Shown here: positions 1-64,000 of the stretch, piece by piece | Position numbering within the stretch: the first letter of the stretch is position 1 | Layout: each line of letters opens with the position of its first letter | Source of the DNA: Rahnella aceris | GTDB lineage: Bacteria > Pseudomonadota > Gammaproteobacteria > Enterobacterales > Enterobacteriaceae | Direction of reading: 5' to 3' | Assembly (NCBI RefSeq): GCF_011684115.1 | Contig: NZ_JAADJV010000001.1 | Span: 1,674,001 to 1,738,000 of the forward strand | DNA: 64,000 nucleotides | The notes under the pieces: model-generated | Seen by the model: only the letters and a program-made list of their open reading frames with translations | What the model was told of the DNA's origin: nothing | The model's database searches: none | Translations under genes and position numbers: made by a program

Positions 1-243
1 CGTCTTGCGGGCGAAAATTGTGTGCTGCGAAATCTGATGATCGATGTACGCATGACCCACGCACTGCGGTTGTTGCAATGCACCGATCTGGCCATTTCAC
101 ATATTGCACATCAGGTAGGTTATGAAAGCGGCTCGCGTTTTGCCGAGCGTTTCCGGAAACGTTTTGGATTCGCCCCTACCGCCATCCGTGGTCATTTACG
201 CCCCCTTTCTACCCCTGCGCCGCTCACAATCGACAACATATAA
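1..243 (+). CDS. AraC-family transcriptional regulator, C-terminal end (partial)
   Basis: The frame is open from the window edge to a stop at 241-243, so only the last 80 residues are seen. They form the second half of an AraC-type double helix-turn-helix DNA-binding domain. Visible hallmarks are the first recognition helix followed by the linker (ALRLLQCTDLAISHIAHQVGY), with GYESGSRFAERFRKRFGFAPT as the classical second helix-turn-helix signature. The sensor domain lies outside the window, so the inducer and regulon cannot be named. GadX/YdeO-like acid-stress regulators have similar C-termini, but this is only a resemblance. The next gene on the same strand begins 118 bases later. Confidence 0.85.
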   Translation, partial: RLAGENCVLRNLMIDVRMTHALRLLQCTDLAISHIAHQVGYESGSRFAERFRKRFGFAPTAIRGHLRPLSTPAPLTIDNI

Positions 244-361
244 CAACTCGCGCCAAACAGATACAATACAAAACCTTGAGTAACATCACACAATATTTGA
301 TTACCAGATGTTAACGGAATATCATACACGCCGTTATTTTATTCATGGGCAGGAGTGAGTT

Positions 362-538
362 GTGCACGTTTGGTGGGAAGTGATTAAAACAATTTACTGG
401 GGCGGATTGGGCATTGCGGTGCTGTTCACTTTGCTGGTGAGCCGCGATACGATAAAAATAAGACTGTTAACTTCCGGTATTATCGGATTTACCTGGCCGA
501 TGAGTCTGCCGGTCGTCCTTCTCTTCTCTCTGTTCTGA
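362..538 (+). CDS. OrtT/GhoT-family small membrane toxin
   Basis: A 58-residue protein starting at GTG, with AGGAG at 351-355 six bases upstream. It has two hydrophobic segments separated by a short basic loop (SRDTIKIR). The C-terminus FTWPMSLPVVLLFSLF is almost identical to the end of E. coli OrtT and GhoT, membrane-depolarising toxins that lower ATP and proton motive force. GhoT is normally preceded by its antitoxin GhoS, an RNase; no GhoS-like frame is present here, since the upstream gene is an AraC regulator. By context it is an orphan toxin like OrtT. Family assignment is firm from the C-terminal motif; toxicity is inferred. Confidence 0.85.
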   Translation: MHVWWEVIKTIYWGGLGIAVLFTLLVSRDTIKIRLLTSGIIGFTWPMSLPVVLLFSLF

Positions 539-632
539 GTTTGCCTGCACTGAATGTCCTCTTAATATCTTGAACCCGGCCTGCTGACCGGGATCAGATA
601 ACTGCAAGACAGTGTTATTGCGAGACAATGTG

Positions 633-791
633 TTATTTGCGAGTCTGCACCCAAAATCCGTGGATTAGACCCGGCAGGTAACCGCAAAGTGTCAGGATAA
701 TGTTCAGCAGAAACGCACCGCCGAAACCGTTGCCAATCAATACGCCCAATGGCGGCACAAGAATTGTGATCAATACTCTCCAGAATCCCAT
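633..791 (-). CDS. YqaE/Pmp3-family small membrane protein
   Basis: A 52-residue protein (ATG at 791, RBS AGGGAGAGTAAG just upstream). It consists of two transmembrane helices. The motif LVPPLGVLIGNGFGGAFLLN, then LTLCGYLPGLIHGFWV, is the signature of the Pmp3/YqaE (UPF0057) proteolipid family. In yeast and plants these proteins affect membrane potential and salt tolerance; in bacteria they are often stress-induced. It is too short for common gene-finding cut-offs. It stands alone, with opposite-strand neighbours. Confidence 0.88.
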   Translation of the reverse strand: MGFWRVLITILVPPLGVLIGNGFGGAFLLNIILTLCGYLPGLIHGFWVQTRK

Positions 792-861
792 CTTACTCTC
801 CCTTTGGTTATCATTGTGTTAACGATAGCGCATGAGAAATGAAACGGGCATCAGATGAAAC

Positions 862-1116
862 CTAATTGATCAGCTCCAGCATAATTTCAACATCCCGCCG
901 TGTTTTTTCCAGCATGTCGGTATCGCCGTTGCGGTGTTCAGCATCCGACACCTGGTGGATCTGGCGCATCTGCCATCTCACCTGATTCTTTTGTTCGTCG
1001 GTCATACTGCGACACATCACAATGATAAAGTTTCGCAGCATCATCTGTTGCATGGCAGTTTCTTCAGCTTGCTTGTTGACCGACATGACCAAATCTATAA
1101 CATGTTTTTCTGCCAT
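862..1116 (-). CDS. hypothetical protein, 84 aa
   Basis: I do not recognise this protein. It is a small, Met- and Gln-rich, probably helical cytoplasmic protein (MAEKHVIDLVMSVNKQAEET at the start), with no signal peptide or membrane segment. A GCAGGAACC-like ribosome site precedes the ATG at 1116 (bases 1119-1128 on the complement). It is divergent from the DUF4186 gene, whose start lies about 40 bases away, so the two may share a regulatory gap. An overlapping plus-strand frame here looks like a shadow. Confidence 0.6.
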   Translation of the reverse strand: MAEKHVIDLVMSVNKQAEETAMQQMMLRNFIIVMCRSMTDEQKNQVRWQMRQIHQVSDAEHRNGDTDMLEKTRRDVEIMLELIN

Positions 1117-1157
1117 TGCAGGTTCCTGCGGGAGTGGAATAGTCAGGCCAGACTAAC

Positions 1158-1679
1158 ATGGTCTGGCAGCCGCTGATGGCGACTGATGATGTGATTAACG
1201 CCGCTATTTCTGCGCCTAGAATTGATCCGGACATCCAGATTATGTTTTCCATCGATCATGTTTTTAAGCGCCTGGCCGCTTCACCTTTCCGTCAGCGTTT
1301 CCATCTCGGTGCCAAAGAGTACCGGTATTGCCAGGATAAAGGGCCGGAGACGGTCAGCCAGCACGCGGCGGATTTCATTGCTAAGCGCCTTGCCCCGACA
1401 GAGCCAGAGCAGGATGGAAAACAGACGCCGATGCGCGGTCACCCGGTATTCATTGCCCAGCACGCAACGGCCACCTGCTGTCGCGGCTGTCTGGAAAAGT
1501 GGCATCACATCCCCGCACATACGGCTATGACACCCGCACAGCAGCACTATGCCGTGACGGTGATTTTGCACTGGCTTCATCAGGAAATGCAGCGTCCTGC
1601 TCCGGTCGCTAAAGAACGAAAATCTAACAAAAAAATCTCAGACACACCGGACAACGCACAACAGCTGAATTTGTTGTAA
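1158..1679 (+). CDS. DUF4186 family protein
   Basis: The core from FSIDHVFKRLAASPFRQRF onward matches the DUF4186 family: KDKGPETV-like segment, HAADFIAKRLAP, PMRGHPVFIAQHATATCCRGC and LEKWHHIPAH. The conserved Cys-Cys-x-x-Cys plus His residues suggest a metal site, and the family is otherwise uncharacterised. The 173-residue frame is longer than the usual 100-130 residue proteins. ATG codons at 1176 and 1242 are alternative starts; 1242 would begin right at the conserved core. The last 25 residues are polar and poorly conserved in composition. Family call is firm, start is uncertain. Confidence 0.75.
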   Translation: MVWQPLMATDDVINAAISAPRIDPDIQIMFSIDHVFKRLAASPFRQRFHLGAKEYRYCQDKGPETVSQHAADFIAKRLAPTEPEQDGKQTPMRGHPVFIAQHATATCCRGCLEKWHHIPAHTAMTPAQQHYAVTVILHWLHQEMQRPAPVAKERKSNKKISDTPDNAQQLNLL

Positions 1680-1912
1680 GAGGCGCATCACACTCGGTAA
1701 AAAATAAAAAGTGATAATGGTCACATTTTTCCCGCTTTCCCATCCCCAAGTAAGATCGTGCTCTATAATTTTAGAGGAATAAGAATTGTGCGACGGGTTG
1801 TCTTCAGCACGCCCTTTGAAGTTTTTGCAGTCTTTCGGATGAGCTTTTCCAGGTGAAACGAGTTTTACACTTGTTGTCAGGATAATTGCCCGTATTGGGA
1901 AAAGGAGGATGC

Positions 1913-2188
1913 ATGTCTGAATATCATTATTTACTGGTTGGCGGAAGCCGCAACGGACAACGGCATGTTGATAAACAACATCAGTTTTCGTTGTGCTTTT
2001 GGGAAGACGCAGCACAGAACGCGGAACGCGAGTTTTACGGTAAACGTAACGAACGCTACAAAGTTAATCCGGAAAAAGGCGCAGACGGGAACTGGTATCT
2101 TGTGGGCTATTGTGGAAATTGTTCGAAAATTAAAGCCGACGAATTAACCACCCAGGCGCTCACCAAGCACGTGAAACCCCTGATGTAA
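1913..2188 (+). CDS. hypothetical protein, 91 aa
   Basis: I do not recognise this family. The start at 1913 (MSEYHYLLVGGSRNG) is chosen because a strong AGGAGG at 1903-1908 lies directly upstream; a longer frame to 1886 would begin inside the leader. The protein is soluble and rich in Asn, Lys and Tyr, with a possible Cys pair (GYCGNC) near the end. It is followed by a good intrinsic terminator, which supports a single-gene transcript. Confidence 0.65.
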   Translation: MSEYHYLLVGGSRNGQRHVDKQHQFSLCFWEDAAQNAEREFYGKRNERYKVNPEKGADGNWYLVGYCGNCSKIKADELTTQALTKHVKPLM

Positions 2189-2209
2189 AAATTGTTTTTT
2201 GAAAGCCAT

Positions 2210-2240
2210 AAACCCCGCCATTAACGCGGGGTTTTGTTTT
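2210..2240 (+). terminator. intrinsic terminator after the 91-aa gene
   Basis: Stem AAACCCCGC (2210-2218) pairs with GCGGGGTTT (2226-2234) around a 7-base loop and runs into TTTTGTTTT. It ends the transcript of the gene at 1913-2188. Confidence 0.85.
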
Positions 2241-2257
2241 CAGGAGCCACCTGACTT

Positions 2258-2527
2258 TCAGGCCGCCATCCCCTGAATGTTGCGGGCGAAAAATTCAACA
2301 TGCCCGCCCACCGTAAAATGCGCCTCGTGATGCCCCAGACGGCCAAGTGGCGCAATGCGCACAATTTCACCTTCAAATTCACCATCATGAATTCTGGTGA
2401 TCGCCACATCAAGCTGATAGCTGGCCGGATGTACGCCTACCGGAAACGTCAGCAACTTGACCCTGTCACCGATCTCAAACCGGGTAAGCAGCGGCAGCGG
2501 TGCCTGTTCAAACAGATCCTGATCCAT
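2258..2527 (-). CDS. hypothetical protein, 89 aa
   Basis: Unrecognised small soluble protein. The start codon at 2527 has AAGGAG (AACAAGGAGTCACAT) upstream. The sequence has alternating hydrophobic and charged residues typical of a small beta-barrel fold, with GDRVKLLTFPVG and GEFEGEIVRIAPLGR looking like SH3/OB-style strands; this is only an impression. It converges on the 91-aa gene with the terminator at 2210-2240 between them. Confidence 0.6.
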   Translation of the reverse strand: MDQDLFEQAPLPLLTRFEIGDRVKLLTFPVGVHPASYQLDVAITRIHDGEFEGEIVRIAPLGRLGHHEAHFTVGGHVEFFARNIQGMAA

Positions 2528-2685
2528 ATGTGACTCCTTGTTTTCCAGTGGAATTAATTAGAGGATAGAATATATTGCCGCGTCCTGCCGGATACCGGCG
2601 TGAAGCACTTCTCTCTTTCAACATTTATATTGCGCAAGAGCTGGCGTAACCGTCTTTTGCCACCCGAAAATCATGAGGAACCCCT

Positions 2686-2886
2686 GTGAAAAAACTGACG
2701 CCACAGCAATGCATCATACTGACCGGATTTACCGGCATCCTGCATGGCGAATTTGAGTGGTTTCACGAAGATTTGGAAAAGCGACTTGGCCGTGAAGTTC
2801 AGACCTCAGAACTGGGATACCCGGAGTTTATGGAAGAATGCCGCAGCCTGTATGAAGAGGATTTTAACAACCTGATGCCGGACTAA
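2686..2886 (+). CDS. small acidic protein, DUF7736-like
   Basis: A 66-residue protein starting MKKLTPQQCIILTGFTG, with LEKRLGREVQTSELG and FMEECRSLYEEDFNNL. This pattern resembles small proteins I recall from enterobacterial phages (grouped as DUF7736), where the N-terminal KLTPQQ and the LGRPV..E segments are conserved. Function is unknown. The start has AGGAACCCCTGTG just upstream; the codon itself is GTG. It may be a phage-derived single gene. Confidence 0.65.
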   Translation: MKKLTPQQCIILTGFTGILHGEFEWFHEDLEKRLGREVQTSELGYPEFMEECRSLYEEDFNNLMPD

Positions 2887-2893
2887 AAACGAA

Positions 2894-2921
2894 AGGCCGG
2901 GCAAACAGTATTGCCCGGCCT
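2894..2921 (-). terminator. intrinsic terminator for the 57-aa minus-strand gene
   Basis: An 11-bp perfect stem, AGGCCGGGCAA / TTGCCCGGCCT, with a 6-base loop. On the minus strand it is followed by TTTCGTTTTT, so it terminates the gene at 2950-3123. On the plus strand there is no T tract, but it could still stabilise the 3' end of the 66-aa gene. Confidence 0.75.
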
Positions 2922-2949
2922 CCTGAGTTCATCGTCATTTAATACAAAT

Positions 2950-3123
2950 CTAAGGCTTCACGATGCCGCGGATAAAGTGTTCATTCACCCTGATCACATT
3001 GCCCGTTTCAACGTTAATGACCTGATATTGCACTGGTTTAACCTCATCCAGAACAGCGACAATTTCAAATAAACCTGGTGTAAAAGTAAGCGTGACAAAA
3101 ACGCCAACAGGATAGACAGCCAT
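2950..3123 (-). CDS. hypothetical protein, 57 aa
   Basis: A short frame beginning MAVYPVGVFVTLTFTPGLFE. It has a good ribosome site (GAAAGGAT, 7 bases before the ATG at 3123) and is followed by an intrinsic terminator on its own strand. I do not recognise a family. It is too short for usual cut-offs, but RBS plus terminator argue that it is real. The sequence is beta-strand-like with no membrane segment. Confidence 0.6.
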   Translation of the reverse strand: MAVYPVGVFVTLTFTPGLFEIVAVLDEVKPVQYQVINVETGNVIRVNEHFIRGIVKP

Positions 3124-3453
3124 AATTTTATCCTTTCAATCAACCTCTTATAATATACTTCCTTTCCCCCAGCGCGATAACACGCAAATCATTAATCACT
3201 CCAGGTTATTTCATCGCATACATTAATCACTCGGGATGAATGTTACATAAAAGAAATAAAGAACATGTATAAAATGAAGCGGAGGCACTTAAAATCGGAT
3301 AACTCTGACAGACGTATCAGGAACATAATTAAATTTTACACTCTTCTTACGCAAAGGCGGTTTTCCGCCACACTTCTGCCTGCCAGCCCCTTGTTTTCGG
3401 GGTGATTTAAGTTAAAAATATAAATCCACTTTGTTACATTGAGAGCCTGCGCT

Positions 3454-3918
3454 GTGAGTGCCCAGATTTTTGAAACCGATGCGACTCATCCGCATCTGAC
3501 ACGACTGATTGCTGAGCTGGATGCCTATCAATATCCGCTCTACCCGCCGGAATCGTTTCAGGGAATTAACATCACTGAACTTGATGAAGGTGAGATCACG
3601 TGTTTTATGGCGAGGGTTGATGATGACTGGGCCGGTTGCGCCTGTCTGTTTATCACAAAACACGGCCTCGCGGAAATGAAACGTGTTTACGTGAGCCCGC
3701 TGTATCGCGGTCAGGGCATTGCCTCATTACTGATTGCCGCAATGGAAAAGAAACTGAAAGCGTTGGGGTACAAAGACCTGTTTCTGGAAACGGGTGTGTT
3801 TCAGGAAAAAGCCATCACGCTGTATGAAAAACTGGGTTATTGCCGGACAGAAGCGTTTGGCGACTATGCGTTGTCCCCGGATCCGCTGAGTGTTTATATG
3901 ATGAAAGCGATGAGGTAA
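3454..3918 (+). CDS. GNAT family N-acetyltransferase
   Basis: Acyl-CoA-dependent N-acetyltransferase of about 154 residues. Motif A is clear: MKRVYVSPLYRGQGIASLLI, where RGQGIA is the pyrophosphate-binding R/Q-x-x-G-x-G/A loop. It is followed by a helix (AAMEKKLKALGY) and strand LFLETG, then the AITLYEKLGY motif B typical of GNATs. The substrate cannot be predicted. The start is uncertain: GTG at 3454 is used here, TTG at 3439 is an alternative; neither has a strong Shine-Dalgarno site. It is a stand-alone gene. Confidence 0.85.
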   Translation: MSAQIFETDATHPHLTRLIAELDAYQYPLYPPESFQGINITELDEGEITCFMARVDDDWAGCACLFITKHGLAEMKRVYVSPLYRGQGIASLLIAAMEKKLKALGYKDLFLETGVFQEKAITLYEKLGYCRTEAFGDYALSPDPLSVYMMKAMR

Positions 3919-3998
3919 CGCACGGGAAACGGCAGAAGTGGCAATAAATACCTCCATAACGCTGTCTTATGACAGGGTTATGGAGATGCAAAAAGCAA

Positions 3999-4238
3999 TT
4001 ACATCAGAACGTTGCTTTTTGTTGCAGTCTGGTCATTCGACGGAATAACCCATTTTTTAAGTGTGATGATAAAGAAATTTTTACCCTTGGTAATTTTCGC
4101 ACCACGGTCACCACATTCCAGCGCAAGTTTGAAAAACTCATCACTGTTAATATTAAAAGCCAGCTCGACTTTTTTCACCATACCGGAATTAAGCAGATCT
4201 TCAGCTTCGTGCAATGATTTGGCCTGAATAACTGACAT
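3999..4238 (-). CDS. hypothetical protein, 79 aa
   Basis: Unrecognised small protein beginning MSVIQAKSLHEAEDLLNSG. It has an amphipathic N-terminal helix and then strands (FNINSDEFFKLALE, FFIITLKKWVIP). No signal peptide or membrane helix is visible. A GAGGTCGTT sequence precedes the ATG at 4238. It lies alone between the GNAT gene and yneE in AT-rich flanks. Confidence 0.6.
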   Translation of the reverse strand: MSVIQAKSLHEAEDLLNSGMVKKVELAFNINSDEFFKLALECGDRGAKITKGKNFFIITLKKWVIPSNDQTATKSNVLM

Positions 4239-4382
4239 AACGACCTCGTGATATCGGAAGGGATTGTTTTAGCTCCTACATCCTATTTCACTTTTGTTTC
4301 TAAATTATGACAGCTTCATGAACATTAAGAATTTTGCCATTGCACTGATTAATAATTAGCCAATTCGTGCGCACGATCACCT

Positions 4383-5288
4383 CTACGTCAGACGGAAGCG
4401 CGGATCCGGCATCGGGGTATCCGGCAGTTGCGTCTGGTTGTTCATCTCACGCAGGTTAATCTCTACGTTGGTGCACATAGCATCCAGCGGTAGATGGTTA
4501 TTGGCCAGACCAAAAGGCATTTCCAGCTCTTCCGCCAGCGTATCAAGCGACAAAAAACTATAAGAAATAAAACCTGACACCAGCAACGTCATGTAGTGCA
4601 AATCCACCACCAGTGCAAACGGCAACAAACTACAGAACAGATATACCGTCCTGTGCAGCAACAGACCGTACGCAAACGGAATCGGCATGCTAACGATGCG
4701 TTCACACCCACCGACCACTTGTGAAAGCTGTAACAGCGTGGAATCCATATGGGTATAGACAATATCCGACAGTTCACCGCTGCGGCGTCGTTCAGCCAGC
4801 CATTGTGACAACCGCAGCTGAACCATATTTGTCGGCGCACGGCGCGACAGAATATCTTCCGCATCGTCACCCAGCAAACGCTGAAGATCCGGACGCGGAT
4901 CACTGTGACGCAACTGGTGCTTGAGGCTGAAACAGAACGCCAGCAGCAACGCAGTCACGCGCTGCGCCTCTCCCGGACACACAGCCATCACCTGACTTTG
5001 TAATGTCCGGCAGGCAATCAGCAAACCACCCCATAATTGCCGCGCCTCAATATAACGTGCGTACGCGACGCTGTTACGAAAGCCGAGGAAGATCGCAATA
5101 GAGACACCGAGCAGGCTGAAAGGCGCGAGTGTGAGTTTCACGCCAAGGGTCTCATACCAGGGAAGAGTGAGAATGGCGGCAAGTGACATCAGTAAATTGA
5201 GACTCAGACGGAACAGAATACTGGGCAGGACAGAACCATGCCAGGCGAACAAACGCAAGAACCAGTGACGAGGGGGACGGATTATCAT
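4383..5288 (-). CDS. yneE: bestrophin-like anion/cation channel YneE
   Basis: A 301-residue inner-membrane protein of the bestrophin/UPF0187 (RFP-TM) family. The start MIIRPPRHWFLRLFAWHGSVL matches the E. coli YneE N-terminus; the frame continues 22 codons upstream, but that extension is basic and not conserved. Hallmarks are LTLAPFSLLGVSIAIFLGFRN and ARYIEARQLWGGLL in the first half, and the C-terminal segment LEMPFGLANNHLPLDA, which contains the acidic/neck motif. Family members are pentameric ion channels; ion selectivity here is unknown. Length agrees with the family (about 300). Confidence 0.88.
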   Translation of the reverse strand: MIIRPPRHWFLRLFAWHGSVLPSILFRLSLNLLMSLAAILTLPWYETLGVKLTLAPFSLLGVSIAIFLGFRNSVAYARYIEARQLWGGLLIACRTLQSQVMAVCPGEAQRVTALLLAFCFSLKHQLRHSDPRPDLQRLLGDDAEDILSRRAPTNMVQLRLSQWLAERRRSGELSDIVYTHMDSTLLQLSQVVGGCERIVSMPIPFAYGLLLHRTVYLFCSLLPFALVVDLHYMTLLVSGFISYSFLSLDTLAEELEMPFGLANNHLPLDAMCTNVEINLREMNNQTQLPDTPMPDPRFRLT

Positions 5289-5612
5289 TTTGTGCAGGTG
5301 CTTTATGCAGGTGAAGCGTTTTTTTTTGCGATTCTGGCAAATAAACCTGCCCATGCAAAGGACAATTTTGTGACACCGGTAACATTTTTTCTGAAACTTA
5401 CAGTTCTCCGTTACAACTCGCCGGTTATCCCATTCACAACGCTGATTTATTCCCTCTGCAACCTCAAGTTACTGCCCGTTAAGGTCGATAATAGTAACAG
5501 GAGGAAAGTAAATAAAGTGGCCAAAATTCCCCCATAACTGACTTCCTGTAACAATTCGATCAGATGCTCCGTAAAGATGCAACTCACCCTACTGACGTGA
5601 AGGACTGGAGCC
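5289..5612. other. intergenic region upstream of yneE and the small peptides
   Basis: About 320 bases without a convincing gene. It must hold the yneE promoter (minus strand) and the promoter for the small membrane peptide at 5613. Two short frames on opposite strands overlap here, but neither has support (see rejected items). Confidence 0.5.
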
Positions 5613-5705
5613 ATGAACATAATGTTAAGTATTGCGATGATCACAGGTATTGCCGCATGGTTCTTTATCAGCTCATCAATAAATGATATCCGAAACGATT
5701 ATTGA
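5613..5705 (+). CDS. small membrane peptide, 30 aa, ending -NDY
   Basis: A 30-residue frame with ACTGGAG six bases upstream of the ATG. It is a single hydrophobic helix (MLSIAMITGIAAWFFISS) followed by a polar tail SINDIRNDY. It is followed by a GC-rich hairpin that could terminate it. The second tiny membrane peptide at 5912 ends in the same three residues. No known family is recognised; it may be a stress-related small membrane protein. Confidence 0.5.
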   Translation: MNIMLSIAMITGIAAWFFISSSINDIRNDY

Positions 5706-5714
5706 ATGATTCAC

Positions 5715-5764
5715 AACCCCGCCGGGCGGCATCCCGTCCGGTCATTTTCAATCATGGCGGGGTT
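5715..5764 (+). terminator. hairpin after the 30-aa peptide
   Basis: AACCCCGCC (5715-5723) pairs with GGCGGGGTT (5756-5764), enclosing a second small hairpin (CCGG..CCGG). AATTTCATTGTCTTTTTC follows. It is a plausible terminator for the 5613 peptide. Confidence 0.55.
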
Positions 5765-5882
5765 AATTTCATTGTCTTTTTCATCTCTTAAATTAAACTT
5801 TTTATAACGTAACGTTTTGAAGCAATAATTACGCTTACTTCACGCCGAAATAGATTGTCAATTTATGTCAATCTGAGAGAGC

Positions 5883-5912
5883 ATGGCGGAAAATTTAAGC
5901 ATGGTGTACTGA
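5883..5912 (+). CDS. 9-codon leader frame overlapping the 33-aa peptide
   Basis: MAENLSMVY then TGA. GAGAG lies 5-6 bases before its ATG. Its stop (5910-5912) overlaps the next ATG (5912-5914) in the arrangement TGATG, which is typical of translational coupling. It may be a real leader or chance. Confidence 0.35.
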   Translation: MAENLSMVY

Positions 5913-6013
5913 TGAAAATTCTTTTTATTGTACTCATCGTTCTGGCGGTCATCGGGTTGTTGATCTGGCTGATACTCCGGTCAGCCGCGAAGGATGCTGA
6001 TAATGATTATTAA
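5912..6013 (+). CDS. small membrane peptide, 33 aa, ending -NDY
   Basis: A 33-residue protein: MKILFIVLIVLAVIGLLIW then a polar tail with RSAAKDADNDY. It is essentially one transmembrane helix with a short charged C-terminus. There is no ribosome site of its own; instead a 9-codon frame stops across its start codon. Size and layout resemble small stress or type I toxin-like membrane peptides, but no family is recognised. It shares -NDY with the peptide at 5613. Confidence 0.5.
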   Translation: MKILFIVLIVLAVIGLLIWLILRSAAKDADNDY

Positions 6014-6392
6014 TCATTTTCCCCTGCCTGCGCATGGATCTACAGGCTTCATAAGAATTACCGGACAATAAATATCCGAACGCCAAACTTAATACAAATT
6101 AAAAACAATGGTGTCAGATTGTAAAAACCCGGGTGAAATAACTCGCATGATGATTAACAAGCTAATTAAAAGCTTTCATGCGAATAACAACGGTAAAAGT
6201 ACGCCTTAAACGTAAAAAACGGATGTGTTTCTGATGTTATTTATTAAGTGAAATAGGAAGAAGAAATAATTAGCAGTTATTAATACAAATTAATCAGTTA
6301 GAAAATAATATTTTCATTGTGTTCAATGGAGGTGATAACAGGGCAAACTTTTTGCTCACCCCCTGCACCCGCTTTATCCGCCAGATTCTCCC
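6014..6392. other. AT-rich intergenic region between the small peptides and fliE
   Basis: About 380 bases, very AT-rich up to 6310, with no supportable gene or clear hairpin. A short frame that begins near 6317 runs antisense into fliE and looks spurious. Confidence 0.5.
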
Positions 6393-6707
6393 CTACACCG
6401 ACATGTTCATCACATCCTGATACGCTGCTACCAGTTTATTTCTTACCTGGACCCCAAGCTGCAATGAAATCGAGGATTTTTGCAGATCGACCATCACGTC
6501 GTTCAGACTGACACCGGGAACACCCATCTCCAGCTTTTCAGATTCCAGTTTTGCGTTGTTCTGGGTCTCGCTGATCTTACCTAATGCCGCTTTTAATTCG
6601 CTGGCAAAACCGGCCTCTGATGCGGTATCGGTCTTTGGTGCGGCACCGGCCTGGATAGCCGTGGCCTGCATCTGCTGTAAAACGCTCTCAATGCCTTGAA
6701 TTGACAT
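6393..6707 (-). CDS. fliE: flagellar hook-basal body complex protein FliE
   Basis: FliE (104 aa) links the MS ring to the proximal rod and is needed for export of later rod and hook substrates. The start MSIQGIESVLQQMQA matches the usual FliE N-terminus and has CCGGAG upstream; the frame runs 19 codons further but without conservation. The C-terminal VSLNDVMVDLQKSSISLQ and VRNKLVAAYQDVMNM are the FliE signature. It is transcribed divergently from the fliFGHIJK operon, as in E. coli and Salmonella. Confidence 0.95.
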   Translation of the reverse strand: MSIQGIESVLQQMQATAIQAGAAPKTDTASEAGFASELKAALGKISETQNNAKLESEKLEMGVPGVSLNDVMVDLQKSSISLQLGVQVRNKLVAAYQDVMNMSV

Positions 6708-6841
6708 GCTTTCTCCGGTTATCGGGGTGTCGGTGAACAAATGGCTTCTTTCATGGAATGACACCCTATCACATCAGTTTTTTCCTAAACGCGGTAATTG
6801 AACCTAAAAACCATGGCTTATCGGGCCATTAACTTTGCGTT

Positions 6842-6857
6842 AAGCGGCAAATAATGG
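6842..6857 (+). promoter_or_regulatory. possible FlhDC binding half-sites in the fliE-fliF gap
   Basis: AAGCGGCAAATAATGG resembles the loose FlhDC box (AAYGG-N2-3-AAATAGCG). It lies 130 bases upstream of fliF, where the class 2 flagellar promoters of fliE and fliF sit in related bacteria. This is a by-eye match only. Confidence 0.35.
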
Positions 6858-6989
6858 CTCACCTAGAAAATAGGCCTGCCTGTATGGAGGACTGAAAAAT
6901 GTCACGCTTCAACGATTGCGCACTTGGGAGTCTGTTTTGTTAAGAGACAACATGAACACCACCATTCAACAGCTAAATAGGGATCTTGT

Positions 6990-8699
6990 ATGAGTTCCGC
7001 AATAGCCGGCGCAGAAACCCCTCCAAGCGGTTTTACTGCGTTGCTTAATCGCCTGCGCGCCAACCCAAAAGTTCCTATCGCCATCGCTGCTGCGGCAGCC
7101 GTGGCTATTGTTGTTGTCATGATGCTGTGGGCTAAGCAGCCTACTTATAAGGTGCTCTTCAGTAATCTCGGTGACCAGGATGGCGGCGCCATCGTCACTC
7201 AGCTGACCCAAATGAACATTCCTTATCAGTTTTCTGATAACGGCGGTGCGTTGCTGATCCCTGCCGACAAAGTGTATGAAACGCGTCTGAAACTGGCGGC
7301 TGCCGGTTTACCTAAAGGCGGCGCGGTTGGTTTTGAATTAATGGATCAGGAAAAATTCGGCATCAGCCAGTTTAGCGAGCAGATCAACTATCAGCGCGCG
7401 CTGGAAGGTGAGCTCTCACGTACCATCGAAACGCTGGGCCCGGTCAGCAGCGCCCGTGTCCATTTAGCCATTCCTAAGCCTTCCTTATTTGTCCGCGAAC
7501 AAAAAAATCCTTCCGCCTCTGTGACCCTGAATTTACAGCCGGGGCGTGCGCTGGATGACGGCCAGATCAACGCCATCGTTTATATGGTGTCGAGCAGTGT
7601 TTCCGGCTTACCGCCTGCGAACGTTACCGTGGTGGATCAGAGCGGTCATCTGCTGACGCAATCTGATAACAACGGGCGTGACCTGAATGCTTCCCAGCTG
7701 AAATATGCCAATGAAGTGGAAGGTCGTCTGCAACGTCGTATCGAGTCCATCCTGCAACCTGTGGTCGGCAACGGTAACGTGCATGCGCAAATCACCGCGC
7801 AGATTGATTACGCCAGCCGTGAACAGACAGATGAAAACTATCAGCCAAATGGTTCAGCCGATAAAGCGGCTGTGCGGTCGCGTCAGCTAAGCACCAGCGA
7901 CCAGATTGGCGCGTCATCGGTCGGCGGCGTGCCGGGTGCACTGAGCAACCAGCCTGCTCCGGCAGCAACGGCACCGGTGACGACCCCGCCAGCGGCAAAC
8001 AATGCAAATGGCACACAAAATCAGACCGGCAATAATGCGCAAAATGCAGCCACCACCGCGAATGCCAATGTGCCGTCCAACCGTCGTCGTGATGAAACCA
8101 CCAACTATGAAGTTGACCGCACCATCACGCATACCCAGCACAGCGCCGGTGCCGTTCAGCGTCTGTCTGCGGCGGTTGTCGTTAACTACCAGGTCGGACC
8201 GGATGGCAAAGCGAAGCCGCTGACTGACGATCAGTTGAAGAAAATTGATGATCTGGTACGCGAAGCGATGGGCTTCTCTCAGGAACGTGGCGATACGCTG
8301 AACGTGGTGAATACACCGTTCAACGAAGCGGCTGACGATTCCGGCGAGCTGCCGTTCTGGAAACAACAGGCGTTCTTCGATCAGTTACTCAATGCAGGTC
8401 GCTGGTTACTGGTGCTGATTGTGGCCTGGCTGTTGTGGCGCAAGATGGTTCGTCCGATGCTGCGCAAACAGCAGGCAGAGAAAGATGCCGCAGCCGCAGC
8501 CGCGCTTGCCGCCACCATGCCACAGCCTGAAGGCAGTAAACCGGTCAAACTCAGCAATGACGAGCTGGAAAAACGTAAACGTTCACAACAGCGTGTCAGT
8601 GTTGAAGTTCAGACCCAACGTGTGCAGGAGCTGGCCGATAAGGATCCTCGTATCGTCGCCCTGGTTATCCGCCAATGGATGAGTACCGAACAACCATGA
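6990..8699 (+). CDS. fliF: flagellar MS-ring protein FliF
   Basis: FliF (569 aa) forms the MS ring in the inner membrane and is the base on which rotor and export gate assemble. The N-terminal transmembrane helix ([19 protein letters not shown]) and a C-terminal one ([11 protein letters not shown]) frame the periplasmic region, with the YscJ-like ring domain ([41 protein letters not shown]) after the first. A low-complexity Ala/Asn/Thr linker sits around residues 310-370. The cytoplasmic tail ([15 protein letters not shown]) binds FliG. The stop overlaps the fliG start (ATGA). Confidence 0.97.
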
Positions 8700-9688
8700 C
8701 TATGACCGGAACCGAAAAAAGCGCCATTTTGATGATCACGCTGGGTGAAGACCGCGCGGTGGAGGTGTTCAAACACCTCTCCCCTCGCGAAGTGCAGCAA
8801 ATCAGTGGCGCGATGGCGAATATCCATCAAATTTCTAACAAGCAGCTGGCGGAAGTGCTGAACGAGTTCGAGGACGAATCCGAGCAGTACGCCGCACTGA
8901 GCGTCAATACCAGCGAATATCTGCGTGCGGTACTGACCAAAGCGCTGGGCGAGGAGCGTGCGTCAAGCCTGCTGGAAGACATTCTGGAATCGCGCGAAAC
9001 CACCAGCGGCATGGAAACACTGAACTTCATGGAACCGCTGATGGCAGCCGATCTTATCCGCGACGAACATCCGCAGATTATCGCCACCATCCTCGTTCAC
9101 CTCAAACGTGGTCAGGCTGCCGATATTCTGGCGCTGTTCGACGAGCGTTTGCGCAACGACGTCATGCTGCGTATCGCGACCTTCGGCGGTGTCCAGCCAG
9201 CGGCGCTGGCGGAACTGACCGAAGTGCTGAACAACCTGCTCGACGGCCAGAACCTCAAACGTTCGAAGATGGGCGGTGTTCGTACTGCGGCAGAAATTAT
9301 CAACCTGATGAAAACTCAGCAGGAAGAGGCGGTTATCGAAGCCGTTCGCGGTTACGACGGCGAACTGGCGCAGAAAATTATCGACGAGATGTTCCTGTTC
9401 GAAAACCTGGTGGATGTGGACGACCGCAGTATCCAGCGCCTGTTGCAGGAAGTCGAAGGCGAATCGTTACTGGTTGCACTGAAAGGGGCGGAACAGCCAT
9501 TGCGCGACAAATTCCTGCGCAACATGTCGCAACGTGCAGCAGATATCCTGCGCGACGATCTGGCAAACCGCGGACCGATGCGTATGTCTCTGGTCGAGAA
9601 CGAACAAAAAGCAATTCTGCAGACGGTTCGCCGCCTGGCAGAGTCCGGCGAAATGATGGTTGGCGGCGGCGAGGATTCTTATGTCTGA
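8696..9688 (+). CDS. fliG: flagellar motor switch protein FliG
   Basis: FliG (330 aa) is the rotor protein that transmits torque from MotA and takes part in switching. Start [13 protein letters not shown] overlaps the fliF stop by 4 bases and gives the usual length; a longer frame begins 21 bases earlier inside fliF. The middle and C-terminal domains contain [15 protein letters not shown] (EHPQ motif) and the charged torque helix [15 protein letters not shown]. Sequence closely parallels E. coli FliG. The gene overlaps fliH by 8 bases. Confidence 0.97.
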
Positions 9689-10466
9689 TGCTCCTAATAC
9701 TGACTCACCAGAGTCTGACAAACCGGCACCGGAAAAGAAAACGGCGGAAGAACGTCATGCTGAGCGCATCAATGCTTTGCCATGGCAGCGGTGGAGACCG
9801 GGCGACCTCAGAATGCCCGTCTTTACCACGCCCGATGAACCTTTGCTGGCCGGCGGCGAACCAGAGCAAGACGACGGTCTGCCAAAAGTTCAGGTAGACC
9901 AGAATGAATTGCTCAATCTTCAGCGTCACGCCGAACAACAGGGTTTCCAGCAGGGTCTCGAAGCCGGACAGAAACAAGGTTACGCCGCCGGTTTCCAGCA
10001 AGGTCTGGAAGCCGGGCAGCAGCAGGGTTTGCAGGAAGGTCAGCAACAGCAGGCGGTTCTGACTGAACACTGGCAGCATATGGTTTCTGACTTCCAGCAA
10101 ACACTGGATGCGCTGGACAGCGTCATTGCTTCCCGTCTGATGCAAATGGCGCTGACTGCCGCCAAACAGATTATTGGTCAGGCGCCGATTTGTGACGGTT
10201 CCGCCCTGCTTAATCAGATCCAACAACTTATCCAGCAGGAACCGATGTTCAAGGGCAAACCGCAACTGCGCGTTAACCCGGCAGATTTCGAGCGTGTGGA
10301 ACTGCAACTGGGAGCCAGCCTGAGCATGAACGGCTGGCGACTGCTGGCCGACAGCCAGATCCACAGCGGCGGCTGTAAAGTCAGTGCCGAAGATGGCGAT
10401 ATGGACGCTTCGCTGGCCACCCGCTGGCATGAACTGTGCCGTCTCGCCGCACCGGGAGATCTCTGA
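9681..10466 (+). CDS. fliH: flagellar export ATPase regulator FliH
   Basis: FliH (261 aa) binds and restrains the export ATPase FliI and tethers it to FliN. The start [14 protein letters not shown] overlaps the fliG end. [13 protein letters not shown] near the N-terminus is the conserved Trp motif that docks on FlhA/FliN. A Gly/Gln-rich repeat region with GxxxG spacing ([18 protein letters not shown] and onward) follows, a known FliH hallmark, then the FliI-binding C-terminal domain. TGATG overlap with fliI suggests translational coupling. Confidence 0.95.
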
Positions 10467-11830
10467 TGACCGCCCGACTGAGCCGTTTGCTGAAAACGCT
10501 GGATGACGCGGAAAAACGCATGGCGCGTACGCCGTCAGTCCGTCGTTATGGCCGTCTGACGCGGGCAACAGGTCTGGTACTGGAAGCCACCGGTTTGCAG
10601 TTACCGCTGGGTGCGACCTGCCTGATTGAGCGCCATGACGGGCCGGTCGTACAGGAAGTCGAAAGCGAAGTGGTCGGCTTTAACGGTCAGAGCCTGTTCC
10701 TGATGCCACTGGAAGAAGTGGAAGGTATTTTGCCGGGCGCGCGGGTGTATGCCCGTATTGCCGCCGACGGCCAGACCGCAGGTAAACAACTGCCGCTCGG
10801 TACGCAATTGCTCGGCCGTGTGCTAGATGGCAGCGCCAAGCCACTGGATGGATTACCGCCGCCGGACACCGGCTATCGCGCGGCGCTTATCACGCCGCCG
10901 TTTAACCCGCTGCAACGTACACCGATCACCGATGTGCTGGATGTCGGCGTCCGCGCCATTAACGCCCTGCTGACCGTGGGTCGCGGACAGCGTATGGGGC
11001 TTTTCGCCGGTTCAGGTGTCGGGAAATCCGTCCTGCTCGGCATGATGGCGCGCTACACCAAAGCCGACGTGATCGTGGTCGGACTGATTGGTGAACGTGG
11101 CCGTGAAGTCAAAGACTTTATCGAGAACATTTTGGGCGACGAAGGTCGTGCCCGTTCTGTGGTTATCGCAGCACCGGCTGACGTCTCTCCTCTTTTACGT
11201 ATGCAGGGTGCCGCTTACGCCACGCGTATCGCCGAAGACTTCCGCGACCGCGGTCAGCACGTATTGCTGATTATGGATTCCCTGACCCGTTATGCCATGG
11301 CGCAGCGTGAAATCGCCCTGGCGATCGGCGAACCACCGGCCACCAAAGGCTATCCGCCTTCCGTGTTTGCAAAACTGCCTGCGCTGGTTGAACGCGCGGG
11401 TAACGGCATCAGCGGCGGCGGCTCGATTACCGCGTTTTATACCGTACTGACCGAAGGGGATGACCAGCAGGATCCGATTGCTGACTCCGCCCGCGCCATT
11501 CTTGACGGCCATGTGGTGCTGTCGCGCCGTCTGGCGGAATCCGGCCATTATCCGGCAATCGATATTGAAGCGTCGATCAGCCGTGCCATGACCTCGCTTA
11601 TTGACGACGCCCAGTACGGGCGCGTTCGTAATTTCAAACAATTGTTGTCCAGCTACCAGCGCAACCGTGACCTGATCAGCGTCGGTGCATACGCCGCAGG
11701 CAGCGATCCGATGCTCGATCGCGCTATCAAGCTGTATCCGCAGATGGAGAACTTCCTGCAACAGGACATCATGGAACGCAGCACATATGAAGACGCCTGT
11801 CTGGAACTGAACATGTTGTTCCCGGGCTAA
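10466..11830 (+). CDS. fliI: flagellum-specific export ATPase FliI
   Basis: FliI (454 aa) is the F1-beta-like ATPase that energises unfolding and export of flagellar proteins. Start [14 protein letters not shown] overlaps the fliH stop. The Walker A loop GSGVGKS lies at about residues 182-188, with [24 protein letters not shown] as the Walker B and catalytic region. The C-terminal signature [16 protein letters not shown] segment ([16 protein letters not shown]) is conserved. Part of fliFGHIJK. Confidence 0.97.
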
Positions 11831-11851
11831 ACCAAGATAAGCGAGGCATAA

Positions 11852-12298
11852 ATGGAAAGTTCATCGCCGTTAATCACACTTTGCTCGCTGGCGCAAAAAG
11901 CGCTGGATCAGGCGACCAGTCATTTGGGCCAAATCCGACAATCGCAACGTCAGGCTGACGAGCAGCTCACCATGCTGCTCAATTATCAGCGTGAATACCG
12001 GGAAAAACTCAATTCCACCATGACCGACGGGATTGCCGCGAATACCTGGCAAAACTACCAACAGTTTATCGGCACACTGGAAGTGGCGATTGAGCAGCAC
12101 CGCAAACAGCTACAACAATGGGATCAGCGGCTGAATATGGCGGTTAACCAGTGGCAGGACAAGCAGCAACGGCTCAATGCGTACCAGACGTTGCAAACCC
12201 GCGCCAGTGAGCAGCAACGTTCTCTGGAAAATAAGATTGATCAAAAGCAGAACGATGAGTTCGCCCAGCGCAGCGCACACAGGAAGAAACAACCATGA
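11852..12298 (+). CDS. fliJ: flagellar export chaperone/stalk protein FliJ
   Basis: FliJ (148 aa) is the coiled-coil protein that inserts into the FliI hexamer like the gamma subunit of F1 ATPase and escorts export chaperones. Almost the whole sequence is helical and Gln/Arg-rich (IRQSQRQADEQLTMLLNYQR, and RSLENKIDQKQNDEF). The stop overlaps the fliK start (ATGA). Length is as expected (E. coli 147). Confidence 0.93.
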   Translation: MESSSPLITLCSLAQKALDQATSHLGQIRQSQRQADEQLTMLLNYQREYREKLNSTMTDGIAANTWQNYQQFIGTLEVAIEQHRKQLQQWDQRLNMAVNQWQDKQQRLNAYQTLQTRASEQQRSLENKIDQKQNDEFAQRSAHRKKQP

Positions 12299-13683
12299 AT
12301 CTGAATATTTTGCCTGCAGCCGTTACCACGGCGAAGACCACCGCGAGCGCGGCGACCGGCAGTGCCTCTGTCAGTACGTCACCGGCAACGGACGTCAGTG
12401 CGATCACCGAGCCGGGCGCTACCAGCCCGGCGGATTTCGCCAGCCAGCTTGAAGCCCAGCTCGGCGAAAAAGTGGATCCGAAAATCACCAGTACGTTAGC
12501 CAAACTCGGCCAGCAAATCTCTGCCAAAGGGGTGGTCGTCGATAAAACAACCCTGACGCAGGCAGTGACTTCTGGTGAAGAAGACGGCAGCCTGATGCTG
12601 GATGAAAGTGATCTGAGCAAAATGATCGCCGCGATTCAGATATTGCCGACCGGCAATCTGAAAGGCACGGGCTCCGTCCCGGTCAAAGATGCCGCCCTGA
12701 GCGATAAAGATAAAGACAGCACTGACGCCGGTGCTGACCTTTCTGTTCAGTCATTGCTCGCGCAACTTGCGGCGCAGCAGCAACCGGCTCAGCAGATTCA
12801 AACCGCCACCACCGTCGCCACGCAAACCGTCAGCAGCGAACCCACCACAACCGATAAGCAGAGTTCACTGCTCGCCGGTCTGACCGCCTCTTCCTTACTG
12901 ACGGCTGATGGCAAAACCGCTGCAGTAACGGACACCGATCCGAAAGCAGCGGCCGCCGCCTCAGGCAATACCGCGTCGGGCTCCGCACAACATGCCGCCA
13001 GCAGTAAAGCGGCCACCAGCAACACACCTGATTTTAGCAGCGCGCTGGCGTCAATGAGCGCAGCAGCCGGCAATGCCGCGGCTCTGCAGCAAAATGACAG
13101 CCGCGCTGCCGATAACGGCACGCAGGCACTGAATCAGCTCAACACCGCCGCCGTTGCCGTCTCTTCCGCGCCGGTTTCCAGCACGCCAACCATGACCAGC
13201 GCCGTGACCGCGCCAACAACGCCGTTGCTTAATGCACAACTCGGTACGCCGGAATGGCAGCAACAGCTGGGTCAGCAGGTGATGATGTTCAACCGTCAGG
13301 GGCAACAGACCGCGGAACTTCGTCTGCATCCGGCTGATCTGGGCTCTATCCAGATCAGCATGAAGATTGAAAACAATCAGGCACAGCTCCACTTTGTGTC
13401 CGGTCACAGCGGCGTGCGCTCGGCAATTGAAGCCGCCATGCCGGAGCTTAAAACCGCGCTGGCAGACAACGGCATCAGCCTGGGTCAGAGCAGCGTCGGC
13501 AGTGACAGTTCGCAGTGGCAGCAAGCCCAGCAGCAAAGTCAGTCCGGTTCGCAGCAAGGTAATGCCGCCAGTTGGGCGGCGTTCAGCTCCGGCAGCACTC
13601 CCTCTGCCAGCGATGCCTTGCCGGTTCCGGCCTCCCTCGCTTCACGGGTCAGCGGCAACAACAGCGTGGACATTTTTGCGTAG
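12295..13683 (+). CDS. fliK: flagellar hook-length control protein FliK
   Basis: FliK (462 aa) measures hook length and triggers the export specificity switch at FlhB. The N-terminal and middle parts are low-complexity Ala/Ser/Thr/Gln (secreted ruler), as usual. The conserved C-terminal switch domain starts near residue 315: LGTPEWQQQLGQQVMMFNR, then AELRLHPADLGSIQISMKI, with the PADLG motif and VRSAIEAAMPELKTALADNG. Start overlaps fliJ by 4 bases. Last gene of the fliF-K unit, followed by a 208-base gap before fliL. Confidence 0.95.
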   Translation: MNLNILPAAVTTAKTTASAATGSASVSTSPATDVSAITEPGATSPADFASQLEAQLGEKVDPKITSTLAKLGQQISAKGVVVDKTTLTQAVTSGEEDGSLMLDESDLSKMIAAIQILPTGNLKGTGSVPVKDAALSDKDKDSTDAGADLSVQSLLAQLAAQQQPAQQIQTATTVATQTVSSEPTTTDKQSSLLAGLTASSLLTADGKTAAVTDTDPKAAAAASGNTASGSAQHAASSKAATSNTPDFSSALASMSAAAGNAAALQQNDSRAADNGTQALNQLNTAAVAVSSAPVSSTPTMTSAVTAPTTPLLNAQLGTPEWQQQLGQQVMMFNRQGQQTAELRLHPADLGSIQISMKIENNQAQLHFVSGHSGVRSAIEAAMPELKTALADNGISLGQSSVGSDSSQWQQAQQQSQSGSQQGNAASWAAFSSGSTPSASDALPVPASLASRVSGNNSVDIFA

Positions 13684-13891
13684 GAATTTGCGTAAAAGTT
13701 CGCAGAATTGTTTCAGATAATTGCTGACGGTCAGTTCGTCCTTAATTCAAACGGCAGAGCTGACCTTATTTACCCCGCCTATTCTGACTATTGAACAACG
13801 GGATAAGCGGGATAATCGTTTTCAGAATTGACTCAGCAGTGTGGTGCTTCTCGCGCCAGACGGCTCATACTTACAGGAAATCGCCTCATCC
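13684..13891 (+). promoter_or_regulatory. fliK-fliL gap, probable promoter region of fliLMNOPQR
   Basis: In E. coli and Salmonella a separate FlhDC-dependent promoter drives fliLMNOPQR. This 208-base gap is the natural place for it. The tract GAACAACGGGATAAGCGG near 13794 has the A/G-rich look of such a site, but I cannot assign elements reliably. Confidence 0.35.
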
Positions 13892-14392
13892 ATGTCTGAC
13901 TCTGCTCTCTCGGCGTCGCGTAAAAAAAAGCGGCCGTTAATGATGATTCTGCTGTTACTGATTGCCATCGGAGCCTGTGGTGCGGCCGGTTACGCCTGGT
14001 GGATGTTGCACAAGCAACAATCCGGAAATGGAACACAGACGACTGAAGTGAAAAAGAACGAACCGCCTGCGGCACCGATTTTCCTGGCACTGGATACCTT
14101 CACCGTTAACCTGCAAACGGCGGATAACGATCCTGACCGCGTGCTGTATGTCGGGCTGACCCTGCGTCTGCCGGACGAAAAAAATCGCGCTACGCTTAAT
14201 GAATACCTGCCTGAAGTTCGCAGCCGCCTGCTGTTGCTGCTCTCCCGTCAGAAGTCGACGGAGTTAGCCAGCGAAGCGGGTAAACAACAGCTGGTTCAGG
14301 ACATCAAACAGGTTCTGGACGCGCCACTGGTCAAAGGTCAGCCTCCTCAGGTGATCAACGACGTGCTTTTCACTGCTTTCATACTGCGATAA
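13892..14392 (+). CDS. fliL: flagellar basal body-associated protein FliL
   Basis: FliL (166 aa) is a single-pass inner-membrane protein that forms a ring around stators and supports torque. Start [16 protein letters not shown] is chosen because it gives the classic layout of a short basic cytoplasmic N-terminus and a transmembrane helix ([19 protein letters not shown]); the frame opens 17 codons earlier without conservation. The periplasmic domain contains [12 protein letters not shown] and [20 protein letters not shown], the FliL signature. AGGAAA lies about 13 bases upstream. Confidence 0.93.
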
Positions 14393-14399
14393 ACAAATT

Positions 14400-15422
14400 A
14401 TGGGCGACAGCATACTTTCACAGGCCGAGATCGACGCGCTGCTCAATGGTGACAGTGACAGTGATAATGCAAGCAACACTGCGGCTGCAGCAAAGACTGC
14501 CGCGTCTGATGACGGTGTAAAACCTTTTGACCCTACGACGCAGCGTCGCGTTGTGCGTGAGCGGTTGCAGGCTCTGGAAATCATTAACGAGCGTTTTGCC
14601 CGTCATTTCCGTATGGGGCTGTTCAACCTCTTGCGCCGTAGCCCGGACATCACCGTAGGGGCGATCAAAATCCAGCCCTACCACGATTTCGCACGCAACT
14701 TACCGGTGCCCACCAACCTGAACCTTATCCACCTGAAACCTCTGCGCGGCACGGCGCTGTTTGTGTTCGCACCGAGCCTGGTGTTTATCGCAGTGGATAA
14801 CCTGTTCGGGGGCGATGGTCGTTTCCCGACCAAAGTGGAGGGCCGCGAATTTACCCACACCGAACAGCGCGTGATTAAGCGCATGCTCAGGCTGGCACTG
14901 GATGCCTACGAAGATGCCTGGAGCGGCGTTTACAAGCTCAGCGTTGAATATGTGCGTGCCGAATTGCAGATCAAATTCACTAACATCACCTCTTCCCCGA
15001 ACGACATCGTGGTGACCACGCCGTTCCATGTGGAAATCGGTGCGCTGAGCGGTGATTTCAACATCTGTATTCCGTTCAGCATGATCGAACCTTTACGCGA
15101 GTTACTGACCAATCCGCCGGTCGAAAACTCACGTAATGAAGAAAGTCAGTGGCGTGAAAACCTGGTGCATCAGGTTCAGCAGTCTGAGCTCGAACTGGTG
15201 GCGAATTTCGTCGAAATCCCGCTGCGCCTGTCGCAGATCCTGAAACTGAAACCGGGCGATGTACTGCCGATTGAGAAGCCGGACCGCCTGATCGCTCACG
15301 TCGATGGCGTGCCTGTGCTGACCAGCCAATATGGCACCTTAAACGAACAATACGCCCTGCGCGTTGAACATTTGATCAACCCAATTTTAAATTCTCTAGA
15401 TGAGGAACAGCCCCATGAGTGA
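14400..15422 (+). CDS. fliM: flagellar motor switch protein FliM
   Basis: FliM (340 aa) is the C-ring protein that binds CheY-P and couples it to FliG. The N-terminal CheY-binding peptide is present (ILSQAEIDALLNG, normally LSQxEIDALL). The middle CheC-like domain (IKIQPYHDFARNLPVPTNLN, LRGTALFVFAPSLVFIAVDNLFGG) and the C-terminal SpoA/FliN-like domain (LKLKPGDVLPIEKPDRL) are intact. Seven bases after fliL; overlaps fliN by 8 bases. Confidence 0.97.
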   Translation: MGDSILSQAEIDALLNGDSDSDNASNTAAAAKTAASDDGVKPFDPTTQRRVVRERLQALEIINERFARHFRMGLFNLLRRSPDITVGAIKIQPYHDFARNLPVPTNLNLIHLKPLRGTALFVFAPSLVFIAVDNLFGGDGRFPTKVEGREFTHTEQRVIKRMLRLALDAYEDAWSGVYKLSVEYVRAELQIKFTNITSSPNDIVVTTPFHVEIGALSGDFNICIPFSMIEPLRELLTNPPVENSRNEESQWRENLVHQVQQSELELVANFVEIPLRLSQILKLKPGDVLPIEKPDRLIAHVDGVPVLTSQYGTLNEQYALRVEHLINPILNSLDEEQPHE

Positions 15423-15831
15423 CACCAATAAGCCGTCTGACGCCGGATCGGATAACGTTGACGATTTATGGGCTGATGCGTTTAACGAACAACAGTCTGC
15501 GGGCGGCGCGAAAGCGTCAACTGACGGTGTTTTCGCCGCGCTGGGTGCCCAGGACGGAACAGGCAGTTTGCAAGATATCGACATGATCCTCGATATTCCG
15601 GTGAAACTGACCGTGGAATTAGGTCGCACTAAAATGACCATCAAAGAACTGCTGCGTCTGTCGCAGGGTTCCGTGGTGTCGCTCGACGGTCTGGCCGGTG
15701 AACCGCTGGATATCCTGATCAACGGTTATCTGATTGCTCAGGGTGAAGTAGTGGTGGTCGCCGATAAATACGGCGTGCGTATCACTGACATCATCACCCC
15801 GTCCGAACGTATGCGTCGCCTGAGCCGCTGA
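15415..15831 (+). CDS. fliN: flagellar motor switch protein FliN
   Basis: FliN (138 aa) forms the lower C ring with FliM and recruits the FliH-FliI complex. Start MSDTNKPSDAGS with GAGGAA upstream, inside the end of fliM. The C-terminal SpoA domain is clear: DIPVKLTVELGRTKMTIKEL, then LAGEPLDILINGYLIAQGEV and DKYGVRITDIITPSERMRRL. The stop overlaps the fliO start (TGATG). Confidence 0.97.
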   Translation: MSDTNKPSDAGSDNVDDLWADAFNEQQSAGGAKASTDGVFAALGAQDGTGSLQDIDMILDIPVKLTVELGRTKMTIKELLRLSQGSVVSLDGLAGEPLDILINGYLIAQGEVVVVADKYGVRITDIITPSERMRRLSR

Positions 15832-16268
15832 TGAGCCAGAATGCCGCGACGGATTCTCCGTACATTTCCGGCCCGGTCAATCACGCTACCACCCAGGCAT
15901 CACCTCAGGCGATGCCTGCCAGTTCTGTACTGACACAAGTCAGTACTGTACTCGGCGGCATCCTGCTACTGATCCTGTTTATCGGCTGGGTGGTTAAGCG
16001 TGCCGGTTTCGCGCCACAGTCTAAAAATAACAAACTGCTGAAAGTGACCGCCAGTGTACAGGTCGGTCGCAGTGAAAAAGTAGTGATCGTAGAGGTCGAC
16101 AATACCTGGCTGGTGCTGGGCGTGACGGCGCAAAACATCACCCCGCTGCATACGCTGAGCGCGCCTCCGGTTGAACAGACGCCAGACTCAGGCAATCCCA
16201 ATCACCCACCCGCTGATTTCCGTCAGCTGATGCAGAAAATGTTGAAACGTCCGGGAAAGCAGGCATGA
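15831..16268 (+). CDS. fliO: flagellar export protein FliO
   Basis: FliO (145 aa) is a bitopic membrane protein that assists assembly of the FliP pore. There is a polar, periplasmic N-terminus, one transmembrane helix ([26 protein letters not shown], around residues 30-50) and a small cytoplasmic domain ([20 protein letters not shown]). The sequence is less conserved than its neighbours, as is normal. Overlaps fliP by 4 bases. Confidence 0.93.
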
Positions 16269-17047
16269 CCTTGTTGAAATCCGCCCTTACCGCTGCCCGT
16301 CAGCGCCCTGTTCGCCTGGTCACTCACCTGTGTCTGCCGCTGCTATTGCTTGCCAGCCCGGCAGCTTTTGCACAGTTACCGGGGATCATCAGCCAGCAGA
16401 TGTCTAACGGGACACAAAACTGGTCGCTGCCGATCCAGACGCTGGTGTTTATCACCACACTGACCCTGTTACCTGCGATGCTGCTGATGTGTACCAGTTT
16501 TACCCGCATCATTATCGTGCTGGGTTTACTGCGAAATGCACTGGGTACACCTTCCGCGCCGCCAAACCAGGTGCTGCTCGGCCTTGGCCTGTTTCTGACC
16601 TTCTTCGTGATGGCACCGGTATTCGACAAAATTTACAGCGATGCTTATCAGCCCTTCAGCGAAAACAAGATCACCATGCAGGAAGCAATGGACAAAGGCG
16701 CTCAGCCGTTACGCCAGTTTATGCTGCGCCAGACCCGCGAAAGCGATCTGGCTTTGTATGCGCGTCTGGCTAACATCCCGCCTCTTGCAGGCCCGGAAGC
16801 CGTGCCGATGCGTATTTTGTTACCGGCTTACGTCACCAGCGAACTGAAAACCGCTTTCCAGATTGGCTTCACCGTATTCATACCGTTCATGATTATCGAC
16901 CTGGTGGTCGCCAGCGTACTGATGGCGCTGGGGATGATGATGGTGCCACCCGCCACCATCTCACTGCCGTTCAAGCTGATGTTGTTCGTGCTGGTCGATG
17001 GCTGGCAACTGCTGCTCGGATCGCTGGCGCAGAGTTTTTACAGTTAA
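16265..17047 (+). CDS. fliP: flagellar export gate protein FliP
   Basis: FliP (260 aa) forms the core pentamer of the export gate with FliQ and FliR. It has a cleavable signal peptide ([19 protein letters not shown]) and then four helices with the family signatures [20 protein letters not shown] and [20 protein letters not shown]. The C-terminal [17 protein letters not shown] is conserved. Unusually, 167 bases separate it from fliQ; these hold a terminator-like hairpin and a GC-rich repeat. Confidence 0.97.
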
Positions 17048-17050
17048 TTC

Positions 17051-17078
17051 AAAACGCTAAAATTGTTGGGCGTTTTTT
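17051..17078 (+). terminator. terminator-like hairpin just after fliP
   Basis: AAAACGC (17051-17057) pairs with GCGTTTT (17070-17076) and runs into T residues (TTTTTT). It resembles an intrinsic terminator but lies inside the fliLMNOPQR operon, so it is likely a partial attenuator or an element that arrived with the adjacent repeat. Confidence 0.5.
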
Positions 17079-17187
17079 GCTCCTCCCCCTGCGAAGGGGG
17101 AGGCCGGGAGGGGGTTTTACAGGCAACTTGAAATTCTGAGCTGCTATTCATACCCCACCCCAACCCTCCCCTTCGCAGGGGAGGGAG
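17079..17187. repeat. GC-rich inverted-repeat element (REP/BIME-like), copy 1
   Basis: Two arms of the type CTCCCCCTGCGAAGGGGGAG (17083-17102) and CCCTCCCCTTCGCAGGGGAG (17164-17183) flank a roughly 60-base centre. Each arm is itself a hairpin with a GCGAA or TTCGC tip. A reverse-complement copy lies after xylB at 60218-60345. The element sits between fliP and fliQ. Confidence 0.85.
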
Positions 17188-17214
17188 TCGCCCGTCTTCT
17201 TTTACGAGAATCTT

Positions 17215-17484
17215 ATGACTCCTGAATCGGTAATGGCACTGGGTAACGAGGCAATGAAAGTGGCGCTGGCCGTTGCTGCGCCTTTGTTGCTGGCCGCGCT
17301 GGTGACCGGGCTTATCGTCAGCCTGTTGCAGGCGGCGACACAAATCAACGAACAAACGCTGTCCTTCATTCCTAAAATTCTGGCCGTTGTGGCGACTATC
17401 GTGATCGCCGGGCCGTGGATGCTGAATCTGCTGCTCGATTACATGCGCACGTTGTTTACCAACCTGCCGTACATCATCGGGTAA
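17215..17484 (+). CDS. fliQ: flagellar export gate protein FliQ
   Basis: FliQ (89 aa) has two transmembrane helices and packs around the FliP-FliR core of the export gate. Start MTPESVMALGNEAMKVAL, then LLLAALVTGLIVSLLQAAT and ATQINEQTLSFIPKI, the FliQ signature, and IVIAGPWML. AGAATCTT precedes the start. Only 3 bases separate it from fliR. Located after the repeat at 17079-17187. Confidence 0.96.
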   Translation: MTPESVMALGNEAMKVALAVAAPLLLAALVTGLIVSLLQAATQINEQTLSFIPKILAVVATIVIAGPWMLNLLLDYMRTLFTNLPYIIG

Positions 17485-17487
17485 TCT

Positions 17488-18273
17488 ATGGTTTCCTTCG
17501 ACAGCACCCAGTTAGCCGGATGGCTGAGCATGTATTTCTGGCCCCTGCTGCGAATTCTGGCGCTGATCAGCACCGCGCCGATCACCAGTGAAAAGTCAGT
17601 GCCAAACCGCGTGAAACTCGGTCTTGGGATGATGATTACCTTCCTGATTGCGCCTTCCCTGCCGCCGGTGGACACGCCGATCTTCTCCACGCCTGCACTG
17701 TGGCTGGCAATGCAGCAGATTATGATTGGCACCGCGCTGGGTATCACCATGCAACTGGCCTTTGCCGCCATCCGTATGGCCGGTGAAATTATGGGTTTGC
17801 AGATGGGGATTTCCTTTGCGACGTTTTATGATCCAAGCAACCGTCTCAATACCCCGCTGCTGGCACAGTTTTTAAACCTGCTGGCGGTGTTGTTGTTCCT
17901 GAGTTTCAACGCGCATCTGTGGCTGATTTCCCTGCTGGCCGACAGTTTTCATACCCTGCCCATCAGCCATAATCCGGTGAATGCCGAAGGTTTTATGGCC
18001 GTCGCCAAAGCGGGCAGCATTGTATTCAGCGGCGGGATGATGCTGGCTCTGCCAATCGTGACATTGCTGCTGACGCTCAACATGGCGCTGGGCCTGTTAA
18101 ACCGCGTGACGCCACAGCTTTCCGTTTTCGTCATCGGTTTTCCGCTGACCCTCAGCATTGGGATTCTGGCGATCAGCCTGATGATGCCGATGCTCGCCCC
18201 GTTCAGCGAGCATCTGTTCAGTGAAATTCTGGATAAGATTGTGTTGATCATGAATCAGCTGGCGGCTGACTGA
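17488..18273 (+). CDS. fliR: flagellar export gate protein FliR
   Basis: FliR (261 aa) completes the FliPQR export gate. Hydrophobic throughout, with the conserved [18 protein letters not shown] near residue 40, and [18 protein letters not shown] in the middle. The C-terminal [18 protein letters not shown] is typical. Last gene of the fliLMNOPQR operon. It converges with rlmC, the stop codons being only 5 bases apart, so there is no room for a normal terminator between them. Confidence 0.96.
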
Positions 18274-18278
18274 ATGGC

Positions 18279-19409
18279 TTAACGCCGCACCAGCAGCGCC
18301 ATCACTTCGTAATGCGCGGTATGCGGGAACATGTCGAAAAGCCGGACACGCAGAATGTGATAGTCCGGCAGTAACGCCAGATCCTGCGCCATAGTTTGGG
18401 CGTTACAGCTTGAATAGAGAATCGTGTCCGGCGCCATGTGGCTGAGATATTCGCACAATGCTTTGCCGATGCCGCGACGCGGCGGATTCACCAGCACCAG
18501 ATCCGGCACCTCGCCTTTGCCGGTCGCAAAACCGGTAGAATCGAGCGCCTGAAACTCAACGTTTTGCAGCCCCAGACGCACCGCCGATTCTTTCGCACAG
18601 GCAATGGCTTCCGCGCTGATTTCGATACCGGTCAGTTTCATCTGCGGCGTTGCACAATGCAGACCAAAGCCGCCCACGCCACAGAACAGATCCCACATAC
18701 TTCGGATATCCCCTCGCGCCCTCACCCAGTCACGCGCCGTGGCGTAAAGCTTTTCAGCCACCACCGGATTGGTCTGGAAGAAGCTTTGCGGGCGGATAAA
18801 CAGGGGGACATGGTTAAAATCTTCTTCCAGCCGCTGAACATCCGTCAGTGGAATTTCAGTGTCACCTTCGAGGATCGCCATATGCACCGGCTGTATGTTG
18901 GCGGAAATCACTTTCAACTGTGGCAACTGCTGTTGCAACCACGGCAGTGCCGCACGCAGTTGCGCCAGTTTGGCGTCTGAACGCAACACAAAGCGCAGCA
19001 TCATGCCGCCATCTTTCTGGCTTTCAGTCAGTAACAGGAATTTCAGCTCGCCGCGTTTGCGCGCAACGTTGTAAGGGGTCAGGCCCGCGCGGGCAATAAA
19101 GATTTTGAGAACTGAAAATACCGCCGGGAAACTGGTCGGATACAACGGGCACTCACACAAATCGACCGGCGTGCCGTCGCGGTGCAACATCCCAAGTAAA
19201 GGGCGTTCCACGCTGCCGCTGACCACCATTTTGGCTTTATTACGAAACGCACTTTCCGGGCCGGTGACCGGTTCACACCATTCAGCCACCGGCAAATCTG
19301 ACAGCAAATCGCTGAGATCCCGCTGCTTGTCGGCTAACTGTTGTAAATAAGGTTTGTCGAGCCACTGGCAGGAACGGCAGGTTCCGGCGGTGTAAAGTGC
19401 GCAATGCAT
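18279..19409 (-). CDS. rlmC: 23S rRNA (uracil-747-C5)-methyltransferase RlmC
   Basis: RlmC (formerly RumB, 376 aa) uses S-adenosylmethionine to methylate U747 of 23S rRNA. The N-terminus holds the four iron-sulphur Cys ([17 protein letters not shown] and the CECPL cysteines near residue 86). The C-terminal Rossmann domain has [16 protein letters not shown] (SAM loop), [10 protein letters not shown] and the catalytic [11 protein letters not shown] (SCN with the nucleophilic Cys). Matches E. coli RlmC in length (375). Confidence 0.95.
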
Positions 19410-19493
19410 GAAAAATTTCCGGTCATCAGATGCAGTAAAAAACTGGCGCGCAGTTTATCACTGCGCGGCGGGAAAGACTCACTTACATCGAGG

Positions 19494-19961
19494 CTATTTG
19501 CGACGGGAAAAGTATCTGCGGCTGCTGGCAGGCACATACAACAGTAGCAGCACCAGCATATCGGGAATTTTTTGCATCAGCAGCGCATAGAGAAATTCGC
19601 CCTGTGTTTCGACGTTAAAGCGAAAGATACGCGGGCCGAACCAGTCAAATGACGCCAGCAGCATGTAACCGACCACGATCACCTGACAACCGATGAATGC
19701 CCGGCGCCCCCAGCGGCGGCCACGCATCATAGCGTACGCAGCACGGCATTCGGTCAACACAATCAGCAAACTGGCCAGCATGATGAAACAGTTCAGCCAG
19801 GACTCGGCACTGACTTCAATAAAGCTCATCAGCCCTGAAAAGCCCATAGCATCAAACAATAATATGAATTCGAGCAAGCGCGTCGCGACAATCGCCGACG
19901 CACCGATCATGACGGGAACAGGGATAAATGCCAGTTTCATAAATCCGTTTGGGCTCTCCAT
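19494..19961 (-). CDS. ybjO: YbjO family inner-membrane protein (DUF2593)
   Basis: A 155-residue inner-membrane protein with four hydrophobic helices (for example VMIGASAIVATRLLEFILLF, MLASLLIVLTECRAAYAMM). The RRWGRRAFIGCQ loop and the C-terminal PASSRRYFSRR match YbjO of E. coli, which lies in the same place between potI and rlmC. Function is unknown. Start M at 19961 is used; a second Met seven codons later is possible. Confidence 0.88.
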   Translation of the reverse strand: MESPNGFMKLAFIPVPVMIGASAIVATRLLEFILLFDAMGFSGLMSFIEVSAESWLNCFIMLASLLIVLTECRAAYAMMRGRRWGRRAFIGCQVIVVGYMLLASFDWFGPRIFRFNVETQGEFLYALLMQKIPDMLVLLLLYVPASSRRYFSRRK

Positions 19962-19966
19962 TTACG

Positions 19967-19993
19967 TTCAGGGCGGAATACATCCGCCCTGAA
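19967..19993. terminator. hairpin between potI and ybjO
   Basis: TTCAGGGCGGA and TCCGCCCTGAA form an 11-bp perfect stem around a 5-base loop (19978-19982). There is no T tract on either side, so it may protect the 3' end of the pot transcript rather than terminate strongly. Confidence 0.55.
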
Positions 19994-20007
19994 AATTATC
20001 TTAAAAT

Positions 20008-20853
20008 TTAAGCACGTTGAGCGCGCTGAATTTCTTTGCGCCGTTGTTTCTCGGCACGCGACATAAACCACCAGGCAATCATGCCGATGATGCCCACCAC
20101 CAGCAGGATCAGCGTCGCCAGTGCGTTGATTTCAGGGTTGACACCCATACGCACGCTGGCAAAAACCAGCATCGGTAACGTGGTCGCGCCCGGCCCGGCG
20201 ACGAAACTGGCGATCACCAGATCGTCGAGCGACAGCGTAAACGCCAGCAACCAGCCCGAAATCAGCGCTGGCAAGATCATCGGCAGCGTAATAATAAAGA
20301 ACACTTTCAGTGGCGGTGCGCCTAAATCCATTGCCGCTTCTTCGATGGAACGGTCCAGTTCACGCAAACGCGCCGAGACCACGACCGCGACATACGCACT
20401 ACAAAACGTCACGTGCGCCAGCCAGATAGTGAACATGCCACGTTCAGCCGGCCAGCCAAAAGTGTGCCCCATCGCCACAAACAGCAGCAGTAACGCCAGA
20501 CCGGTGATGACATCAGGCATGACCAGCGGCGCAGTCAGCATAAACGCAAAACCGGTTGAACCGCGAAAACGCCTGAAACGCACCATCACCACGGCGGCCA
20601 GTGTACCGACCACCACGGCCATGGTGGCAGCAGCGGTAGCGATCGACAGGCTCATGCCGACGGCGTTGATCATCGCCGAATCATGGAAAAGCTGAGTATA
20701 CCAGCGGGTAGACCAGCCAGCCCAGACCGTTACCAGCTTCGAGCTGTTGAATGAGTAAATAACCAGCATCAGCATCGGGGCGTACAAAAACGTAAAGCCG
20801 AGCACCAGAATAAGAATTCGCCACGGCGAACGGACAACCGGTAACTGATTCAT
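20008..20853 (-). CDS. potI: putrescine ABC transporter permease PotI
   Basis: PotI (281 aa, same as E. coli) is one of two inner-membrane permeases of the PotFGHI putrescine importer. It has six membrane helices and the EAA motif that contacts the ATPase (EEAAMDLGAPPLKVFFIITLP). The start overlaps the potH stop (ATGA). Order potF-G-H-I on the minus strand is the usual operon. Confidence 0.96.
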   Translation of the reverse strand: MNQLPVVRSPWRILILVLGFTFLYAPMLMLVIYSFNSSKLVTVWAGWSTRWYTQLFHDSAMINAVGMSLSIATAAATMAVVVGTLAAVVMVRFRRFRGSTGFAFMLTAPLVMPDVITGLALLLLFVAMGHTFGWPAERGMFTIWLAHVTFCSAYVAVVVSARLRELDRSIEEAAMDLGAPPLKVFFIITLPMILPALISGWLLAFTLSLDDLVIASFVAGPGATTLPMLVFASVRMGVNPEINALATLILLVVGIIGMIAWWFMSRAEKQRRKEIQRAQRA

Positions 20854-21803
20854 TCTTTATCTCCCAGCTCTTTGTTTTGGTATTTCTGGAACCACAGGAT
20901 AGGCATGATCAGCAGCAACAACATGACCACTGCCACCGCCGAGGCTACCGGCCAGTCGCGGTTATTGAAGAATTCCTGCCACAGGACACGGCCGATCATA
21001 TTACTGTCCGGCCCGCCGAGCAGTTCCGGTATCACGTACTCCCCCACCGCCGGGATAAAGACCAGCATTGAACCGGCAATAATCCCGCCTTTGGTCAGCG
21101 GCATAATCACTTTGAAAAAGGTTTTCATCGGACGCGCACCGAGATCCTGCGCCGCTTCCACCAGTGAGTAATCCATGCGGGTCAGCGCGGTGTAAATCGG
21201 CAACACCATAAACGGCAGATACGAATACACGATGCCGATATACACGGCCAGATTGGTGTGCAAAATCACCAGAGGCTGGTCGATAACATGCAGCCAGATC
21301 AGTACGTTATTCAGTACACCGTTGTCTTTAAGAATGCCCATCCAGGCATAAACGCGGATCAGGAATGACGTCCATGATGGCAGGATCACCAGCAACAGCA
21401 GGATGTTGCGCGTCGAGGTGCGGCTGTGTGCCACCGCCCACGCCAGCGGATACCCAATCAGCAGGCAAAGCAGCGTGGAAATCGCTGCCACTTGCAGCGA
21501 TTGCAAATACGCATCGATATACAGCGGATCCTGGGTCAGGCCGATGTAGTTGGCGATGTTGAGTGCAATATCCAGCATGCCGTCTGACCAGGTAACCAGA
21601 TCGGTATACGGCGGAATGGCCCGCGCCATTTCAGCAAAACTGATTTTGAAAACAATCAGAAATGGCAGTAAAAACAGCAGCAGGAACCAGACCAGCGGCA
21701 GCAGGATCACCAGCTTGCGGCCATGCCGCTGTTGCAGACGACCGGTGAAGGCTTTAAATCCGCCCGGAGGTTTGCTGGCCGGGGTTTCGGAGATTACAGA
21801 CAT
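20850..21803 (-). CDS. potH: putrescine ABC transporter permease PotH
   Basis: PotH (317 aa, as in E. coli) is the second permease of PotFGHI. Six helices, with the EAA loop VEAAQDLGARPMKTFFKVIMP. The start MSVISETPASK at 21803 is preferred: AGGGGG lies 6 bases upstream of it, whereas an ATG two codons earlier sits directly against the RBS. Potentially coupled to potG, whose stop is 12 bases upstream. Confidence 0.96.
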   Translation of the reverse strand: MSVISETPASKPPGGFKAFTGRLQQRHGRKLVILLPLVWFLLLFLLPFLIVFKISFAEMARAIPPYTDLVTWSDGMLDIALNIANYIGLTQDPLYIDAYLQSLQVAAISTLLCLLIGYPLAWAVAHSRTSTRNILLLLVILPSWTSFLIRVYAWMGILKDNGVLNNVLIWLHVIDQPLVILHTNLAVYIGIVYSYLPFMVLPIYTALTRMDYSLVEAAQDLGARPMKTFFKVIMPLTKGGIIAGSMLVFIPAVGEYVIPELLGGPDSNMIGRVLWQEFFNNRDWPVASAVAVVMLLLLIMPILWFQKYQNKELGDKE

Positions 21804-21815
21804 TTTCATCCCCCT

Positions 21816-22949
21816 TTAAACAGTCAGCACGACACAGCTGTCGGCTTCCCAGCACAGGCGCACTTCGTCGCCCCAGGTTGGCATACCTTTGCGGAAACGG
21901 TGACCGTTCTGCAACTGCGCCGTAATCATCTGCCCGCTGTGCAGCCTGACGTGATAAATCGACAGGTCGCCAAGATAGGCGATATTGACCACCTCTCCGA
22001 CCGCGAAGTTGCAGCCATCCTGCGGCACGTCTTCACACAACATGATTTTTTCCGGACGCAGCGCAACATACACCGGCACGCCGTCAACCACAGACACATC
22101 CGGATCGACTTTCAGCGGATGCCTCAGCCCCGGCGAGGTCAGCAGCAGCGCATCGTCCAGACGCTCTTTCAGCACACCTTCAAATATATTCACGGAGCCG
22201 ATAAATTCGGCGCTGAAACGGCTGGTCGGGTGTTCATAAATTTCTTCCGGCTCGCCGATTTGCACGAATTTACCGCGGTTCATGATGGCGATACGCCCCG
22301 CCATGGTCATCGCCTCTTCCTGATCGTGTGTCACCATCACACAGGTCGCGCCGACGCGCTCAAGAATATCCACCACTTCCAGTTGCATACGGTCGCGCAG
22401 CTTTTTATCCAGCGCCCCCATCGGCTCATCGAGCAGCAGCAGTTTTGGTCTTTTCGCCAGGCTGCGCGCTAATGCCACACGCTGACGCTGACCGCCGGAA
22501 AGCTGGTGCGGCTTACGTTTGGCGAATTCCTGCATATGCACCAGCGTCAGCATTTCCGCCACGCGGCTTTTGATTTCCGCTGACGGCAGTTTGTCCTGCT
22601 TGAGGCCGAACGCGATGTTTTGTTCGACCGTCATGTGCGGGAACAAGGCGTAAGACTGGAACATCATGTTGATGGGACGCTGATACGGCGGCACCTGCGA
22701 AAGATCTACGCCATCCAGTACGATTTGGCCCTGCGTGGGCGGCTCAAAACCGGCCAGCATACGCAACAGGGTTGATTTCCCACAGCCGGACGCGCCGAGC
22801 AGTGCGAAAATCTCGCCTTTATAAATGGTCAGGCTCACATCATCGACGGCGGCCTGGCCATCAAAAGATTTGGTCAGATTGCGGATTTCCAGCAAAGGCG
22901 TGAAACCTTTCTGGGTCTTAGGCTGCGGGCGGGGGATAGCGTCGTTCAC
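21816..22949 (-). CDS. potG: putrescine ABC transporter ATP-binding protein PotG
   Basis: PotG (377 aa) is the ATPase of the putrescine importer. Walker A GASGCGKST, signature LSGGQRQRVALARSLA, Walker B LLLLDEPMGALD and the switch His (VTHDQEEAMTM) are all intact. The C-terminal TOBE-like regulatory domain contains VYVALRPEKIMLCED. It is separated from potF by 267 bases containing two hairpins and an interspersed repeat. Confidence 0.97.
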   Translation of the reverse strand: MNDAIPRPQPKTQKGFTPLLEIRNLTKSFDGQAAVDDVSLTIYKGEIFALLGASGCGKSTLLRMLAGFEPPTQGQIVLDGVDLSQVPPYQRPINMMFQSYALFPHMTVEQNIAFGLKQDKLPSAEIKSRVAEMLTLVHMQEFAKRKPHQLSGGQRQRVALARSLAKRPKLLLLDEPMGALDKKLRDRMQLEVVDILERVGATCVMVTHDQEEAMTMAGRIAIMNRGKFVQIGEPEEIYEHPTSRFSAEFIGSVNIFEGVLKERLDDALLLTSPGLRHPLKVDPDVSVVDGVPVYVALRPEKIMLCEDVPQDGCNFAVGEVVNIAYLGDLSIYHVRLHSGQMITAQLQNGHRFRKGMPTWGDEVRLCWEADSCVVLTV

Positions 22950-23056
22950 TCAGAGAAATCTCCGGTATCAGAATAAAGCAGTTCAAATAAGCATAACAGT
23001 CAGGGGGGAAAGTGCCTGATCGGTATACCCAAAATACAGCCGGAAGCAAAACGTCA

Positions 23057-23085
23057 GCGGCCCCGCCATCAATAAGCGGAGCCGC
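23057..23085. repeat. hairpin in the potF-potG gap
   Basis: GCGGC-CCGC (23057-23066) pairs with GCGG-A-GCCGC (23076-23085) around CATCAATAA. It may help to stabilise the potF message relative to potGHI. Confidence 0.5.
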
Positions 23086-23091
23086 ATTAAC

Positions 23092-23217
23092 GATACTCAA
23101 AATCATTCTGGTTGCATCAAGGCGGCAAGTGAGCAAGTCCCCGGGAGCTGACACACGTCAGTGACCGGGGCGCGTTCGCGCAGCCAACGCAGAGGCAGCC
23201 TGAAGGATGAAGAGTAT
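23092..23217. repeat. interspersed enterobacterial repeat (Yersinia/Serratia type)
   Basis: About 125 bases with short terminal inverted repeats ATACTC (23093-23098) and GAGTAT (23212-23217). Core: GTTGCATCAAGGCGGCAAG, then GTCCCCGGGAGCTGACAC, CAGTGACCGGGG and GCAGCCAACGCAGAGGCAG. I recognise this as the repeat scattered in Yersinia and Serratia intergenic regions. The right end touches the potF stop codon. Confidence 0.75.
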
Positions 23218-24326
23218 TATTTGCCGGTTTTAACCTTGGTCCACGAACGGGTGATCACGCGGTCAATCTTCGGATCCTGAACTTTCAGGGTGAAGAGTTT
23301 CGCCTGAACATCGGCCGGTGGATAAATGCCCGGGTTGTTACGCACATCTTCGTTAACCAGTGGTGTCGCGGCTTTGTTTCCGCTGGCGTAGTAAACGGTG
23401 TTACTGATTTGCGCGATAACTTTTGGTTCCATCAGGTAATTGAGGAACTGATAGGCTTCATCGAGATTTTTAGCATCTGCCGGGATAGCAAACACGTCGA
23501 AGAAGGCCAGCGCCCCTTCTTTGGGAATGCTGTACGCCACGTTCACACCGTTTTTCGCTTCTTTCGCGCGGTTACCCGCCTGCATCACATCACCAGCCCA
23601 GCCAATTGCCACACAAATGTCGCCGTTCGCCAGGTCGTTAATGTACTGAGAAGAGTGGAAATAACGGATGTTCGGACGCAGTTTCAGCAGCAGATCGTTG
23701 GCTGCACCGGTGTAATCTGATGCTTTGGTGCTGTTCGGATCCAGATGCAGATAATTCAGGACTGTTGCGTAGATTTCCGCAGGGGCATCGAGGAATGAAA
23801 CGCCGCAGCTTTTCAGTTTCTCGAGGTTTTCAGGCTTGAGCACCAGATCCCAACTGTCTACCGGGGCATCTTTACCCAGTACGGCTTTCACTTTATCGAC
23901 GTTATAGCCGATACCGGTGGTCGCCCACAGATAAGGGATCGCGTATTTGTTGCCCGGATCATGTTGCGCCACCATCTTCAGCAGCTCAGGATCCATATTT
24001 TTGTAGTTTGGCAGTTTGCTCTTATCCAGAGGCTGGAACACACCAGCCGCCAGCTGACGTTCGAGGAAGCTGGCCGACGGTACCACCAGATCGAAGCCGG
24101 TGCTGCCTGCCATGAGTTTGCCTTCCAGCACTTCATTGGAATCAAACACGTCGTAAACCACTTTAATGCCGGTTTCCTTCTGGAAATCAGGCACGGTATT
24201 TGGTGCGATATAATCGGACCAGTTATAGATATGCAGCGTTTTTTCATCCGCAGACGCTGTGACGGACGCAGCCATAACCAGGCCGGCGACAACACCCGAT
24301 AACCACTTTTTACGCAGGGTGAACAT
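23217..24326 (-). CDS. potF: putrescine-binding periplasmic protein PotF
   Basis: PotF (369 aa) captures putrescine in the periplasm for PotGHI. Signal peptide MFTLRKKWLSGVVAGLVMAA ending ASA. The mature part starts DEKTLHIYNWSDYIAPNTV, the typical spermidine/putrescine-binding start, with LPYLWATTGIGYN-like (IPYLWATTGIGYNVDKVKA) and SFLDAPAEIYATVLNYL. Residues that make the putrescine pocket in E. coli PotF (Trp, Ser and Asp in YNWSDY, and WAGDVMQA) are present. Confidence 0.96.
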   Translation of the reverse strand: MFTLRKKWLSGVVAGLVMAASVTASADEKTLHIYNWSDYIAPNTVPDFQKETGIKVVYDVFDSNEVLEGKLMAGSTGFDLVVPSASFLERQLAAGVFQPLDKSKLPNYKNMDPELLKMVAQHDPGNKYAIPYLWATTGIGYNVDKVKAVLGKDAPVDSWDLVLKPENLEKLKSCGVSFLDAPAEIYATVLNYLHLDPNSTKASDYTGAANDLLLKLRPNIRYFHSSQYINDLANGDICVAIGWAGDVMQAGNRAKEAKNGVNVAYSIPKEGALAFFDVFAIPADAKNLDEAYQFLNYLMEPKVIAQISNTVYYASGNKAATPLVNEDVRNNPGIYPPADVQAKLFTLKVQDPKIDRVITRSWTKVKTGK

Positions 24327-24757
24327 CCGTTACTACCTCCAAGACAGGGAATATAAATCGAATTTGTATCATTGAGACGGATACAAAACCTTTCACACAA
24401 CTGCCAACCGACACCCATGGAATATGCATAGGCATTCAACGTTGACGCATACGCTGCCTGCGAATTAACCGTTTGGTTTTACGACGTAATCACGCTTGAT
24501 GCAGAGTCAGAAGCATAGCGCCTGCAACCCTTGTGTACCAGCCTCCTGAGACAAAACCGGCGTTTATCGATTAATTATGCAGATTTAGTCTATACCGTCT
24601 GGCATTTTGCCTTTTAACAAAGTGAAATATCTGGCAACAACCACACCAATGCAGCATAACTTATGGCGAAAGCGGATAAAGGCAGCGGAGCCGCAATAAG
24701 CACGGCTCGCAGGAAAGGATCTTCAGAGGGGGGAAATGAATGTCCGGAAATGGAAAA
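24327..24757. other. intergenic region between potF and ybjN
   Basis: 431 bases with no supportable gene. The first part is the potF leader and promoter; the last 100 bases follow the ybjN stop. No clear sRNA or riboswitch was recognised. Confidence 0.5.
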
Positions 24758-25240
24758 TTAATGCAGTAAAGGCAGATTCACAGAAGTGACCGGCATGCCT
24801 TCTTCTTCCTCGCCAAGGAAAAGCAGGTCATTGGCGTGCGCTTCGAGAATAATCATCGACATCTGCTCCTCAGCCTGTTGCAGGAAGAAAGCAAACTGCT
24901 CTTCCGTCACACCCACTGCAATCGTCAGTGACTGGCAAACAATCAGTTTCGGCAAATTGTCGTCCTGAATATCCACGAACGCTTTAATGGTCAGTGAACT
25001 GGCATTAATCGAGCTCAGATCGGCCACCAGCGGGATCAACGCCGTCGGTTTGACTTCGGCCAGTGCAGAAAACAAAATCACATTATCTACAATATCGAGT
25101 TTGGCATCAAAAATGCCGTCAAAATTCTGCATATGCGGCAAATGGAGAGCCTGACAGGAATCACACTCGAAAAAAGAGATGCCCAGCTGATCCAGCCAGC
25201 GCCGCAGCAGCGCTAAATCAGGGACGATGAGCGAATCCAT
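24758..25240 (-). CDS. ybjN: YbjN family sensory transduction regulator
   Basis: YbjN (160 aa) is a cytosolic protein with a type III secretion chaperone-like fold that affects motility, biofilm and stress in E. coli. Start MDSLIVPDLALLRRWLDQLG at 25240 corresponds to E. coli MTSLVVPGLDTLRQWLD; the frame runs 52 codons further but that part is not conserved. Conserved FFECDSCQALHLPHMQNFDG and SSINASSLTIKAFVDIQDDN. A strong terminator separates it from rimK. Confidence 0.93.
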   Translation of the reverse strand: MDSLIVPDLALLRRWLDQLGISFFECDSCQALHLPHMQNFDGIFDAKLDIVDNVILFSALAEVKPTALIPLVADLSSINASSLTIKAFVDIQDDNLPKLIVCQSLTIAVGVTEEQFAFFLQQAEEQMSMIILEAHANDLLFLGEEEEGMPVTSVNLPLLH

Positions 25241-25265
25241 AGAATGCCTCACGAGTTCAACACAA

Positions 25266-25310
25266 CGAAAAAAACAAACCCTTCGTAACGCCAGCGGCAT
25301 TACGAAGGGG
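25266..25310 (-). terminator. intrinsic terminator downstream of rimK
   Basis: Stem CCCTTCGTAA (25279-25288) with TTACGAAGGG (25300-25309). Read on the minus strand it is followed by TTTGTTTTTTT. It ends the nfsA-rimK transcript before ybjN. Confidence 0.88.
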
Positions 25311-25388
25311 TCATAGCTTACGGAATATTGCCGGTCAGCGCTACGATCATTACCGGATTGATGGACATTTAACGCACGGGAATAAGAA

Positions 25389-26291
25389 TTAGCCACCGGA
25401 TTTCAGACGGAATCCCGGCCGCGCTCTTTGTTCGATATAGTCAATCATCATACCGGCGATATCCAGACCGGTGGTGGCTTCGATCCCTTCGAGCCCCGGC
25501 GAGGCATTGACTTCCATCACCAGCGGCCCGCGGTTTGAACGTAAAATATCAACCCCGGCGACGTCCAGCCCCAGAGTCTGCGCGGCTTTAACCGCAATGT
25601 CTTTCTCCTGCGGCGTAATTTTGACATTGGTGGCCGTCCCGCCGCGATGCAGGTTCGAGCGGAAATCACCCGGTTTGGCCTGACGCTCAATCGCTCCGAC
25701 CACTTTTTTCCCCACCACCAGACAACGAATGTCGCGCCCTTCTGCTTCGCGGATATATTCCTGCACCAGAATATGCGCGTTCAGGCCGCGAAATGCGTCA
25801 ATGACACTTTCTGCCGCCTGACGGGTTTCTGCCAGCACCACACCAATCCCCTGTGTTCCTTCAACCAGCTTCACCACCAGCGGCGCACCACCGACCAGCG
25901 CAATCAAATCGGCGGTGTCATCCGGCGCATTAGCAAAACCGGTCGTCGGCAGATCAATGCCTTCACGCGCCAGAATCTGCATGGAACGCAATTTATCGCG
26001 CGCCCGGGTGATCGCCACCGATTCATTCAGCGGGAAACTGCCCAGCATTTCAAACTGACGCAGCACCGCTGTGCCATAGAAGGTAATCGCGGAGCCAATT
26101 CGTGGGATCACCGCATGGTACTTATCCAGCTGATGCCCGCGATAGTGCACGCTGGGCGCAGCAGGATTGATATTCATGTAGCAGGACAGTGGATCGATAA
26201 TGTCGATCTCATGTCCGCGTGCTTCAGCCGCTTCCTTCAGGCGTTTACACGAATACAACGACCCGTCACGGGAAAGAATTGCAATTTTCAT
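25389..26291 (-). CDS. rimK: ribosomal protein S6 glutamate ligase RimK
   Basis: RimK (300 aa) adds glutamate residues to the C-terminus of ribosomal protein S6 using ATP. ATP-grasp features: [20 protein letters not shown] start, [18 protein letters not shown] (glycine-rich loop), [20 protein letters not shown] and the metal-binding [14 protein letters not shown]. It follows nfsA after 18 bases on the same strand, matching the E. coli nfsA-rimK-ybjN order. Confidence 0.96.
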
Positions 26292-26309
26292 CCAACACTC
26301 CGTCGCCGT

Positions 26310-27032
26310 TTAGCGTGTTGCCCAACCTTGCTTGTGCAATGCGTCCAGCATAAACGGACGTTGTTCCTTTTTAAGGGTACGAATAATCAAATCACTCCAG
26401 GTATCGCGTCGCGCATTGCTGTCGCGTTGCAGATAATACGCCGATAGTGCGTCGTCATATTCTGCCAGTTGCTCTTTATCTACCGGCTGATAGCTGTTTT
26501 CATGCACCAGCAGAGACTGCGGCATACGCGGCTTGACCTGATGATCCTGCGCGGGGGTTCCGATACATAAACCAAACAAAGGCATCACAAATTTAGGCAG
26601 TTTCAGCAGATTCACTACGTCTTCCACCTGATTACGGATACCGCCGATAAACACACCGCCCAGCCCCAGTGACTCCGCCGCCGTCATGGCATTTTGCGCC
26701 ATCAGCGCGGTGTCCACACAACCGAGTAACAACTGCTCGGCCAGACCCAGCTCGGCTTGAGGGTTGATCTGTAAATTACGATTGAAATCAGCACAGAAAA
26801 CCCAAAATTCAGCGGCGCTGGCGACATATTTCTGACCACCGGTGTACTGCACCAGCGTCTCCCGCAGCACAGGATCGGTCACGCGGATAATCGAATAACA
26901 TTGCAGAAAGCTCGAAGTCGAAGCAGCCTGAGCGGCGGCAATAATGGCTTCACGTTGCTCGTCCGGGACCGGTTGATCGGTAAAAGCACGGATGGAGCGG
27001 TGTGAGCGCAGAAGATCGATGGTCGGCGTCAT
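26310..27032 (-). CDS. nfsA: oxygen-insensitive NADPH nitroreductase NfsA
   Basis: NfsA (240 aa) is an FMN-dependent NADPH nitro/quinone reductase. Start MTPTIDLLRSHRSIRAFTD corresponds exactly to E. coli NfsA; the 15-codon extension upstream is not conserved. FMN-site HRSIR, SSFLQCYS, AAESLGLGGVFIGGIRN and the C-terminal KEQRPFMLDALHKQGWATR are conserved. Divergent from grxA. Confidence 0.96.
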   Translation of the reverse strand: MTPTIDLLRSHRSIRAFTDQPVPDEQREAIIAAAQAASTSSFLQCYSIIRVTDPVLRETLVQYTGGQKYVASAAEFWVFCADFNRNLQINPQAELGLAEQLLLGCVDTALMAQNAMTAAESLGLGGVFIGGIRNQVEDVVNLLKLPKFVMPLFGLCIGTPAQDHQVKPRMPQSLLVHENSYQPVDKEQLAEYDDALSAYYLQRDSNARRDTWSDLIIRTLKKEQRPFMLDALHKQGWATR

Positions 27033-27168
27033 TAAAAAATTCCTGAGCGGTAAGGATAAATAAAAAAGTTGCCCCAATCATTCATGCTGTGAGCACCGTT
27101 TGCAAGGATTCCGGCACCTGTAGCTGTAACAATGTACTGTGTCTGAAAAAGAGTGCCGGTTCATTCAG

Positions 27169-27205
27169 ATAGGTCAAAGGTATCGGACTGACAGGTAATT
27201 CCTGC
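27169..27205 (+). promoter_or_regulatory. possible OxyR binding site upstream of grxA
   Basis: Two half-sites, ATAG-GTCAAAG-GTAT and ACAG-GTAATTC-CTGC, separated by CGGACTG (7 bases). This matches the OxyR pattern ATAGnTnnnAnCTAT repeated at 7-base spacing (first half 13 of 15 informative positions by eye, second weaker). grxA is a known OxyR target in E. coli. The site lies 113 bases before the grxA start and 137 before nfsA. Confidence 0.5.
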
Positions 27206-27317
27206 TTTTTTTTATGGTTTGTAACAGGCATAGTAGCGACATCAAAAAGGTGATGTGGTTAACAAAAACAGACATTCCCCTTTCATTTATCTTGTTGGCA
27301 TTAACAAAGGAGTCTCC

Positions 27318-27584
27318 ATGTTTGCAGTAATTTTTGGGCGTCCTGGCTGTCCTTATTGCGTACGCGCTAAAGAGTTGGCTGAAAAACTGACTGAAGAACG
27401 TGATGATTTCAACTTCCGCTACATCGATATTCACGCGGAAGGCATCACTAAAGCCGACCTGGAAAAAACCGTGGGTAAACCGGTAGAAACCGTTCCGCAG
27501 ATTTTCCTCGATCAGAAACACATCGGTGGCTGTACTGACTTCGAAGCCTATGCCAAAGAGCATCTGGCGCTGTTCAGCAACTGA
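27318..27584 (+). CDS. grxA: glutaredoxin 1
   Basis: Grx1 (88 aa) reduces disulphides, notably ribonucleotide reductase, using glutathione. Start MFAVIFGRPGCPYCVRAKEL with AAAGGAG upstream. Active-site CPYC at residues 11-14, the cis-proline loop VPQIFLDQ and the GGCTDFEAY glutathione site are all present. The frame opens 21 codons earlier without conservation. A strong terminator follows. Confidence 0.96.
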   Translation: MFAVIFGRPGCPYCVRAKELAEKLTEERDDFNFRYIDIHAEGITKADLEKTVGKPVETVPQIFLDQKHIGGCTDFEAYAKEHLALFSN

Positions 27585-27613
27585 TCCGCGATAAAATAAA
27601 GATATACACAGCC

Positions 27614-27640
27614 AAAAGGCGCTCAGTGAGCGCCTTTTTT
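27614..27640 (+). terminator. intrinsic terminator of grxA
   Basis: AAAAGGCGCTCA and TGAGCGCCTTTTTT form a tight hairpin (8-bp GC core) ending in six T. Located 30 bases after the grxA stop. Confidence 0.93.
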
Positions 27641-27662
27641 ATGGCTTCTACATCATGACATG

Positions 27663-28034
27663 TCAGTGTTGCCTGAACTGCCGGTAAGCAATGACCAGCA
27701 AATGAACCAGCATAGCGCCCAGAACACACCAAAATATCGCACTGGTGGCATAGGCCAGTTCCTGCATCAGCGGACGAACGCGTGGATAAAAGGCCATGCG
27801 CAATAAAAAGCACACAGGGATGGAAACCAGCCCGCCGACAAAGGACGAAAATATCGCCGAATCGCGGGAAATCAGCGACGTCACCACGCCGGGAATTAAA
27901 AATAATAACAGGCCATATTCCGGGCCTGGCGCGATATTTCTAACAATAATCCAGCCATTCTTTAACATAAGAAAAATAATTAAGAACATTGTGCAACAAA
28001 TTAATGGGGCTACCACTTTTCGCCAAATTGCCAT
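27663..28034 (-). CDS. ybjM: YbjM family inner-membrane protein
   Basis: A 123-residue protein with four membrane helices (KVVAPLICCTMFLIIFLML, YGLLLFLIPGVVTSLI, SIPVCFLLRMAFYP, TSAIFWCVLGAMLVHLLVIAY). The helix 2 loop GPEYGLLLFLIPG and the FWCVLGA segment parallel E. coli YbjM, which is also next to grxA. Function unknown. A start with GGAGGAAGT upstream at 28034. Confidence 0.85.
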   Translation of the reverse strand: MAIWRKVVAPLICCTMFLIIFLMLKNGWIIVRNIAPGPEYGLLLFLIPGVVTSLISRDSAIFSSFVGGLVSIPVCFLLRMAFYPRVRPLMQELAYATSAIFWCVLGAMLVHLLVIAYRQFRQH

Positions 28035-28357
28035 TTTACTTCCTCCTTAAAGTTGGCGAGATTTCACAGGTTCTCTGCATAAAATGCGTTCTTTGTTACC
28101 TGTCAGAGCCTTCTGGCTCATTTCCCCAGAGCGTTCCGCACTCCCGCGAAACACAAAAAAAGCTTTCAGAAGATTTATACGGGCATTTCTCTGGCTGAAC
28201 TGGCGTTCTGTGACTAAAATGACGCCCGAAACCCAATTTTCCACCCCGCCGGGGCTGAAACAGACCGTGCGATCCTGAGTAGGAATTTTCTGTTTCTGAA
28301 TTTATCCTTTACATTCTCCTATATCAAGAATTTGTTGGTAAACAATAAGTTATCCTT
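28035..28357. other. intergenic region between ybjM and ybjL
   Basis: About 320 bases. It must hold the divergent promoters of ybjM and ybjL. An inverted repeat GAGCC..GGCTC is seen near 28106-28118 but without a T tract. No gene supported. Confidence 0.45.
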
Positions 28358-30040
28358 GTGAATATAAACGTCGCTAGTTTGTTAAACGGGAATTACATCC
28401 TGTTATTATTTGTGGTTTTGGCACTCGGTCTGTGCCTGGGGAAAATTCGCCTGGGTTCCGTTCAGCTCGGAAATTCTATCGGCGTATTAGTGGTTTCGCT
28501 GCTTTTGGGTCAGCAGCATTTCAGTATTAATACTGAAGCGCTCAACCTCGGCTTTATGTTGTTTATTTTCTGCGTAGGCGTCGAAGCAGGGCCAAACTTT
28601 TTTTCCATTTTCTTCCGTGACGGCAAAAATTATTTCATGCTGGCACTGGTGATGGTCGGCAGCGCCATGTTACTGGCACTCGGACTCGGACGTTTGTTCG
28701 GCTGGGACATCGGCCTCACCGCCGGGATGCTCGCGGGTTCAATGACCTCAACCCCGGTTCTGGTCGGCGCCGGAGACACGTTGCGTAATACCATGGGCGG
28801 TAACAAGATGCTCGGGCCTGAACTGGATAACCTGAGCCTGGGCTACGCCCTGACCTATCTCATCGGTCTGGTGAGCCTGATTTTCGGCGCACGTTATCTG
28901 CCGAAGCTGCAACATCAGGATTTGCCTACCAGCGCCCAGCAGATCGCGCGCGAGCGTGGCCTGGATACCGACAGTAAACGAAAAGTGTATCTGCCGGTGA
29001 TCCGCGCCTATCGCGTGGGGCAGGAGCTGGTGGCCTGGGCTGATGGTAAAAACCTGCGTGAACTGGGGATCTATCGTCAGACTGGCTGCTATATAGAGCG
29101 AATCCGCCGTAATGGCATCCTGGCGACACCGGACGGCGACGCCGTATTGCAGGTGGGCGATGAGATCTCACTGGTCGGTTATCCGGACGCACATTCACGC
29201 CTCGACCCGAGTTTCCGTAACGGTAAGGAAGTGTTTGACCGCGACCTGCTCGACATGCGTATCGTGACCGAAGAAGTGGTGGTCAAGAATAACCACGCGG
29301 TCGGCAAGCGTCTGAGTCAACTGAATCTCACCGATCAGGGCTGTTTCCTCAACCGCGTGATCCGCAGTCAGATTGAAATGCCTATCGATGACAGTATCGT
29401 GCTGAATAAAGGCGATGTGTTGCAGGTCAGCGGCGACGCAAAACGGGTGAAAAGCGTGGCGGAGCGTATCGGGTTTATCTCCGTACACAGTCAGCTCACG
29501 GATTTGCTGGCCTTCTGCGCCTTCTTTATTGTCGGCCTGATGATCGGCCTCATCACTTTCCAGTTCAAAAACTTTAGTTTTGGCATCGGTAACGCCGCCG
29601 GACTGCTGTTCGCCGGGATCATGCTCGGCTTCCTGCGAGCCAACCACCCTACTTTCGGTTATATCCCGCAGGGCGCGCTAAATATGGTGAAAGAGTTTGG
29701 CCTGATGGTGTTTATGGCGGGTGTCGGCCTCAGTGCCGGTGCGGGTATCAATAATGGTCTCGGCGCAATAGGCGGCCAGATGCTGCTTTCCGGCCTGATT
29801 GTCAGCCTGGTGCCGGTGGTGATTTGCTTCATCTTCGGGGCATATGTTTTACGCATGAACCGCGCTTTGCTGTTCGGAGCCATCATGGGTGCACGAACCT
29901 GCGCCCCGGCGATGGAAATCATCAGCGACACGGCACGCAGTAACATTCCGGCACTCGGTTATGCAGGAACCTATGCCATTGCTAACGTATTACTGACGCT
30001 CGCCGGTACGCTAATCGTCATCATCTGGCCCGGTGCATGA
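28358..30040 (+). CDS. ybjL: putative transport protein YbjL (AspT/YidE family)
   Basis: YbjL (560 aa) belongs to the aspartate:alanine exchanger (AAEX) family with two membrane blocks flanking two RCK-C (TrkA-C) domains. First block: [42 protein letters not shown] domains near residues 205-375 ([35 protein letters not shown]). Second block: [19 protein letters not shown]. Substrate unknown. Start codon is GTG. A hairpin terminator follows, then rybB. Confidence 0.93.
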
Positions 30041-30061
30041 CGTAACTCATTGAAGTGTAAT

Positions 30062-30101
30062 GGGGCAAAAAGAAATCAATATTTTTTTAAATTTTTGCCC
30101 C
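30062..30101 (+). terminator. probable ybjL terminator
   Basis: GGGGCAAAAA (30062-30071) pairs with TTTTTGCCCC (30092-30101), a 10-bp stem with an AT-rich 20-base loop. It is the last element before the rybB promoter. Confidence 0.65.
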
Positions 30102-30108
30102 CTCGCAC

Positions 30109-30135
30109 GAACTTTTAAAGTTAGCCAGAGTCTTA
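30109..30135 (+). promoter_or_regulatory. sigma-E promoter of rybB
   Basis: GAACTTTT at 30109-30116 matches the sigma-E -35 (GGAACTTT), and TCTTA at 30131-30135 resembles the -10 (TCTAA/TCTGA). The spacing is 14 bases and the first base of RybB is 7 bases later. RybB is known to be sigma-E dependent. Confidence 0.8.
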
Positions 30136-30141
30136 ATTAGT

Positions 30142-30222
30142 GCCACTGCTTTTCTTTGAAGTCCCCAAATTTGGAGAGCCCGTCAATCCCGCCTTATTAG
30201 GTTCAAGATTGCCGGGTTTTTT
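30142..30222 (+). ncRNA. rybB: small RNA RybB
   Basis: The 5' end GCCACTGCTTTTCTTTGA is identical to E. coli RybB, including the 16-base seed that represses outer-membrane protein messages through Hfq. Then GTCCCC and GAGCCCGTCAATCCCGCC, and the rho-independent terminator CCCGTCAATC / GATTGCCGGG with TTTTTT (30217-30222). E. coli RybB is 79 nt; this is about 81. A sigma-E promoter sits directly upstream. It lies after ybjL, in the same neighbourhood as in E. coli. Confidence 0.93.
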
Positions 30223-30327
30223 CTTGCCCGAAATTCATACCTTGTGCATAAGGCATATTGAGTACTTCATTTAGATCCGTTGCGAGACAAAGCAGCGGGA
30301 AGAAATGCAAGTGTAATGTCCCGCCAG

Positions 30328-30582
30328 CTAGGCAACTTCAATCTGATATAGCAATTCCACGAGCGATATCGCGCTAACATTATCCCAGCGAAGATAGCTA
30401 TCCAACGAACTGGATCCTGAATCTCTTCCCAGTACTCTAAGACAGATTGCTTGATGGTCTTGTGATGCAGAGACCCATACAACCCCACTCTGCTGTGCAA
30501 AATAAGTAGACCCCTTCAGGCCTTCTCGTTGTATGCGCTTCTTCCATGTATCAACTTTTTGCGTACTAATTTTTAGGCTCAT
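30328..30582 (-). CDS. hypothetical island protein, 84 aa
   Basis: Unrecognised small protein starting MSLKISTQKVDTWKKRIQRE. GGGAT lies 4-5 bases upstream of the ATG at 30582. The sequence looks cytoplasmic (a basic N-terminal helix, then mixed strands). The frame stays open upstream through seven GAATT repeats to an ATG at 30654, which raises the possibility of repeat-controlled expression. It is the first gene of the AT-rich island after rybB. Function unknown. Confidence 0.55.
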   Translation of the reverse strand: MSLKISTQKVDTWKKRIQREGLKGSTYFAQQSGVVWVSASQDHQAICLRVLGRDSGSSSLDSYLRWDNVSAISLVELLYQIEVA

Positions 30583-30604
30583 AGTTATCCCATATCCGAT
30601 AATC

Positions 30605-30639
30605 GAATTGAATTGAATTGAATTGAATTGAATTGAATT
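30605..30639. repeat. seven perfect GAATT tandem repeats
   Basis: A 35-base simple repeat, seven exact GAATT units, 22 bases upstream of the ATG at 30582 (minus strand). Unit length is not a multiple of three. It overlaps the coding frame if the upstream ATG at 30654 is used. Confidence 0.97.
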
Positions 30640-30915
30640 AATGAATGTCGGCATCCAGACTTGATAAAGATATCTTCATATCAGTGTGATATAACCTCAT
30701 TCATCTGTGAACCAAATTCATAGGTGTATGTGATGGGCACTGGTTGATCAATATCAATGGAACTTATTCAGTTAAACTAATCATCTGATTGCCCAAGGAC
30801 ATGATTTAAATTCCCACCGCAGGCAACAGTTTTGAGTGTGTTTTTTCAGATATTGAAGAGATTACATATGTAAGAATCACACCAGTTTTGAATTGACAGA
30901 ATAAAGGATTATGAA

Positions 30916-32613
30916 ATGGATTTATTTGTCACATTAGTACTCTTGTTAGCCCTACTTTCTCCAATCCTGACTGTTACCCTAGTCAAGAAAAGCAAAAAGC
31001 ATAAGGTGGAGGTCGATAACCTTATCGCAAGTAATACTTCCCTCGCAAATGAATTATATGATAGCCAAGAGAAGCTGAGCCTGATTGAAGAAAATTTTGC
31101 TCAAGCTGTTCGAGAGCATTCTGAACTTGAAGGAAAAGCAGCTCCCTTATGGCAGTATCAAAGACTACATGATGCAGTCCAAAATGCTGAGAAAAAGATA
31201 AAGACTGCTGAGTCAATAGCCAAAGAAAAAATTGATGAAGCCCAAATAAAGGCCGCCAGAGCTATAAGTGAAGCTCATAATCAAGCTCGGCTCACAATAA
31301 ACAATGCAAACAGTGAAGCAGTAGCAATCACTAAAGACGCGCGAGATGCTCGTTTGAAAGCCAAAGAACGGCTTGATAATGCCAACAGTAAAACCGATGA
31401 GCTGATATCTAATGCAAATGATAATGCGATGAAAATAATCGCTGATGCAGAGATCCGAGCAAAAGAGATTGCTGGTTCTGCCTATGAAGCGAAAGAGTTT
31501 GCTGAAACATACCAGGCTGTAGCCAAATCCATGAAAAATAAAATTGAAGGATATGGCGATGAATGGATAGTTCCCAACCGCAGCGTTTTAGATGAAATTG
31601 CAGACAATTATGAGTTTACGGATGCAGGAAGAGAACTTCAAAAAGCGCGAGAGTTAACTAAGTCTCTTATTAATACAAGTAAAGCCGCAAGCTGCGAGTA
31701 TGTTGAAACCAATAGGCGCAACACTGCAATTAAATTTGTATTAGATGCATTTAATGGGAAAGTTGACAGTACTCTTTCTAAAATCAAGCACAACAACTAC
31801 GGTAAACTTTCACAAGAAATTAAAGATGCATTCCAGTTGGTGAATTTTAATGGCTCAGCATTTCGGTCTGCTCAGATCACCGACATCTACCTTCAGGCCC
31901 GACTTAACGAACTTAAGTGGGGTGTTGCAGTAAATGAAATCATGCTTGAAGAAAAAGAGGAGCAAAGACGAATTAAAGAACAACTGCGTGAAGAAGAAAA
32001 AGCCCGCCGTGATTACGAGAAAGCGATAAAAGAAGCCGAGAAAGAAGAGAAAACCATACAGCAAGCCATCGATAAAGCGACACAAGAGTTAATGCTTGCA
32101 AGTGAAGAACAACGCTTAGCTCTTGAGAAAAAATTAGCTGAGCTTCAAACCAAATATGAAGAAGCCGAGGCCAAGAACCAAAGAGCAATTTCAATGGCCC
32201 AGCAAACACGTGCAGGCCACGTATATGTTATCAGCAATATTGGCTCTTTCGGTGAACACGTATACAAAATTGGGATGACACGTCGTCTAGAACCATTAGA
32301 CCGCGTTCGTGAACTTGGTGACGCCAGCGTTCCATTCTCATTTGATGTACATGCCATGATTTACAGTGACGATGCGCCTTCACTAGAAAACCATTTGCAT
32401 AAAGTATTCAATGACAGGCAAGTGAACAAGATTAATGCTCGTAAAGAGTTCTTCAATGTCAGGATAAAGGATATCAAATCAACTATTGAAGATATGAGCA
32501 TCAGTGCGCACTGGACAATGTTTGCGGACGCCAAAGAATATAGAGAGTCCTTAGCTATTGAAAATGAGCGTTCAGCAGCAATCACTGCAAATGAGGAGCT
32601 TGTGGTTGCTTAA
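30916..32613 (+). CDS. SNIPE-like membrane-anchored DUF4041/GIY-YIG nuclease
   Basis: A 565-residue protein. Residues 1-23 are a membrane helix (DLFVTLVLLLALLSPILTV) followed by KKSKKHK, then a long Ala/Lys/Glu-rich coiled coil to about 215. Residues 215-340 (YGDEWIVPNRSVLDEIADNY, LSQEIKDAFQLVNFNG) look like DUF4041. A second coiled coil (EEKEEQRRIKEQLREEEK) links to a C-terminal T5orf172/GIY-YIG nuclease domain from residue 435: HVYVIS, YKIG (450-453), GMTRR, SLENHL (Glu 491) and KEFFNV. This order is that of SNIPE, a membrane nuclease reported to cut phage DNA as it enters. RBS AAAGGA. Domain calls are by eye. Confidence 0.8.
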   Translation: MDLFVTLVLLLALLSPILTVTLVKKSKKHKVEVDNLIASNTSLANELYDSQEKLSLIEENFAQAVREHSELEGKAAPLWQYQRLHDAVQNAEKKIKTAESIAKEKIDEAQIKAARAISEAHNQARLTINNANSEAVAITKDARDARLKAKERLDNANSKTDELISNANDNAMKIIADAEIRAKEIAGSAYEAKEFAETYQAVAKSMKNKIEGYGDEWIVPNRSVLDEIADNYEFTDAGRELQKARELTKSLINTSKAASCEYVETNRRNTAIKFVLDAFNGKVDSTLSKIKHNNYGKLSQEIKDAFQLVNFNGSAFRSAQITDIYLQARLNELKWGVAVNEIMLEEKEEQRRIKEQLREEEKARRDYEKAIKEAEKEEKTIQQAIDKATQELMLASEEQRLALEKKLAELQTKYEEAEAKNQRAISMAQQTRAGHVYVISNIGSFGEHVYKIGMTRRLEPLDRVRELGDASVPFSFDVHAMIYSDDAPSLENHLHKVFNDRQVNKINARKEFFNVRIKDIKSTIEDMSISAHWTMFADAKEYRESLAIENERSAAITANEELVVA

Positions 32614-32850
32614 TATTTATGCTTTTTCATAAAGCGGCTGCCTGGCCCTTCCACGGAACCGGAAGTGTCTGGTAACCGTGCTCGGTGAAGACCACGCAGG
32701 GGACATCAGCTCAACCAGCGGGTTGAACTGACAGGTATCGAGGTGATGCCACTTGCGACGCCGGTGAACATGTATGGAGCAGGATTTACCGCAGGTTGGG
32801 GGGCAGTTGTGTGTGCCCAGCAATGCCGACAATGTCCGTCACAGAACAGG
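32614..32850 (-). pseudogene. ISL3-family transposase fragment, frameshifted
   Basis: On the minus strand two frames together read like the N-terminal part of an ISL3 transposase. Frame one gives HRRRKWHHLDTCQFNPLVE (family: HRRxWRHLDTCQF), and a second frame continues ADVPCVVFTEHGYQTLPVPW (family: VPRVxCPEHGVxxVxVPW). No inverted repeats or full-length transposase are seen. It is a short decayed remnant. Confidence 0.65.
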
Positions 32851-32941
32851 ATTTTTCAACAAGAGAAAGAAACTGAACCTGCCACGGTAAAGACAGGATA
32901 AGGATAGAGGGATTTTTGTCCATGAAAGTGCTCTGGGTTGG

Positions 32942-33334
32942 TTAGGTACTTATACATTTTTCTGGCACCAAACCATACTCTCCAGAATGTTTGAGCGCCC
33001 AGCACCAGCAGTTTAGAGACTAGATGACAGAATTTTCTCGCTGGACCTGACTGAGAGTTCATGGGCCATATAGTCTTCAAGACAGATAACTTCTTTAGAA
33101 CTGAGGGGGAGAAAATATTTGTTGGGGAGCACATCCGGCTTTCCCTGAGGTGAGTGTTATCAATACCCACCCCGGATATTCAAGGTCACAATGGCTAATA
33201 ACGGCAGTATCATTTTTCGTTATCAAAATAGGGTCAGGAAAAGTAGAACTGTAATTTCTGATGACAACAGCAGCATTACTCAAGTGGTACCTCCCATTGT
33301 TCGGTGAACAACCAAATCCTACAATAGCCACCAC
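32942..33334 (-). pseudogene. tandem SH3-domain protein, broken
   Basis: Domain 1 (frame from 33334) contains AVVIRNYSSTFPDPILITK, then EYPGWVLITLTSGKAGCAP, the pattern of a bacterial SH3 domain (ends in G-x-x-G-W-V-P; here a Cys replaces the Trp). Downstream, a second frame gives DYMAHELSVRSSEKI, then a stop, and a third frame gives WCWALKHSGEYGLVPEKC ending at TAA. Together they are a second SH3 domain split by frameshifts. Function of the intact gene is unknown. Confidence 0.6.
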
Positions 33335-33393
33335 AACGGGGGAAGACCCTTTTGTATACAGTTAAATATCCCCTTCTTTGGAGGGAATCACGC
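33335..33393. other. leader of the integrase remnant
   Basis: Short AT-rich stretch with GGAGGG at 33380-33385, an intact ribosome site for the ATG at 33394 although the gene behind it is broken. Confidence 0.4.
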
Positions 33394-33585
33394 ATGGCAG
33401 TCCGCAAAGTGACAACTGGTCAATAAATGTGTGAACGCTACCCTGCCAGCCGTTCTGGCTGCAGGGTGTCGAAGATGTTTGCAACTAAAGGAAAAGGTAT
33501 ACCATAGATGAAAACGAGAATAGGTCTGAGTCTAGCCAGGATGACACAACTAACTTTGATATAACCTTAACGGGTAAGTGATACA
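33394..33585 (+). pseudogene. P2-type phage integrase, N-terminal remnant with stops
   Basis: From ATG 33394 the frame reads MAVRKVTTGQ, a TAA stop, then MCERYPASRSGCRVSKMFATKG. This follows the start of P2-like tyrosine integrases (MAVRKL.GKW.CECYP.GR.G.RVRK.FATKGEA). Later the frame slips to DENENRSESSQDD-like residues. The catalytic domain (R..H.R..Y) is not present. RBS is intact. It suggests a former P2-like prophage or satellite at this site. Confidence 0.65.
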
Positions 33586-33708
33586 TCTGCCTATTAGGTT
33601 TAATATAACCCACCGGTCACAATGCTTTCATTGCTTGTGGAATAATATTTTAGCGTACTTTAATTGTATAATCTCATTGAGATACTGAGTGCCAGATAAA
33701 ACTTATCA
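33586..33708. other. short AT-rich gap before the FRG gene
   Basis: No gene or hairpin seen. Contains the 3' flank of the FRG gene and the end of the integrase remnant. Confidence 0.4.
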
Positions 33709-34512
33709 CTACCAGCGCTCATTACTATGACTTTCAAAACTGGTGCTGTTGGCATAACAAAACCCATCAATGTCGGGGAAAAGAGTAAATTGCCTGATGT
33801 CGAAAACCTTTTCGAGCATGACTAAGCACTCCCTCTTCATGTCCGGTGTAAGAGCAATTAGTTTTACCCATTGCGAATTTTTTTGGAATAATAAGCTTCC
33901 CTCTAGTTCATCGCTAACTCGGCTATATAAGAATTGTGCATTCTGAGCGGCAATCCTTTTCGTCACAACAGGTGGTTGCCATAATCTTGGGCACACCTCC
34001 AAGACATCATCTGGTTTCGGATCGCCTGAACCAAATATTTCATTGTAAGTTCGTAGTTCAGGCCTTCCCTCAAAGCCACGAACGCTTGCCCAATGCAGAC
34101 CGAATAATAGTCCGATTTTATCTCTTTCAGAATTACAGGCAAACCAGAGGGCAACAAGCATATTTCTTGAAACGTCTACCAAACGTGTTGCTGCACCATG
34201 GTGTTGAAGCTTTGCCAGTAATTCAAAATCACAAAGCACTCGCCCATTTTCGTAATGATATCCTTGGTGTTTCGCACTACTTAGAAGCTCCCTTTCATAG
34301 TCACGCATACTCATTTCCGAAGGAAGATAACTTTTATCTTTCGCGAGCCGTCTATATGCCCCGCTATGAATAGGCCACTCAATGTTGCCTTGACCTCTCC
34401 AAAGATAGATATTTCGTGCGCCGTCTTTGTCCACAGAAGCAAACTCAATAATCTGCCAAAATTCATCAGGTGCTATCAATGGGCCGAATAACTCCGTTTC
34501 GATTAATTCCAT
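33709..34512 (-). CDS. FRG domain-containing protein
   Basis: A 267-residue protein of the FRG-domain family, named for conserved Phe and Arg-Gly. Visible signatures: NIYLWRGQGNIEWPIHSGAYRR (W-R-G-Q, and W.L.SGAYR), LLAKLQHHGAATRLVDVSRN (family: LL..QHHG..TRLLDWT.N, with Val-Ser instead of Trp-Thr) and ALWFAC. FRG proteins are common in defence islands and toxin-like loci; the catalytic role is unknown. Its start overlaps the end of the upstream ABM-like gene by 10 bases, so they are probably co-transcribed. No signal peptide. Confidence 0.85.
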   Translation of the reverse strand: MELIETELFGPLIAPDEFWQIIEFASVDKDGARNIYLWRGQGNIEWPIHSGAYRRLAKDKSYLPSEMSMRDYERELLSSAKHQGYHYENGRVLCDFELLAKLQHHGAATRLVDVSRNMLVALWFACNSERDKIGLLFGLHWASVRGFEGRPELRTYNEIFGSGDPKPDDVLEVCPRLWQPPVVTKRIAAQNAQFLYSRVSDELEGSLLFQKNSQWVKLIALTPDMKRECLVMLEKVFDIRQFTLFPDIDGFCYANSTSFESHSNERW

Positions 34513-34823
34513 AGTTTACCCACCACACCCTCAACCTCATGCTGAAACACATAAGGATCAGACAGCAATTCAAACTGTTCATCGTCCTGATAGGTCACGG
34601 CAACATGATAGTCATCACCGGCAAAGGCTTTTACTGCTTCGATATCCCGCCAGTAGGTTGCCAGGAAAAAATGCTCCCAGTCCCCTTGCGAAACGCTTTT
34701 GACCAAAGCGCCTAAATTGCCTTCGATACCCTGAGAATGCTGGACGCCCGTCAGTTGCAGATGTTCAGCAAATCCTGCTGCATGTTTTACGGGTACGCAT
34801 CCGTGCCATGTTCTAACTATCAC
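34503..34823 (-). CDS. antibiotic biosynthesis monooxygenase-like protein
   Basis: A 106-residue protein with a ferredoxin-like ABM fold: start MIVRTWHGCVPVKHAAGFAE, GNLGALVKSVSQGDWEHFFL, TYWRDIEAVKAFAGDDYHVA. The pattern (TYW.D.EA..AFAG.D...AV) is seen in stand-alone ABM-like proteins of unknown substrate. It lies upstream of and overlaps the FRG gene. No specific function can be given. Confidence 0.75.
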   Translation of the reverse strand: MIVRTWHGCVPVKHAAGFAEHLQLTGVQHSQGIEGNLGALVKSVSQGDWEHFFLATYWRDIEAVKAFAGDDYHVAVTYQDDEQFELLSDPYVFQHEVEGVVGKLWN

Positions 34824-34908
34824 GTTTTCATCTCCTCAATCATATTCACTTCAATAACATAGCGAAAATTTAACGTGAGTTGAAGAGCATCTGAACGTGT
34901 TTCAGCGC

Positions 34909-35274
34909 TTATTTCTCATTCTCAATCACCCGCACCAGCGTGCCGTCGATATCGATCATTGCGCCCATTCTCAGCCCGAATGGCTGCATTTTTGGCAGAT
35001 GAATGCACGGATGGGATTTTTTATCCTGCCCGATTCCTGCCGCCATAAACGCATCAAAAAGTGCATCGGCGTCATCGACGCGCAGGCAGCAGCTGAACCA
35101 GCTGGTGAGCGGGTCGAGATCCGTGTGCAGGAAGAATTCCAGCGTAAGAGTTCCGCGGGTCATGATCAGCCAGCCGTCATCAACGTAAGTGGTAATGAAT
35201 CCAAAGCTGCCATAAAAGCACTGGGTTTCTTCGAAATTACGGGAAGGAAGATTAGGGGTGGCGTAGTCGGTCAT
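34909..35274 (-). CDS. bleomycin-binding protein, Tn5 Ble-like (VOC family)
   Basis: A 121-residue VOC-fold protein. Start MTDYATPNLPSRNFEETQCFY corresponds closely to Tn5 Ble (MTDQATPNLPSRDFDSTAAFY), then GWLIMTRGTLTLEFFLHTDLDPLTSWFSCCLR (Ble: LDPLASWFSCCLR), and the end DIDGTLVRVIEN. Such proteins sequester bleomycin-type glycopeptides. It is a chromosomal relative; resistance is inferred. A longer frame to 35373 is not conserved. No transposon sequence surrounds it. Confidence 0.88.
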   Translation of the reverse strand: MTDYATPNLPSRNFEETQCFYGSFGFITTYVDDGWLIMTRGTLTLEFFLHTDLDPLTSWFSCCLRVDDADALFDAFMAAGIGQDKKSHPCIHLPKMQPFGLRMGAMIDIDGTLVRVIENEK

Positions 35275-35435
35275 CCTGGCCTCATCAGCAGTAATGCATT
35301 GAATGTTACGCCATGATGCCTGAGTGGGAAGGATGAGGAAAGAAGGAAAAATCAGTGAGTCATCCCCTGCCAACTGGCAGGGGAATCAGACACATGGCTC
35401 GCGGTTCCTGAAACTAACAGGGGCGCGCCGGCTTA

Positions 35436-36548
35436 TCAGAACTGATAAACCAGACCGACGGCTACAATGTCATCGGTATTGATGCCGGCGTCGCGGGTCA
35501 GGCGGGTGTCATCCATCAGATTGATTTTATAATCAACGTAGGTGAGCATGTTTTTGTTGAAGAAGTATGACGCGCCTACATCAACATATTTAGTCAGGTT
35601 CTGGTTGCTGTAACCCGGAACATTTCGGGCATGGGATTGCACATACGCAATCGAAGGACGCAGACCAAAATCGAACTGGTACTGTGCAACGGCTTCAAAG
35701 TTTTGTGCTTTATCCGCGTAACCGTAAGCCGTGCTGCCCGCTTTACCGAAACGGTTGGCGTTGTAGCTCTGGGTGTACATCGCTGCCAGATAGATATTGT
35801 TTGCGTCGTATTTCAGGCCGCCGCTGTAAGCCGTTGCCTTATCACCGTTACCAATGATTGCCGGATTGTTACGGCCATTTTGTTCGCTGGTACGGTCAGA
35901 CGCCATCATCGCTGCTGCTGCGCTGAAACCTTCGCCCAGATCATATGTCAGGGACATGCCGTAGCCGTCACCATTCTGCGCCAGGACATCGCGGCCATTG
36001 TTAGATTCAGTCGCACTGCCATTTTTGCCCTGATACTGCACCGCCACATCCAGTCCATCGACCACGCCGAAGAAATCTTTGTTACGGTATGTCAGTACAC
36101 CGTTCGCACGCTGGAACATGAAGTTGTCCGCGCCGTAGGTATCGCCACCGAACTCAGGCAAAACATCCGTCCATGCTGCCACGTCATACATCACGCCGTA
36201 GTTACGACCGTAATCCAGTGAGCCCCACTGACCGAATTTCAGACCGGCAAAACCTACGCGGGTGAAATTGTTTGCATCTTCACTTTCTGCAGTATTCAGG
36301 GAAGCCTGATATTCCCACTCACCGTAACCGGTCAGTTCATTATTGATTTGAGTCTCACCACGGAAACCTAAACGCATATATGACTGGTCACCGTCAGCGC
36401 TGTCATCGTTGGAGAAATAATGCAGGCCGTCGACTTTACCGAACAGATCGAGTTTATTACCGTCTTTATTATAAATTTCGGCAGCGCCAGCAGTGCCGGC
36501 CATCATCAGTGCGGGAATTACCAGAGAAAGCGCGCGTAATTTCATCAT
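35436..36548 (-). CDS. general porin, OmpF/OmpC/PhoE family
   Basis: A 370-residue outer-membrane trimeric porin. Start is ATG at 36548 (AAGGA seven bases upstream); a TTG one codon earlier is less likely. Signal peptide ends AGTAGA, mature protein starts [20 protein letters not shown]. Loop 3 eyelet motif [13 protein letters not shown] is present (OmpF: PEFGGDT). The C-terminus VAVGLVYQF ends in Phe, needed for BAM insertion. Which paralogue (ompF, ompC or phoE) cannot be decided by sight. Expected OmpR/EnvZ control and RybB repression are inference. Confidence 0.93.
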
Positions 36549-36991
36549 CAATATCCTTGATTATTTATAAACTGTTTAAATTTCCGTCCGGCGATTTTAT
36601 TATCCGCCACCATGAAGTTATATTTCTCCTTCGGGCCGGACAGATGGGCGTAAAAATAAACGAGGGTAAGTTTCGTTGCAACCAGAAAAATTTTGAAATA
36701 CCTTTCGTTTGGTGTTTGTTTAGGTTTAAAACAGCCCGCAGTACAATAACAATGCAATTAAAAACATACAGTTATGGAATTATTTGACCAGGAGTGATTT
36801 CATATCATTCTCACAGTGATATTTAAATCCTATAATAATTTCATCGCGATATTATGGCATGAAAACATAATTCACAGAATTGAGCCTGTTCTCTGTCATG
36901 TTTTGTATTTTTCTAAAAATAAGGTTGCATTAAGGACAACAAAAAGCCCCTAAAATAGGGGCTGTAGATGACTATTCGCAAGAACAGGTTA
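36549..36991. promoter_or_regulatory. porin leader and promoter region
   Basis: 443 bases, AT-rich. The first 250 bases must carry the porin promoter and any OmpR sites; I see tracts like GTTTAGGTTTAAAACA (36717-36732) but no confident operator. The far end holds the terminator of the next gene. Confidence 0.45.
36938..36966 (-). terminator. intrinsic terminator of the 95-aa gene
   Basis: AGCCCCTA (36945-36952) and TAGGGGCT (36955-36962) form a strong stem. On the minus strand it is followed by TTTTTGTTG. Confidence 0.9.
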
Positions 36992-37279
36992 TTACATAAT
37001 CCGTTCGAGGCGCTGGCCTTTACCGCCTAAACGCCCGTCGGTCTGATTCCATTCATTTTCGTACGCCTGATAGGCAAATACAAATGCCTGATGGCCATCT
37101 TCAAATAGCTGGTCAGGACGTCTATGCCAGCCGGAATAAGCATCGTAGCGCAAAATCTCATAGCCACCGTCAACCGGGTGGAGAAGGTAGGTATAATGTT
37201 CACAAAATTCCGGCGCATAAGGAATATCCTCCCCTGCTTCCAGTGTGATAAACAGACCGCCGAGGCGTAATTTAATCAT
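36992..37279 (-). CDS. hypothetical protein, 95 aa
   Basis: Unrecognised soluble protein: MIKLRLGGLFITLEAGEDIPY, HYTYLLHPVDGGYEILRYDA, GHQAFVFAYQAYENEWN. Its start overlaps the end of the upstream GNAT gene by 8 bases, and a strong terminator follows, so the two form a small operon. Aromatic and acidic residues dominate. Confidence 0.7.
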   Translation of the reverse strand: MIKLRLGGLFITLEAGEDIPYAPEFCEHYTYLLHPVDGGYEILRYDAYSGWHRRPDQLFEDGHQAFVFAYQAYENEWNQTDGRLGGKGQRLERIM

Positions 37280-37787
37280 TGATATCCTTTTTCATGATCC
37301 ACAACCGGGTGGTTTGGGTGGCGGTGACATATGTCGTCTCAGCCGCCAGATGCATCCCCTGACGCTGATAAAATCCGATGGCTGGCAAATTACTTTGCAA
37401 CACATCAAGCCAGAGAACGGGCTGGTTACGCGCTCTTGCCACACGTTCGGCGAAGGCAAAAACTTCAGATCCCAGACCACGCGAACGGTTCAGCGGGGTG
37501 AAGTACAGTTTGCATAACTTCGCCCCCTGACCTTCTGCAACGTCCAGCGGCGTATTAAAATTCAGTCTGGCGAAACCGACCGCCTCACCGTTATCCTGCG
37601 CAACCAGCCAGCAGCAATCCGGACTTTCCAGGCTCAGGGCTAGCGCCTCATCACCAAAATCCTCCTCCAGGAAAGCATTCAGTTCGTCCCCGCTTTGCCA
37701 TAAACTACCAAAATAATGGCGATAGGTCTCCCGCCCCAGGCGCTGCAACAGGCTTAAATCGCCGATGTCAGCCTCACGAATCTCCAT
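37272..37787 (-). CDS. GNAT family N-acetyltransferase
   Basis: A 171-residue acyl-CoA N-acetyltransferase. MEIREADIGDLSLLQRLGRET is a typical GNAT start. Motif A: AKLCKLYFTPLNRSRGLGSEV (acetyl-CoA loop NRSRGLGS). Then helix FAFAERVARARNQP, strand LWLDVLQSN and AIGFYQRQGM (motif B). Substrate unknown; the fold resembles spermidine/amino-acid acetyltransferases only in general. Overlaps the 95-aa gene, suggesting co-function. Confidence 0.88.
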   Translation of the reverse strand: MEIREADIGDLSLLQRLGRETYRHYFGSLWQSGDELNAFLEEDFGDEALALSLESPDCCWLVAQDNGEAVGFARLNFNTPLDVAEGQGAKLCKLYFTPLNRSRGLGSEVFAFAERVARARNQPVLWLDVLQSNLPAIGFYQRQGMHLAAETTYVTATQTTRLWIMKKDIND

Positions 37788-38056
37788 TCTGACACTCTCC
37801 TCGTTACCGTATTCAGACTTTGTCTGTCCCCCGCTCAGGCGGTATGACCATCCGCTTAAGGCTTCCTTAAGTTCTTCTCTTTACACTCTATTTCATCGTG
37901 AAACTATACCGTTATTCAATGAATGCGGATATTCAGACGAGACCCCTTTACCTGCAGGGCAGCACAAATTAACGTATCTGAAATTTTTTCGTCCTGTCAG
38001 CAAGTTACCGGATTCTTTTGATGGCTATTTTGGCCTGTATAAATGAGGGTAGTATT

Positions 38057-38662
38057 ATGGAGCAACTAAATTATTTGATTTTTCTATGGATTAACGCCAC
38101 ACCGGATTCGCCGAAAGCGCTGATTCAGTTGGCCACTTTTCTGGCTAATGACCTGATTATGATTGTCCCGCTGCTGATTATCGGCCTGTGGCTGTGGGGC
38201 CATCAGGAGCGTATCGATAAGCAACGCGAAATGATCAGTAAGACAGCCATTGCGCTTCTTTTTGCGATGACGACGGCTAAAACGTTTTCCATGTTGTTCC
38301 CTCATGCCCGTCCTTTTGTGGAAGGTTTTGGTTATAACTTCCTGCATCATTCACCGGATGATTCCTTCCCGAGTGATCACGGTACAGTCAGTTTCACCTT
38401 CGCGCTGGCCTTCCTGTTCTGGCACCGTATCTGGTCAGGCGCTTTACTGATGGTAACCGCCTTGTCGATCGCCTGGTCACGCGTTTACCTTGGCGTGCAC
38501 TGGCCGCTGGATATGCTGGGCGGCTTCCTGGTAGGTATGCTGGGGTGCCTGTTCGCGCAACTGGTGTGGAACTTGTTCGGCGAACCGATTAATGCCCTGA
38601 TGTGCAAGGTTTACCGTTTCGGTTTTGCTTTCCCGATCAAGAAAGGTTGGGTTCAGCACTGA
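38057..38662 (+). CDS. ybjG: undecaprenyl-diphosphatase YbjG (PAP2 family)
   Basis: YbjG (201 aa) dephosphorylates undecaprenyl pyrophosphate on the periplasmic side of the inner membrane to recycle the cell-wall lipid carrier. PAP2 motifs: KTFSMLFPHARPFVEG (motif 1, K..RP), SFPSDHGTV (motif 2, catalytic His) and SRVYLGVHWPLD (motif 3, R..H). Start MEQLNYLIFLWINATPD with ATTATG context; the frame opens 13 codons earlier. Converges with dacC at a shared terminator. Confidence 0.94.
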   Translation: MEQLNYLIFLWINATPDSPKALIQLATFLANDLIMIVPLLIIGLWLWGHQERIDKQREMISKTAIALLFAMTTAKTFSMLFPHARPFVEGFGYNFLHHSPDDSFPSDHGTVSFTFALAFLFWHRIWSGALLMVTALSIAWSRVYLGVHWPLDMLGGFLVGMLGCLFAQLVWNLFGEPINALMCKVYRFGFAFPIKKGWVQH

Positions 38663-38687
38663 TCCCCTGCTCCGTTATTCAAAGCAT

Positions 38688-38719
38688 AAAAAAACGAGGC
38701 CACCTGAGCCTCGTTTTTT
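38688..38719. terminator. bidirectional terminator between ybjG and dacC
   Basis: AAAAAAACGAGGC (38688-38700) pairs with GCCTCGTTTTTT (38708-38719) around a 7-base loop. Poly-A and poly-T flanks serve both converging genes. Confidence 0.93.
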
Positions 38720-38733
38720 ATGTCAGCAGATTA

Positions 38734-39945
38734 TCATTTGCCGAAAATACTGCCCCACAATCCACTGATCTTCATCATCACGAAGTCCCAGATACGGCCA
38801 ATAAAACCGGTTTCTTTCACTTCCTGCAACGCCACCAGAGGACGCTGTTCGATGACCTTGCCGTCCAGACTGAAATCTACTGTACCCACTACCTGATTTT
38901 TCGCCAGCGGAGCTTCAAGCTGCGGACTGGTCAGATTGAAACTGGCCTTGAGATTCTTCAGCTGGCCCTTAGGCATGGTCAGCGAGGCATTTTCAGCCAC
39001 GCCGAGTGGCACCATTTTCTCCTCACCAAACCAGACGCGCTGGCTGGTAAAGGCATCACCCGCCTTGATTGGCGTGAGCGTTTCATAGAAACGGAAACCC
39101 CAGGTCAACAGGCTTTCGCTTTCATTAAAACGGATCCTGTCGCTTGGCGCACCCATCACCACAGCGATTAAACGCATGCCGGTGGAATCGCTGGCGGAAG
39201 AAACCAGATTGTAGCCCGCGCCCGACGTGTAACCGGTTTTGATGCCGTCAACGTTCAGGTTAGAGCTCCACAACAGGCGGTTGCGGTTAATCTGCTTGAT
39301 GTGATTGAAGGTGAATTCTTTTTCTTTGTGCAGCGCATATTCATCCGGCGTATCGCGGATCAGCGCCTGCGACAACAGGGCCATGTCAGTAGCTGAGGTA
39401 TATTGCCCGTCCGCATCCAGCCCGTGAACGGTTTTGAAATGGGTGTTTTGCAGTTTCAGCTGTTCGGCATAGCGATTCATCAGATTGACGAATGAATCCT
39501 GGCTGCCCGCCACAAAATCCGCCAGCGCAATACTGGCGTCGTTACCTGACTGGATCACAATACCTTTGTTAAGCTCAGAAACCGGCACGCGGTCGCCCGG
39601 TTTGAGGAACATCAGGGAGGAGCCGCGCAGCACCGGATTGCCGGTTGCCCAGGCGTCATTACCGACGGAAACCAGATCATCTGATTTGATTTTGCCGGAT
39701 TTGATCGCCTGCCCTACCACATAGCTGACCATGATTTTACTCAGGCTGGCAGGGTCAAGACGCGCATCGGGATTAGATTCCGTCAGGATCTTCCCGCTGT
39801 TGTAATCCATAAGTACCCAGGATTTCGCGTTAATCTGCGGCGCGACCGGGGCGTTATCCGCCTGAGCGGCAGGCAGCGCCAGCAGCAATACTCCACCGCC
39901 CAGCGCGTAAATGAAAGTCCGTTTGAATTGGGAAGAAATTGTCAT
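38734..39945 (-). CDS. dacC: D-alanyl-D-alanine carboxypeptidase DacC (PBP6)
   Basis: DacC (403 aa) trims the terminal D-Ala from peptidoglycan pentapeptides. Signal peptide ends AAQA-DNAPV. Catalytic motifs: S67-L-S-K70, S133-G-N135 and K236-T-G238. The C-terminal domain ends in an amphipathic membrane anchor ([19 protein letters not shown]). Very close to E. coli PBP6 in order; PBP5 (dacA) is a paralogue but the neighbour ybjG favours dacC. Confidence 0.92.
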
Positions 39946-40253
39946 AGGTATCAGCGCTTTTGTCCGGGTAACTGAAATTTATCTTATCTTTCAATCAGAT
40001 TGTGCAACTCTGTCAGAGGTAAAACCTACTGCTTTCCGGGTCGGGAATAAACCTAAATAGTGTAAAGATCTTAAGAATAGTAGAGTTTTCCGCTGCTTGC
40101 GCAGATTCAACTGATGATAAAAACAGCAGTAAGCACTTGACCATTCCATCCGGCTGGGGCAGTTTGTCTGTAAATCACATACAAAATACCTATAACAATA
40201 AAGGGCTTATTCACTCCAGAAATCAATGCGAGTGAACAGGCGCAGGGGCATCA
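39946..40253. other. intergenic region between dacC and ydgC
   Basis: 308 bases holding the divergent dacC and ydgC promoters. No gene or recognised sRNA. Confidence 0.45.
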
Positions 40254-40595
40254 ATGACAGGTCTGGTGGTAAAAGCGCTGATTGGCGCACTGGTTGTGAT
40301 TCTGATCGGCGTGTTGTCTAAAACCCGCAATTATTACATTGCCGGACTGGTTCCGCTGTTCCCCACTTTTGCACTGATTGCCCATTATATCGTCGGCACC
40401 GAACGCAGCATTGAAGCCCTGCGCACCACCATTATTTTCGGACTGTGGGCCGTTATCCCTTACATGGTGTATCTGATTTCTCTGTATTTCTTCATCGGCT
40501 CGATGAAACTCCCCTACGCCCTGTTTGGCGCCGTGGTCTGCTGGTCACTGGCAGCATGGTTGCTGATAAGCCTGTGGACTCGCTTTCACGCCTGA
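40254..40595 (+). CDS. ydgC: GlpM-family inner-membrane protein YdgC
   Basis: A 113-residue membrane protein with four helices. The stretch ALVVILIGVLSKTRNYYIAG, LVPLFPTFALIAHYIVGTER and ALRTTIIFGLWAVIPYMVYL follow E. coli YdgC closely. GlpM of Pseudomonas is associated with alginate production, but the role of YdgC is unknown. AGGGGCATCA precedes the start. Confidence 0.92.
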   Translation: MTGLVVKALIGALVVILIGVLSKTRNYYIAGLVPLFPTFALIAHYIVGTERSIEALRTTIIFGLWAVIPYMVYLISLYFFIGSMKLPYALFGAVVCWSLAAWLLISLWTRFHA

Positions 40596-40687
40596 TGAAG
40601 ATCGCGTGACAATGTTGTTCACAAAACACTCAATATTTGAAATTGCGCTACGCTGAATGAAGGCTTTCAGATGAGGGAATCCGCCCC

Positions 40688-41401
40688 ATGGATCTCGCAA
40701 TATTTGAACTCGACCACACGCTGATTTGCGATGACAGTCACAATCTGTGGTTGCACTGGCTGGTTTCGCAGGGCTACGTCCCCCGCGATGAACTCAGTCA
40801 TTACCGGCTGAATGCCGTTCATCAGCACAATACTCCGGCCAGCGGTGTTATTTGCCCGCAAACCACCGAGCGTTACCGCCGCTATCTTTCTCAGACGTTA
40901 CAGCCCATGAGCGGCCTGAACTGTGCCACCGTGGCGAACTGGGTTCAGCGGTTTATCCATCGGGATATCATGCCACGGGTTTATCCGCAGGCGCGTGAAC
41001 GGCTCGACTGGCACCGTATGCGCGGGGATGAAATCCTGATTATCTCCGCATCGGGCGACCATCTGGTCATGCCGGTCGCCCGACGTCTGGGTGCGAATGC
41101 CGGACTCGGGCTGCAAGCCGGTATCGTTAACCAGCGTTTCAGCGGTAGGGTCGAAGGTAAACTGACCTTTCATGAGGGGCGTCTTGAGCGCTTAAAACTG
41201 TGGCTGGAGAATCGCGAGCCGACGTTCTATCAGCAAATTTTCGCCTACAGCCATACGCTTTATGATCAGCCTTTGCTGGAGTTTGCCGATGTCGCTACGG
41301 TCATTAATGCCAGCGAGCCCCTGCAAAAGCTCGCTGCTGCAAAAGGCTGGCACAACCTGCACTGGTCACGCTACGCGCATCGGCAACAAGACGCATGCTG
41401 A
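40688..41401 (+). CDS. HAD-IB hydrolase-like protein lacking the nucleophile Asp
   Basis: A 237-residue protein of the HAD phosphatase superfamily, subclass IB (SerB-like). Motif I is FELDHT (E7-L-D9); the first position is normally the nucleophilic Asp. Motif II is present (ISAS, S120-A-S). The motif III Lys (about K170, LERLK) is likely. Motif IV reads YSHTLYDQPLL, where the usual first Asp is H189, with D193 kept. Two substitutions imply a degenerate phosphatase with another role, perhaps a binding or regulatory protein. The fold is otherwise intact. Confidence 0.8.
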   Translation: MDLAIFELDHTLICDDSHNLWLHWLVSQGYVPRDELSHYRLNAVHQHNTPASGVICPQTTERYRRYLSQTLQPMSGLNCATVANWVQRFIHRDIMPRVYPQARERLDWHRMRGDEILIISASGDHLVMPVARRLGANAGLGLQAGIVNQRFSGRVEGKLTFHEGRLERLKLWLENREPTFYQQIFAYSHTLYDQPLLEFADVATVINASEPLQKLAAAKGWHNLHWSRYAHRQQDAC

Positions 41402-41404
41402 CGG

Positions 41405-42328
41405 CTACAGCCGGAAATCACGAATAAAATTCTCGTTTTCACGCGTCAGTTCATCACGAATAAAATCGATGAACTGACTCAGTGCCGCCGGACGCCGCTT
41501 GCCTGCCGGTGACTGCAACTGCAACGTACGCTGACTCAGTTGTTCAATATTCACCGGTTTCACCCGCAAATTGTCGCGGCGCGCTTTGTACATAATGGAA
41601 AAATGGCTGCATGCCGCAATCGCGCCCGGTGTCTGCACCATAAAATCGTACAACGTCGAGAAACGGTTACAACTCACCGCAGGCTCAAGAAAAATGCCGC
41701 TCATCCGGCAGGACAAATCAAACAACTGGCGGATGGTGCTGCCCTGCTCGTTCATCGCCAGCGGGTACGGGTGCAAATCCGTCAGCAGCACCTCAGATTC
41801 CGCCAGCGGATGATCCGGACGCATCACCATGCGCACCGGCGCGGGAAAAGACGCCAGAATATCCACACCGCGCTCCGCCGCCAGACTGAACTGCAACGCC
41901 AGTTCCACTTCGCCGTTGTGGATCATCTCCGACACTTCAACCGCCGTGCCGACGTTGAGATAAAACATCACACCCGGATTGTTCAGCCGGAACTGTGAAA
42001 ACAGCTGCGGCAGCAAATCAAACGCCAGCCCGTCGGTGCAGGCCATGCGGATCACCGTGCGGCGTACCGCGTTCAGCCCCTGGATTTCTGCCATGGCGTG
42101 TTCCATGTCCATCATGCTTTTGCGCACATGGTTTTCCAGAATTTGTCCGGCATCATTCAGCACCATGCCGCGGGCATGACGCTCAAAAAGCGGCGCACCG
42201 ATACGTTCTTCGAGGCGCTGGATCTGGCGACTGATGGCAGACACTGCGACAAATAATTGCTTACTCGCCGCACTCAGCGAACCGGTGTTTGCCACTACCA
42301 GGAAGTAGCGAATTTCCGTACTTTGCAT
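41405..42328 (-). CDS. LysR-family transcriptional regulator
   Basis: A 307-residue LysR regulator. N-terminal winged helix: MQSTEIRYFLVVANTGSLSAASKQLFVAVSAISRQIQRLEERIG, read in parts: TGSLSAASKQL and SAISRQIQRLE are the helix-turn-helix. The C-terminal co-inducer domain follows (IRMACTDGLAFDLLPQLF). Divergent from a peptidase-transporter pair, which it probably controls. Inducer unknown. Confidence 0.93.
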   Translation of the reverse strand: MQSTEIRYFLVVANTGSLSAASKQLFVAVSAISRQIQRLEERIGAPLFERHARGMVLNDAGQILENHVRKSMMDMEHAMAEIQGLNAVRRTVIRMACTDGLAFDLLPQLFSQFRLNNPGVMFYLNVGTAVEVSEMIHNGEVELALQFSLAAERGVDILASFPAPVRMVMRPDHPLAESEVLLTDLHPYPLAMNEQGSTIRQLFDLSCRMSGIFLEPAVSCNRFSTLYDFMVQTPGAIAACSHFSIMYKARRDNLRVKPVNIEQLSQRTLQLQSPAGKRRPAALSQFIDFIRDELTRENENFIRDFRL

Positions 42329-42372
42329 GGCCGTATTGCCTCATAACTGTGCAGACAAGCATTACAATAAAA

Positions 42373-42387
42373 GCAACGCTAAGTTGC
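42373..42387. promoter_or_regulatory. palindrome in the LysR / M20 intergenic region
   Basis: GCAAC-GCTAA-GTTGC, a perfect 5-bp inverted repeat with a 5-base centre. A similar half GGCAACGC occurs again at 42412-42419. Good candidate for LysR-type operator (T-N11-A class). Confidence 0.45.
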
Positions 42388-42484
42388 AATTATTATTATT
42401 GTGGCAACGCTTGCGCCGCGCGTAGAGTGAAACTGCTAAAAAAACCAACAATAAATCCTCAAAACATTAAAAAGCAGGTTATTC

Positions 42485-43906
42485 ATGACAGCGGAAAATA
42501 TCGTTGAACAGGCATTAGCCTGGTTCGATCAGGGTGAATACAAAAGAACACTGGCACGCAGGGTGGCTATTGCCACCGAAAGCCAGAGCAATCAGCGAGA
42601 CGCTGAACTGGCACGTTATCTCGATGAAGAGATTAAACCGGCACTTTCGGCGATGGGTTTCAGCCTGCTCAGCGTGGAAAATCCTCATGCCGCCAACCGT
42701 CCTTTCCTGATTGCTACGCGCATTGAAGACAGCGAATTGCCCACCATACTGAGCTATGGCCACGGCGACGTGGTGTTCGGCGACGATGAAAACTGGCGCA
42801 GTGATTTGTCGCCATGGACGCTGAAAGAAGAAGGTGACCGCTGGTACGGACGCGGCAGCGCCGACAACAAAGGCCAGCACAGCGTTAATATTGCGGCGCT
42901 GGAACAAATCTTCAAAGCACGTGGTGGCCGTCTCGGCTTTAACTGCAAACTGTTGTTCGAAATGGGTGAAGAAATCAGCTCGCCGGGGCTGGCCGAACTG
43001 TGCCGCGATTATCACGACCAACTCAGCGCCGACATTTTCCTGGCCTCCGACGGCCCGCGCCTGAGTGCTGTGCGCCCGACGCTGTTCCTCGGCTCGCGGG
43101 GTGCGGTCAATTTCCGTCTGACCATCAATGCCCGCGACAACGCCTATCACTCCGGCAACTGGGGCGGTCTGCTGACCAATCCCGGCATTCAGCTGGCCAA
43201 TGCGCTGGCCTCGCTGGTCAGTCAGCAGGGGCAGCTGCAGGTGGAAGCGCTTAAACCGCCTGCAGTCAGTGAGGCAGTGCGAGAAATTCTCCGTGATGTT
43301 GACGTCGGTGGCGGCGAAAGTGATCCGCAGATCGACCCGGACTGGGGAGAAGCCGGTCTGACGCCAGCCGAGCGTTTGTATGCCTGGAATACGCTGGAAG
43401 TGCTGTCATTCCTGACCGGTAATCCGCAGCGCCCGATGAACGCGATTCCCGGCAACGCCACGGCAGTGTGTCAGCTACGGTTTGTGGTCGGCACTGACTG
43501 GCAAAACCTGGCGAAACACGTGCGTGACCATCTTGATGCACAGGGTTTCCCACAGGTTGAAGTGGAATTTATGCGCGGTTCACCGGCCACCCGTTTCGAC
43601 CCGACCGACCCGCTGGTCGGCTGGGCGCTGAGCATCATGCAGCAAACTACCGGCAAAAAACCGGCGCTGCTACCGAACCTCGGCGGTTCACTGCCCAACG
43701 ACGTTTTTGCCGATATTCTCGGCCTGCCGACGTTGTGGGTTCCGCATTCGTATCCGGCCTGCGGTCAGCATGGCGTCAACGAGCACATGTTGATTTCCGT
43801 CGCCCGCGAGGGGCTGGCGATCATGACCCGTCTGTTATGGGATTTCGGCGAGCATGGTACCGCCCTGCTCGCTCAGCATATTGATCACGCCGGAGGTGCC
43901 AAATGA
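42485..43906 (+). CDS. M20-family metallopeptidase (dipeptidase-like)
   Basis: A 473-residue zinc enzyme of the M20 family. Metal ligands: H93 and D95 in YGHGDVV, the bridging D127 in GRGSADNKGQ, catalytic E162 and ligand E163 in EMGEEISSPG, and the C-terminal His in GVNEHM. Dimerisation lid in the middle (FLGSRGAVNFRLTINARDNA with GNWGG). Likely cytosolic hydrolysis of a peptide or N-acyl amino acid. The stop overlaps the MFS start (ATGA). Substrate unknown; a divergent LysR gene suggests an inducible catabolic module. Confidence 0.9.
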   Translation: MTAENIVEQALAWFDQGEYKRTLARRVAIATESQSNQRDAELARYLDEEIKPALSAMGFSLLSVENPHAANRPFLIATRIEDSELPTILSYGHGDVVFGDDENWRSDLSPWTLKEEGDRWYGRGSADNKGQHSVNIAALEQIFKARGGRLGFNCKLLFEMGEEISSPGLAELCRDYHDQLSADIFLASDGPRLSAVRPTLFLGSRGAVNFRLTINARDNAYHSGNWGGLLTNPGIQLANALASLVSQQGQLQVEALKPPAVSEAVREILRDVDVGGGESDPQIDPDWGEAGLTPAERLYAWNTLEVLSFLTGNPQRPMNAIPGNATAVCQLRFVVGTDWQNLAKHVRDHLDAQGFPQVEVEFMRGSPATRFDPTDPLVGWALSIMQQTTGKKPALLPNLGGSLPNDVFADILGLPTLWVPHSYPACGQHGVNEHMLISVAREGLAIMTRLLWDFGEHGTALLAQHIDHAGGAK

Positions 43907-45186
43907 GCCAGTTAACGGCGTCATCCCATACAACCGGCAACGCGACAGAAAAGCCAAGCCTGATGAAAACCCTCTTTGCGACCTGTATCGGTAACGCGCT
44001 GGAATGGTTTGATATCGCGATTTACGGTTTTTTCGCCAGCTACATTGCTCACGCCTATTTTCCGACATCCGATCCGACCGTTTCCCTGTTACTGACGTTT
44101 GGCAGTTTCGGCGTGTCATTCCTGATCCGCCCGCTCGGCGCGGTTGTGCTGGGTGCGTATGCCGACAAACACGGACGCAAAGCCTCACTGTTGCTGTCCA
44201 TCAGCCTGATGATGATCGGCGGCCTGATTATCGTTATCACGCCGTCTTACGGAACCATCGGCATGGCGGCTCCGTTGTTAATCCTGGCAGCTCGTCTGAT
44301 TCAGGGCTTCTCGGCAGGCGGTGAATTCGGCAGTTCGACGGCCTTTCTGGTCGAGCACTTCCCGGAACGCAAAGCGTTTATCGCCAGTTGGCAGTTCGCG
44401 ACACAGGGTGCGAGTACGCTGCTGGCATCGGCATTCGGGCTGGGCTTATCGGCAGTGCTGAGTGAAACACAACTGCAGGACTGGGGATGGCGTATTCCGT
44501 TTATCTTCGGGCTGCTGATCGGGCCGGTCGGTTTATACATCCGCCGTCATATCCGGGAATCGGAAAGTTTCAGCAAGGCCGAGAAAACCGCGTCTCCACT
44601 GAAAGAAATCGTGCGTGCGCAAAAAGGCCTGTTCTTTACCGCGATTGGCCTGATGGTGGTGTCTACTGCCATCAACTATATGCTGAACTACGTACCGACA
44701 TATGCCACCAAAACACTGCATCTGCCTGCTTCGGCGGGGTTCAGCGCCACACTGGCAGCCGGGATTATCCTGACGGTAGTAACGCCCGTTATGGGCCTGT
44801 GGGCGGAGAAAATTGGCCGTCTGCCGCTGATGTGGGGATCGCTTATTCTGCTGTTGCTGACCGTGTATCCGGCGTTCTGGCTGATGCTGCAACACACATC
44901 AGCGATGTCCTTGCTGTTGCTGATAAGCTGGCTGGCACTACTGAAATCGGTGTATTTCTCCACCGTGCCGTCGATGATGGCTGACCTGTTCCCGATCACC
45001 ACCCGCGCCAGCGGGATGGCGATCAGCTACAACGTCGCCGTAACCGTGTTTGGTGGCTTCGCGCCATTCATCTGTACATTGCTGATTTCCGCCACCGGCA
45101 GCAGTCTGGCACCGGGCTACTACCTGATGATGGTCGGGTTGCTCAGCGTCTGGGCCCTGTTCAAGGCGCAAAGAACGCAACGCTGA
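43903..45186 (+). CDS. MFS transporter, metabolite:H+ symporter (MHS) family
   Basis: A 427-residue transporter with 12 predicted helices. MHS signatures: IGNALEWFDIAIYGFFASYIA at the start, FLIRPLGAVVLGAYADKHGRKASLL, and RLIQGFSAGGEFGSSTAFLVE. Relatives carry osmolytes, citrate, shikimate or aromatic acids. Here it overlaps the M20 peptidase gene, so it may import the compound that the peptidase cleaves. A terminator follows. Confidence 0.92.
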   Translation: MSQLTASSHTTGNATEKPSLMKTLFATCIGNALEWFDIAIYGFFASYIAHAYFPTSDPTVSLLLTFGSFGVSFLIRPLGAVVLGAYADKHGRKASLLLSISLMMIGGLIIVITPSYGTIGMAAPLLILAARLIQGFSAGGEFGSSTAFLVEHFPERKAFIASWQFATQGASTLLASAFGLGLSAVLSETQLQDWGWRIPFIFGLLIGPVGLYIRRHIRESESFSKAEKTASPLKEIVRAQKGLFFTAIGLMVVSTAINYMLNYVPTYATKTLHLPASAGFSATLAAGIILTVVTPVMGLWAEKIGRLPLMWGSLILLLLTVYPAFWLMLQHTSAMSLLLLISWLALLKSVYFSTVPSMMADLFPITTRASGMAISYNVAVTVFGGFAPFICTLLISATGSSLAPGYYLMMVGLLSVWALFKAQRTQR

Positions 45187-45204
45187 TTGCGCTGACTGAA
45201 ACTG

Positions 45205-45231
45205 AGGCGGGCTGAAATAGCCCGCCTTTTT
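45205..45231 (+). terminator. intrinsic terminator after the MFS gene
   Basis: AGGCGGGCT and AGCCCGCCTTTTT with a GAAAT loop, 18 bases after the stop of the transporter gene. Confidence 0.92.
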
Positions 45232-45252
45232 ATTGAGTTAACCCTTCAGGAC

Positions 45253-46404
45253 TTAACCCTGCGGTGCCACCTTCAGCAACTTGCCATCGCGATCGTCGGT
45301 CAGCACATACACAAATCCGTCTGCACCCACCTGCACTTCGCGGATCCGTTCCTTACGGTCACTGAGTAAACGCTCTTCATGCGTGACTTTTTCGCCGTCG
45401 AGCGTCAGGCGGATCAGCGATTCTCCTGCCAGCGCACCGATAAACAGCGAGTTTTTCCATTGCGGGAATTTTTGCACGTTATAGAACGCCATACCGCTTA
45501 ATGCCGGTGAAACTTCCCAGTAATAAATCGGATCTTCCGCCCCCGCTAATGTGGTGCCTTTGGCTTCGGGGATCGGCTGCCCGGAATAGTTAATCCCGAA
45601 GGTTGCCAGCGGCCAGCCGTAGTTTTTACCCGCTTTCAGCAGATTCACTTCATCGCCGCCACGCGGACCGTGTTCGGTTTCCCACAACACCCCGCTCCAC
45701 GGATTAACTGCCAGTCCCTGCGGATTACGGTTGCCGAAAGTCCAGATTTCCGGCTTCGCACTTTTGTCCTGAACAAACGGATTATCCTGCGGCACGCCGC
45801 CTTCCGGTGTCAGACGCAAAATCTTGCCCTGCAACTGATTCAGATGCTGGGCGTTGATGCGCTGATTATTGTCACCGGTCGTCAGGAAAATATTTCCCTT
45901 CTGATCGAAGGCGATGCGCCCGCCGAGATTAATGCCGCTTTGCAACGCCGGTTGCTGTACGAAAATGACCTTAAAATTCGCCAGGGTTTTATTGTCCGCC
46001 GTCAACGTGCCATAGCCCAGCGCAGCATGCGGTTCACCTTTTTCACCCGGCTGCGCAAAGGTGAGATACACCCGGCGGTTACTGGCAAAATCTGGCGACA
46101 AACGGATATCCCACAAACCGGCCTGCCCGGCGACCCACACGGCCGGTACACCTTTCAGCGGTGCGGATAATCCAACGTCCTGCTTCCAAAGTCGCAGTTG
46201 CCCGCTGCGTTCGGTAATCAGCGCCCCTTGATTATCAGGCAAAAAAGCCAGTGACCACGGGTGATCCAGCCCTTTTGCCAGTTCAGTGACCTGCGCGCTG
46301 ACAAGTGGCGGCGGGACGGGGGATTTCGGCGCAGCAGAGACGTTGGTGGTTAACATCACCAGCGCAAAAGCAGGCAATAAGGTGTCGCGGAAAGAAAATG
46401 GCAT
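45253..46404 (-). CDS. yliI: PQQ-dependent soluble aldose sugar dehydrogenase YliI
   Basis: YliI (383 aa) is a periplasmic beta-propeller sugar dehydrogenase that uses PQQ. Start MPFSFRDTLLPAFALVM is chosen since it gives a signal peptide (ending VSA-AP) and the usual length; the frame extends 20 codons further without conservation. Conserved LDHPWSLAFLPDNQGALITE, GEPHAALGYG, RNPQGLAVNPWSG, EHGPRGGDEVN and GKNYGWPLATFGINYSG. No pqq biosynthesis genes are in the window. Confidence 0.93.
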   Translation of the reverse strand: MPFSFRDTLLPAFALVMLTTNVSAAPKSPVPPPLVSAQVTELAKGLDHPWSLAFLPDNQGALITERSGQLRLWKQDVGLSAPLKGVPAVWVAGQAGLWDIRLSPDFASNRRVYLTFAQPGEKGEPHAALGYGTLTADNKTLANFKVIFVQQPALQSGINLGGRIAFDQKGNIFLTTGDNNQRINAQHLNQLQGKILRLTPEGGVPQDNPFVQDKSAKPEIWTFGNRNPQGLAVNPWSGVLWETEHGPRGGDEVNLLKAGKNYGWPLATFGINYSGQPIPEAKGTTLAGAEDPIYYWEVSPALSGMAFYNVQKFPQWKNSLFIGALAGESLIRLTLDGEKVTHEERLLSDRKERIREVQVGADGFVYVLTDDRDGKLLKVAPQG

Positions 46405-46722
46405 AAGGCTTCTCCCGGAGGCTGTATTAGAGGAATGAACAATCAATGTAAAAATCGCAGACAAAAATTCAGTTTAGGCCATGTGCCTGATTTTGCTCAG
46501 AGGCTGCGCATCCGCTATAACCCACAGGAATAACAACACTGTTAAATATAATAACAACAAAGCATTCCTTCTTTCGTAACATACCGGTAAACTGCTCCGA
46601 CAGAATAGACGTCCAGACAGACAGACTTCTGTACATCCTCAATCTGGAAAGCCGCATTGCCTTCCCGGATTTACCAAAAAAAACACCAGAAAAAACATCG
46701 CGTCCGACGGAGCTGTTCAATA
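46405..46722. other. intergenic region between yliI and the sugar-binding protein gene
   Basis: 318 bases of divergent promoter region. No supportable gene, hairpin or known site. Confidence 0.45.
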
Positions 46723-47796
46723 ATGAAAAAAATATCCGCATCCCTGCTGGCATTAAGCCTGTTTTCCACTGTACCGGCCTTCGCTGCCGGTGAAACACCT
46801 GCGCCCGTTCCGGCGGCTATCGCCCAGCACAACGGTCCCGTGCGCATCGCAGTTATCCGTAATCTTGGCTCCGACGATAACACCACGCAGTTCCTGGCCG
46901 GTGCCATTAAACAAGGCCGCGCACTTGGCTTTAAAGTGGATACCTTTCTGAGTAATGGCGATGACGCCAAATTTCAGGATTTCGTGAATCAGGCCATCAG
47001 CCAGAAATACGACGGCATTATCCTGTCCCAGGGACGCGGCCCGTATTCCGAAGCGCTGGCAAAACGCATTGCGGCAGCAGGTATTGCGGTTTCCGCATTT
47101 GATACCGAAGTGCCGGAAAACATTCCAGGCGTGACCGTCACCCGTCAGGACGATGCCTCACTGGCGAAAGCGTCTGTCGGCCAGCTGGTGAAAGACTTCA
47201 ACGGTAAGGCTAATATCGTCAAACTGTGGGTAGCCGGTTTCCCGCCAATGGAACGCCGCCAGAAAACCTACGAAGCTATTTTGAAAGAGAATCCGGGCAT
47301 TCATCAGCTGGAATCTATCGGCGCAGTGTCTTCTGACGTGCAGGGCGATACAGCGAACAAAGTCGGTGCAATCCTCGCGAAGTACCCGAAAGGTCAGATT
47401 GATGCCATCTGGGGCGCATGGGACGCCTTCAGTCAGGGCGCGTATAAAGCACTGAAAGAAAATGGCCGTACCGAGATCAAACTCTACAGCATTGATGTAT
47501 CGAATCAGGATCTACAACTGATGCGCGAAAAAGGCAGCCCGTGGCAGATGACCGCTGCAGTGGATACACAGCTGATTGGCGCGGTTAACCTGCGAATTGT
47601 GGCGCTTAAAATTGCCGGTGAGAAAACTCCTGCAACCTATGAATTCCCGGCACAGACCATTCCGCAATCTCTGCTTCTCAGCCAACCGGACGGCATCAAC
47701 GTGACCGGTCTGAGCAAAATCATTCCTGGCTGGGGTAAATCTGAAGATTTCACCACACCGTGGTTTGCGACGCTGGAAGCAAAATATAAAAAATAA
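46723..47796 (+). CDS. orphan periplasmic sugar-binding protein
   Basis: A 357-residue periplasmic binding protein of the ribose/xylose-type (peripl-BP_4) family. Start MKKISASLLALSLFSTVPAF with signal peptide cleaved after AFA, GGAG 12 bases upstream. Mature part: VRIAVIRNLGSDDNTTQFLA, GIILSQGRGPYSEALAKRIA, AIWGAWDAFSQGAYKAL. There is no ABC ATPase or permease gene next to it, and it is followed by its own terminator. It may serve XylGH, YicJ-linked uptake or a distant ABC system; nothing in the sequence decides this. Confidence 0.88.
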   Translation: MKKISASLLALSLFSTVPAFAAGETPAPVPAAIAQHNGPVRIAVIRNLGSDDNTTQFLAGAIKQGRALGFKVDTFLSNGDDAKFQDFVNQAISQKYDGIILSQGRGPYSEALAKRIAAAGIAVSAFDTEVPENIPGVTVTRQDDASLAKASVGQLVKDFNGKANIVKLWVAGFPPMERRQKTYEAILKENPGIHQLESIGAVSSDVQGDTANKVGAILAKYPKGQIDAIWGAWDAFSQGAYKALKENGRTEIKLYSIDVSNQDLQLMREKGSPWQMTAAVDTQLIGAVNLRIVALKIAGEKTPATYEFPAQTIPQSLLLSQPDGINVTGLSKIIPGWGKSEDFTTPWFATLEAKYKK

Positions 47797-47805
47797 ACAT
47801 CGGAG

Positions 47806-47829
47806 CCTCCCGGAAACGGGAGGTTTTTT
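47806..47829 (+). terminator. intrinsic terminator after the orphan binding protein
   Basis: CCTCCCG-GAAA-CGGGAGG with TTTTTT, 10 bases after the stop. Confidence 0.95.
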
Positions 47830-48011
47830 CCGCATGTATCCGCCCCGTATCAGGCTCTTCCTCCACACTTTTCCCGCTCAACTTTCCTCCGTTTGCGCTG
47901 TGCGATCACAGAAATAAAGAAACATAATTTCAGAAACAAAAATCTCAATAGCCTCAGGCCCCCGCCAACCGTTAAAAACGTACTCACCCTTTTCATATGG
48001 ACATTGAAGCA

Positions 48012-49379
48012 ATGAGTACAGAAATCCTTTCGGTCAAGGAAAAGATTGGATACGGATTAGGCGACGCCGCCAGTCATATCATTTTCGATAACGTCATGCT
48101 CTACATGATGTTTTTCTATACCGATATTTTCGGCATTCCTGCGGGTTATGTCGGTACGATGTTCCTGCTGGCCCGCGCACTGGACGCGATCTCAGACCCC
48201 TGCATGGGATTACTGGCAGACCGCACCCGAACGCGCTGGGGGAAATTCCGCCCTTATGTGCTGTTTGGCGCCATTCCTTTCGGCATCGTCTGCGTATTCA
48301 CTTACACCACGCCAGAGCTGAGCATGACCGGCAAAATGATTTACGCCGCTATCACTTATACCCTGCTGACGCTGATGTATACCGTGGTCAACATTCCTTA
48401 CTGCGCCCTTGGCGGTGTGATTACCTCTAACCCGACGCAACGTATTTCACTGCAATCCTATCGCTTCGTGCTGGCCACTGCTGGCGGCATGTTAAGTACC
48501 GTGCTGATGATGCCGCTGGTTAAACTGATCGGCGGAGAAAATCAGGCGCTCGGTTATCAGGGCGGGATTGCGGTGCTGGCGATTGTTGCGGCCGTGATGC
48601 TGGCGATTTGTTTTGCCACCACCAAAGAACGTATCGATCCGGGCAAACCGACCGGCACCATGCGCGAAGATTTGCGTGATATCTGGCACAACGACCAGTG
48701 GCGTATTGTCGGCCTGCTGACCATCCTCAACATCATTGCGGTCGCGGTTCGCGGCGGCGCCATGATGTATTACGTGACGTACATTCTCGGCAATCCGGTG
48801 CTGTTCGCCTGGTTCCTTGGCGTCTATTCCGTCGGTAACCTGTTAGGCAGTGCGCTGGCAAAACCGCTGACCGACTGGAAATGTAAGGTCAGTGTTTTCT
48901 GGTGGACCAACGCCATTCTGGCGGTTCTGAGCCTCGGCATGTTCTTCCTGCCGGTGAACGGCAGCGTGCTGATGTTTATCTTCATCTTCGTTATCGGCGT
49001 TCTGCATCAGTTGGTCACGCCAATTCAGTGGGTAATGATGTCCGACACCGTAGATTACGGTGAATGGAACGATGGCAAACGCCTGACCGGTATCAGCTTC
49101 GCCGGTACCCTGTTTGTTCTGAAGCTCGGTCTGGCTCTGGCCGGCGCGATGATCGGCTGGATGCTGGCCGGTGCTGGTTATCAGTCCGGTGCCGCCACCC
49201 AAAATGCAGCCACCATGACCAGCATTATCGCGCTGTTCACTCTGGTTCCGGCAGTTTGCTACCTGTTGAGCGCCATCATCTGTAAACGCTATTACATTCT
49301 TCGTACCCCGCTGCTACGCCGCATTCTTGATGAAGTCGCACAAGGCATCCGCCGCAATCAGCAAGAATTTATGAAATAA
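48012..49379 (+). CDS. yicJ: alpha-xyloside symporter YicJ (GPH family)
   Basis: YicJ (455 aa from this start) is a sodium/proton-linked glycoside symporter of the GPH:cation family, with 12 helices. Start MSTEILSVKEKIGYGLGDAA agrees with E. coli MKSEVLSVKEKIGYGMGDAA; a Met five codons earlier is possible. ALDAISDPCMGLLADRTRTRWGKFRP, NIPYCALGGVI and DTVDYGEWNDGKRLTGISFAG are near-identical to E. coli. Together with yicI it imports xylose-containing glycosides such as isoprimeverose. Confidence 0.94.
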   Translation: MSTEILSVKEKIGYGLGDAASHIIFDNVMLYMMFFYTDIFGIPAGYVGTMFLLARALDAISDPCMGLLADRTRTRWGKFRPYVLFGAIPFGIVCVFTYTTPELSMTGKMIYAAITYTLLTLMYTVVNIPYCALGGVITSNPTQRISLQSYRFVLATAGGMLSTVLMMPLVKLIGGENQALGYQGGIAVLAIVAAVMLAICFATTKERIDPGKPTGTMREDLRDIWHNDQWRIVGLLTILNIIAVAVRGGAMMYYVTYILGNPVLFAWFLGVYSVGNLLGSALAKPLTDWKCKVSVFWWTNAILAVLSLGMFFLPVNGSVLMFIFIFVIGVLHQLVTPIQWVMMSDTVDYGEWNDGKRLTGISFAGTLFVLKLGLALAGAMIGWMLAGAGYQSGAATQNAATMTSIIALFTLVPAVCYLLSAIICKRYYILRTPLLRRILDEVAQGIRRNQQEFMK

Positions 49380-49409
49380 ATTGGATGAAGTTTAAAAGGA
49401 AGAGACATT

Positions 49410-51734
49410 ATGAAGATCAGTGATGGTAACTGGTTGATCCAGGAAGGATTGTCACTCACGCACCCGCTTCAGGTGTTTGAAGTACAACGCTCCGGTAATG
49501 AGATGGTGATTTATGCTGCGCCGAAAGATGCCTCGGAACGCGCCAGCCAACTGGACTCGCCACTGTTTACGCTGCGTTTCTTCTCGCCGCAGACCGGCGT
49601 GATGGGTGTACGTATTACTCATTTTGATGGCGAAATGGATAAAGGCCCGCATTATCCGTTAATGCAAACCGACACCCCCGAACTGCGCTTTGAAGACAAC
49701 GATGAATTCGCCGCGCTGCACAGCGGTGATCTGAGTGTTCGCGTCACCAAAGGTAATAACTGGACGCTGGACTTCCTGCGCCATGGCCGACGGATCACCG
49801 GCAGTGTCGCGAAATCTAACGGCTATGTTCAGGACGCGAACTCGCATAAAACCTACATGATGGAACGCCTGGATCTGGGCGTTGGCGAAACGGTTTATGG
49901 TCTGGGTGAGCGTTTCACCGCGCTGGTCAAAAATGGCCAGACTGTCGAGACCTGGAACCGCGATGGCGGCACCAGCACTGAGCAGTCTTACAAAAACATT
50001 CCGTTCTACCTGACGAACCGCGGCTACGGCGTGCTGGTGAATCATCCGGAATGTGTGTCTTTTGAAGTCGGCTCAGAAAAAGTCTCCAAAGTGCAGTTCA
50101 GCGTGGAAGGCGAATATCTCGAGTATTTCGTTATCGATGGCCCGACGCCGAAAAAAGTGCTCGACCGTTATACCCGTCTGACCGGCCGCCCTGCACTGCC
50201 ACCCGCCTGGTCGTTTGGCCTGTGGCTGACCACCTCGTTTACCACCAACTATGATGAAGCGACCGTCAACAGCTTTATTGACGGCATGGCGGAACGTGAA
50301 TTGCCACTGCATGTTTTCCACTTTGACTGCTTTTGGATGAAGGCTTTCCAGTGGTGTGATTTTGAATGGGATCCGCAAACTTTCCCTGATCCTCAGGGTA
50401 TGTTGCAGCGCCTGAAAGCGCGCGGCCTGAAAATTTGTGTGTGGATCAACCCGTACATCGGCCAGAAATCACCGCTTTTCCGTGAAGGTAAAGAAAAAGG
50501 TTATCTGCTCAAACGCCCTGACGGCCGTGTCTGGCAGTGGGATAAATGGCAGGCTGGTATGGGCATCGTGGATTTCACTCATCCGCAGGCCGCTGAATGG
50601 TACGCGGGCCATCTGAAACGTCTGGTGGATATGGGCGTCGATTGCTTCAAAACCGACTTCGGCGAACGTATCCCAACCGACGTCGTCTGGCACGACGGCA
50701 GTGACCCGCAAAAAATGCATAATCATTACGCGTTTGTGTACAACAAACTGGTATACGAAACGTTGCAGGATAAACTCGGCGCAGACGAAGCCGTGCTGTT
50801 CGCCCGTTCCGCCTCGGTGGGGGCGCAGCAATTCCCGGTTCACTGGGGCGGTGACTGCTACGCCACTTACGAGTCGATGGCTGAAAGCCTGCGTGGCGGG
50901 TTATCCATCGGATTATCCGGCTTTGGTTTCTGGAGCCACGACATTGGCGGTTTCGAAAATACTGCACCGGCGCACATCTACAAACGCTGGTGCGCATTCG
51001 GCCTGCTCTCAAGCCACAGCCGCCTGCATGGCAGCAAATCCTATCGGGTGCCGTGGGTGTATGACGATGAAGCCTGCGATGTGGTGCGCCAGTTCACGCA
51101 GCTAAAATGCCGCCTGATGCCGTATCTCTACCCCGCTTCAGCCCAGGCTGCCAGCCACGGAACACCGGTGATGCGCGCCATGATGCTGGAGTTCCCTGAC
51201 GATCCGGCATGCGATTATCTTGACCGTCAATATATGCTTGGTGATGATCTGCTGGTCGCCCCCGTTTTCAGCGAAGAAGGCGATGTCAATTTCTATCTGC
51301 CAGAAGGCCGCTGGACGCACCTTCTGAGCAACGACGTGGCCGAAGGTTCGCGCTGGCATCGTCAGCAGCATGGCTTCGACAGCCTGCCGTTATATGTTCG
51401 TCCGAATACCTTGCTGGCGCTTGGCAGTAATAATCAGAAGCCGGATTATGATTACAGCCAGCAGCCTGAATTCCATCTGTTCGAGCTGGAAGACGGCGCG
51501 GTGGCAGAAAGCGTGATCACCGATCTGAGCGGGAGAACCGTCTTCACCCTGAAAGCCGAACGGCGGGATGGCGTAATTACAGTAATCCGGGAAGGCCAGG
51601 CATCAGGCTGGACACTGTGCCTGCGCAATCAGAAATCGGTCAGGGAAGTGAGCGGTGCTGCGCAGAAAGAAGAGGCGCTGGGGATATTGCTGACCCCGGC
51701 TGCCGGTGCAGGTCCGGTGGTGATAACACTGTAA
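49410..51734 (+). CDS. yicI: alpha-xylosidase YicI (GH31)
   Basis: YicI (774 aa, E. coli 772) releases D-xylose from the non-reducing end of alpha-xylosides. GH31 signatures: catalytic nucleophile in [12 protein letters not shown] (Asp of TDFGE) and the acid/base downstream in the [16 protein letters not shown] region. N-terminal beta-sandwich ([19 protein letters not shown]), then barrel ([21 protein letters not shown]). 30 bases after yicJ with AAAGGAAGAG upstream of the ATG. Xylose produced can go to XylAB encoded nearby. Confidence 0.95.
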
Positions 51735-51760
51735 TTTATTCTCTGGTATCAATGTATTCA

Positions 51761-51793
51761 TGCCCCGTTCGTCACTGAACGGGGCATTTTTTT
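51761..51793 (+). terminator. terminator between yicI and xylR
   Basis: TGCCCCGTTC and GAACGGGGCA (10-bp stem) with GTCACT loop, then TTTTTTT. Ends yicJI; xylR converges from the other strand. Confidence 0.95.
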
Positions 51794-51802
51794 ATGCGGC
51801 TT

Positions 51803-52990
51803 TCAGACATCCTGATACACGCTATCGCCATGAATGCTGCGGTACTCTTTAGGGGTCATTTCATAGCCTTTTTTGAATACCGAATAGAAATATTGCAGCG
51901 ACGGATATCCGCACATCTGCGAGATCTCATTGATGGAAATCGAGGTAGCAGCCAGCAGGTTGCGGGCGCGGTCGAGTTTTTCTTCGTGGATCACGCCGTG
52001 AATCGTCTGTCCGGTTTCATCCTTAAACCGTTTCTCAAGATTAGAACGCGACATGCCGATGGCATCGAGAACCTGTTCAACCTTAATCCCTTTGCAGGCA
52101 TGGTAACGGATGTAATGCATCGCCTGAATGACGGCCGGATCACGCAGTGATCGGAAATCCGTTGAGCGGCGTTCTACCACTTTTACCGGCGGTACCAGAA
52201 TACGCTGTAACGGTAAATCACGCTGATCCAGCAACTGATGCAGAAGTTTCGCGGCGCGATAGCCCATCTGGCGCGTGCCCTGTACCACGGATGACAAGGC
52301 AACACGCGACAGGTAGCGCGTCAGTTCCTCATTATCGATACCAATGACGCTAAGCTTTTCTGGTACAGGAATATTCAGATGCTCGCACACCTGCAACAGA
52401 TGACGTGCGCGGGCGTCGGTAACCGCAATAATGCCAGTTTGCTGCGGCAGTGTCTGGATCCAGTCCGCCAGCCGGTTCTGAGCGTGTTGCCAGTTTTCCG
52501 GTGCGGTCTCCATCCCCTGATAGACCACACCCTGATACTGTTCAGCAGACACCAGTTTTCTGAACGCGTGCTCGCGTTCCTGCGCCCAGCGCTTTCCCCC
52601 TGCATCAGGCAAACCGTAAAACGCGAAGCGGTTAATCCCCTTCTCTTTCAGGTGCATAAAGGCCGCTTCAACCAGTGCGTAGTTGTCGGTAGCGATATAA
52701 TGCACCGGCGGATAATCTTCTTCCTGATGATAAGACCCGCCCACCCCGACAATCGGCACATTGAGGCCTTCAAGCAACGTTTCAATTTCACGGTCATCAA
52801 AATCGGCGATCACACCATCACCAAGCCAGTCTTTAATGTTGTCTATGCGACAGCGGAAATCCTCCTCAATGAAGATATCCCAGTCGCTTTGTGAGGCCTG
52901 AAGGTATTCACCCACGCCTTCGACGACCTGACGGTCATAGACTTTGTTGGCGTTAAATAACAACGTGATCCGATAACGTTTTTCAAACAT
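51803..52990 (-). CDS. xylR: xylose operon transcriptional activator XylR
   Basis: XylR (395 aa) binds D-xylose and activates the xyl operons. The N-terminus (RYRITLLFNANKVYDRQVVEG) and the LacI-like sensor domain with GVGGSYHQEEDYPPVHYIAT are followed by a C-terminal AraC-type helix-turn-helix (AIGMSRSNLEKRFKDETGQT, EISQMCGYPSLQYFYSVFKK). It is the last of the minus-strand xyl genes here; its own promoter is likely the gap after xylH. Close to E. coli XylR. Confidence 0.96.
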   Translation of the reverse strand: MFEKRYRITLLFNANKVYDRQVVEGVGEYLQASQSDWDIFIEEDFRCRIDNIKDWLGDGVIADFDDREIETLLEGLNVPIVGVGGSYHQEEDYPPVHYIATDNYALVEAAFMHLKEKGINRFAFYGLPDAGGKRWAQEREHAFRKLVSAEQYQGVVYQGMETAPENWQHAQNRLADWIQTLPQQTGIIAVTDARARHLLQVCEHLNIPVPEKLSVIGIDNEELTRYLSRVALSSVVQGTRQMGYRAAKLLHQLLDQRDLPLQRILVPPVKVVERRSTDFRSLRDPAVIQAMHYIRYHACKGIKVEQVLDAIGMSRSNLEKRFKDETGQTIHGVIHEEKLDRARNLLAATSISINEISQMCGYPSLQYFYSVFKKGYEMTPKEYRSIHGDSVYQDV

Positions 52991-53022
52991 GCCTGTCTCT
53001 CACCGGTTTTCTCATAGACTAA

Positions 53023-53054
53023 AGCCTCATTCATTTGTACCCATGAATGAGGCT
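53023..53054 (-). terminator. hairpin after xylH
   Basis: AGCCTCATTCAT and ATGAATGAGGCT form a 12-bp perfect stem with an 8-base loop; on the minus strand TTTAG follows. Likely ends or weakens read-through from xylFGH into xylR. Confidence 0.7.
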
Positions 53055-53171
53055 GATTGGGTTGGTCAATAGCACAACACCATGGCTTACGTAGATTTAG
53101 CTTAGTGAATTTGTGAGGTTGCTCAGACTTTCCTAAGTGACCGCCCGTCATCACTGCCATCTCTGCTGACT

Positions 53172-54371
53172 TTATGCACGTCGTTTGGTCGCCGAATCCA
53201 TCCAGACCGCCAGCAGTAAAATTCCGCCTTTAACGATGTACTGCCAGAACGTTGGTACATCCAGCATGCTCATGCCGTTATCCAGCGAAGCCATAATGAA
53301 AGCCCCCATAACCGCACCGGCCACGCTGCCGACGCCACCCGCCAGGCTCGTTCCGCCAATAACGCAGGCTGCAATGGCATCCAGTTCCGCGATATTCCCC
53401 GCCGAAGGCGAACCTGCCCCCAACCGCGAACTGAGGATCAGACCGGCAATCGCTACCATCAGACCGTTTATCGCAAACACCGCCAGCTTGCTGCGCTCGA
53501 CATTAACACCGGATAACCGCGCCGCTTCAATGTTGCCGCCAATAGCGTAAATACGACGGCCAAATGCGGTGCGGGAGGCCATAAACATGCCACCCAACAT
53601 CAGCGCCACCAGAATCAACACCGGCGTTGGCACACCGCGATAATCATTGAGCAGGTAAATAGCGCCCAGCGCGATAACCGCAGTGAGTGCCTGGCGGGTC
53701 ACATCACTTTTTGCTGCGGTCAGCGGCAAACCCAGCACCGCCCGCTGTTTGCGCCTGCGCCACTGCCAGCCAATAAACAGGGCCAGCGCAATCGCACCAA
53801 TACCAAAACCGAAAGAATCCGGCAGATAACTCTGACCTATTAACGACATTGCAGGTGTCGTCGGTGATACCGTGGTGCCGCTGGTGATACCAATCAGGAT
53901 GCCGCGAAACGCCAGCATTCCGGCCAGTGTGACAATGAATGACGGGACTTTACGATATGCTACCCACCAGCCATTCCATGCGCCCAACAGCAGCCCTAAT
54001 GCCAGGGTCACCACAATGGTGAGCGGCAAAGGCCAGCCGAGCCAGACATCGAAAATCGCCGCCGCACCACCCAGTAACCCCATCATGGAACCGACGGACA
54101 AGTCGATCTCCGCTGAGATGATCACAAAGACCATGCCTACAGCCAGAATGCCGGTGATGGCGGTCTGACGCAGCAGGTTGGACACGTTACGTGCGCTGAT
54201 ATACGCGCCGTCAGTGGTGACGCTAAAGAAGACAATAATCACCGCAATGGCCGCCAGCATGACGAACACCTGCAGGTTAATACTCTTCAGTTTCTGCATC
54301 GAAAATAACGCGTCGGCCCCACCCTGAGTTGCAGGCGCAGACGGGGTTCCTGGTTGGGGAAATTTAGACAT
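53172..54371 (-). CDS. xylH: xylose ABC transporter permease XylH
   Basis: XylH (399 aa) is the membrane permease for D-xylose. Start [18 protein letters not shown] at 54371 overlaps the xylG end by 8 bases; three codons upstream there is a weaker start. Ten hydrophobic helices, with family features [36 protein letters not shown] and [15 protein letters not shown]. Very similar to E. coli XylH (393). Confidence 0.95.
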
Positions 54372-55905
54372 AAGATTCACTCCTCAATGCGGCTTCCATG
54401 ACCTGTTCCTGACTTAAATTATTGTTATCCAGACAGGCTTTGACCTGTCCGAGATGCATGACTACCACGCGGTCGCTGAGTCCCAGCACTTCGGGTAACT
54501 CTGATGAGATGACGATAATTGCCATGCCCTGCGCCGCCAGCTGGCCGATCAGTTTGTAGATTTCATGTTTTGCCCCGACGTCGATCCCGCGCGTCGGTTC
54601 ATCAAGAATGAGGATTTTAGGTTTTAGCAGCAGGCACCGTGCCAGAATGGCTTTTTGCTGATTGCCACCGCTGAGTCGCCCGATTGCCAGTTCGGGAGAA
54701 GAGGTTTTGATTTTGAGTTGTTTCACTGACTCACTGATGCTGTGCTGTTCTTCGGCTTCGCGCAGAACACCGCCAGCGCTGAACTGGCTTAACGCCGCCA
54801 GTGTAATGTTGCTGCCAACGGCCATAACCGGCACGATGCCGTCACGTTTACGGTCTTCAGGCACCATCGCCAGCCCGCGCCGCATGGCATCGCGGCAATC
54901 GGTGATCTGCACTTTCTCGCCTTGCAGCCAGATATCGCCAGACCAGCGTCCCGGATAAACACCAAATAAACACTCCATCATTTCGGTTCTTCCGGCACCC
55001 ACCAGTCCGGCGACACCCAGCACCTCGCCCTCACGTAACGTAAAACCGCCGTTATCCACCCGTTTGATATGCCGGTTAACCGGATGCCAGGCAGTAAGAT
55101 TTTCCACCCTTAATATTTCCTTACCGATCTGGCGTTCACGCGGCGGAAAGAGTTCAGTCAGTTCACGCCCCACCATCATGGCGATAATTTCTTTCTCCGA
55201 CGTCCCGGCGGCATTGCAGGTGGCGATATGACGACCATCGCGGATCACGCACAGTTTGTCAGATATGGCTTTGACTTCATTGAGTTTGTGGGAAATATAA
55301 ATACAGGCGATGTCGTGATGGCGCAGGTCACGAATGATATCGAGCAAAATCGCGGTTTCACTTTCGGTCAATGATGCCGTCGGTTCGTCCAGCACCAGCA
55401 AACGGACCTGCTTGTTCAGCGCTTTGGCAATTTCAACCAGTTGCCGCTGCCCGAGCCCCAGTTCCCCGACCAGCGTATGCGGATCAATATTGAGTTTGAC
55501 CTGCGCCAGCATGCGCTGACAACGCAGATACATTTTGTCGGTATCCAGCAGCCCATAACTGCCCCATTCATTACCCAGAAACATGTTTTCCAGCACACTC
55601 AGTTGCTTAACCAGCGCAAGTTCCTGATGAATAATGGCGATCCCTTTTTGCTCGGTATCACGGATACCTTTCGCAGTAAGACGTTCTCCTGAAAAATAAA
55701 TTTCACCTTCAAACGTTCCTTGCGGATAAATACCGCACAACACTTTCATTAACGTGGATTTACCCGATCCATTTTCGCCACACAGCGATAGCACTTCACC
55801 CGCAGATAACGTCAGACTAATATTATCAACGGCTTTTACTGCACCAAACCGCTTGGTGATATTGCGCATATCCAGCAACGGTAATTTTTCATATTGTTCT
55901 GGCAC
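54364..55905 (-). CDS. xylG: xylose ABC transporter ATP-binding protein XylG
   Basis: XylG (513 aa from GTG at 55905) has two ATPase halves. Walker [10 protein letters not shown] (first half), signature [15 protein letters not shown], Walker [12 protein letters not shown]; second half VGAGRTEM (degenerate Walker A), [15 protein letters not shown] and [10 protein letters not shown]. The GTG start is chosen because GGAGG lies 6 bases upstream and length equals E. coli XylG; a longer frame would begin inside the intercistronic hairpin. Confidence 0.95.
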
Positions 55906-55920
55906 TTTCACCTCCAGCAG

Positions 55921-55950
55921 AAACAACACTTCCGGGGGGAAGTGTTGTTT
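55921..55950 (-). promoter_or_regulatory. intercistronic hairpin between xylF and xylG
   Basis: AAACAACACTTCC (55921-55933) and GGAAGTGTTGTTT (55938-55950) form a 13-bp perfect stem with a GGGG loop. It sits 16 bases before the xylG start codon and could keep XylF in excess over XylGH by attenuation or by protecting the xylF message. Confidence 0.7.
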
Positions 55951-55970
55951 CTATAGAAAATATTGAAAAA

Positions 55971-56966
55971 TTAAAGGTCTGATTTTTTGTGGAATCCGTC
56001 GGCCACCACGGTGCTTTCAATATTATTTTTATCCACCGGGATCGGTGTTAATAAATAAGACGGCACGTCTTTTTTGCCATTATTTAATGTGGCATTGGAT
56101 TTCGGGGTTTCCCCTTTGCCTAACTGCACCGCGATTTCGGCAGCGTCATTGGCCAGTTTGGTAATCGGTTTATAAACGGTCATGGTTTGAGTACCGGCTT
56201 CGATACGTTTGATCGCCGCAAGATCGGCATCCTGACCCGAGATCGCCACTTTCCCTGCCAGCCCTTGCGCTGACAGAGCCTGTACTGCACCACCGGCCGT
56301 CGCATCGTTAGACGCCACCACGGCATCAATTTTATTGTTGTTGGCCGTCAGGGCATTTTCCATAATTTTCAGGGCGTTTTCCGGCAACCAGCCATCGGCC
56401 CACTGATCTCCCACAACTTTAATCTTCCCGTCTTTGATCAGCGGGTTCAGCACTTTCATTTGTCCTGCGCGGAACAGCTTGGCGTTGTTATCCACCGGCG
56501 AGCCGCCCATCAGGAAATAATTCCCCTGCGGCACACGCTCAACCAGGCTTTGTGCCTGCAGCTCCCCGACCTTTTCATTGTCGAAAGAGATATAAAAATC
56601 AATGTCCGCGTTGTTAATCATGCGGTCATAGGCCAGCACCTTGATGCCTTCCTGCTTCGCTTCGGCGATCACGTTGCTGAGCACTTCGCCGTTATACGGG
56701 ATGATGACCAGCACATCGACGCCACGGTTGATCATATTTTCAATCTGCGCCATTTGTGTTTCTTCATTGCCGTTTGCGGATTGCACAAAAACATCCGCAC
56801 CCAGCGTTTTGGCTTTAGCCACAAAAATATCACGGTCTTTTTGCCAGCGCTCTAAACGTAAGTCATCAATAGCCATACCAATTTTAATTTCTTTCGCTAA
56901 CCCTGACTGGCTAAAAAGCACTAATGCGGCACAGGCAGAAAGAATTACTTTATTCATTTTCATCAT
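55971..56966 (-). CDS. xylF: D-xylose-binding periplasmic protein XylF
   Basis: XylF (331 aa) captures D-xylose in the periplasm. Start MMKMNKVILSACAALVLFS at 56966 with AAAGG upstream; the frame continues 37 codons but is not conserved. Signal peptide ends GLA-KEIKIG. Conserved AIDDLRLERWQKDRDIF, QSANGNEETQMAQIENMINR, ISFDNEKVGELQAQSL and ASNDATAGGAVQALSAQGL. Length agrees with E. coli (330). Confidence 0.96.
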   Translation of the reverse strand: MMKMNKVILSACAALVLFSQSGLAKEIKIGMAIDDLRLERWQKDRDIFVAKAKTLGADVFVQSANGNEETQMAQIENMINRGVDVLVIIPYNGEVLSNVIAEAKQEGIKVLAYDRMINNADIDFYISFDNEKVGELQAQSLVERVPQGNYFLMGGSPVDNNAKLFRAGQMKVLNPLIKDGKIKVVGDQWADGWLPENALKIMENALTANNNKIDAVVASNDATAGGAVQALSAQGLAGKVAISGQDADLAAIKRIEAGTQTMTVYKPITKLANDAAEIAVQLGKGETPKSNATLNNGKKDVPSYLLTPIPVDKNNIESTVVADGFHKKSDL

Positions 56967-57344
56967 GTCAGACCTTTTATAAGAATAAGTAGAGGCAGAT
57001 ACAGAGAAGTGCGTACAGCAATGACACAAGGATTGTTGTCGCTGGGTAATTAATCGGCAATTGCAGATTTTAATCACTGCATTACGATTTTTTGTTTATT
57101 TTAGGAATTATGATGGGGATCATGGTTTGATTGTAATACGCACAAGCCAGATACTTTTATTATCGAGATATCGTGGAAGACGAATAAAAATGACAAGGAA
57201 AAAGGTTATTTATGCGATCTGCCGCACACTTAATAATTCTATTAAATTGAGTGTGAAATAACGTAATTGTGGGATGTCACGTCAACTCCGAAGATAGAGC
57301 CTCAGCCTCCCAGTCCCGCTGGGCCCGTTTTCAAGGAGTTATCA
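56967..57344. promoter_or_regulatory. divergent xylF / xylA control region
   Basis: 378 AT-rich bases between the two divergent xyl operons. In E. coli this space carries XylR and CRP sites; here I cannot assign exact elements. Near the xylA end is the strong RBS CAAGGAGTT. Confidence 0.6.
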
Positions 57345-58664
57345 ATGCACGCATATTTCGACAAGCTCGACGCAGTTCGCTACGAAGGTGCTAACAGCAC
57401 TAATCCGCTGGCATTCCGTCATTACAACCCTGAAGAAGTGATCCTCGGCAAAACGATGGCTGAGCATCTGCGTTTCGCGGCTTGTTACTGGCACACCTTC
57501 TGCTGGAATGGTAATGACATGTTCGGTGTGGGCGCCTTTGACCGCCCGTGGCAGCATCCCGGTGACGCGCTGGAGCTGGCTAAAAGTAAAGCGGATGTCG
57601 CTTTCGAATTCTTCCAGAAGCTGAACGTGCCTTACTATTGCTTCCATGACGTCGACGTATCGCCGGAAGGGACATCAATTAAAGAATACGTCAATAATTT
57701 TGCCATCATGACTGATGTACTGGCGCAAAAGCAGGAAGCCAGCGGTGTAAAATTGTTGTGGGGTACAGCTAACTGCTTCACCAATCCACGTTACGGCGCA
57801 GGCGCTGCGACCAATCCTAATCCAGAAATTTATACCTGGGCCGCAACGCAGGTTGTGCACGCCATGAATGCCACCAAACAACTGGGGGGAGAAAATTACG
57901 TGCTGTGGGGCGGCCGTGAAGGCTACGAAACCCTGCTCAATACTGATCTTCGTCAGGAACGCGAACAACTGGGTCGCTTCATGCAGATGGTCGTTGAGCA
58001 CAAACACAAAATTGGCTTCCAGGGCACCCTGCTGATCGAACCTAAACCGCAGGAACCGACCAAGCATCAATATGATTATGATGTTGCTTCCGTCTATGGC
58101 TTCCTGAAACAGTTTGGCCTGGAAAAAGAGATCAAAGTGAATATCGAGGCCAACCACGCCACACTGGCGGGTCACTCATTCCACCATGAAATTGCTAACG
58201 CAATTGCTCTGGGTATCTTCGGTTCCGTCGATGCAAACCGTGGCGACCCGCAGTGTGGCTGGGACACCGATCAGTTCCCGAACAGCGTGGAAGAAAATGC
58301 GTTGGTGATGTATGAAATCATCAAAGCGGGCGGTTTCACCACCGGAGGCCTGAACTTTGACTCAAAAGTTCGTCGCCAGAGCACCGATAAATATGACCTG
58401 TTCTACGGCCATATCGGTGGAATGGACACCATGGCGCTGGCGCTGAAAGTGGCAGCCCGTATGATTGAAAGCCGTGAACTGGATAAGCATGTTGCCCAAC
58501 GTTACGCTGGCTGGAACACAGAATTGGGCCAGCAGATCCTGCAAGGCAAAATGTCACTGGAATCCCTGAGCAACTATGCGCAACACAACGCGCTGTCCCC
58601 TCAGCACCAGAGCGGTCAGCAGGAGCGTCTGGAGAATCTGGTTAACCGCTATCTGTTTGGTTAA
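57345..58664 (+). CDS. xylA: xylose isomerase XylA
   Basis: XylA (439 aa) converts D-xylose to D-xylulose with two divalent metals. Start [20 protein letters not shown] with CAAGGAG upstream. [10 protein letters not shown] (catalytic His), [36 protein letters not shown], and the metal-binding [15 protein letters not shown] and [17 protein letters not shown] are all present. Length equals E. coli (440). Confidence 0.97.
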
Positions 58665-58681
58665 CCGGCTAAAATAAGTTG

Positions 58682-58716
58682 ACGCCCTGCCCGCTGCGCG
58701 CGGAATTGCAGGGCGT
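58682..58716 (+). promoter_or_regulatory. hairpin between xylA and xylB
   Basis: ACGCCCTGC (58682-58690) pairs with GCAGGGCGT (58708-58716). No T tract. Likely stabilises the xylA message or partly attenuates xylB. Confidence 0.6.
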
Positions 58717-58755
58717 TAATCGTTACAGATTCGGGTTAACAGATAAGGGAAAACT

Positions 58756-60207
58756 ATGTATCTCGGAATAGATCTTGGCACCTCTGGCGTGAAAGCCATT
58801 TTACTCAGCGAAGAAGGTCGGGTGGTCGCCAGCCACAGTGAGGCGTTAACCCTTTCCCGCCCGCATCCGCTGTGGTCTGAACAACTTCCCGCTGACTGGT
58901 GGAAAGCCACGGACAAGGCGGTCACGGCGCTTTCGCATCAGCGTTCACTCAAAGACGTCAAAGCCATCGGTCTGACCGGTCAGATGCATGGCGCGACGGT
59001 AATGGATGCACAACAGAACGTGTTACGTCCGGCCATTTTATGGAACGATGGCCGCAGCTTCAGTCAGTGTCAGCAACTGGAAGCGGAAGTCCCGAATTCC
59101 CGCCAGATCACCGGTAATCTGATGATGCCCGGTTTTACCGCGCCCAAATTACTCTGGTTACGTAAAAACGAGCCGGATCTGTTTGCCAAAATCGACAAAG
59201 TCCTGCTGCCTAAAGATTATCTTCGCTGGCTGATGACCGGCGTGTTCGCCAGCGATATGTCTGATGCCGCTGGCACCCTGTGGCTGGATGTCGCTAAGCG
59301 CGACTGGAATGACGAATTACTGCATGCCACCGGCCTGACACGCCAGCAGATGCCCGCGCTTTTCGAAGGTAATCAGATTACCGGACACCTGTTGCCGGAA
59401 CTCGCCTCACGCTGGAACATGGATTCCGTGCCGGTGATTGCCGGTGGCGGTGATAATGCCGCCGGGGCCGTCGGTGTCGGGTTGTATAAAACCGGACAAG
59501 CGATGCTATCTCTGGGTACGTCCGGCGTGTATTTCGCGGTAAGCGACGGTTTTCTGAGTAATCCGCAACAGGCGGTACATAGCTTCTGCCATGCCCTGCC
59601 TGACACCTGGCATCTGATGTCCGTCATGCTCAGCGCCGCCTCTTGTCTGGACTGGGCTGCAAAACTGACCGGCACCGCATCGGTTGGCGAACTGATCAGT
59701 CTGGCAGAAAAGACCCCGCCTGCAGATTCACCGGTCTGGTTCCTGCCGTATCTCTCCGGCGAACGCACCCCGCATAATAACCCGAATGCCAAAGGTGTAT
59801 TGTTCGGCCTGACCCATCAGCATGGCCCGGCTGATATCGCCCGCGCCGTACTTGAAGGTGTGGGGTTTGCTCTGGCAGACGGAATGGACGTGCTGCACGC
59901 AACCGGTCTGAAACCGCACAGCATCACGCTGATTGGCGGCGGCGCCCGCAGCCCTTACTGGCGGCAAATGCTGGCCGACATCAGCGGTAAAACGCTGGAA
60001 TACCGCACCGGCGGCGATGTCGGCCCGGCGCTCGGTGCTGCACGTTTAGCACAAATCGCCATGAATCCGGGGCAACCGCTGGAGCGGTTCCTGCCGGAAC
60101 TGCCACTTGAGCAAGTGCATCAGCCGGACGCAGAACGGCATACTGCGTATGCAGAGCGGCGTGAAGTGTTCAGGGAGTTATATGTGAGGCTTGAGGGGTT
60201 GATGTAA
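58756..60207 (+). CDS. xylB: xylulokinase XylB
   Basis: XylB (483 aa) phosphorylates D-xylulose with ATP. FGGY-kinase features: MYLGIDLGTSGVKAILLSEE (phosphate 1), GLTGQMHGATVM, DGRSF and SDAAGTLWLDVAKRDWNDE, and AGGGDNAAGAVGVG near residue 231 with catalytic Asp, and LIGGGARSPYWRQMLADISG. 91 bases after xylA. A GC-rich repeat follows. Confidence 0.97.
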   Translation: MYLGIDLGTSGVKAILLSEEGRVVASHSEALTLSRPHPLWSEQLPADWWKATDKAVTALSHQRSLKDVKAIGLTGQMHGATVMDAQQNVLRPAILWNDGRSFSQCQQLEAEVPNSRQITGNLMMPGFTAPKLLWLRKNEPDLFAKIDKVLLPKDYLRWLMTGVFASDMSDAAGTLWLDVAKRDWNDELLHATGLTRQQMPALFEGNQITGHLLPELASRWNMDSVPVIAGGGDNAAGAVGVGLYKTGQAMLSLGTSGVYFAVSDGFLSNPQQAVHSFCHALPDTWHLMSVMLSAASCLDWAAKLTGTASVGELISLAEKTPPADSPVWFLPYLSGERTPHNNPNAKGVLFGLTHQHGPADIARAVLEGVGFALADGMDVLHATGLKPHSITLIGGGARSPYWRQMLADISGKTLEYRTGGDVGPALGAARLAQIAMNPGQPLERFLPELPLEQVHQPDAERHTAYAERREVFRELYVRLEGLM

Positions 60208-60217
60208 TACAAGACTG

Positions 60218-60345
60218 CTCCCTCCCCTGCGAAGGGGAGGGTTGGGGTGGGGTATTAAAGAAAAATCAGACAGTTAAAGTCAGCTTTGACTAAGTGTTAG
60301 CCCCTAAAACCCCCTCCCAGCCTCCCCCTTCGCAGGGGGAGGAGC
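60218..60345. repeat. GC-rich inverted-repeat element (REP/BIME-like), copy 2
   Basis: CTCCCTCCCCTGCGAAGGGG (60218-60237) and CCCCCTTCGCAGGGGGAGGA (60324-60343) flank a 85-base centre. The arms match copy 1 (17079-17187) in reverse complement: TTGGGGTGGGGTA here equals TACCCCACCCCAA there. It fills the space between xylB and lsrG, which converge, and may act as terminator. Confidence 0.85.
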
Positions 60346-60404
60346 CAAAACTAATAATGCTCCGCTATGGTCCTCACTAAAGGTGGAGCAAACCCGTTTT
60401 TACC

Positions 60405-60695
60405 TTACGGATATACCCCTTTAAACACCGTCTTCTTCCTCGGCTCCGACATAATCCCCTCCAGCGCCTCGACGCATTTCAAATAGTGCGGTGTTTTCTT
60501 GTGTGCCAGCACAGCGTCGTTATCCTGATAGGCTTCGTAGATAAAGAAGCGCGTCGGTACCGCCTCGTCCTGCAACACATCAAATCTGAGATTTCCCGGT
60601 TCCTTCACCGCGCCCAAATGGTTAGCGTGAAATACCGCCAGGAACTCATCCACCTTTTCCGGCTGAACATTAATTTCGACCAGTGTCACTTCCAT
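60405..60695 (-). CDS. lsrG: (4S)-4-hydroxy-5-phosphonooxypentane-2,3-dione isomerase LsrG
   Basis: LsrG (96 aa) isomerises phospho-AI-2 in the lsr pathway. ABM-fold sequence [40 protein letters not shown] and [12 protein letters not shown] match E. coli LsrG nearly residue for residue. It is the last gene of the lsr operon and starts 3 bases after lsrF. Confidence 0.96.
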
Positions 60696-60698
60696 GAT

Positions 60699-61574
60699 TC
60701 ACCCCTTTTCACTCAGGAACAGTTCATAAGCATGCGCCACGCTGGCGTTTTCATGCACCACCGCTTTCACCGCTTTCAGCATGGCAACCGGCGATTCGGA
60801 CTGGAAGATGTTGCGCCCCATGTCCACACCGGATGCGCCCTGATCGATGGCTTTGAAGCACATTTCCAGCGCCTCGCGTTCCGGCAATTTTTTGCCGCCA
60901 GCAATCACTATCGGCACCGGACATCCCGCTGCGACGCGTTCGAAACCTTCATCGACATAGTAGGTTTTGATAATGTTCGCGCCCATTTCAGCGGCAATGC
61001 GGGTTGCCAGCGAGAAGTAACGCTGATCCCGCGCCATGTCTTTGCCGACGCCGGTCACCGCCATGGTCGGCATGCCGTAACGCATCCCCTGATCGACCAG
61101 TTGAATAATGTTTTTGATCGACTGATGTTCGTATTCACTGCCGATATACACCTGCGCTGCCATCGCGGCGACATTCAGGCGCAGCGCATCTTCAATCGCC
61201 ACCGCCACCGTTTCGTTAGAGAGTTCAGTCAGGATCGAGTTACCACCGGAAGCCCGCATCACCACCGGTTTGTTCACCGCCGCAGGCACCACGCTGCGCA
61301 GTACGCCACGGGTACACATCAGCACGTCGGTATGCGAAAACAAAGGCGCAATGTTGATGTCGATGCGTTCAAGGCCGGTCGTCGGCCCCTGAAAATAACC
61401 GTGGTCAAACGCCAGCATCACCGTCCGGCCAGACTGCGGATTGAAAATCCGCGCCAGCCGCGACTGCATTCCCCAGTCAAGCTGACCGCTGCCCTTGAGG
61501 AAGAACGCGTGATTATCCTGCGGCGTGCCGATGCCGAAATTTTTGCCGTCTCTGATATCGTCCAGATCTGCCAT
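60699..61574 (-). CDS. lsrF: 3-hydroxy-5-phosphonooxypentane-2,4-dione thiolase LsrF
   Basis: LsrF (291 aa) transfers the acetyl group of the LsrG product to CoA, ending AI-2 breakdown. A class I aldolase-like TIM barrel: [44 protein letters not shown], and the Schiff-base/Lys region [16 protein letters not shown]. coli LsrF is 291. Lies between lsrB and lsrG as usual. Confidence 0.96.
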
Positions 61575-61593
61575 TTTCTTTTCTCCTTACTGA

Positions 61594-62613
61594 TCAGAAG
61601 TCGTATTTGCCGATGTTGTCTTTGGTGAAGACCACGCGTTCCGGCAGTAAAACGATGCCGTTACCTTTGGCCTCATACTGGTAGCCCTGCACGCTGTTCG
61701 GCACCACTTCCACCGTTCCGACGTCCGGCACATCCAGTTTGTCACCCACGTTAAGCGCGCCTTTTTTCAATAACTGATCGGCGACATAAACCGAAATTTT
61801 GCCCTGGCTGACCACGTCCCACAGACCGAACTGTTTCACCGTGCCGCGTTCGACATACGGGCGCATGACGTTTGGCGTACTGAAACCGACGATGGTCACG
61901 TTGGTACGTTTGAGGTTTTCCGCCGCCTGAGCCGCTGCCGGTAATGCGTTGGCATCAGGCGCAATAATCGCATCCAGATCGCCATAAGATTTCAGGATCC
62001 CTTCGGCGGTTTGCAGGGATTTAGTGGCATCGTTATAACCGTATTGCGTGGTCACGATTTCCCAGCCCGGATGCTCTTTGGCGATTTTGGCTTTCGCCTC
62101 TTTCACCCACTGATTCTGATCCGTCACTGTCGGGCTGGAATAGAAGAACGCCACTTTCGCTTTCTCTTTTTTCACCTGGCTGGAGGTCATCTCAACCAGC
62201 ATCGAACCCAGTTGTTGTGGTGTGCCCTGATTGATGTAAATCGAGCGGCATTCCGGTTTGGTATCGGAATCCCAGGTCAGCACTTTCACGCCGCGTTGCA
62301 TCGCGCGTTTAAGCGCCGGACACAGGCCGTCGGGTGATACCGCCGCCACCACAATCGCGTTGTATCCCTGATTGACGAAGTTGTTGATCATCTGCACCTG
62401 ACCGGAAACGCTCGGCTCGGTCGGACCGTCGTAGGTCACGTCCGCGCCCAGCGCTTTACCGGCGGCCATTGCGCCGTTGCCGCCGCTGGTGAAATAACCG
62501 ACGCCCACCAGTTTTGGGATAAAGGCGATACGTTCAGCCGCCTGTGCGCTCAGACACGCGAGGCTCACGGCACTGGCAATTAACAAGATTTTCATTGTGT
62601 TGGCTTTCATCAT
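61594..62613 (-). CDS. lsrB: autoinducer-2-binding periplasmic protein LsrB
   Basis: LsrB (339 aa) binds AI-2 for the Lsr importer. Signal peptide up to [22 protein letters not shown]-2 site residues known from E. coli are preserved in [52 protein letters not shown] and [16 protein letters not shown]. Start at the first of two adjacent ATG codons; the second (62610) has better spacing to GGGG. Confidence 0.96.
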
Positions 62614-62623
62614 TAACCCCGGC

Positions 62624-63652
62624 TTATTGAGAAGACGTCAAGGAAGGAGAAGGCGCAGACCCGCGCCGGCAATAGCGCTGGAAAACACTGCGGATAAGAC
62701 CACGGTTGAGGCTGGCAGAGCGGCCAATCACCACCAGGATCAGCAGCGCGCCGGACAGCGCACTGGAAACCTGACTGGAGACGCCAACCATCTGCAAACC
62801 CTGCTGGAGATACCCGATCAGCAGTGTCGCCAGCGCTGTGCCGAGAATGGAACCTGAACCGCCGTAGATATTGGCACCGCCCAGCACGACCGCGGTGATA
62901 GCGGGCATCAGCAGCGCATTACCGAGATCAGAACGCGCCGAGCCGAAATACGAAGTCATCAGAATGGCGGCCACGGCCGACGCCAGCCCGGTCATGCCGT
63001 AGAGAGCAAACACCGTGCGGCTGACCGGCAATGCGCCATAACGCGCCACTCGGGCATTCTGACCGATGAGGAAGACGTTGCGACCGGTGCGACTGCGGTG
63101 CATCAGCAGCCAGAAAAACAGTGTCGCCAGCAGGAAGATCACCAGCGGCATGGGCAGGCCCAGCACAATCTGATTGGCAAAGTTGGTGAACGCATCGGGG
63201 AAATTACCGATACCCTCAAAACCCGTCGCGCCCGCCAGCCCGGAAAGCAGTAAGGCGCTGCCGCCGAACAGGTAGAGCGTCCCCAGTGTGATGACCAGCG
63301 GATTCACGCCGGTATAAAGAATCAGCGCCGCATTGAGCAAACCACAGGCCGCGCCCAGTGCCAGCGTAAGCATAATGGCCAGTGCCAGCGGCACACCGGC
63401 CTGACACAGTACACCGAGCGCGATGGCGCACAGTCCGATGGTGGAACCAAAGGAAATGTCGATACCGCCGCTGACAATCACCAGTGTCAGTGGTAACGCC
63501 ACAATCCCGATGGTGATGAAATCACTGGTGCTGAACAGCAGCGTACTGGCGTCCAGCATGCGCGGATTGGCGAAACCGAACAGTAAGATTTCGATGACCA
63601 GCAACGCCAGCAGCGCGATTTCCCAGCCATATTGTTGGAGTTTGTTCATCAC
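62624..63652 (-). CDS. lsrD: autoinducer-2 ABC transporter permease LsrD
   Basis: LsrD (342 aa) is one of two permeases of the AI-2 importer. Hydrophobic helices with ribose-type permease signature [20 protein letters not shown] and [20 protein letters not shown]. Start overlaps lsrC stop by 4 bases (ATGA). Confidence 0.95.
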
Positions 63653-64000
63653 ACTACCCCGCTCTTTTTGCCGGTACTTAGCCGGCGGCTTGTATTTTTC
63701 GGTTGCTGAGATTTGCGTTCAACGGGTTTCTTCTGAGGCGGTGGCGTGGCCGCCAGAAAGCGTGAATACTTCTGCCGCCGCAAGTTTTTCTCCAGCGCCT
63801 GCCGCAATCTGCCGTCAAATACCAGCACCGCCAGCAGCACCAGCCCGGCGATAAAATCGTTCCACCACGCCGGAAGGCGTAACAGCACCAGCACGCTGTC
63901 AATTTGGGTCAGGAAATACGCGCCGAGCACCGCACCGAGAATGGAGCCGGTGCCGCCGAGCAGGCTGATGCCGCCCAGCACGCAGGCGGCGATGGCTTTC
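63649..64000 (-). CDS. lsrC: autoinducer-2 ABC transporter permease LsrC (C-terminal part)
   Basis: Only the last 116 or so codons lie in the window; the frame continues past base 64000. The visible part [20 protein letters not shown], then [20 protein letters not shown] and [20 protein letters not shown] is nearly identical to E. coli LsrC, followed by a variable basic tail. lsrA and lsrK/lsrR would be expected upstream, outside the window. Confidence 0.95.

Follow-up and report, generated by a model that had tools for sequence, protein, structure and literature searches.

A predicted SNIPE-type defence gene with a long stalk in the probable remnant of a P2-like prophage at rybB of Rahnella aceris

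The gene at 30916-32613 of the window (the whole 64,000-nucleotide stretch of Rahnella aceris DNA analysed here) is, as judged from its sequence, a homologue of SNIPE (PD-lambda-1), a known kind of protein, and it appears to be prophage cargo that stayed while the prophage died. Our main reading, to which we give a probability of roughly 0.75, is that a P2-like temperate phage carried this long-stalk SNIPE as cargo in its cI-int slot, that the phage integrated at the rybB terminator and later disappeared apart from SNIPE and fragments of cI and int, and that the protein works like the published SNIPE. The evidence is computational and consists of the domains and conserved residues, the prophage remnants, the slot, the traits of the clade and the different decay of cI and SNIPE; the history is clear from these, and function in anti-phage defence is what we infer. 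The gene and its parts were assigned as follows.

30916..32613, + strand: SNIPE (PD-lambda-1) homologue ORF, 565 aa, ATG start, no internal stops
30916..30987, + strand: predicted N-terminal membrane helix, residues 1-24, then lysines (hydropathy, and helix in the AlphaFold2 model)
30988..31530, + strand: predicted helical stalk, residues 25-205
31078..31098, + strand: 7-residue insert, residues 55-61, one heptad long, absent from the six close relatives L002-L007
31531..31905, + strand: DUF4041 region, residues 206-330
31906..32211, + strand: second helical stretch, residues 331-432 (AlphaFold2 model)
31915..31917, + strand: K334, aligned with W257 of the published SNIPE
32215..32496, + strand: T5orf172/GIY-YIG nuclease domain, residues 434-527 (Pfam)
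32386..32388, + strand: E491, the equivalent of SNIPE E414 (alignment)

An earlier note on this DNA had given the ORF with correct coordinates (565 residues from the ATG) and had placed it next to rybB, and its start does lie 690 bases past the rybB end (30145-30225). The profile search and the structure prediction that the note had proposed were performed. With Pfam, DUF4041 (PF13250) matched residues 273-329 (E 1.1e-12), where the note had seen a DUF4041-like block, T5orf172 matched residues 434-527 (E 1.5e-17) and MUG113 matched residues 450-526 (E 1.5e-18), all above the curated cut-offs. Two PADLOC models of PD-Lambda-1 matched the ORF (E 7.2e-117 and 8.5e-113), with residues 125-557 aligned to profile positions 39-481 of 491 and residues 1-124 uncovered; the match to PHROG 1847 had an E value of 6.4e-129. 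The ORF is the sole DUF4041 match in the window's genome at E 0.001. Hydropathy in 19-residue windows exceeded 1.6 only for windows starting at residues 1-8 (maximum, 2.58 at residue 5), and this single peak, which is followed by lysines and is also helical in the model, agrees with the N-terminal membrane helix of the note; a single N-terminal transmembrane helix is given for 59% of the published SNIPE homologues. The nuclease motifs were all located in the order that had been described, namely YVI (437-439), YKIG (450-453), Arg (456/457/463) and Glu 491. E491 was invariant across a 31-sequence alignment, and E occupied this column in 52 of the 52 rows printed for it, of 53 tree rows. The full-length AlphaFold2 model (mean pLDDT, 80.6; pTM only 0.36) consisted of helices at 2-137 and 143-214, a helical domain to about residue 321, a helix at 323-394/397-432 and an alpha/beta domain at 434-526, and a separate model of residues 206-345 (the DUF4041 region) reached a pLDDT of 83.2 and a pTM of 0.78. 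The ranges 215-340 and 430-565 of the note fit these domains. Membership in the SNIPE family, which the note had proposed, thus stands on the PADLOC PD-Lambda-1 match, the presence of all domains and the equivalence of E491 to E414.

As the published SNIPE, we took the product of a gene annotated PD-lambda-1 in PhiR26_1 (500 residues; XSB42081.1), because nine residues named in the paper (E223, N250, L253, W257, E264, K305, I308, T319 and E414) stand in it where PMC13190303 numbers them. SNIPE was described as a membrane enzyme that cuts viral DNA during injection, E414 being its predicted catalytic residue and required for defence (Saxton et al. 2026, PMC13190303). Its association with ManYZ was reported for lambda-type targets, other siphophages having no need of ManYZ (PMC13190303); the window's host genome encodes ManY and ManZ. 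The order of membrane helix, DUF4041, helix and GIY-YIG domain is common to both proteins, which are 68% identical in the nuclease region and 39% overall. However, 205 residues precede a comparable point in the window protein and 117 in the published one, in accord with the earlier suggestion that the coiled coil may differ in length, and two anchors beside DUF4041 are 27 residues apart in the window and 39 in the published SNIPE (with WTVEGSRAEGKK). K334 and S299 stand where the published SNIPE has W257 and E223. The window lineage is P2-like phage cargo, whereas the published SNIPE is lambdoid phage cargo. The stalks differ also in their apolar period, which is a weak 3.5 in the published SNIPE and 3.62 in residues 86-205 of the window SNIPE (0 of 2,000 shuffles as strong). 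A period near 3.6 suggests a coiled coil that is straighter, or right-handed, compared with the heptad value of 3.5. We estimate that residues 86-205 would span about 18 nm at 0.15 nm per residue if the helix were continuous, and the model breaks it at 138-142. Note that two streptococcal PD-lambda-1 proteins with 98.5% identity were reported to differ completely in activity (PMC12322248), and therefore homology is no proof of activity.

The phylogenetic tree was reconstructed from the DUF4041-nuclease core of 53 rows with ORFs from both strands; L012, L018, L027, L034, L036, L037 and L038 were left out of the alignment and the tree as near-duplicates or as ORFs that looked partial or mostly lacked the N-terminal part. 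The window falls in a 21-row clade (support 100/100 in the 53-row tree), which comprises Enterobacteriaceae, a Pantoea plasmid, two P2-like phage records, Chryseobacterium, Hymenobacter, a Synechococcus phage and a Marinitoga phage (MPV1, L111). MPV1 was omitted from the stalk, W257 and E491 counts, since its annotated protein has no N-terminal part; its tblastn match starts 57 codons before the annotated start. In all 20 clade rows whose N-terminal part is present, the point matching residue 205 is preceded by 174-205 residues, and the apolar period is 3.60-3.64, a strength reached by no more than 4 of 500 shuffles. Outside the clade, 69-158 residues precede this point in 31 of 32 rows, the exception (L096) having 190 residues with an uncertain start and a period that was not significant (86 of 500 shuffles). 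The DUF4041-side anchors are separated by 27 residues in 21 of 21 clade rows and by 36-43 in 31 of 32 rows outside, and the short flank is not quite a unique mark of the clade, as EJ-1 (L113), outside it, has 28. A period of 3.6 was likewise rejected as a unique mark, because L089, L090, L093 and L094 outside the clade peak at 3.63-3.70 (2-7 of 500 shuffles). Only stalk length and period together separate the long-stalk clade. The W257 position is K or R in 20 of 20 clade rows, in 11 of 32 rows outside and in none of seven in the clade of the published SNIPE. Since W257R and E223K enhanced SNIPE defence against Bas14 and are both frequent in homologues (PMC13190303), K334 may act in the same sense as W257R, namely towards stronger defence, as far as a single position can indicate. 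A length of 565 residues, considered as length only, recurs in 10 of 120 homologue clusters among the matches listed, and the two named ones among these clusters are Scandinavium. One Enterobacteriaceae genome (G412; L087 and L097) combines the two SNIPE lineages, one of its copies being long-stalk and the other falling in the clade of the published SNIPE.

The gene had been placed in an accessory island by the earlier note. The location is indeed accessory; the island itself is to be amended to what appears, from the genes left in it, to be the remnant of a decayed P2-like prophage at rybB with SNIPE in the repressor-integrase slot. The features of the region are listed below.

30145..30225, + strand: rybB small RNA (Rfam RF00110, 83.8 bits, E 2.5e-15)
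30226..34905: inserted island (blastn against rybB loci; tblastn of 12 same-genus regions)
30714..30893, + strand: remnant of the 3' part of a P2-like cI repressor gene, codons 139-198 matched, broken by stops (2 in 60 codons)
32633..33362: segment inserted after SNIPE and before the integrase remnant, with an 87% DNA match in two Rahnella plasmids
33394..33501, + strand: broken 5' remnant of a P2-like integrase gene, first 36 codons, 1 stop (66.7% identity, E 1e-8)
33709..34512, - strand: FRG-domain gene, candidate second defence gene (Pfam FRG 6.6e-17; PADLOC PDC-S15 7.4e-32)

The rybB regions were fetched from 12 of 13 other same-genus genomes (G002 was without a RybB match). In several of these genomes, rybB is followed almost directly by the sequence that starts near 34906 of the window (in one genome, near 34519). 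In six of the 12 regions, no more than about 110 bases separate the end of the VOC gene (at 34909 in the window) from the rybB core piece, and in one of the 12 an ABM gene comes first and then VOC; therefore, 30226 to about 34905 (or about 34502) was regarded as an insertion. Inserts of about 1 to 8.6 kb were present at rybB in five of the 12 regions, the other seven being without a large insert. SNIPE had no tblastn match in the 12 regions, and DUF4041 had none in any of the 13 other same-genus genomes. Broken P2-like cI (61.7% identity to the cI of phage record 813R9, E 5.6e-17) lies upstream of SNIPE and broken int downstream, in the expected order and orientation. The 5' part of cI, including the promoter region, was not found in the window, and the window's genome has no integrase of P2-like type at E 1e-80 or better. 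The attachment core of related P2-like prophages has its counterpart in the 3' terminator region of rybB (about 30211-30230), where a 20-base stretch differs at four positions from the stretch after int in phage record KP12. A search for a second attachment site in 30001-35400 at up to five mismatches yielded only two weak minus-strand matches, one of which falls within SNIPE. The stretch that follows SNIPE was considered as an insertion element and matched Rahnella plasmid DNA only in part; the matching segment is beside an ISL3 transposase gene in one of the two plasmids. No link with SNIPE is claimed for the FRG gene, whose family is widespread (438 proteins) and which had no match in the 12 same-genus rybB regions, nor in L004 and L005. 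An AATTG tandem repeat (30601-30639, 7.8 copies) lies inside a 108-aa ORF without family match (30328-30654, - strand), and it is possibly phase-variable or a product of chance.

Unbroken counterparts of this arrangement were found in phage records and in other genomes. Both 813R9 (Peduoviridae, an incomplete genome that continues into host DNA with its genes) and KP12 (likewise incomplete and with genes of P2 type, although the record itself says Vequintavirinae) have the order cI-SNIPE-int. Their DUF4041 proteins belong to the same subclade as that of the window, are 80-81% identical to it and have the same upstream cI, but they have 558 residues instead of 565, and cI and int are unbroken there. 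The 813R9 record runs from int into rcdA, which neighbours rybB in E. coli. Among six genome loci with at least 80% identity, cI and int were each matched in one piece at full or nearly full length on the two sides of SNIPE in four (L002, L003, L006 and L007; about 1 kb lies between SNIPE and int in L003), both were broken beside an open SNIPE in L004 (Enterobacter), and neither was beside SNIPE in L005. In L004 and L005, rybB was found at 0.6 and 3.1 kb, respectively, ahead of SNIPE; the far prophage end of the other four would fall beyond the fetched stretch. In the Pantoea plasmid copy (L042), only a 3' scrap of cI was matched beside SNIPE. The int-to-rcdA stretch of 813R9 was present at a coverage of at least 80% in 1,110 of 5,426 E. 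coli genomes, and its SNIPE gene in 163 of 5,426 (162 over most of the gene length), as counted by megablast, with which diverged copies may be missed. A SNIPE-int junction query was covered to at least 80% in 163 E. coli genomes and a cI-SNIPE junction query in 159; gene and junction counts come from separate queries, of which totals rather than individual genomes were compared. Two E. coli SNIPE matches were examined, and both were cI-SNIPE-int.

For the int-bearing genomes, the sample was nine matches in a list of 40 spread over the ranking, of which one names a DUF4041 gene and six were examined. The cI-int cargo of these six E. coli loci was a YdcA-like small gene or its twin (three loci), a KAP NTPase (one), one hypothetical gene (one) and two hypothetical genes (one), and only the KAP NTPase had a PADLOC match. 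This KAP-family P-loop NTPase (L104, 3649-4980) matched PDC-S20, with E values of 2e-171 and 1e-173 for the L075 and L104 genes. L075 is a same-genus P2-like remnant with cI and int and, between them, a KAP NTPase gene (5130-7456 from the rybB core piece) and a second gene; the ORF preceding the NTPase had no Pfam or PADLOC match at E 0.001. The slot genes of the E. coli rybB prophages L106 (4025-4969) and L107 (3218-4923), which had no PADLOC match at E 0.001 and some of which were judged by eye to have hydrophobic stretches, are candidate exclusion genes. In two unrelated phages, a DUF4041 gene also lies between a cI-type repressor and an integrase: Streptococcus phage EJ-1 (1051-5277), in which one gene separates SNIPE from int, and Marinitoga phage MPV1, with several genes on either side. 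In phage ES18 (L112, NC_006949; 1925-3454), the SNIPE homologue gp19, annotated "possible moron", is two genes before the tape measure gene gp21; with SNIPE so close to its presumed target gene, a phage might maintain matched pairs that tolerate each other.

The decay of the neighbouring genes bears on whether SNIPE still serves the cell. Of the differences between the window and six copies from prophages or phages, a share of 0.50-0.54 fell on codon positions 1 and 2 in the cI remnant (60 codons) and a share of 0.29-0.32 in SNIPE, the latter being that of three control comparisons between unbroken cI genes (0.29-0.32). Fisher p for this contrast was 0.0010-0.0055 in all six comparisons, which are not independent, and the contrast is weakened because part of the divergence predates the decay; the copies compared are not close enough in DNA to gauge selection since then. 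Plain DNA identity was slightly lower in the cI remnant (0.68-0.76) than in SNIPE (0.76-0.79). The dN of SNIPE against nine relatives was 0.085-0.113; since dS was mostly saturated (2.4 in one case), dN/dS by region was used as a rough bound only. The codon constraint still visible in SNIPE is gone from the cI remnant, and SNIPE was therefore probably retained for the host. The same data tell against an intact but silent relic, that is, a gene whose protein could work but which lost the cI promoter, is unexpressed and has simply not decayed so far, as do the stops (three in 96 codons of the cI and int remnants, none in the 565 of SNIPE), the ribosome-binding stretch AAAGGA kept before the gene and the SNIPE genes of L004, open beside broken cI and int, and of L042, beside a mere cI scrap. 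Such a relic would fit the broken upstream cI, the 5' part of which was not found in the window, and the consensus scan, in which no sigma-70-like site was found between rybB and SNIPE (the scanned region had two such sites, where chance alone would give 5.8, and both were within the ORF). On balance, we consider it improbable.

Rather better, and only somewhat short of even odds, is the chance that SNIPE evolved as a superinfection-exclusion gene that protects the P2-like prophage from rival siphophages, its bacterial role being incidental. The cI-int slot of the E. coli copies, with both junctions counted above, points in this direction. Since the published SNIPE acted on no myovirus of the BASEL set (PMC13190303), a contractile-tailed carrier is not expected to block its own kind. 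However, SNIPE outlived the phage in the window and in L004, and apparently in L042. The exclusion and host-defence readings are compatible and differ only in who gains. A membrane-anchored homing or mobility nuclease of T5orf172 type, with no role in defence, is hardly credible: the nuclease domain is T5orf172, and viral T5orf172 and BRO-like proteins are numerous in the Foldseek list, under a best match named 'helicase', but the membrane helix, DUF4041 and nuclease stand in the order of the SNIPE architecture, the PADLOC PD-Lambda-1 match is near full-length, and there is no sign of independent movement, because the E. coli copies adjoin cI and int.

We return to SNIPE as P2-like phage cargo retained by the host. 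P2 reads its repressor and int from one promoter. In the lysogen, a SNIPE carried between cI and int would be read together with the repressor and would shield the cell from other phages; after integration at the rybB terminator, the prophage would have been lost except for SNIPE and the scraps of cI and int. The protein would be held in the inner membrane by its N-terminal helix, as for the published SNIPE, the long helical stalk holding DUF4041 and the nuclease in the cytoplasm; DUF4041 would bind the tape measure protein of siphophages and DNA during injection, and the GIY-YIG domain (E491) would cut the entering DNA. For the window protein, topology, expression, nuclease activity, defence activity and targets are those that we infer. 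A further proposal, which we put forward tentatively and consider doubtful, is that the long-stalk SNIPEs form a subtype with a function of its own. In it, a coiled-coil stalk that is stiff and almost straight (period 3.6) would set the reach of the nuclease from the membrane, and the fixed basic residue at the W257 position, together with the shortened DUF4041 flank, would make the recognition of siphophage tape measures broad and independent of ManYZ. P2-like phages, with their contractile tails, would carry SNIPE in the cI-int slot as an exclusion gene untriggered by their own entry, and bacteria would keep SNIPE after prophage death.

The protein kind and the hotspot type of place were already known, and the subclade traits and the record of SNIPE in the cI-int slot are what this analysis adds. 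Prophages at rybB with defence genes at set positions are a published hotspot (#29, Felsduovirus prophages in E. coli; PMC10121019), and P2 prophages are likewise reported at rybB, the element of E. coli B carrying retron Ec86 (PMC3032704). The window resembles hotspot #29 in this respect, but it is a remnant in another genus, and PD-lambda is absent from the main text and the list of scanned systems of PMC10121019. Similarly, K139-like phages of Vibrionaceae carry defence cargo between the repressor and integrase of a P2-related phage (PMC9122126); unlike here, the hotspot there is that of Vibrionaceae, and its E. coli P2 hotspot is between gpA and gpQ. In the main-text passages that we consulted, we found neither a description of SNIPE in the cI-int slot nor an assay of a SNIPE of the long-stalk lineage. 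SNIPE is added to the cargo of the rybB prophage slot. The position of K334/W257 and the shorter DUF4041 flank make the model of tape-measure recognition by SNIPE testable in the long-stalk lineage, and the same kind of gene, present in unbroken P2-like prophages and alone after prophage decay, provides a natural experiment on SNIPE.
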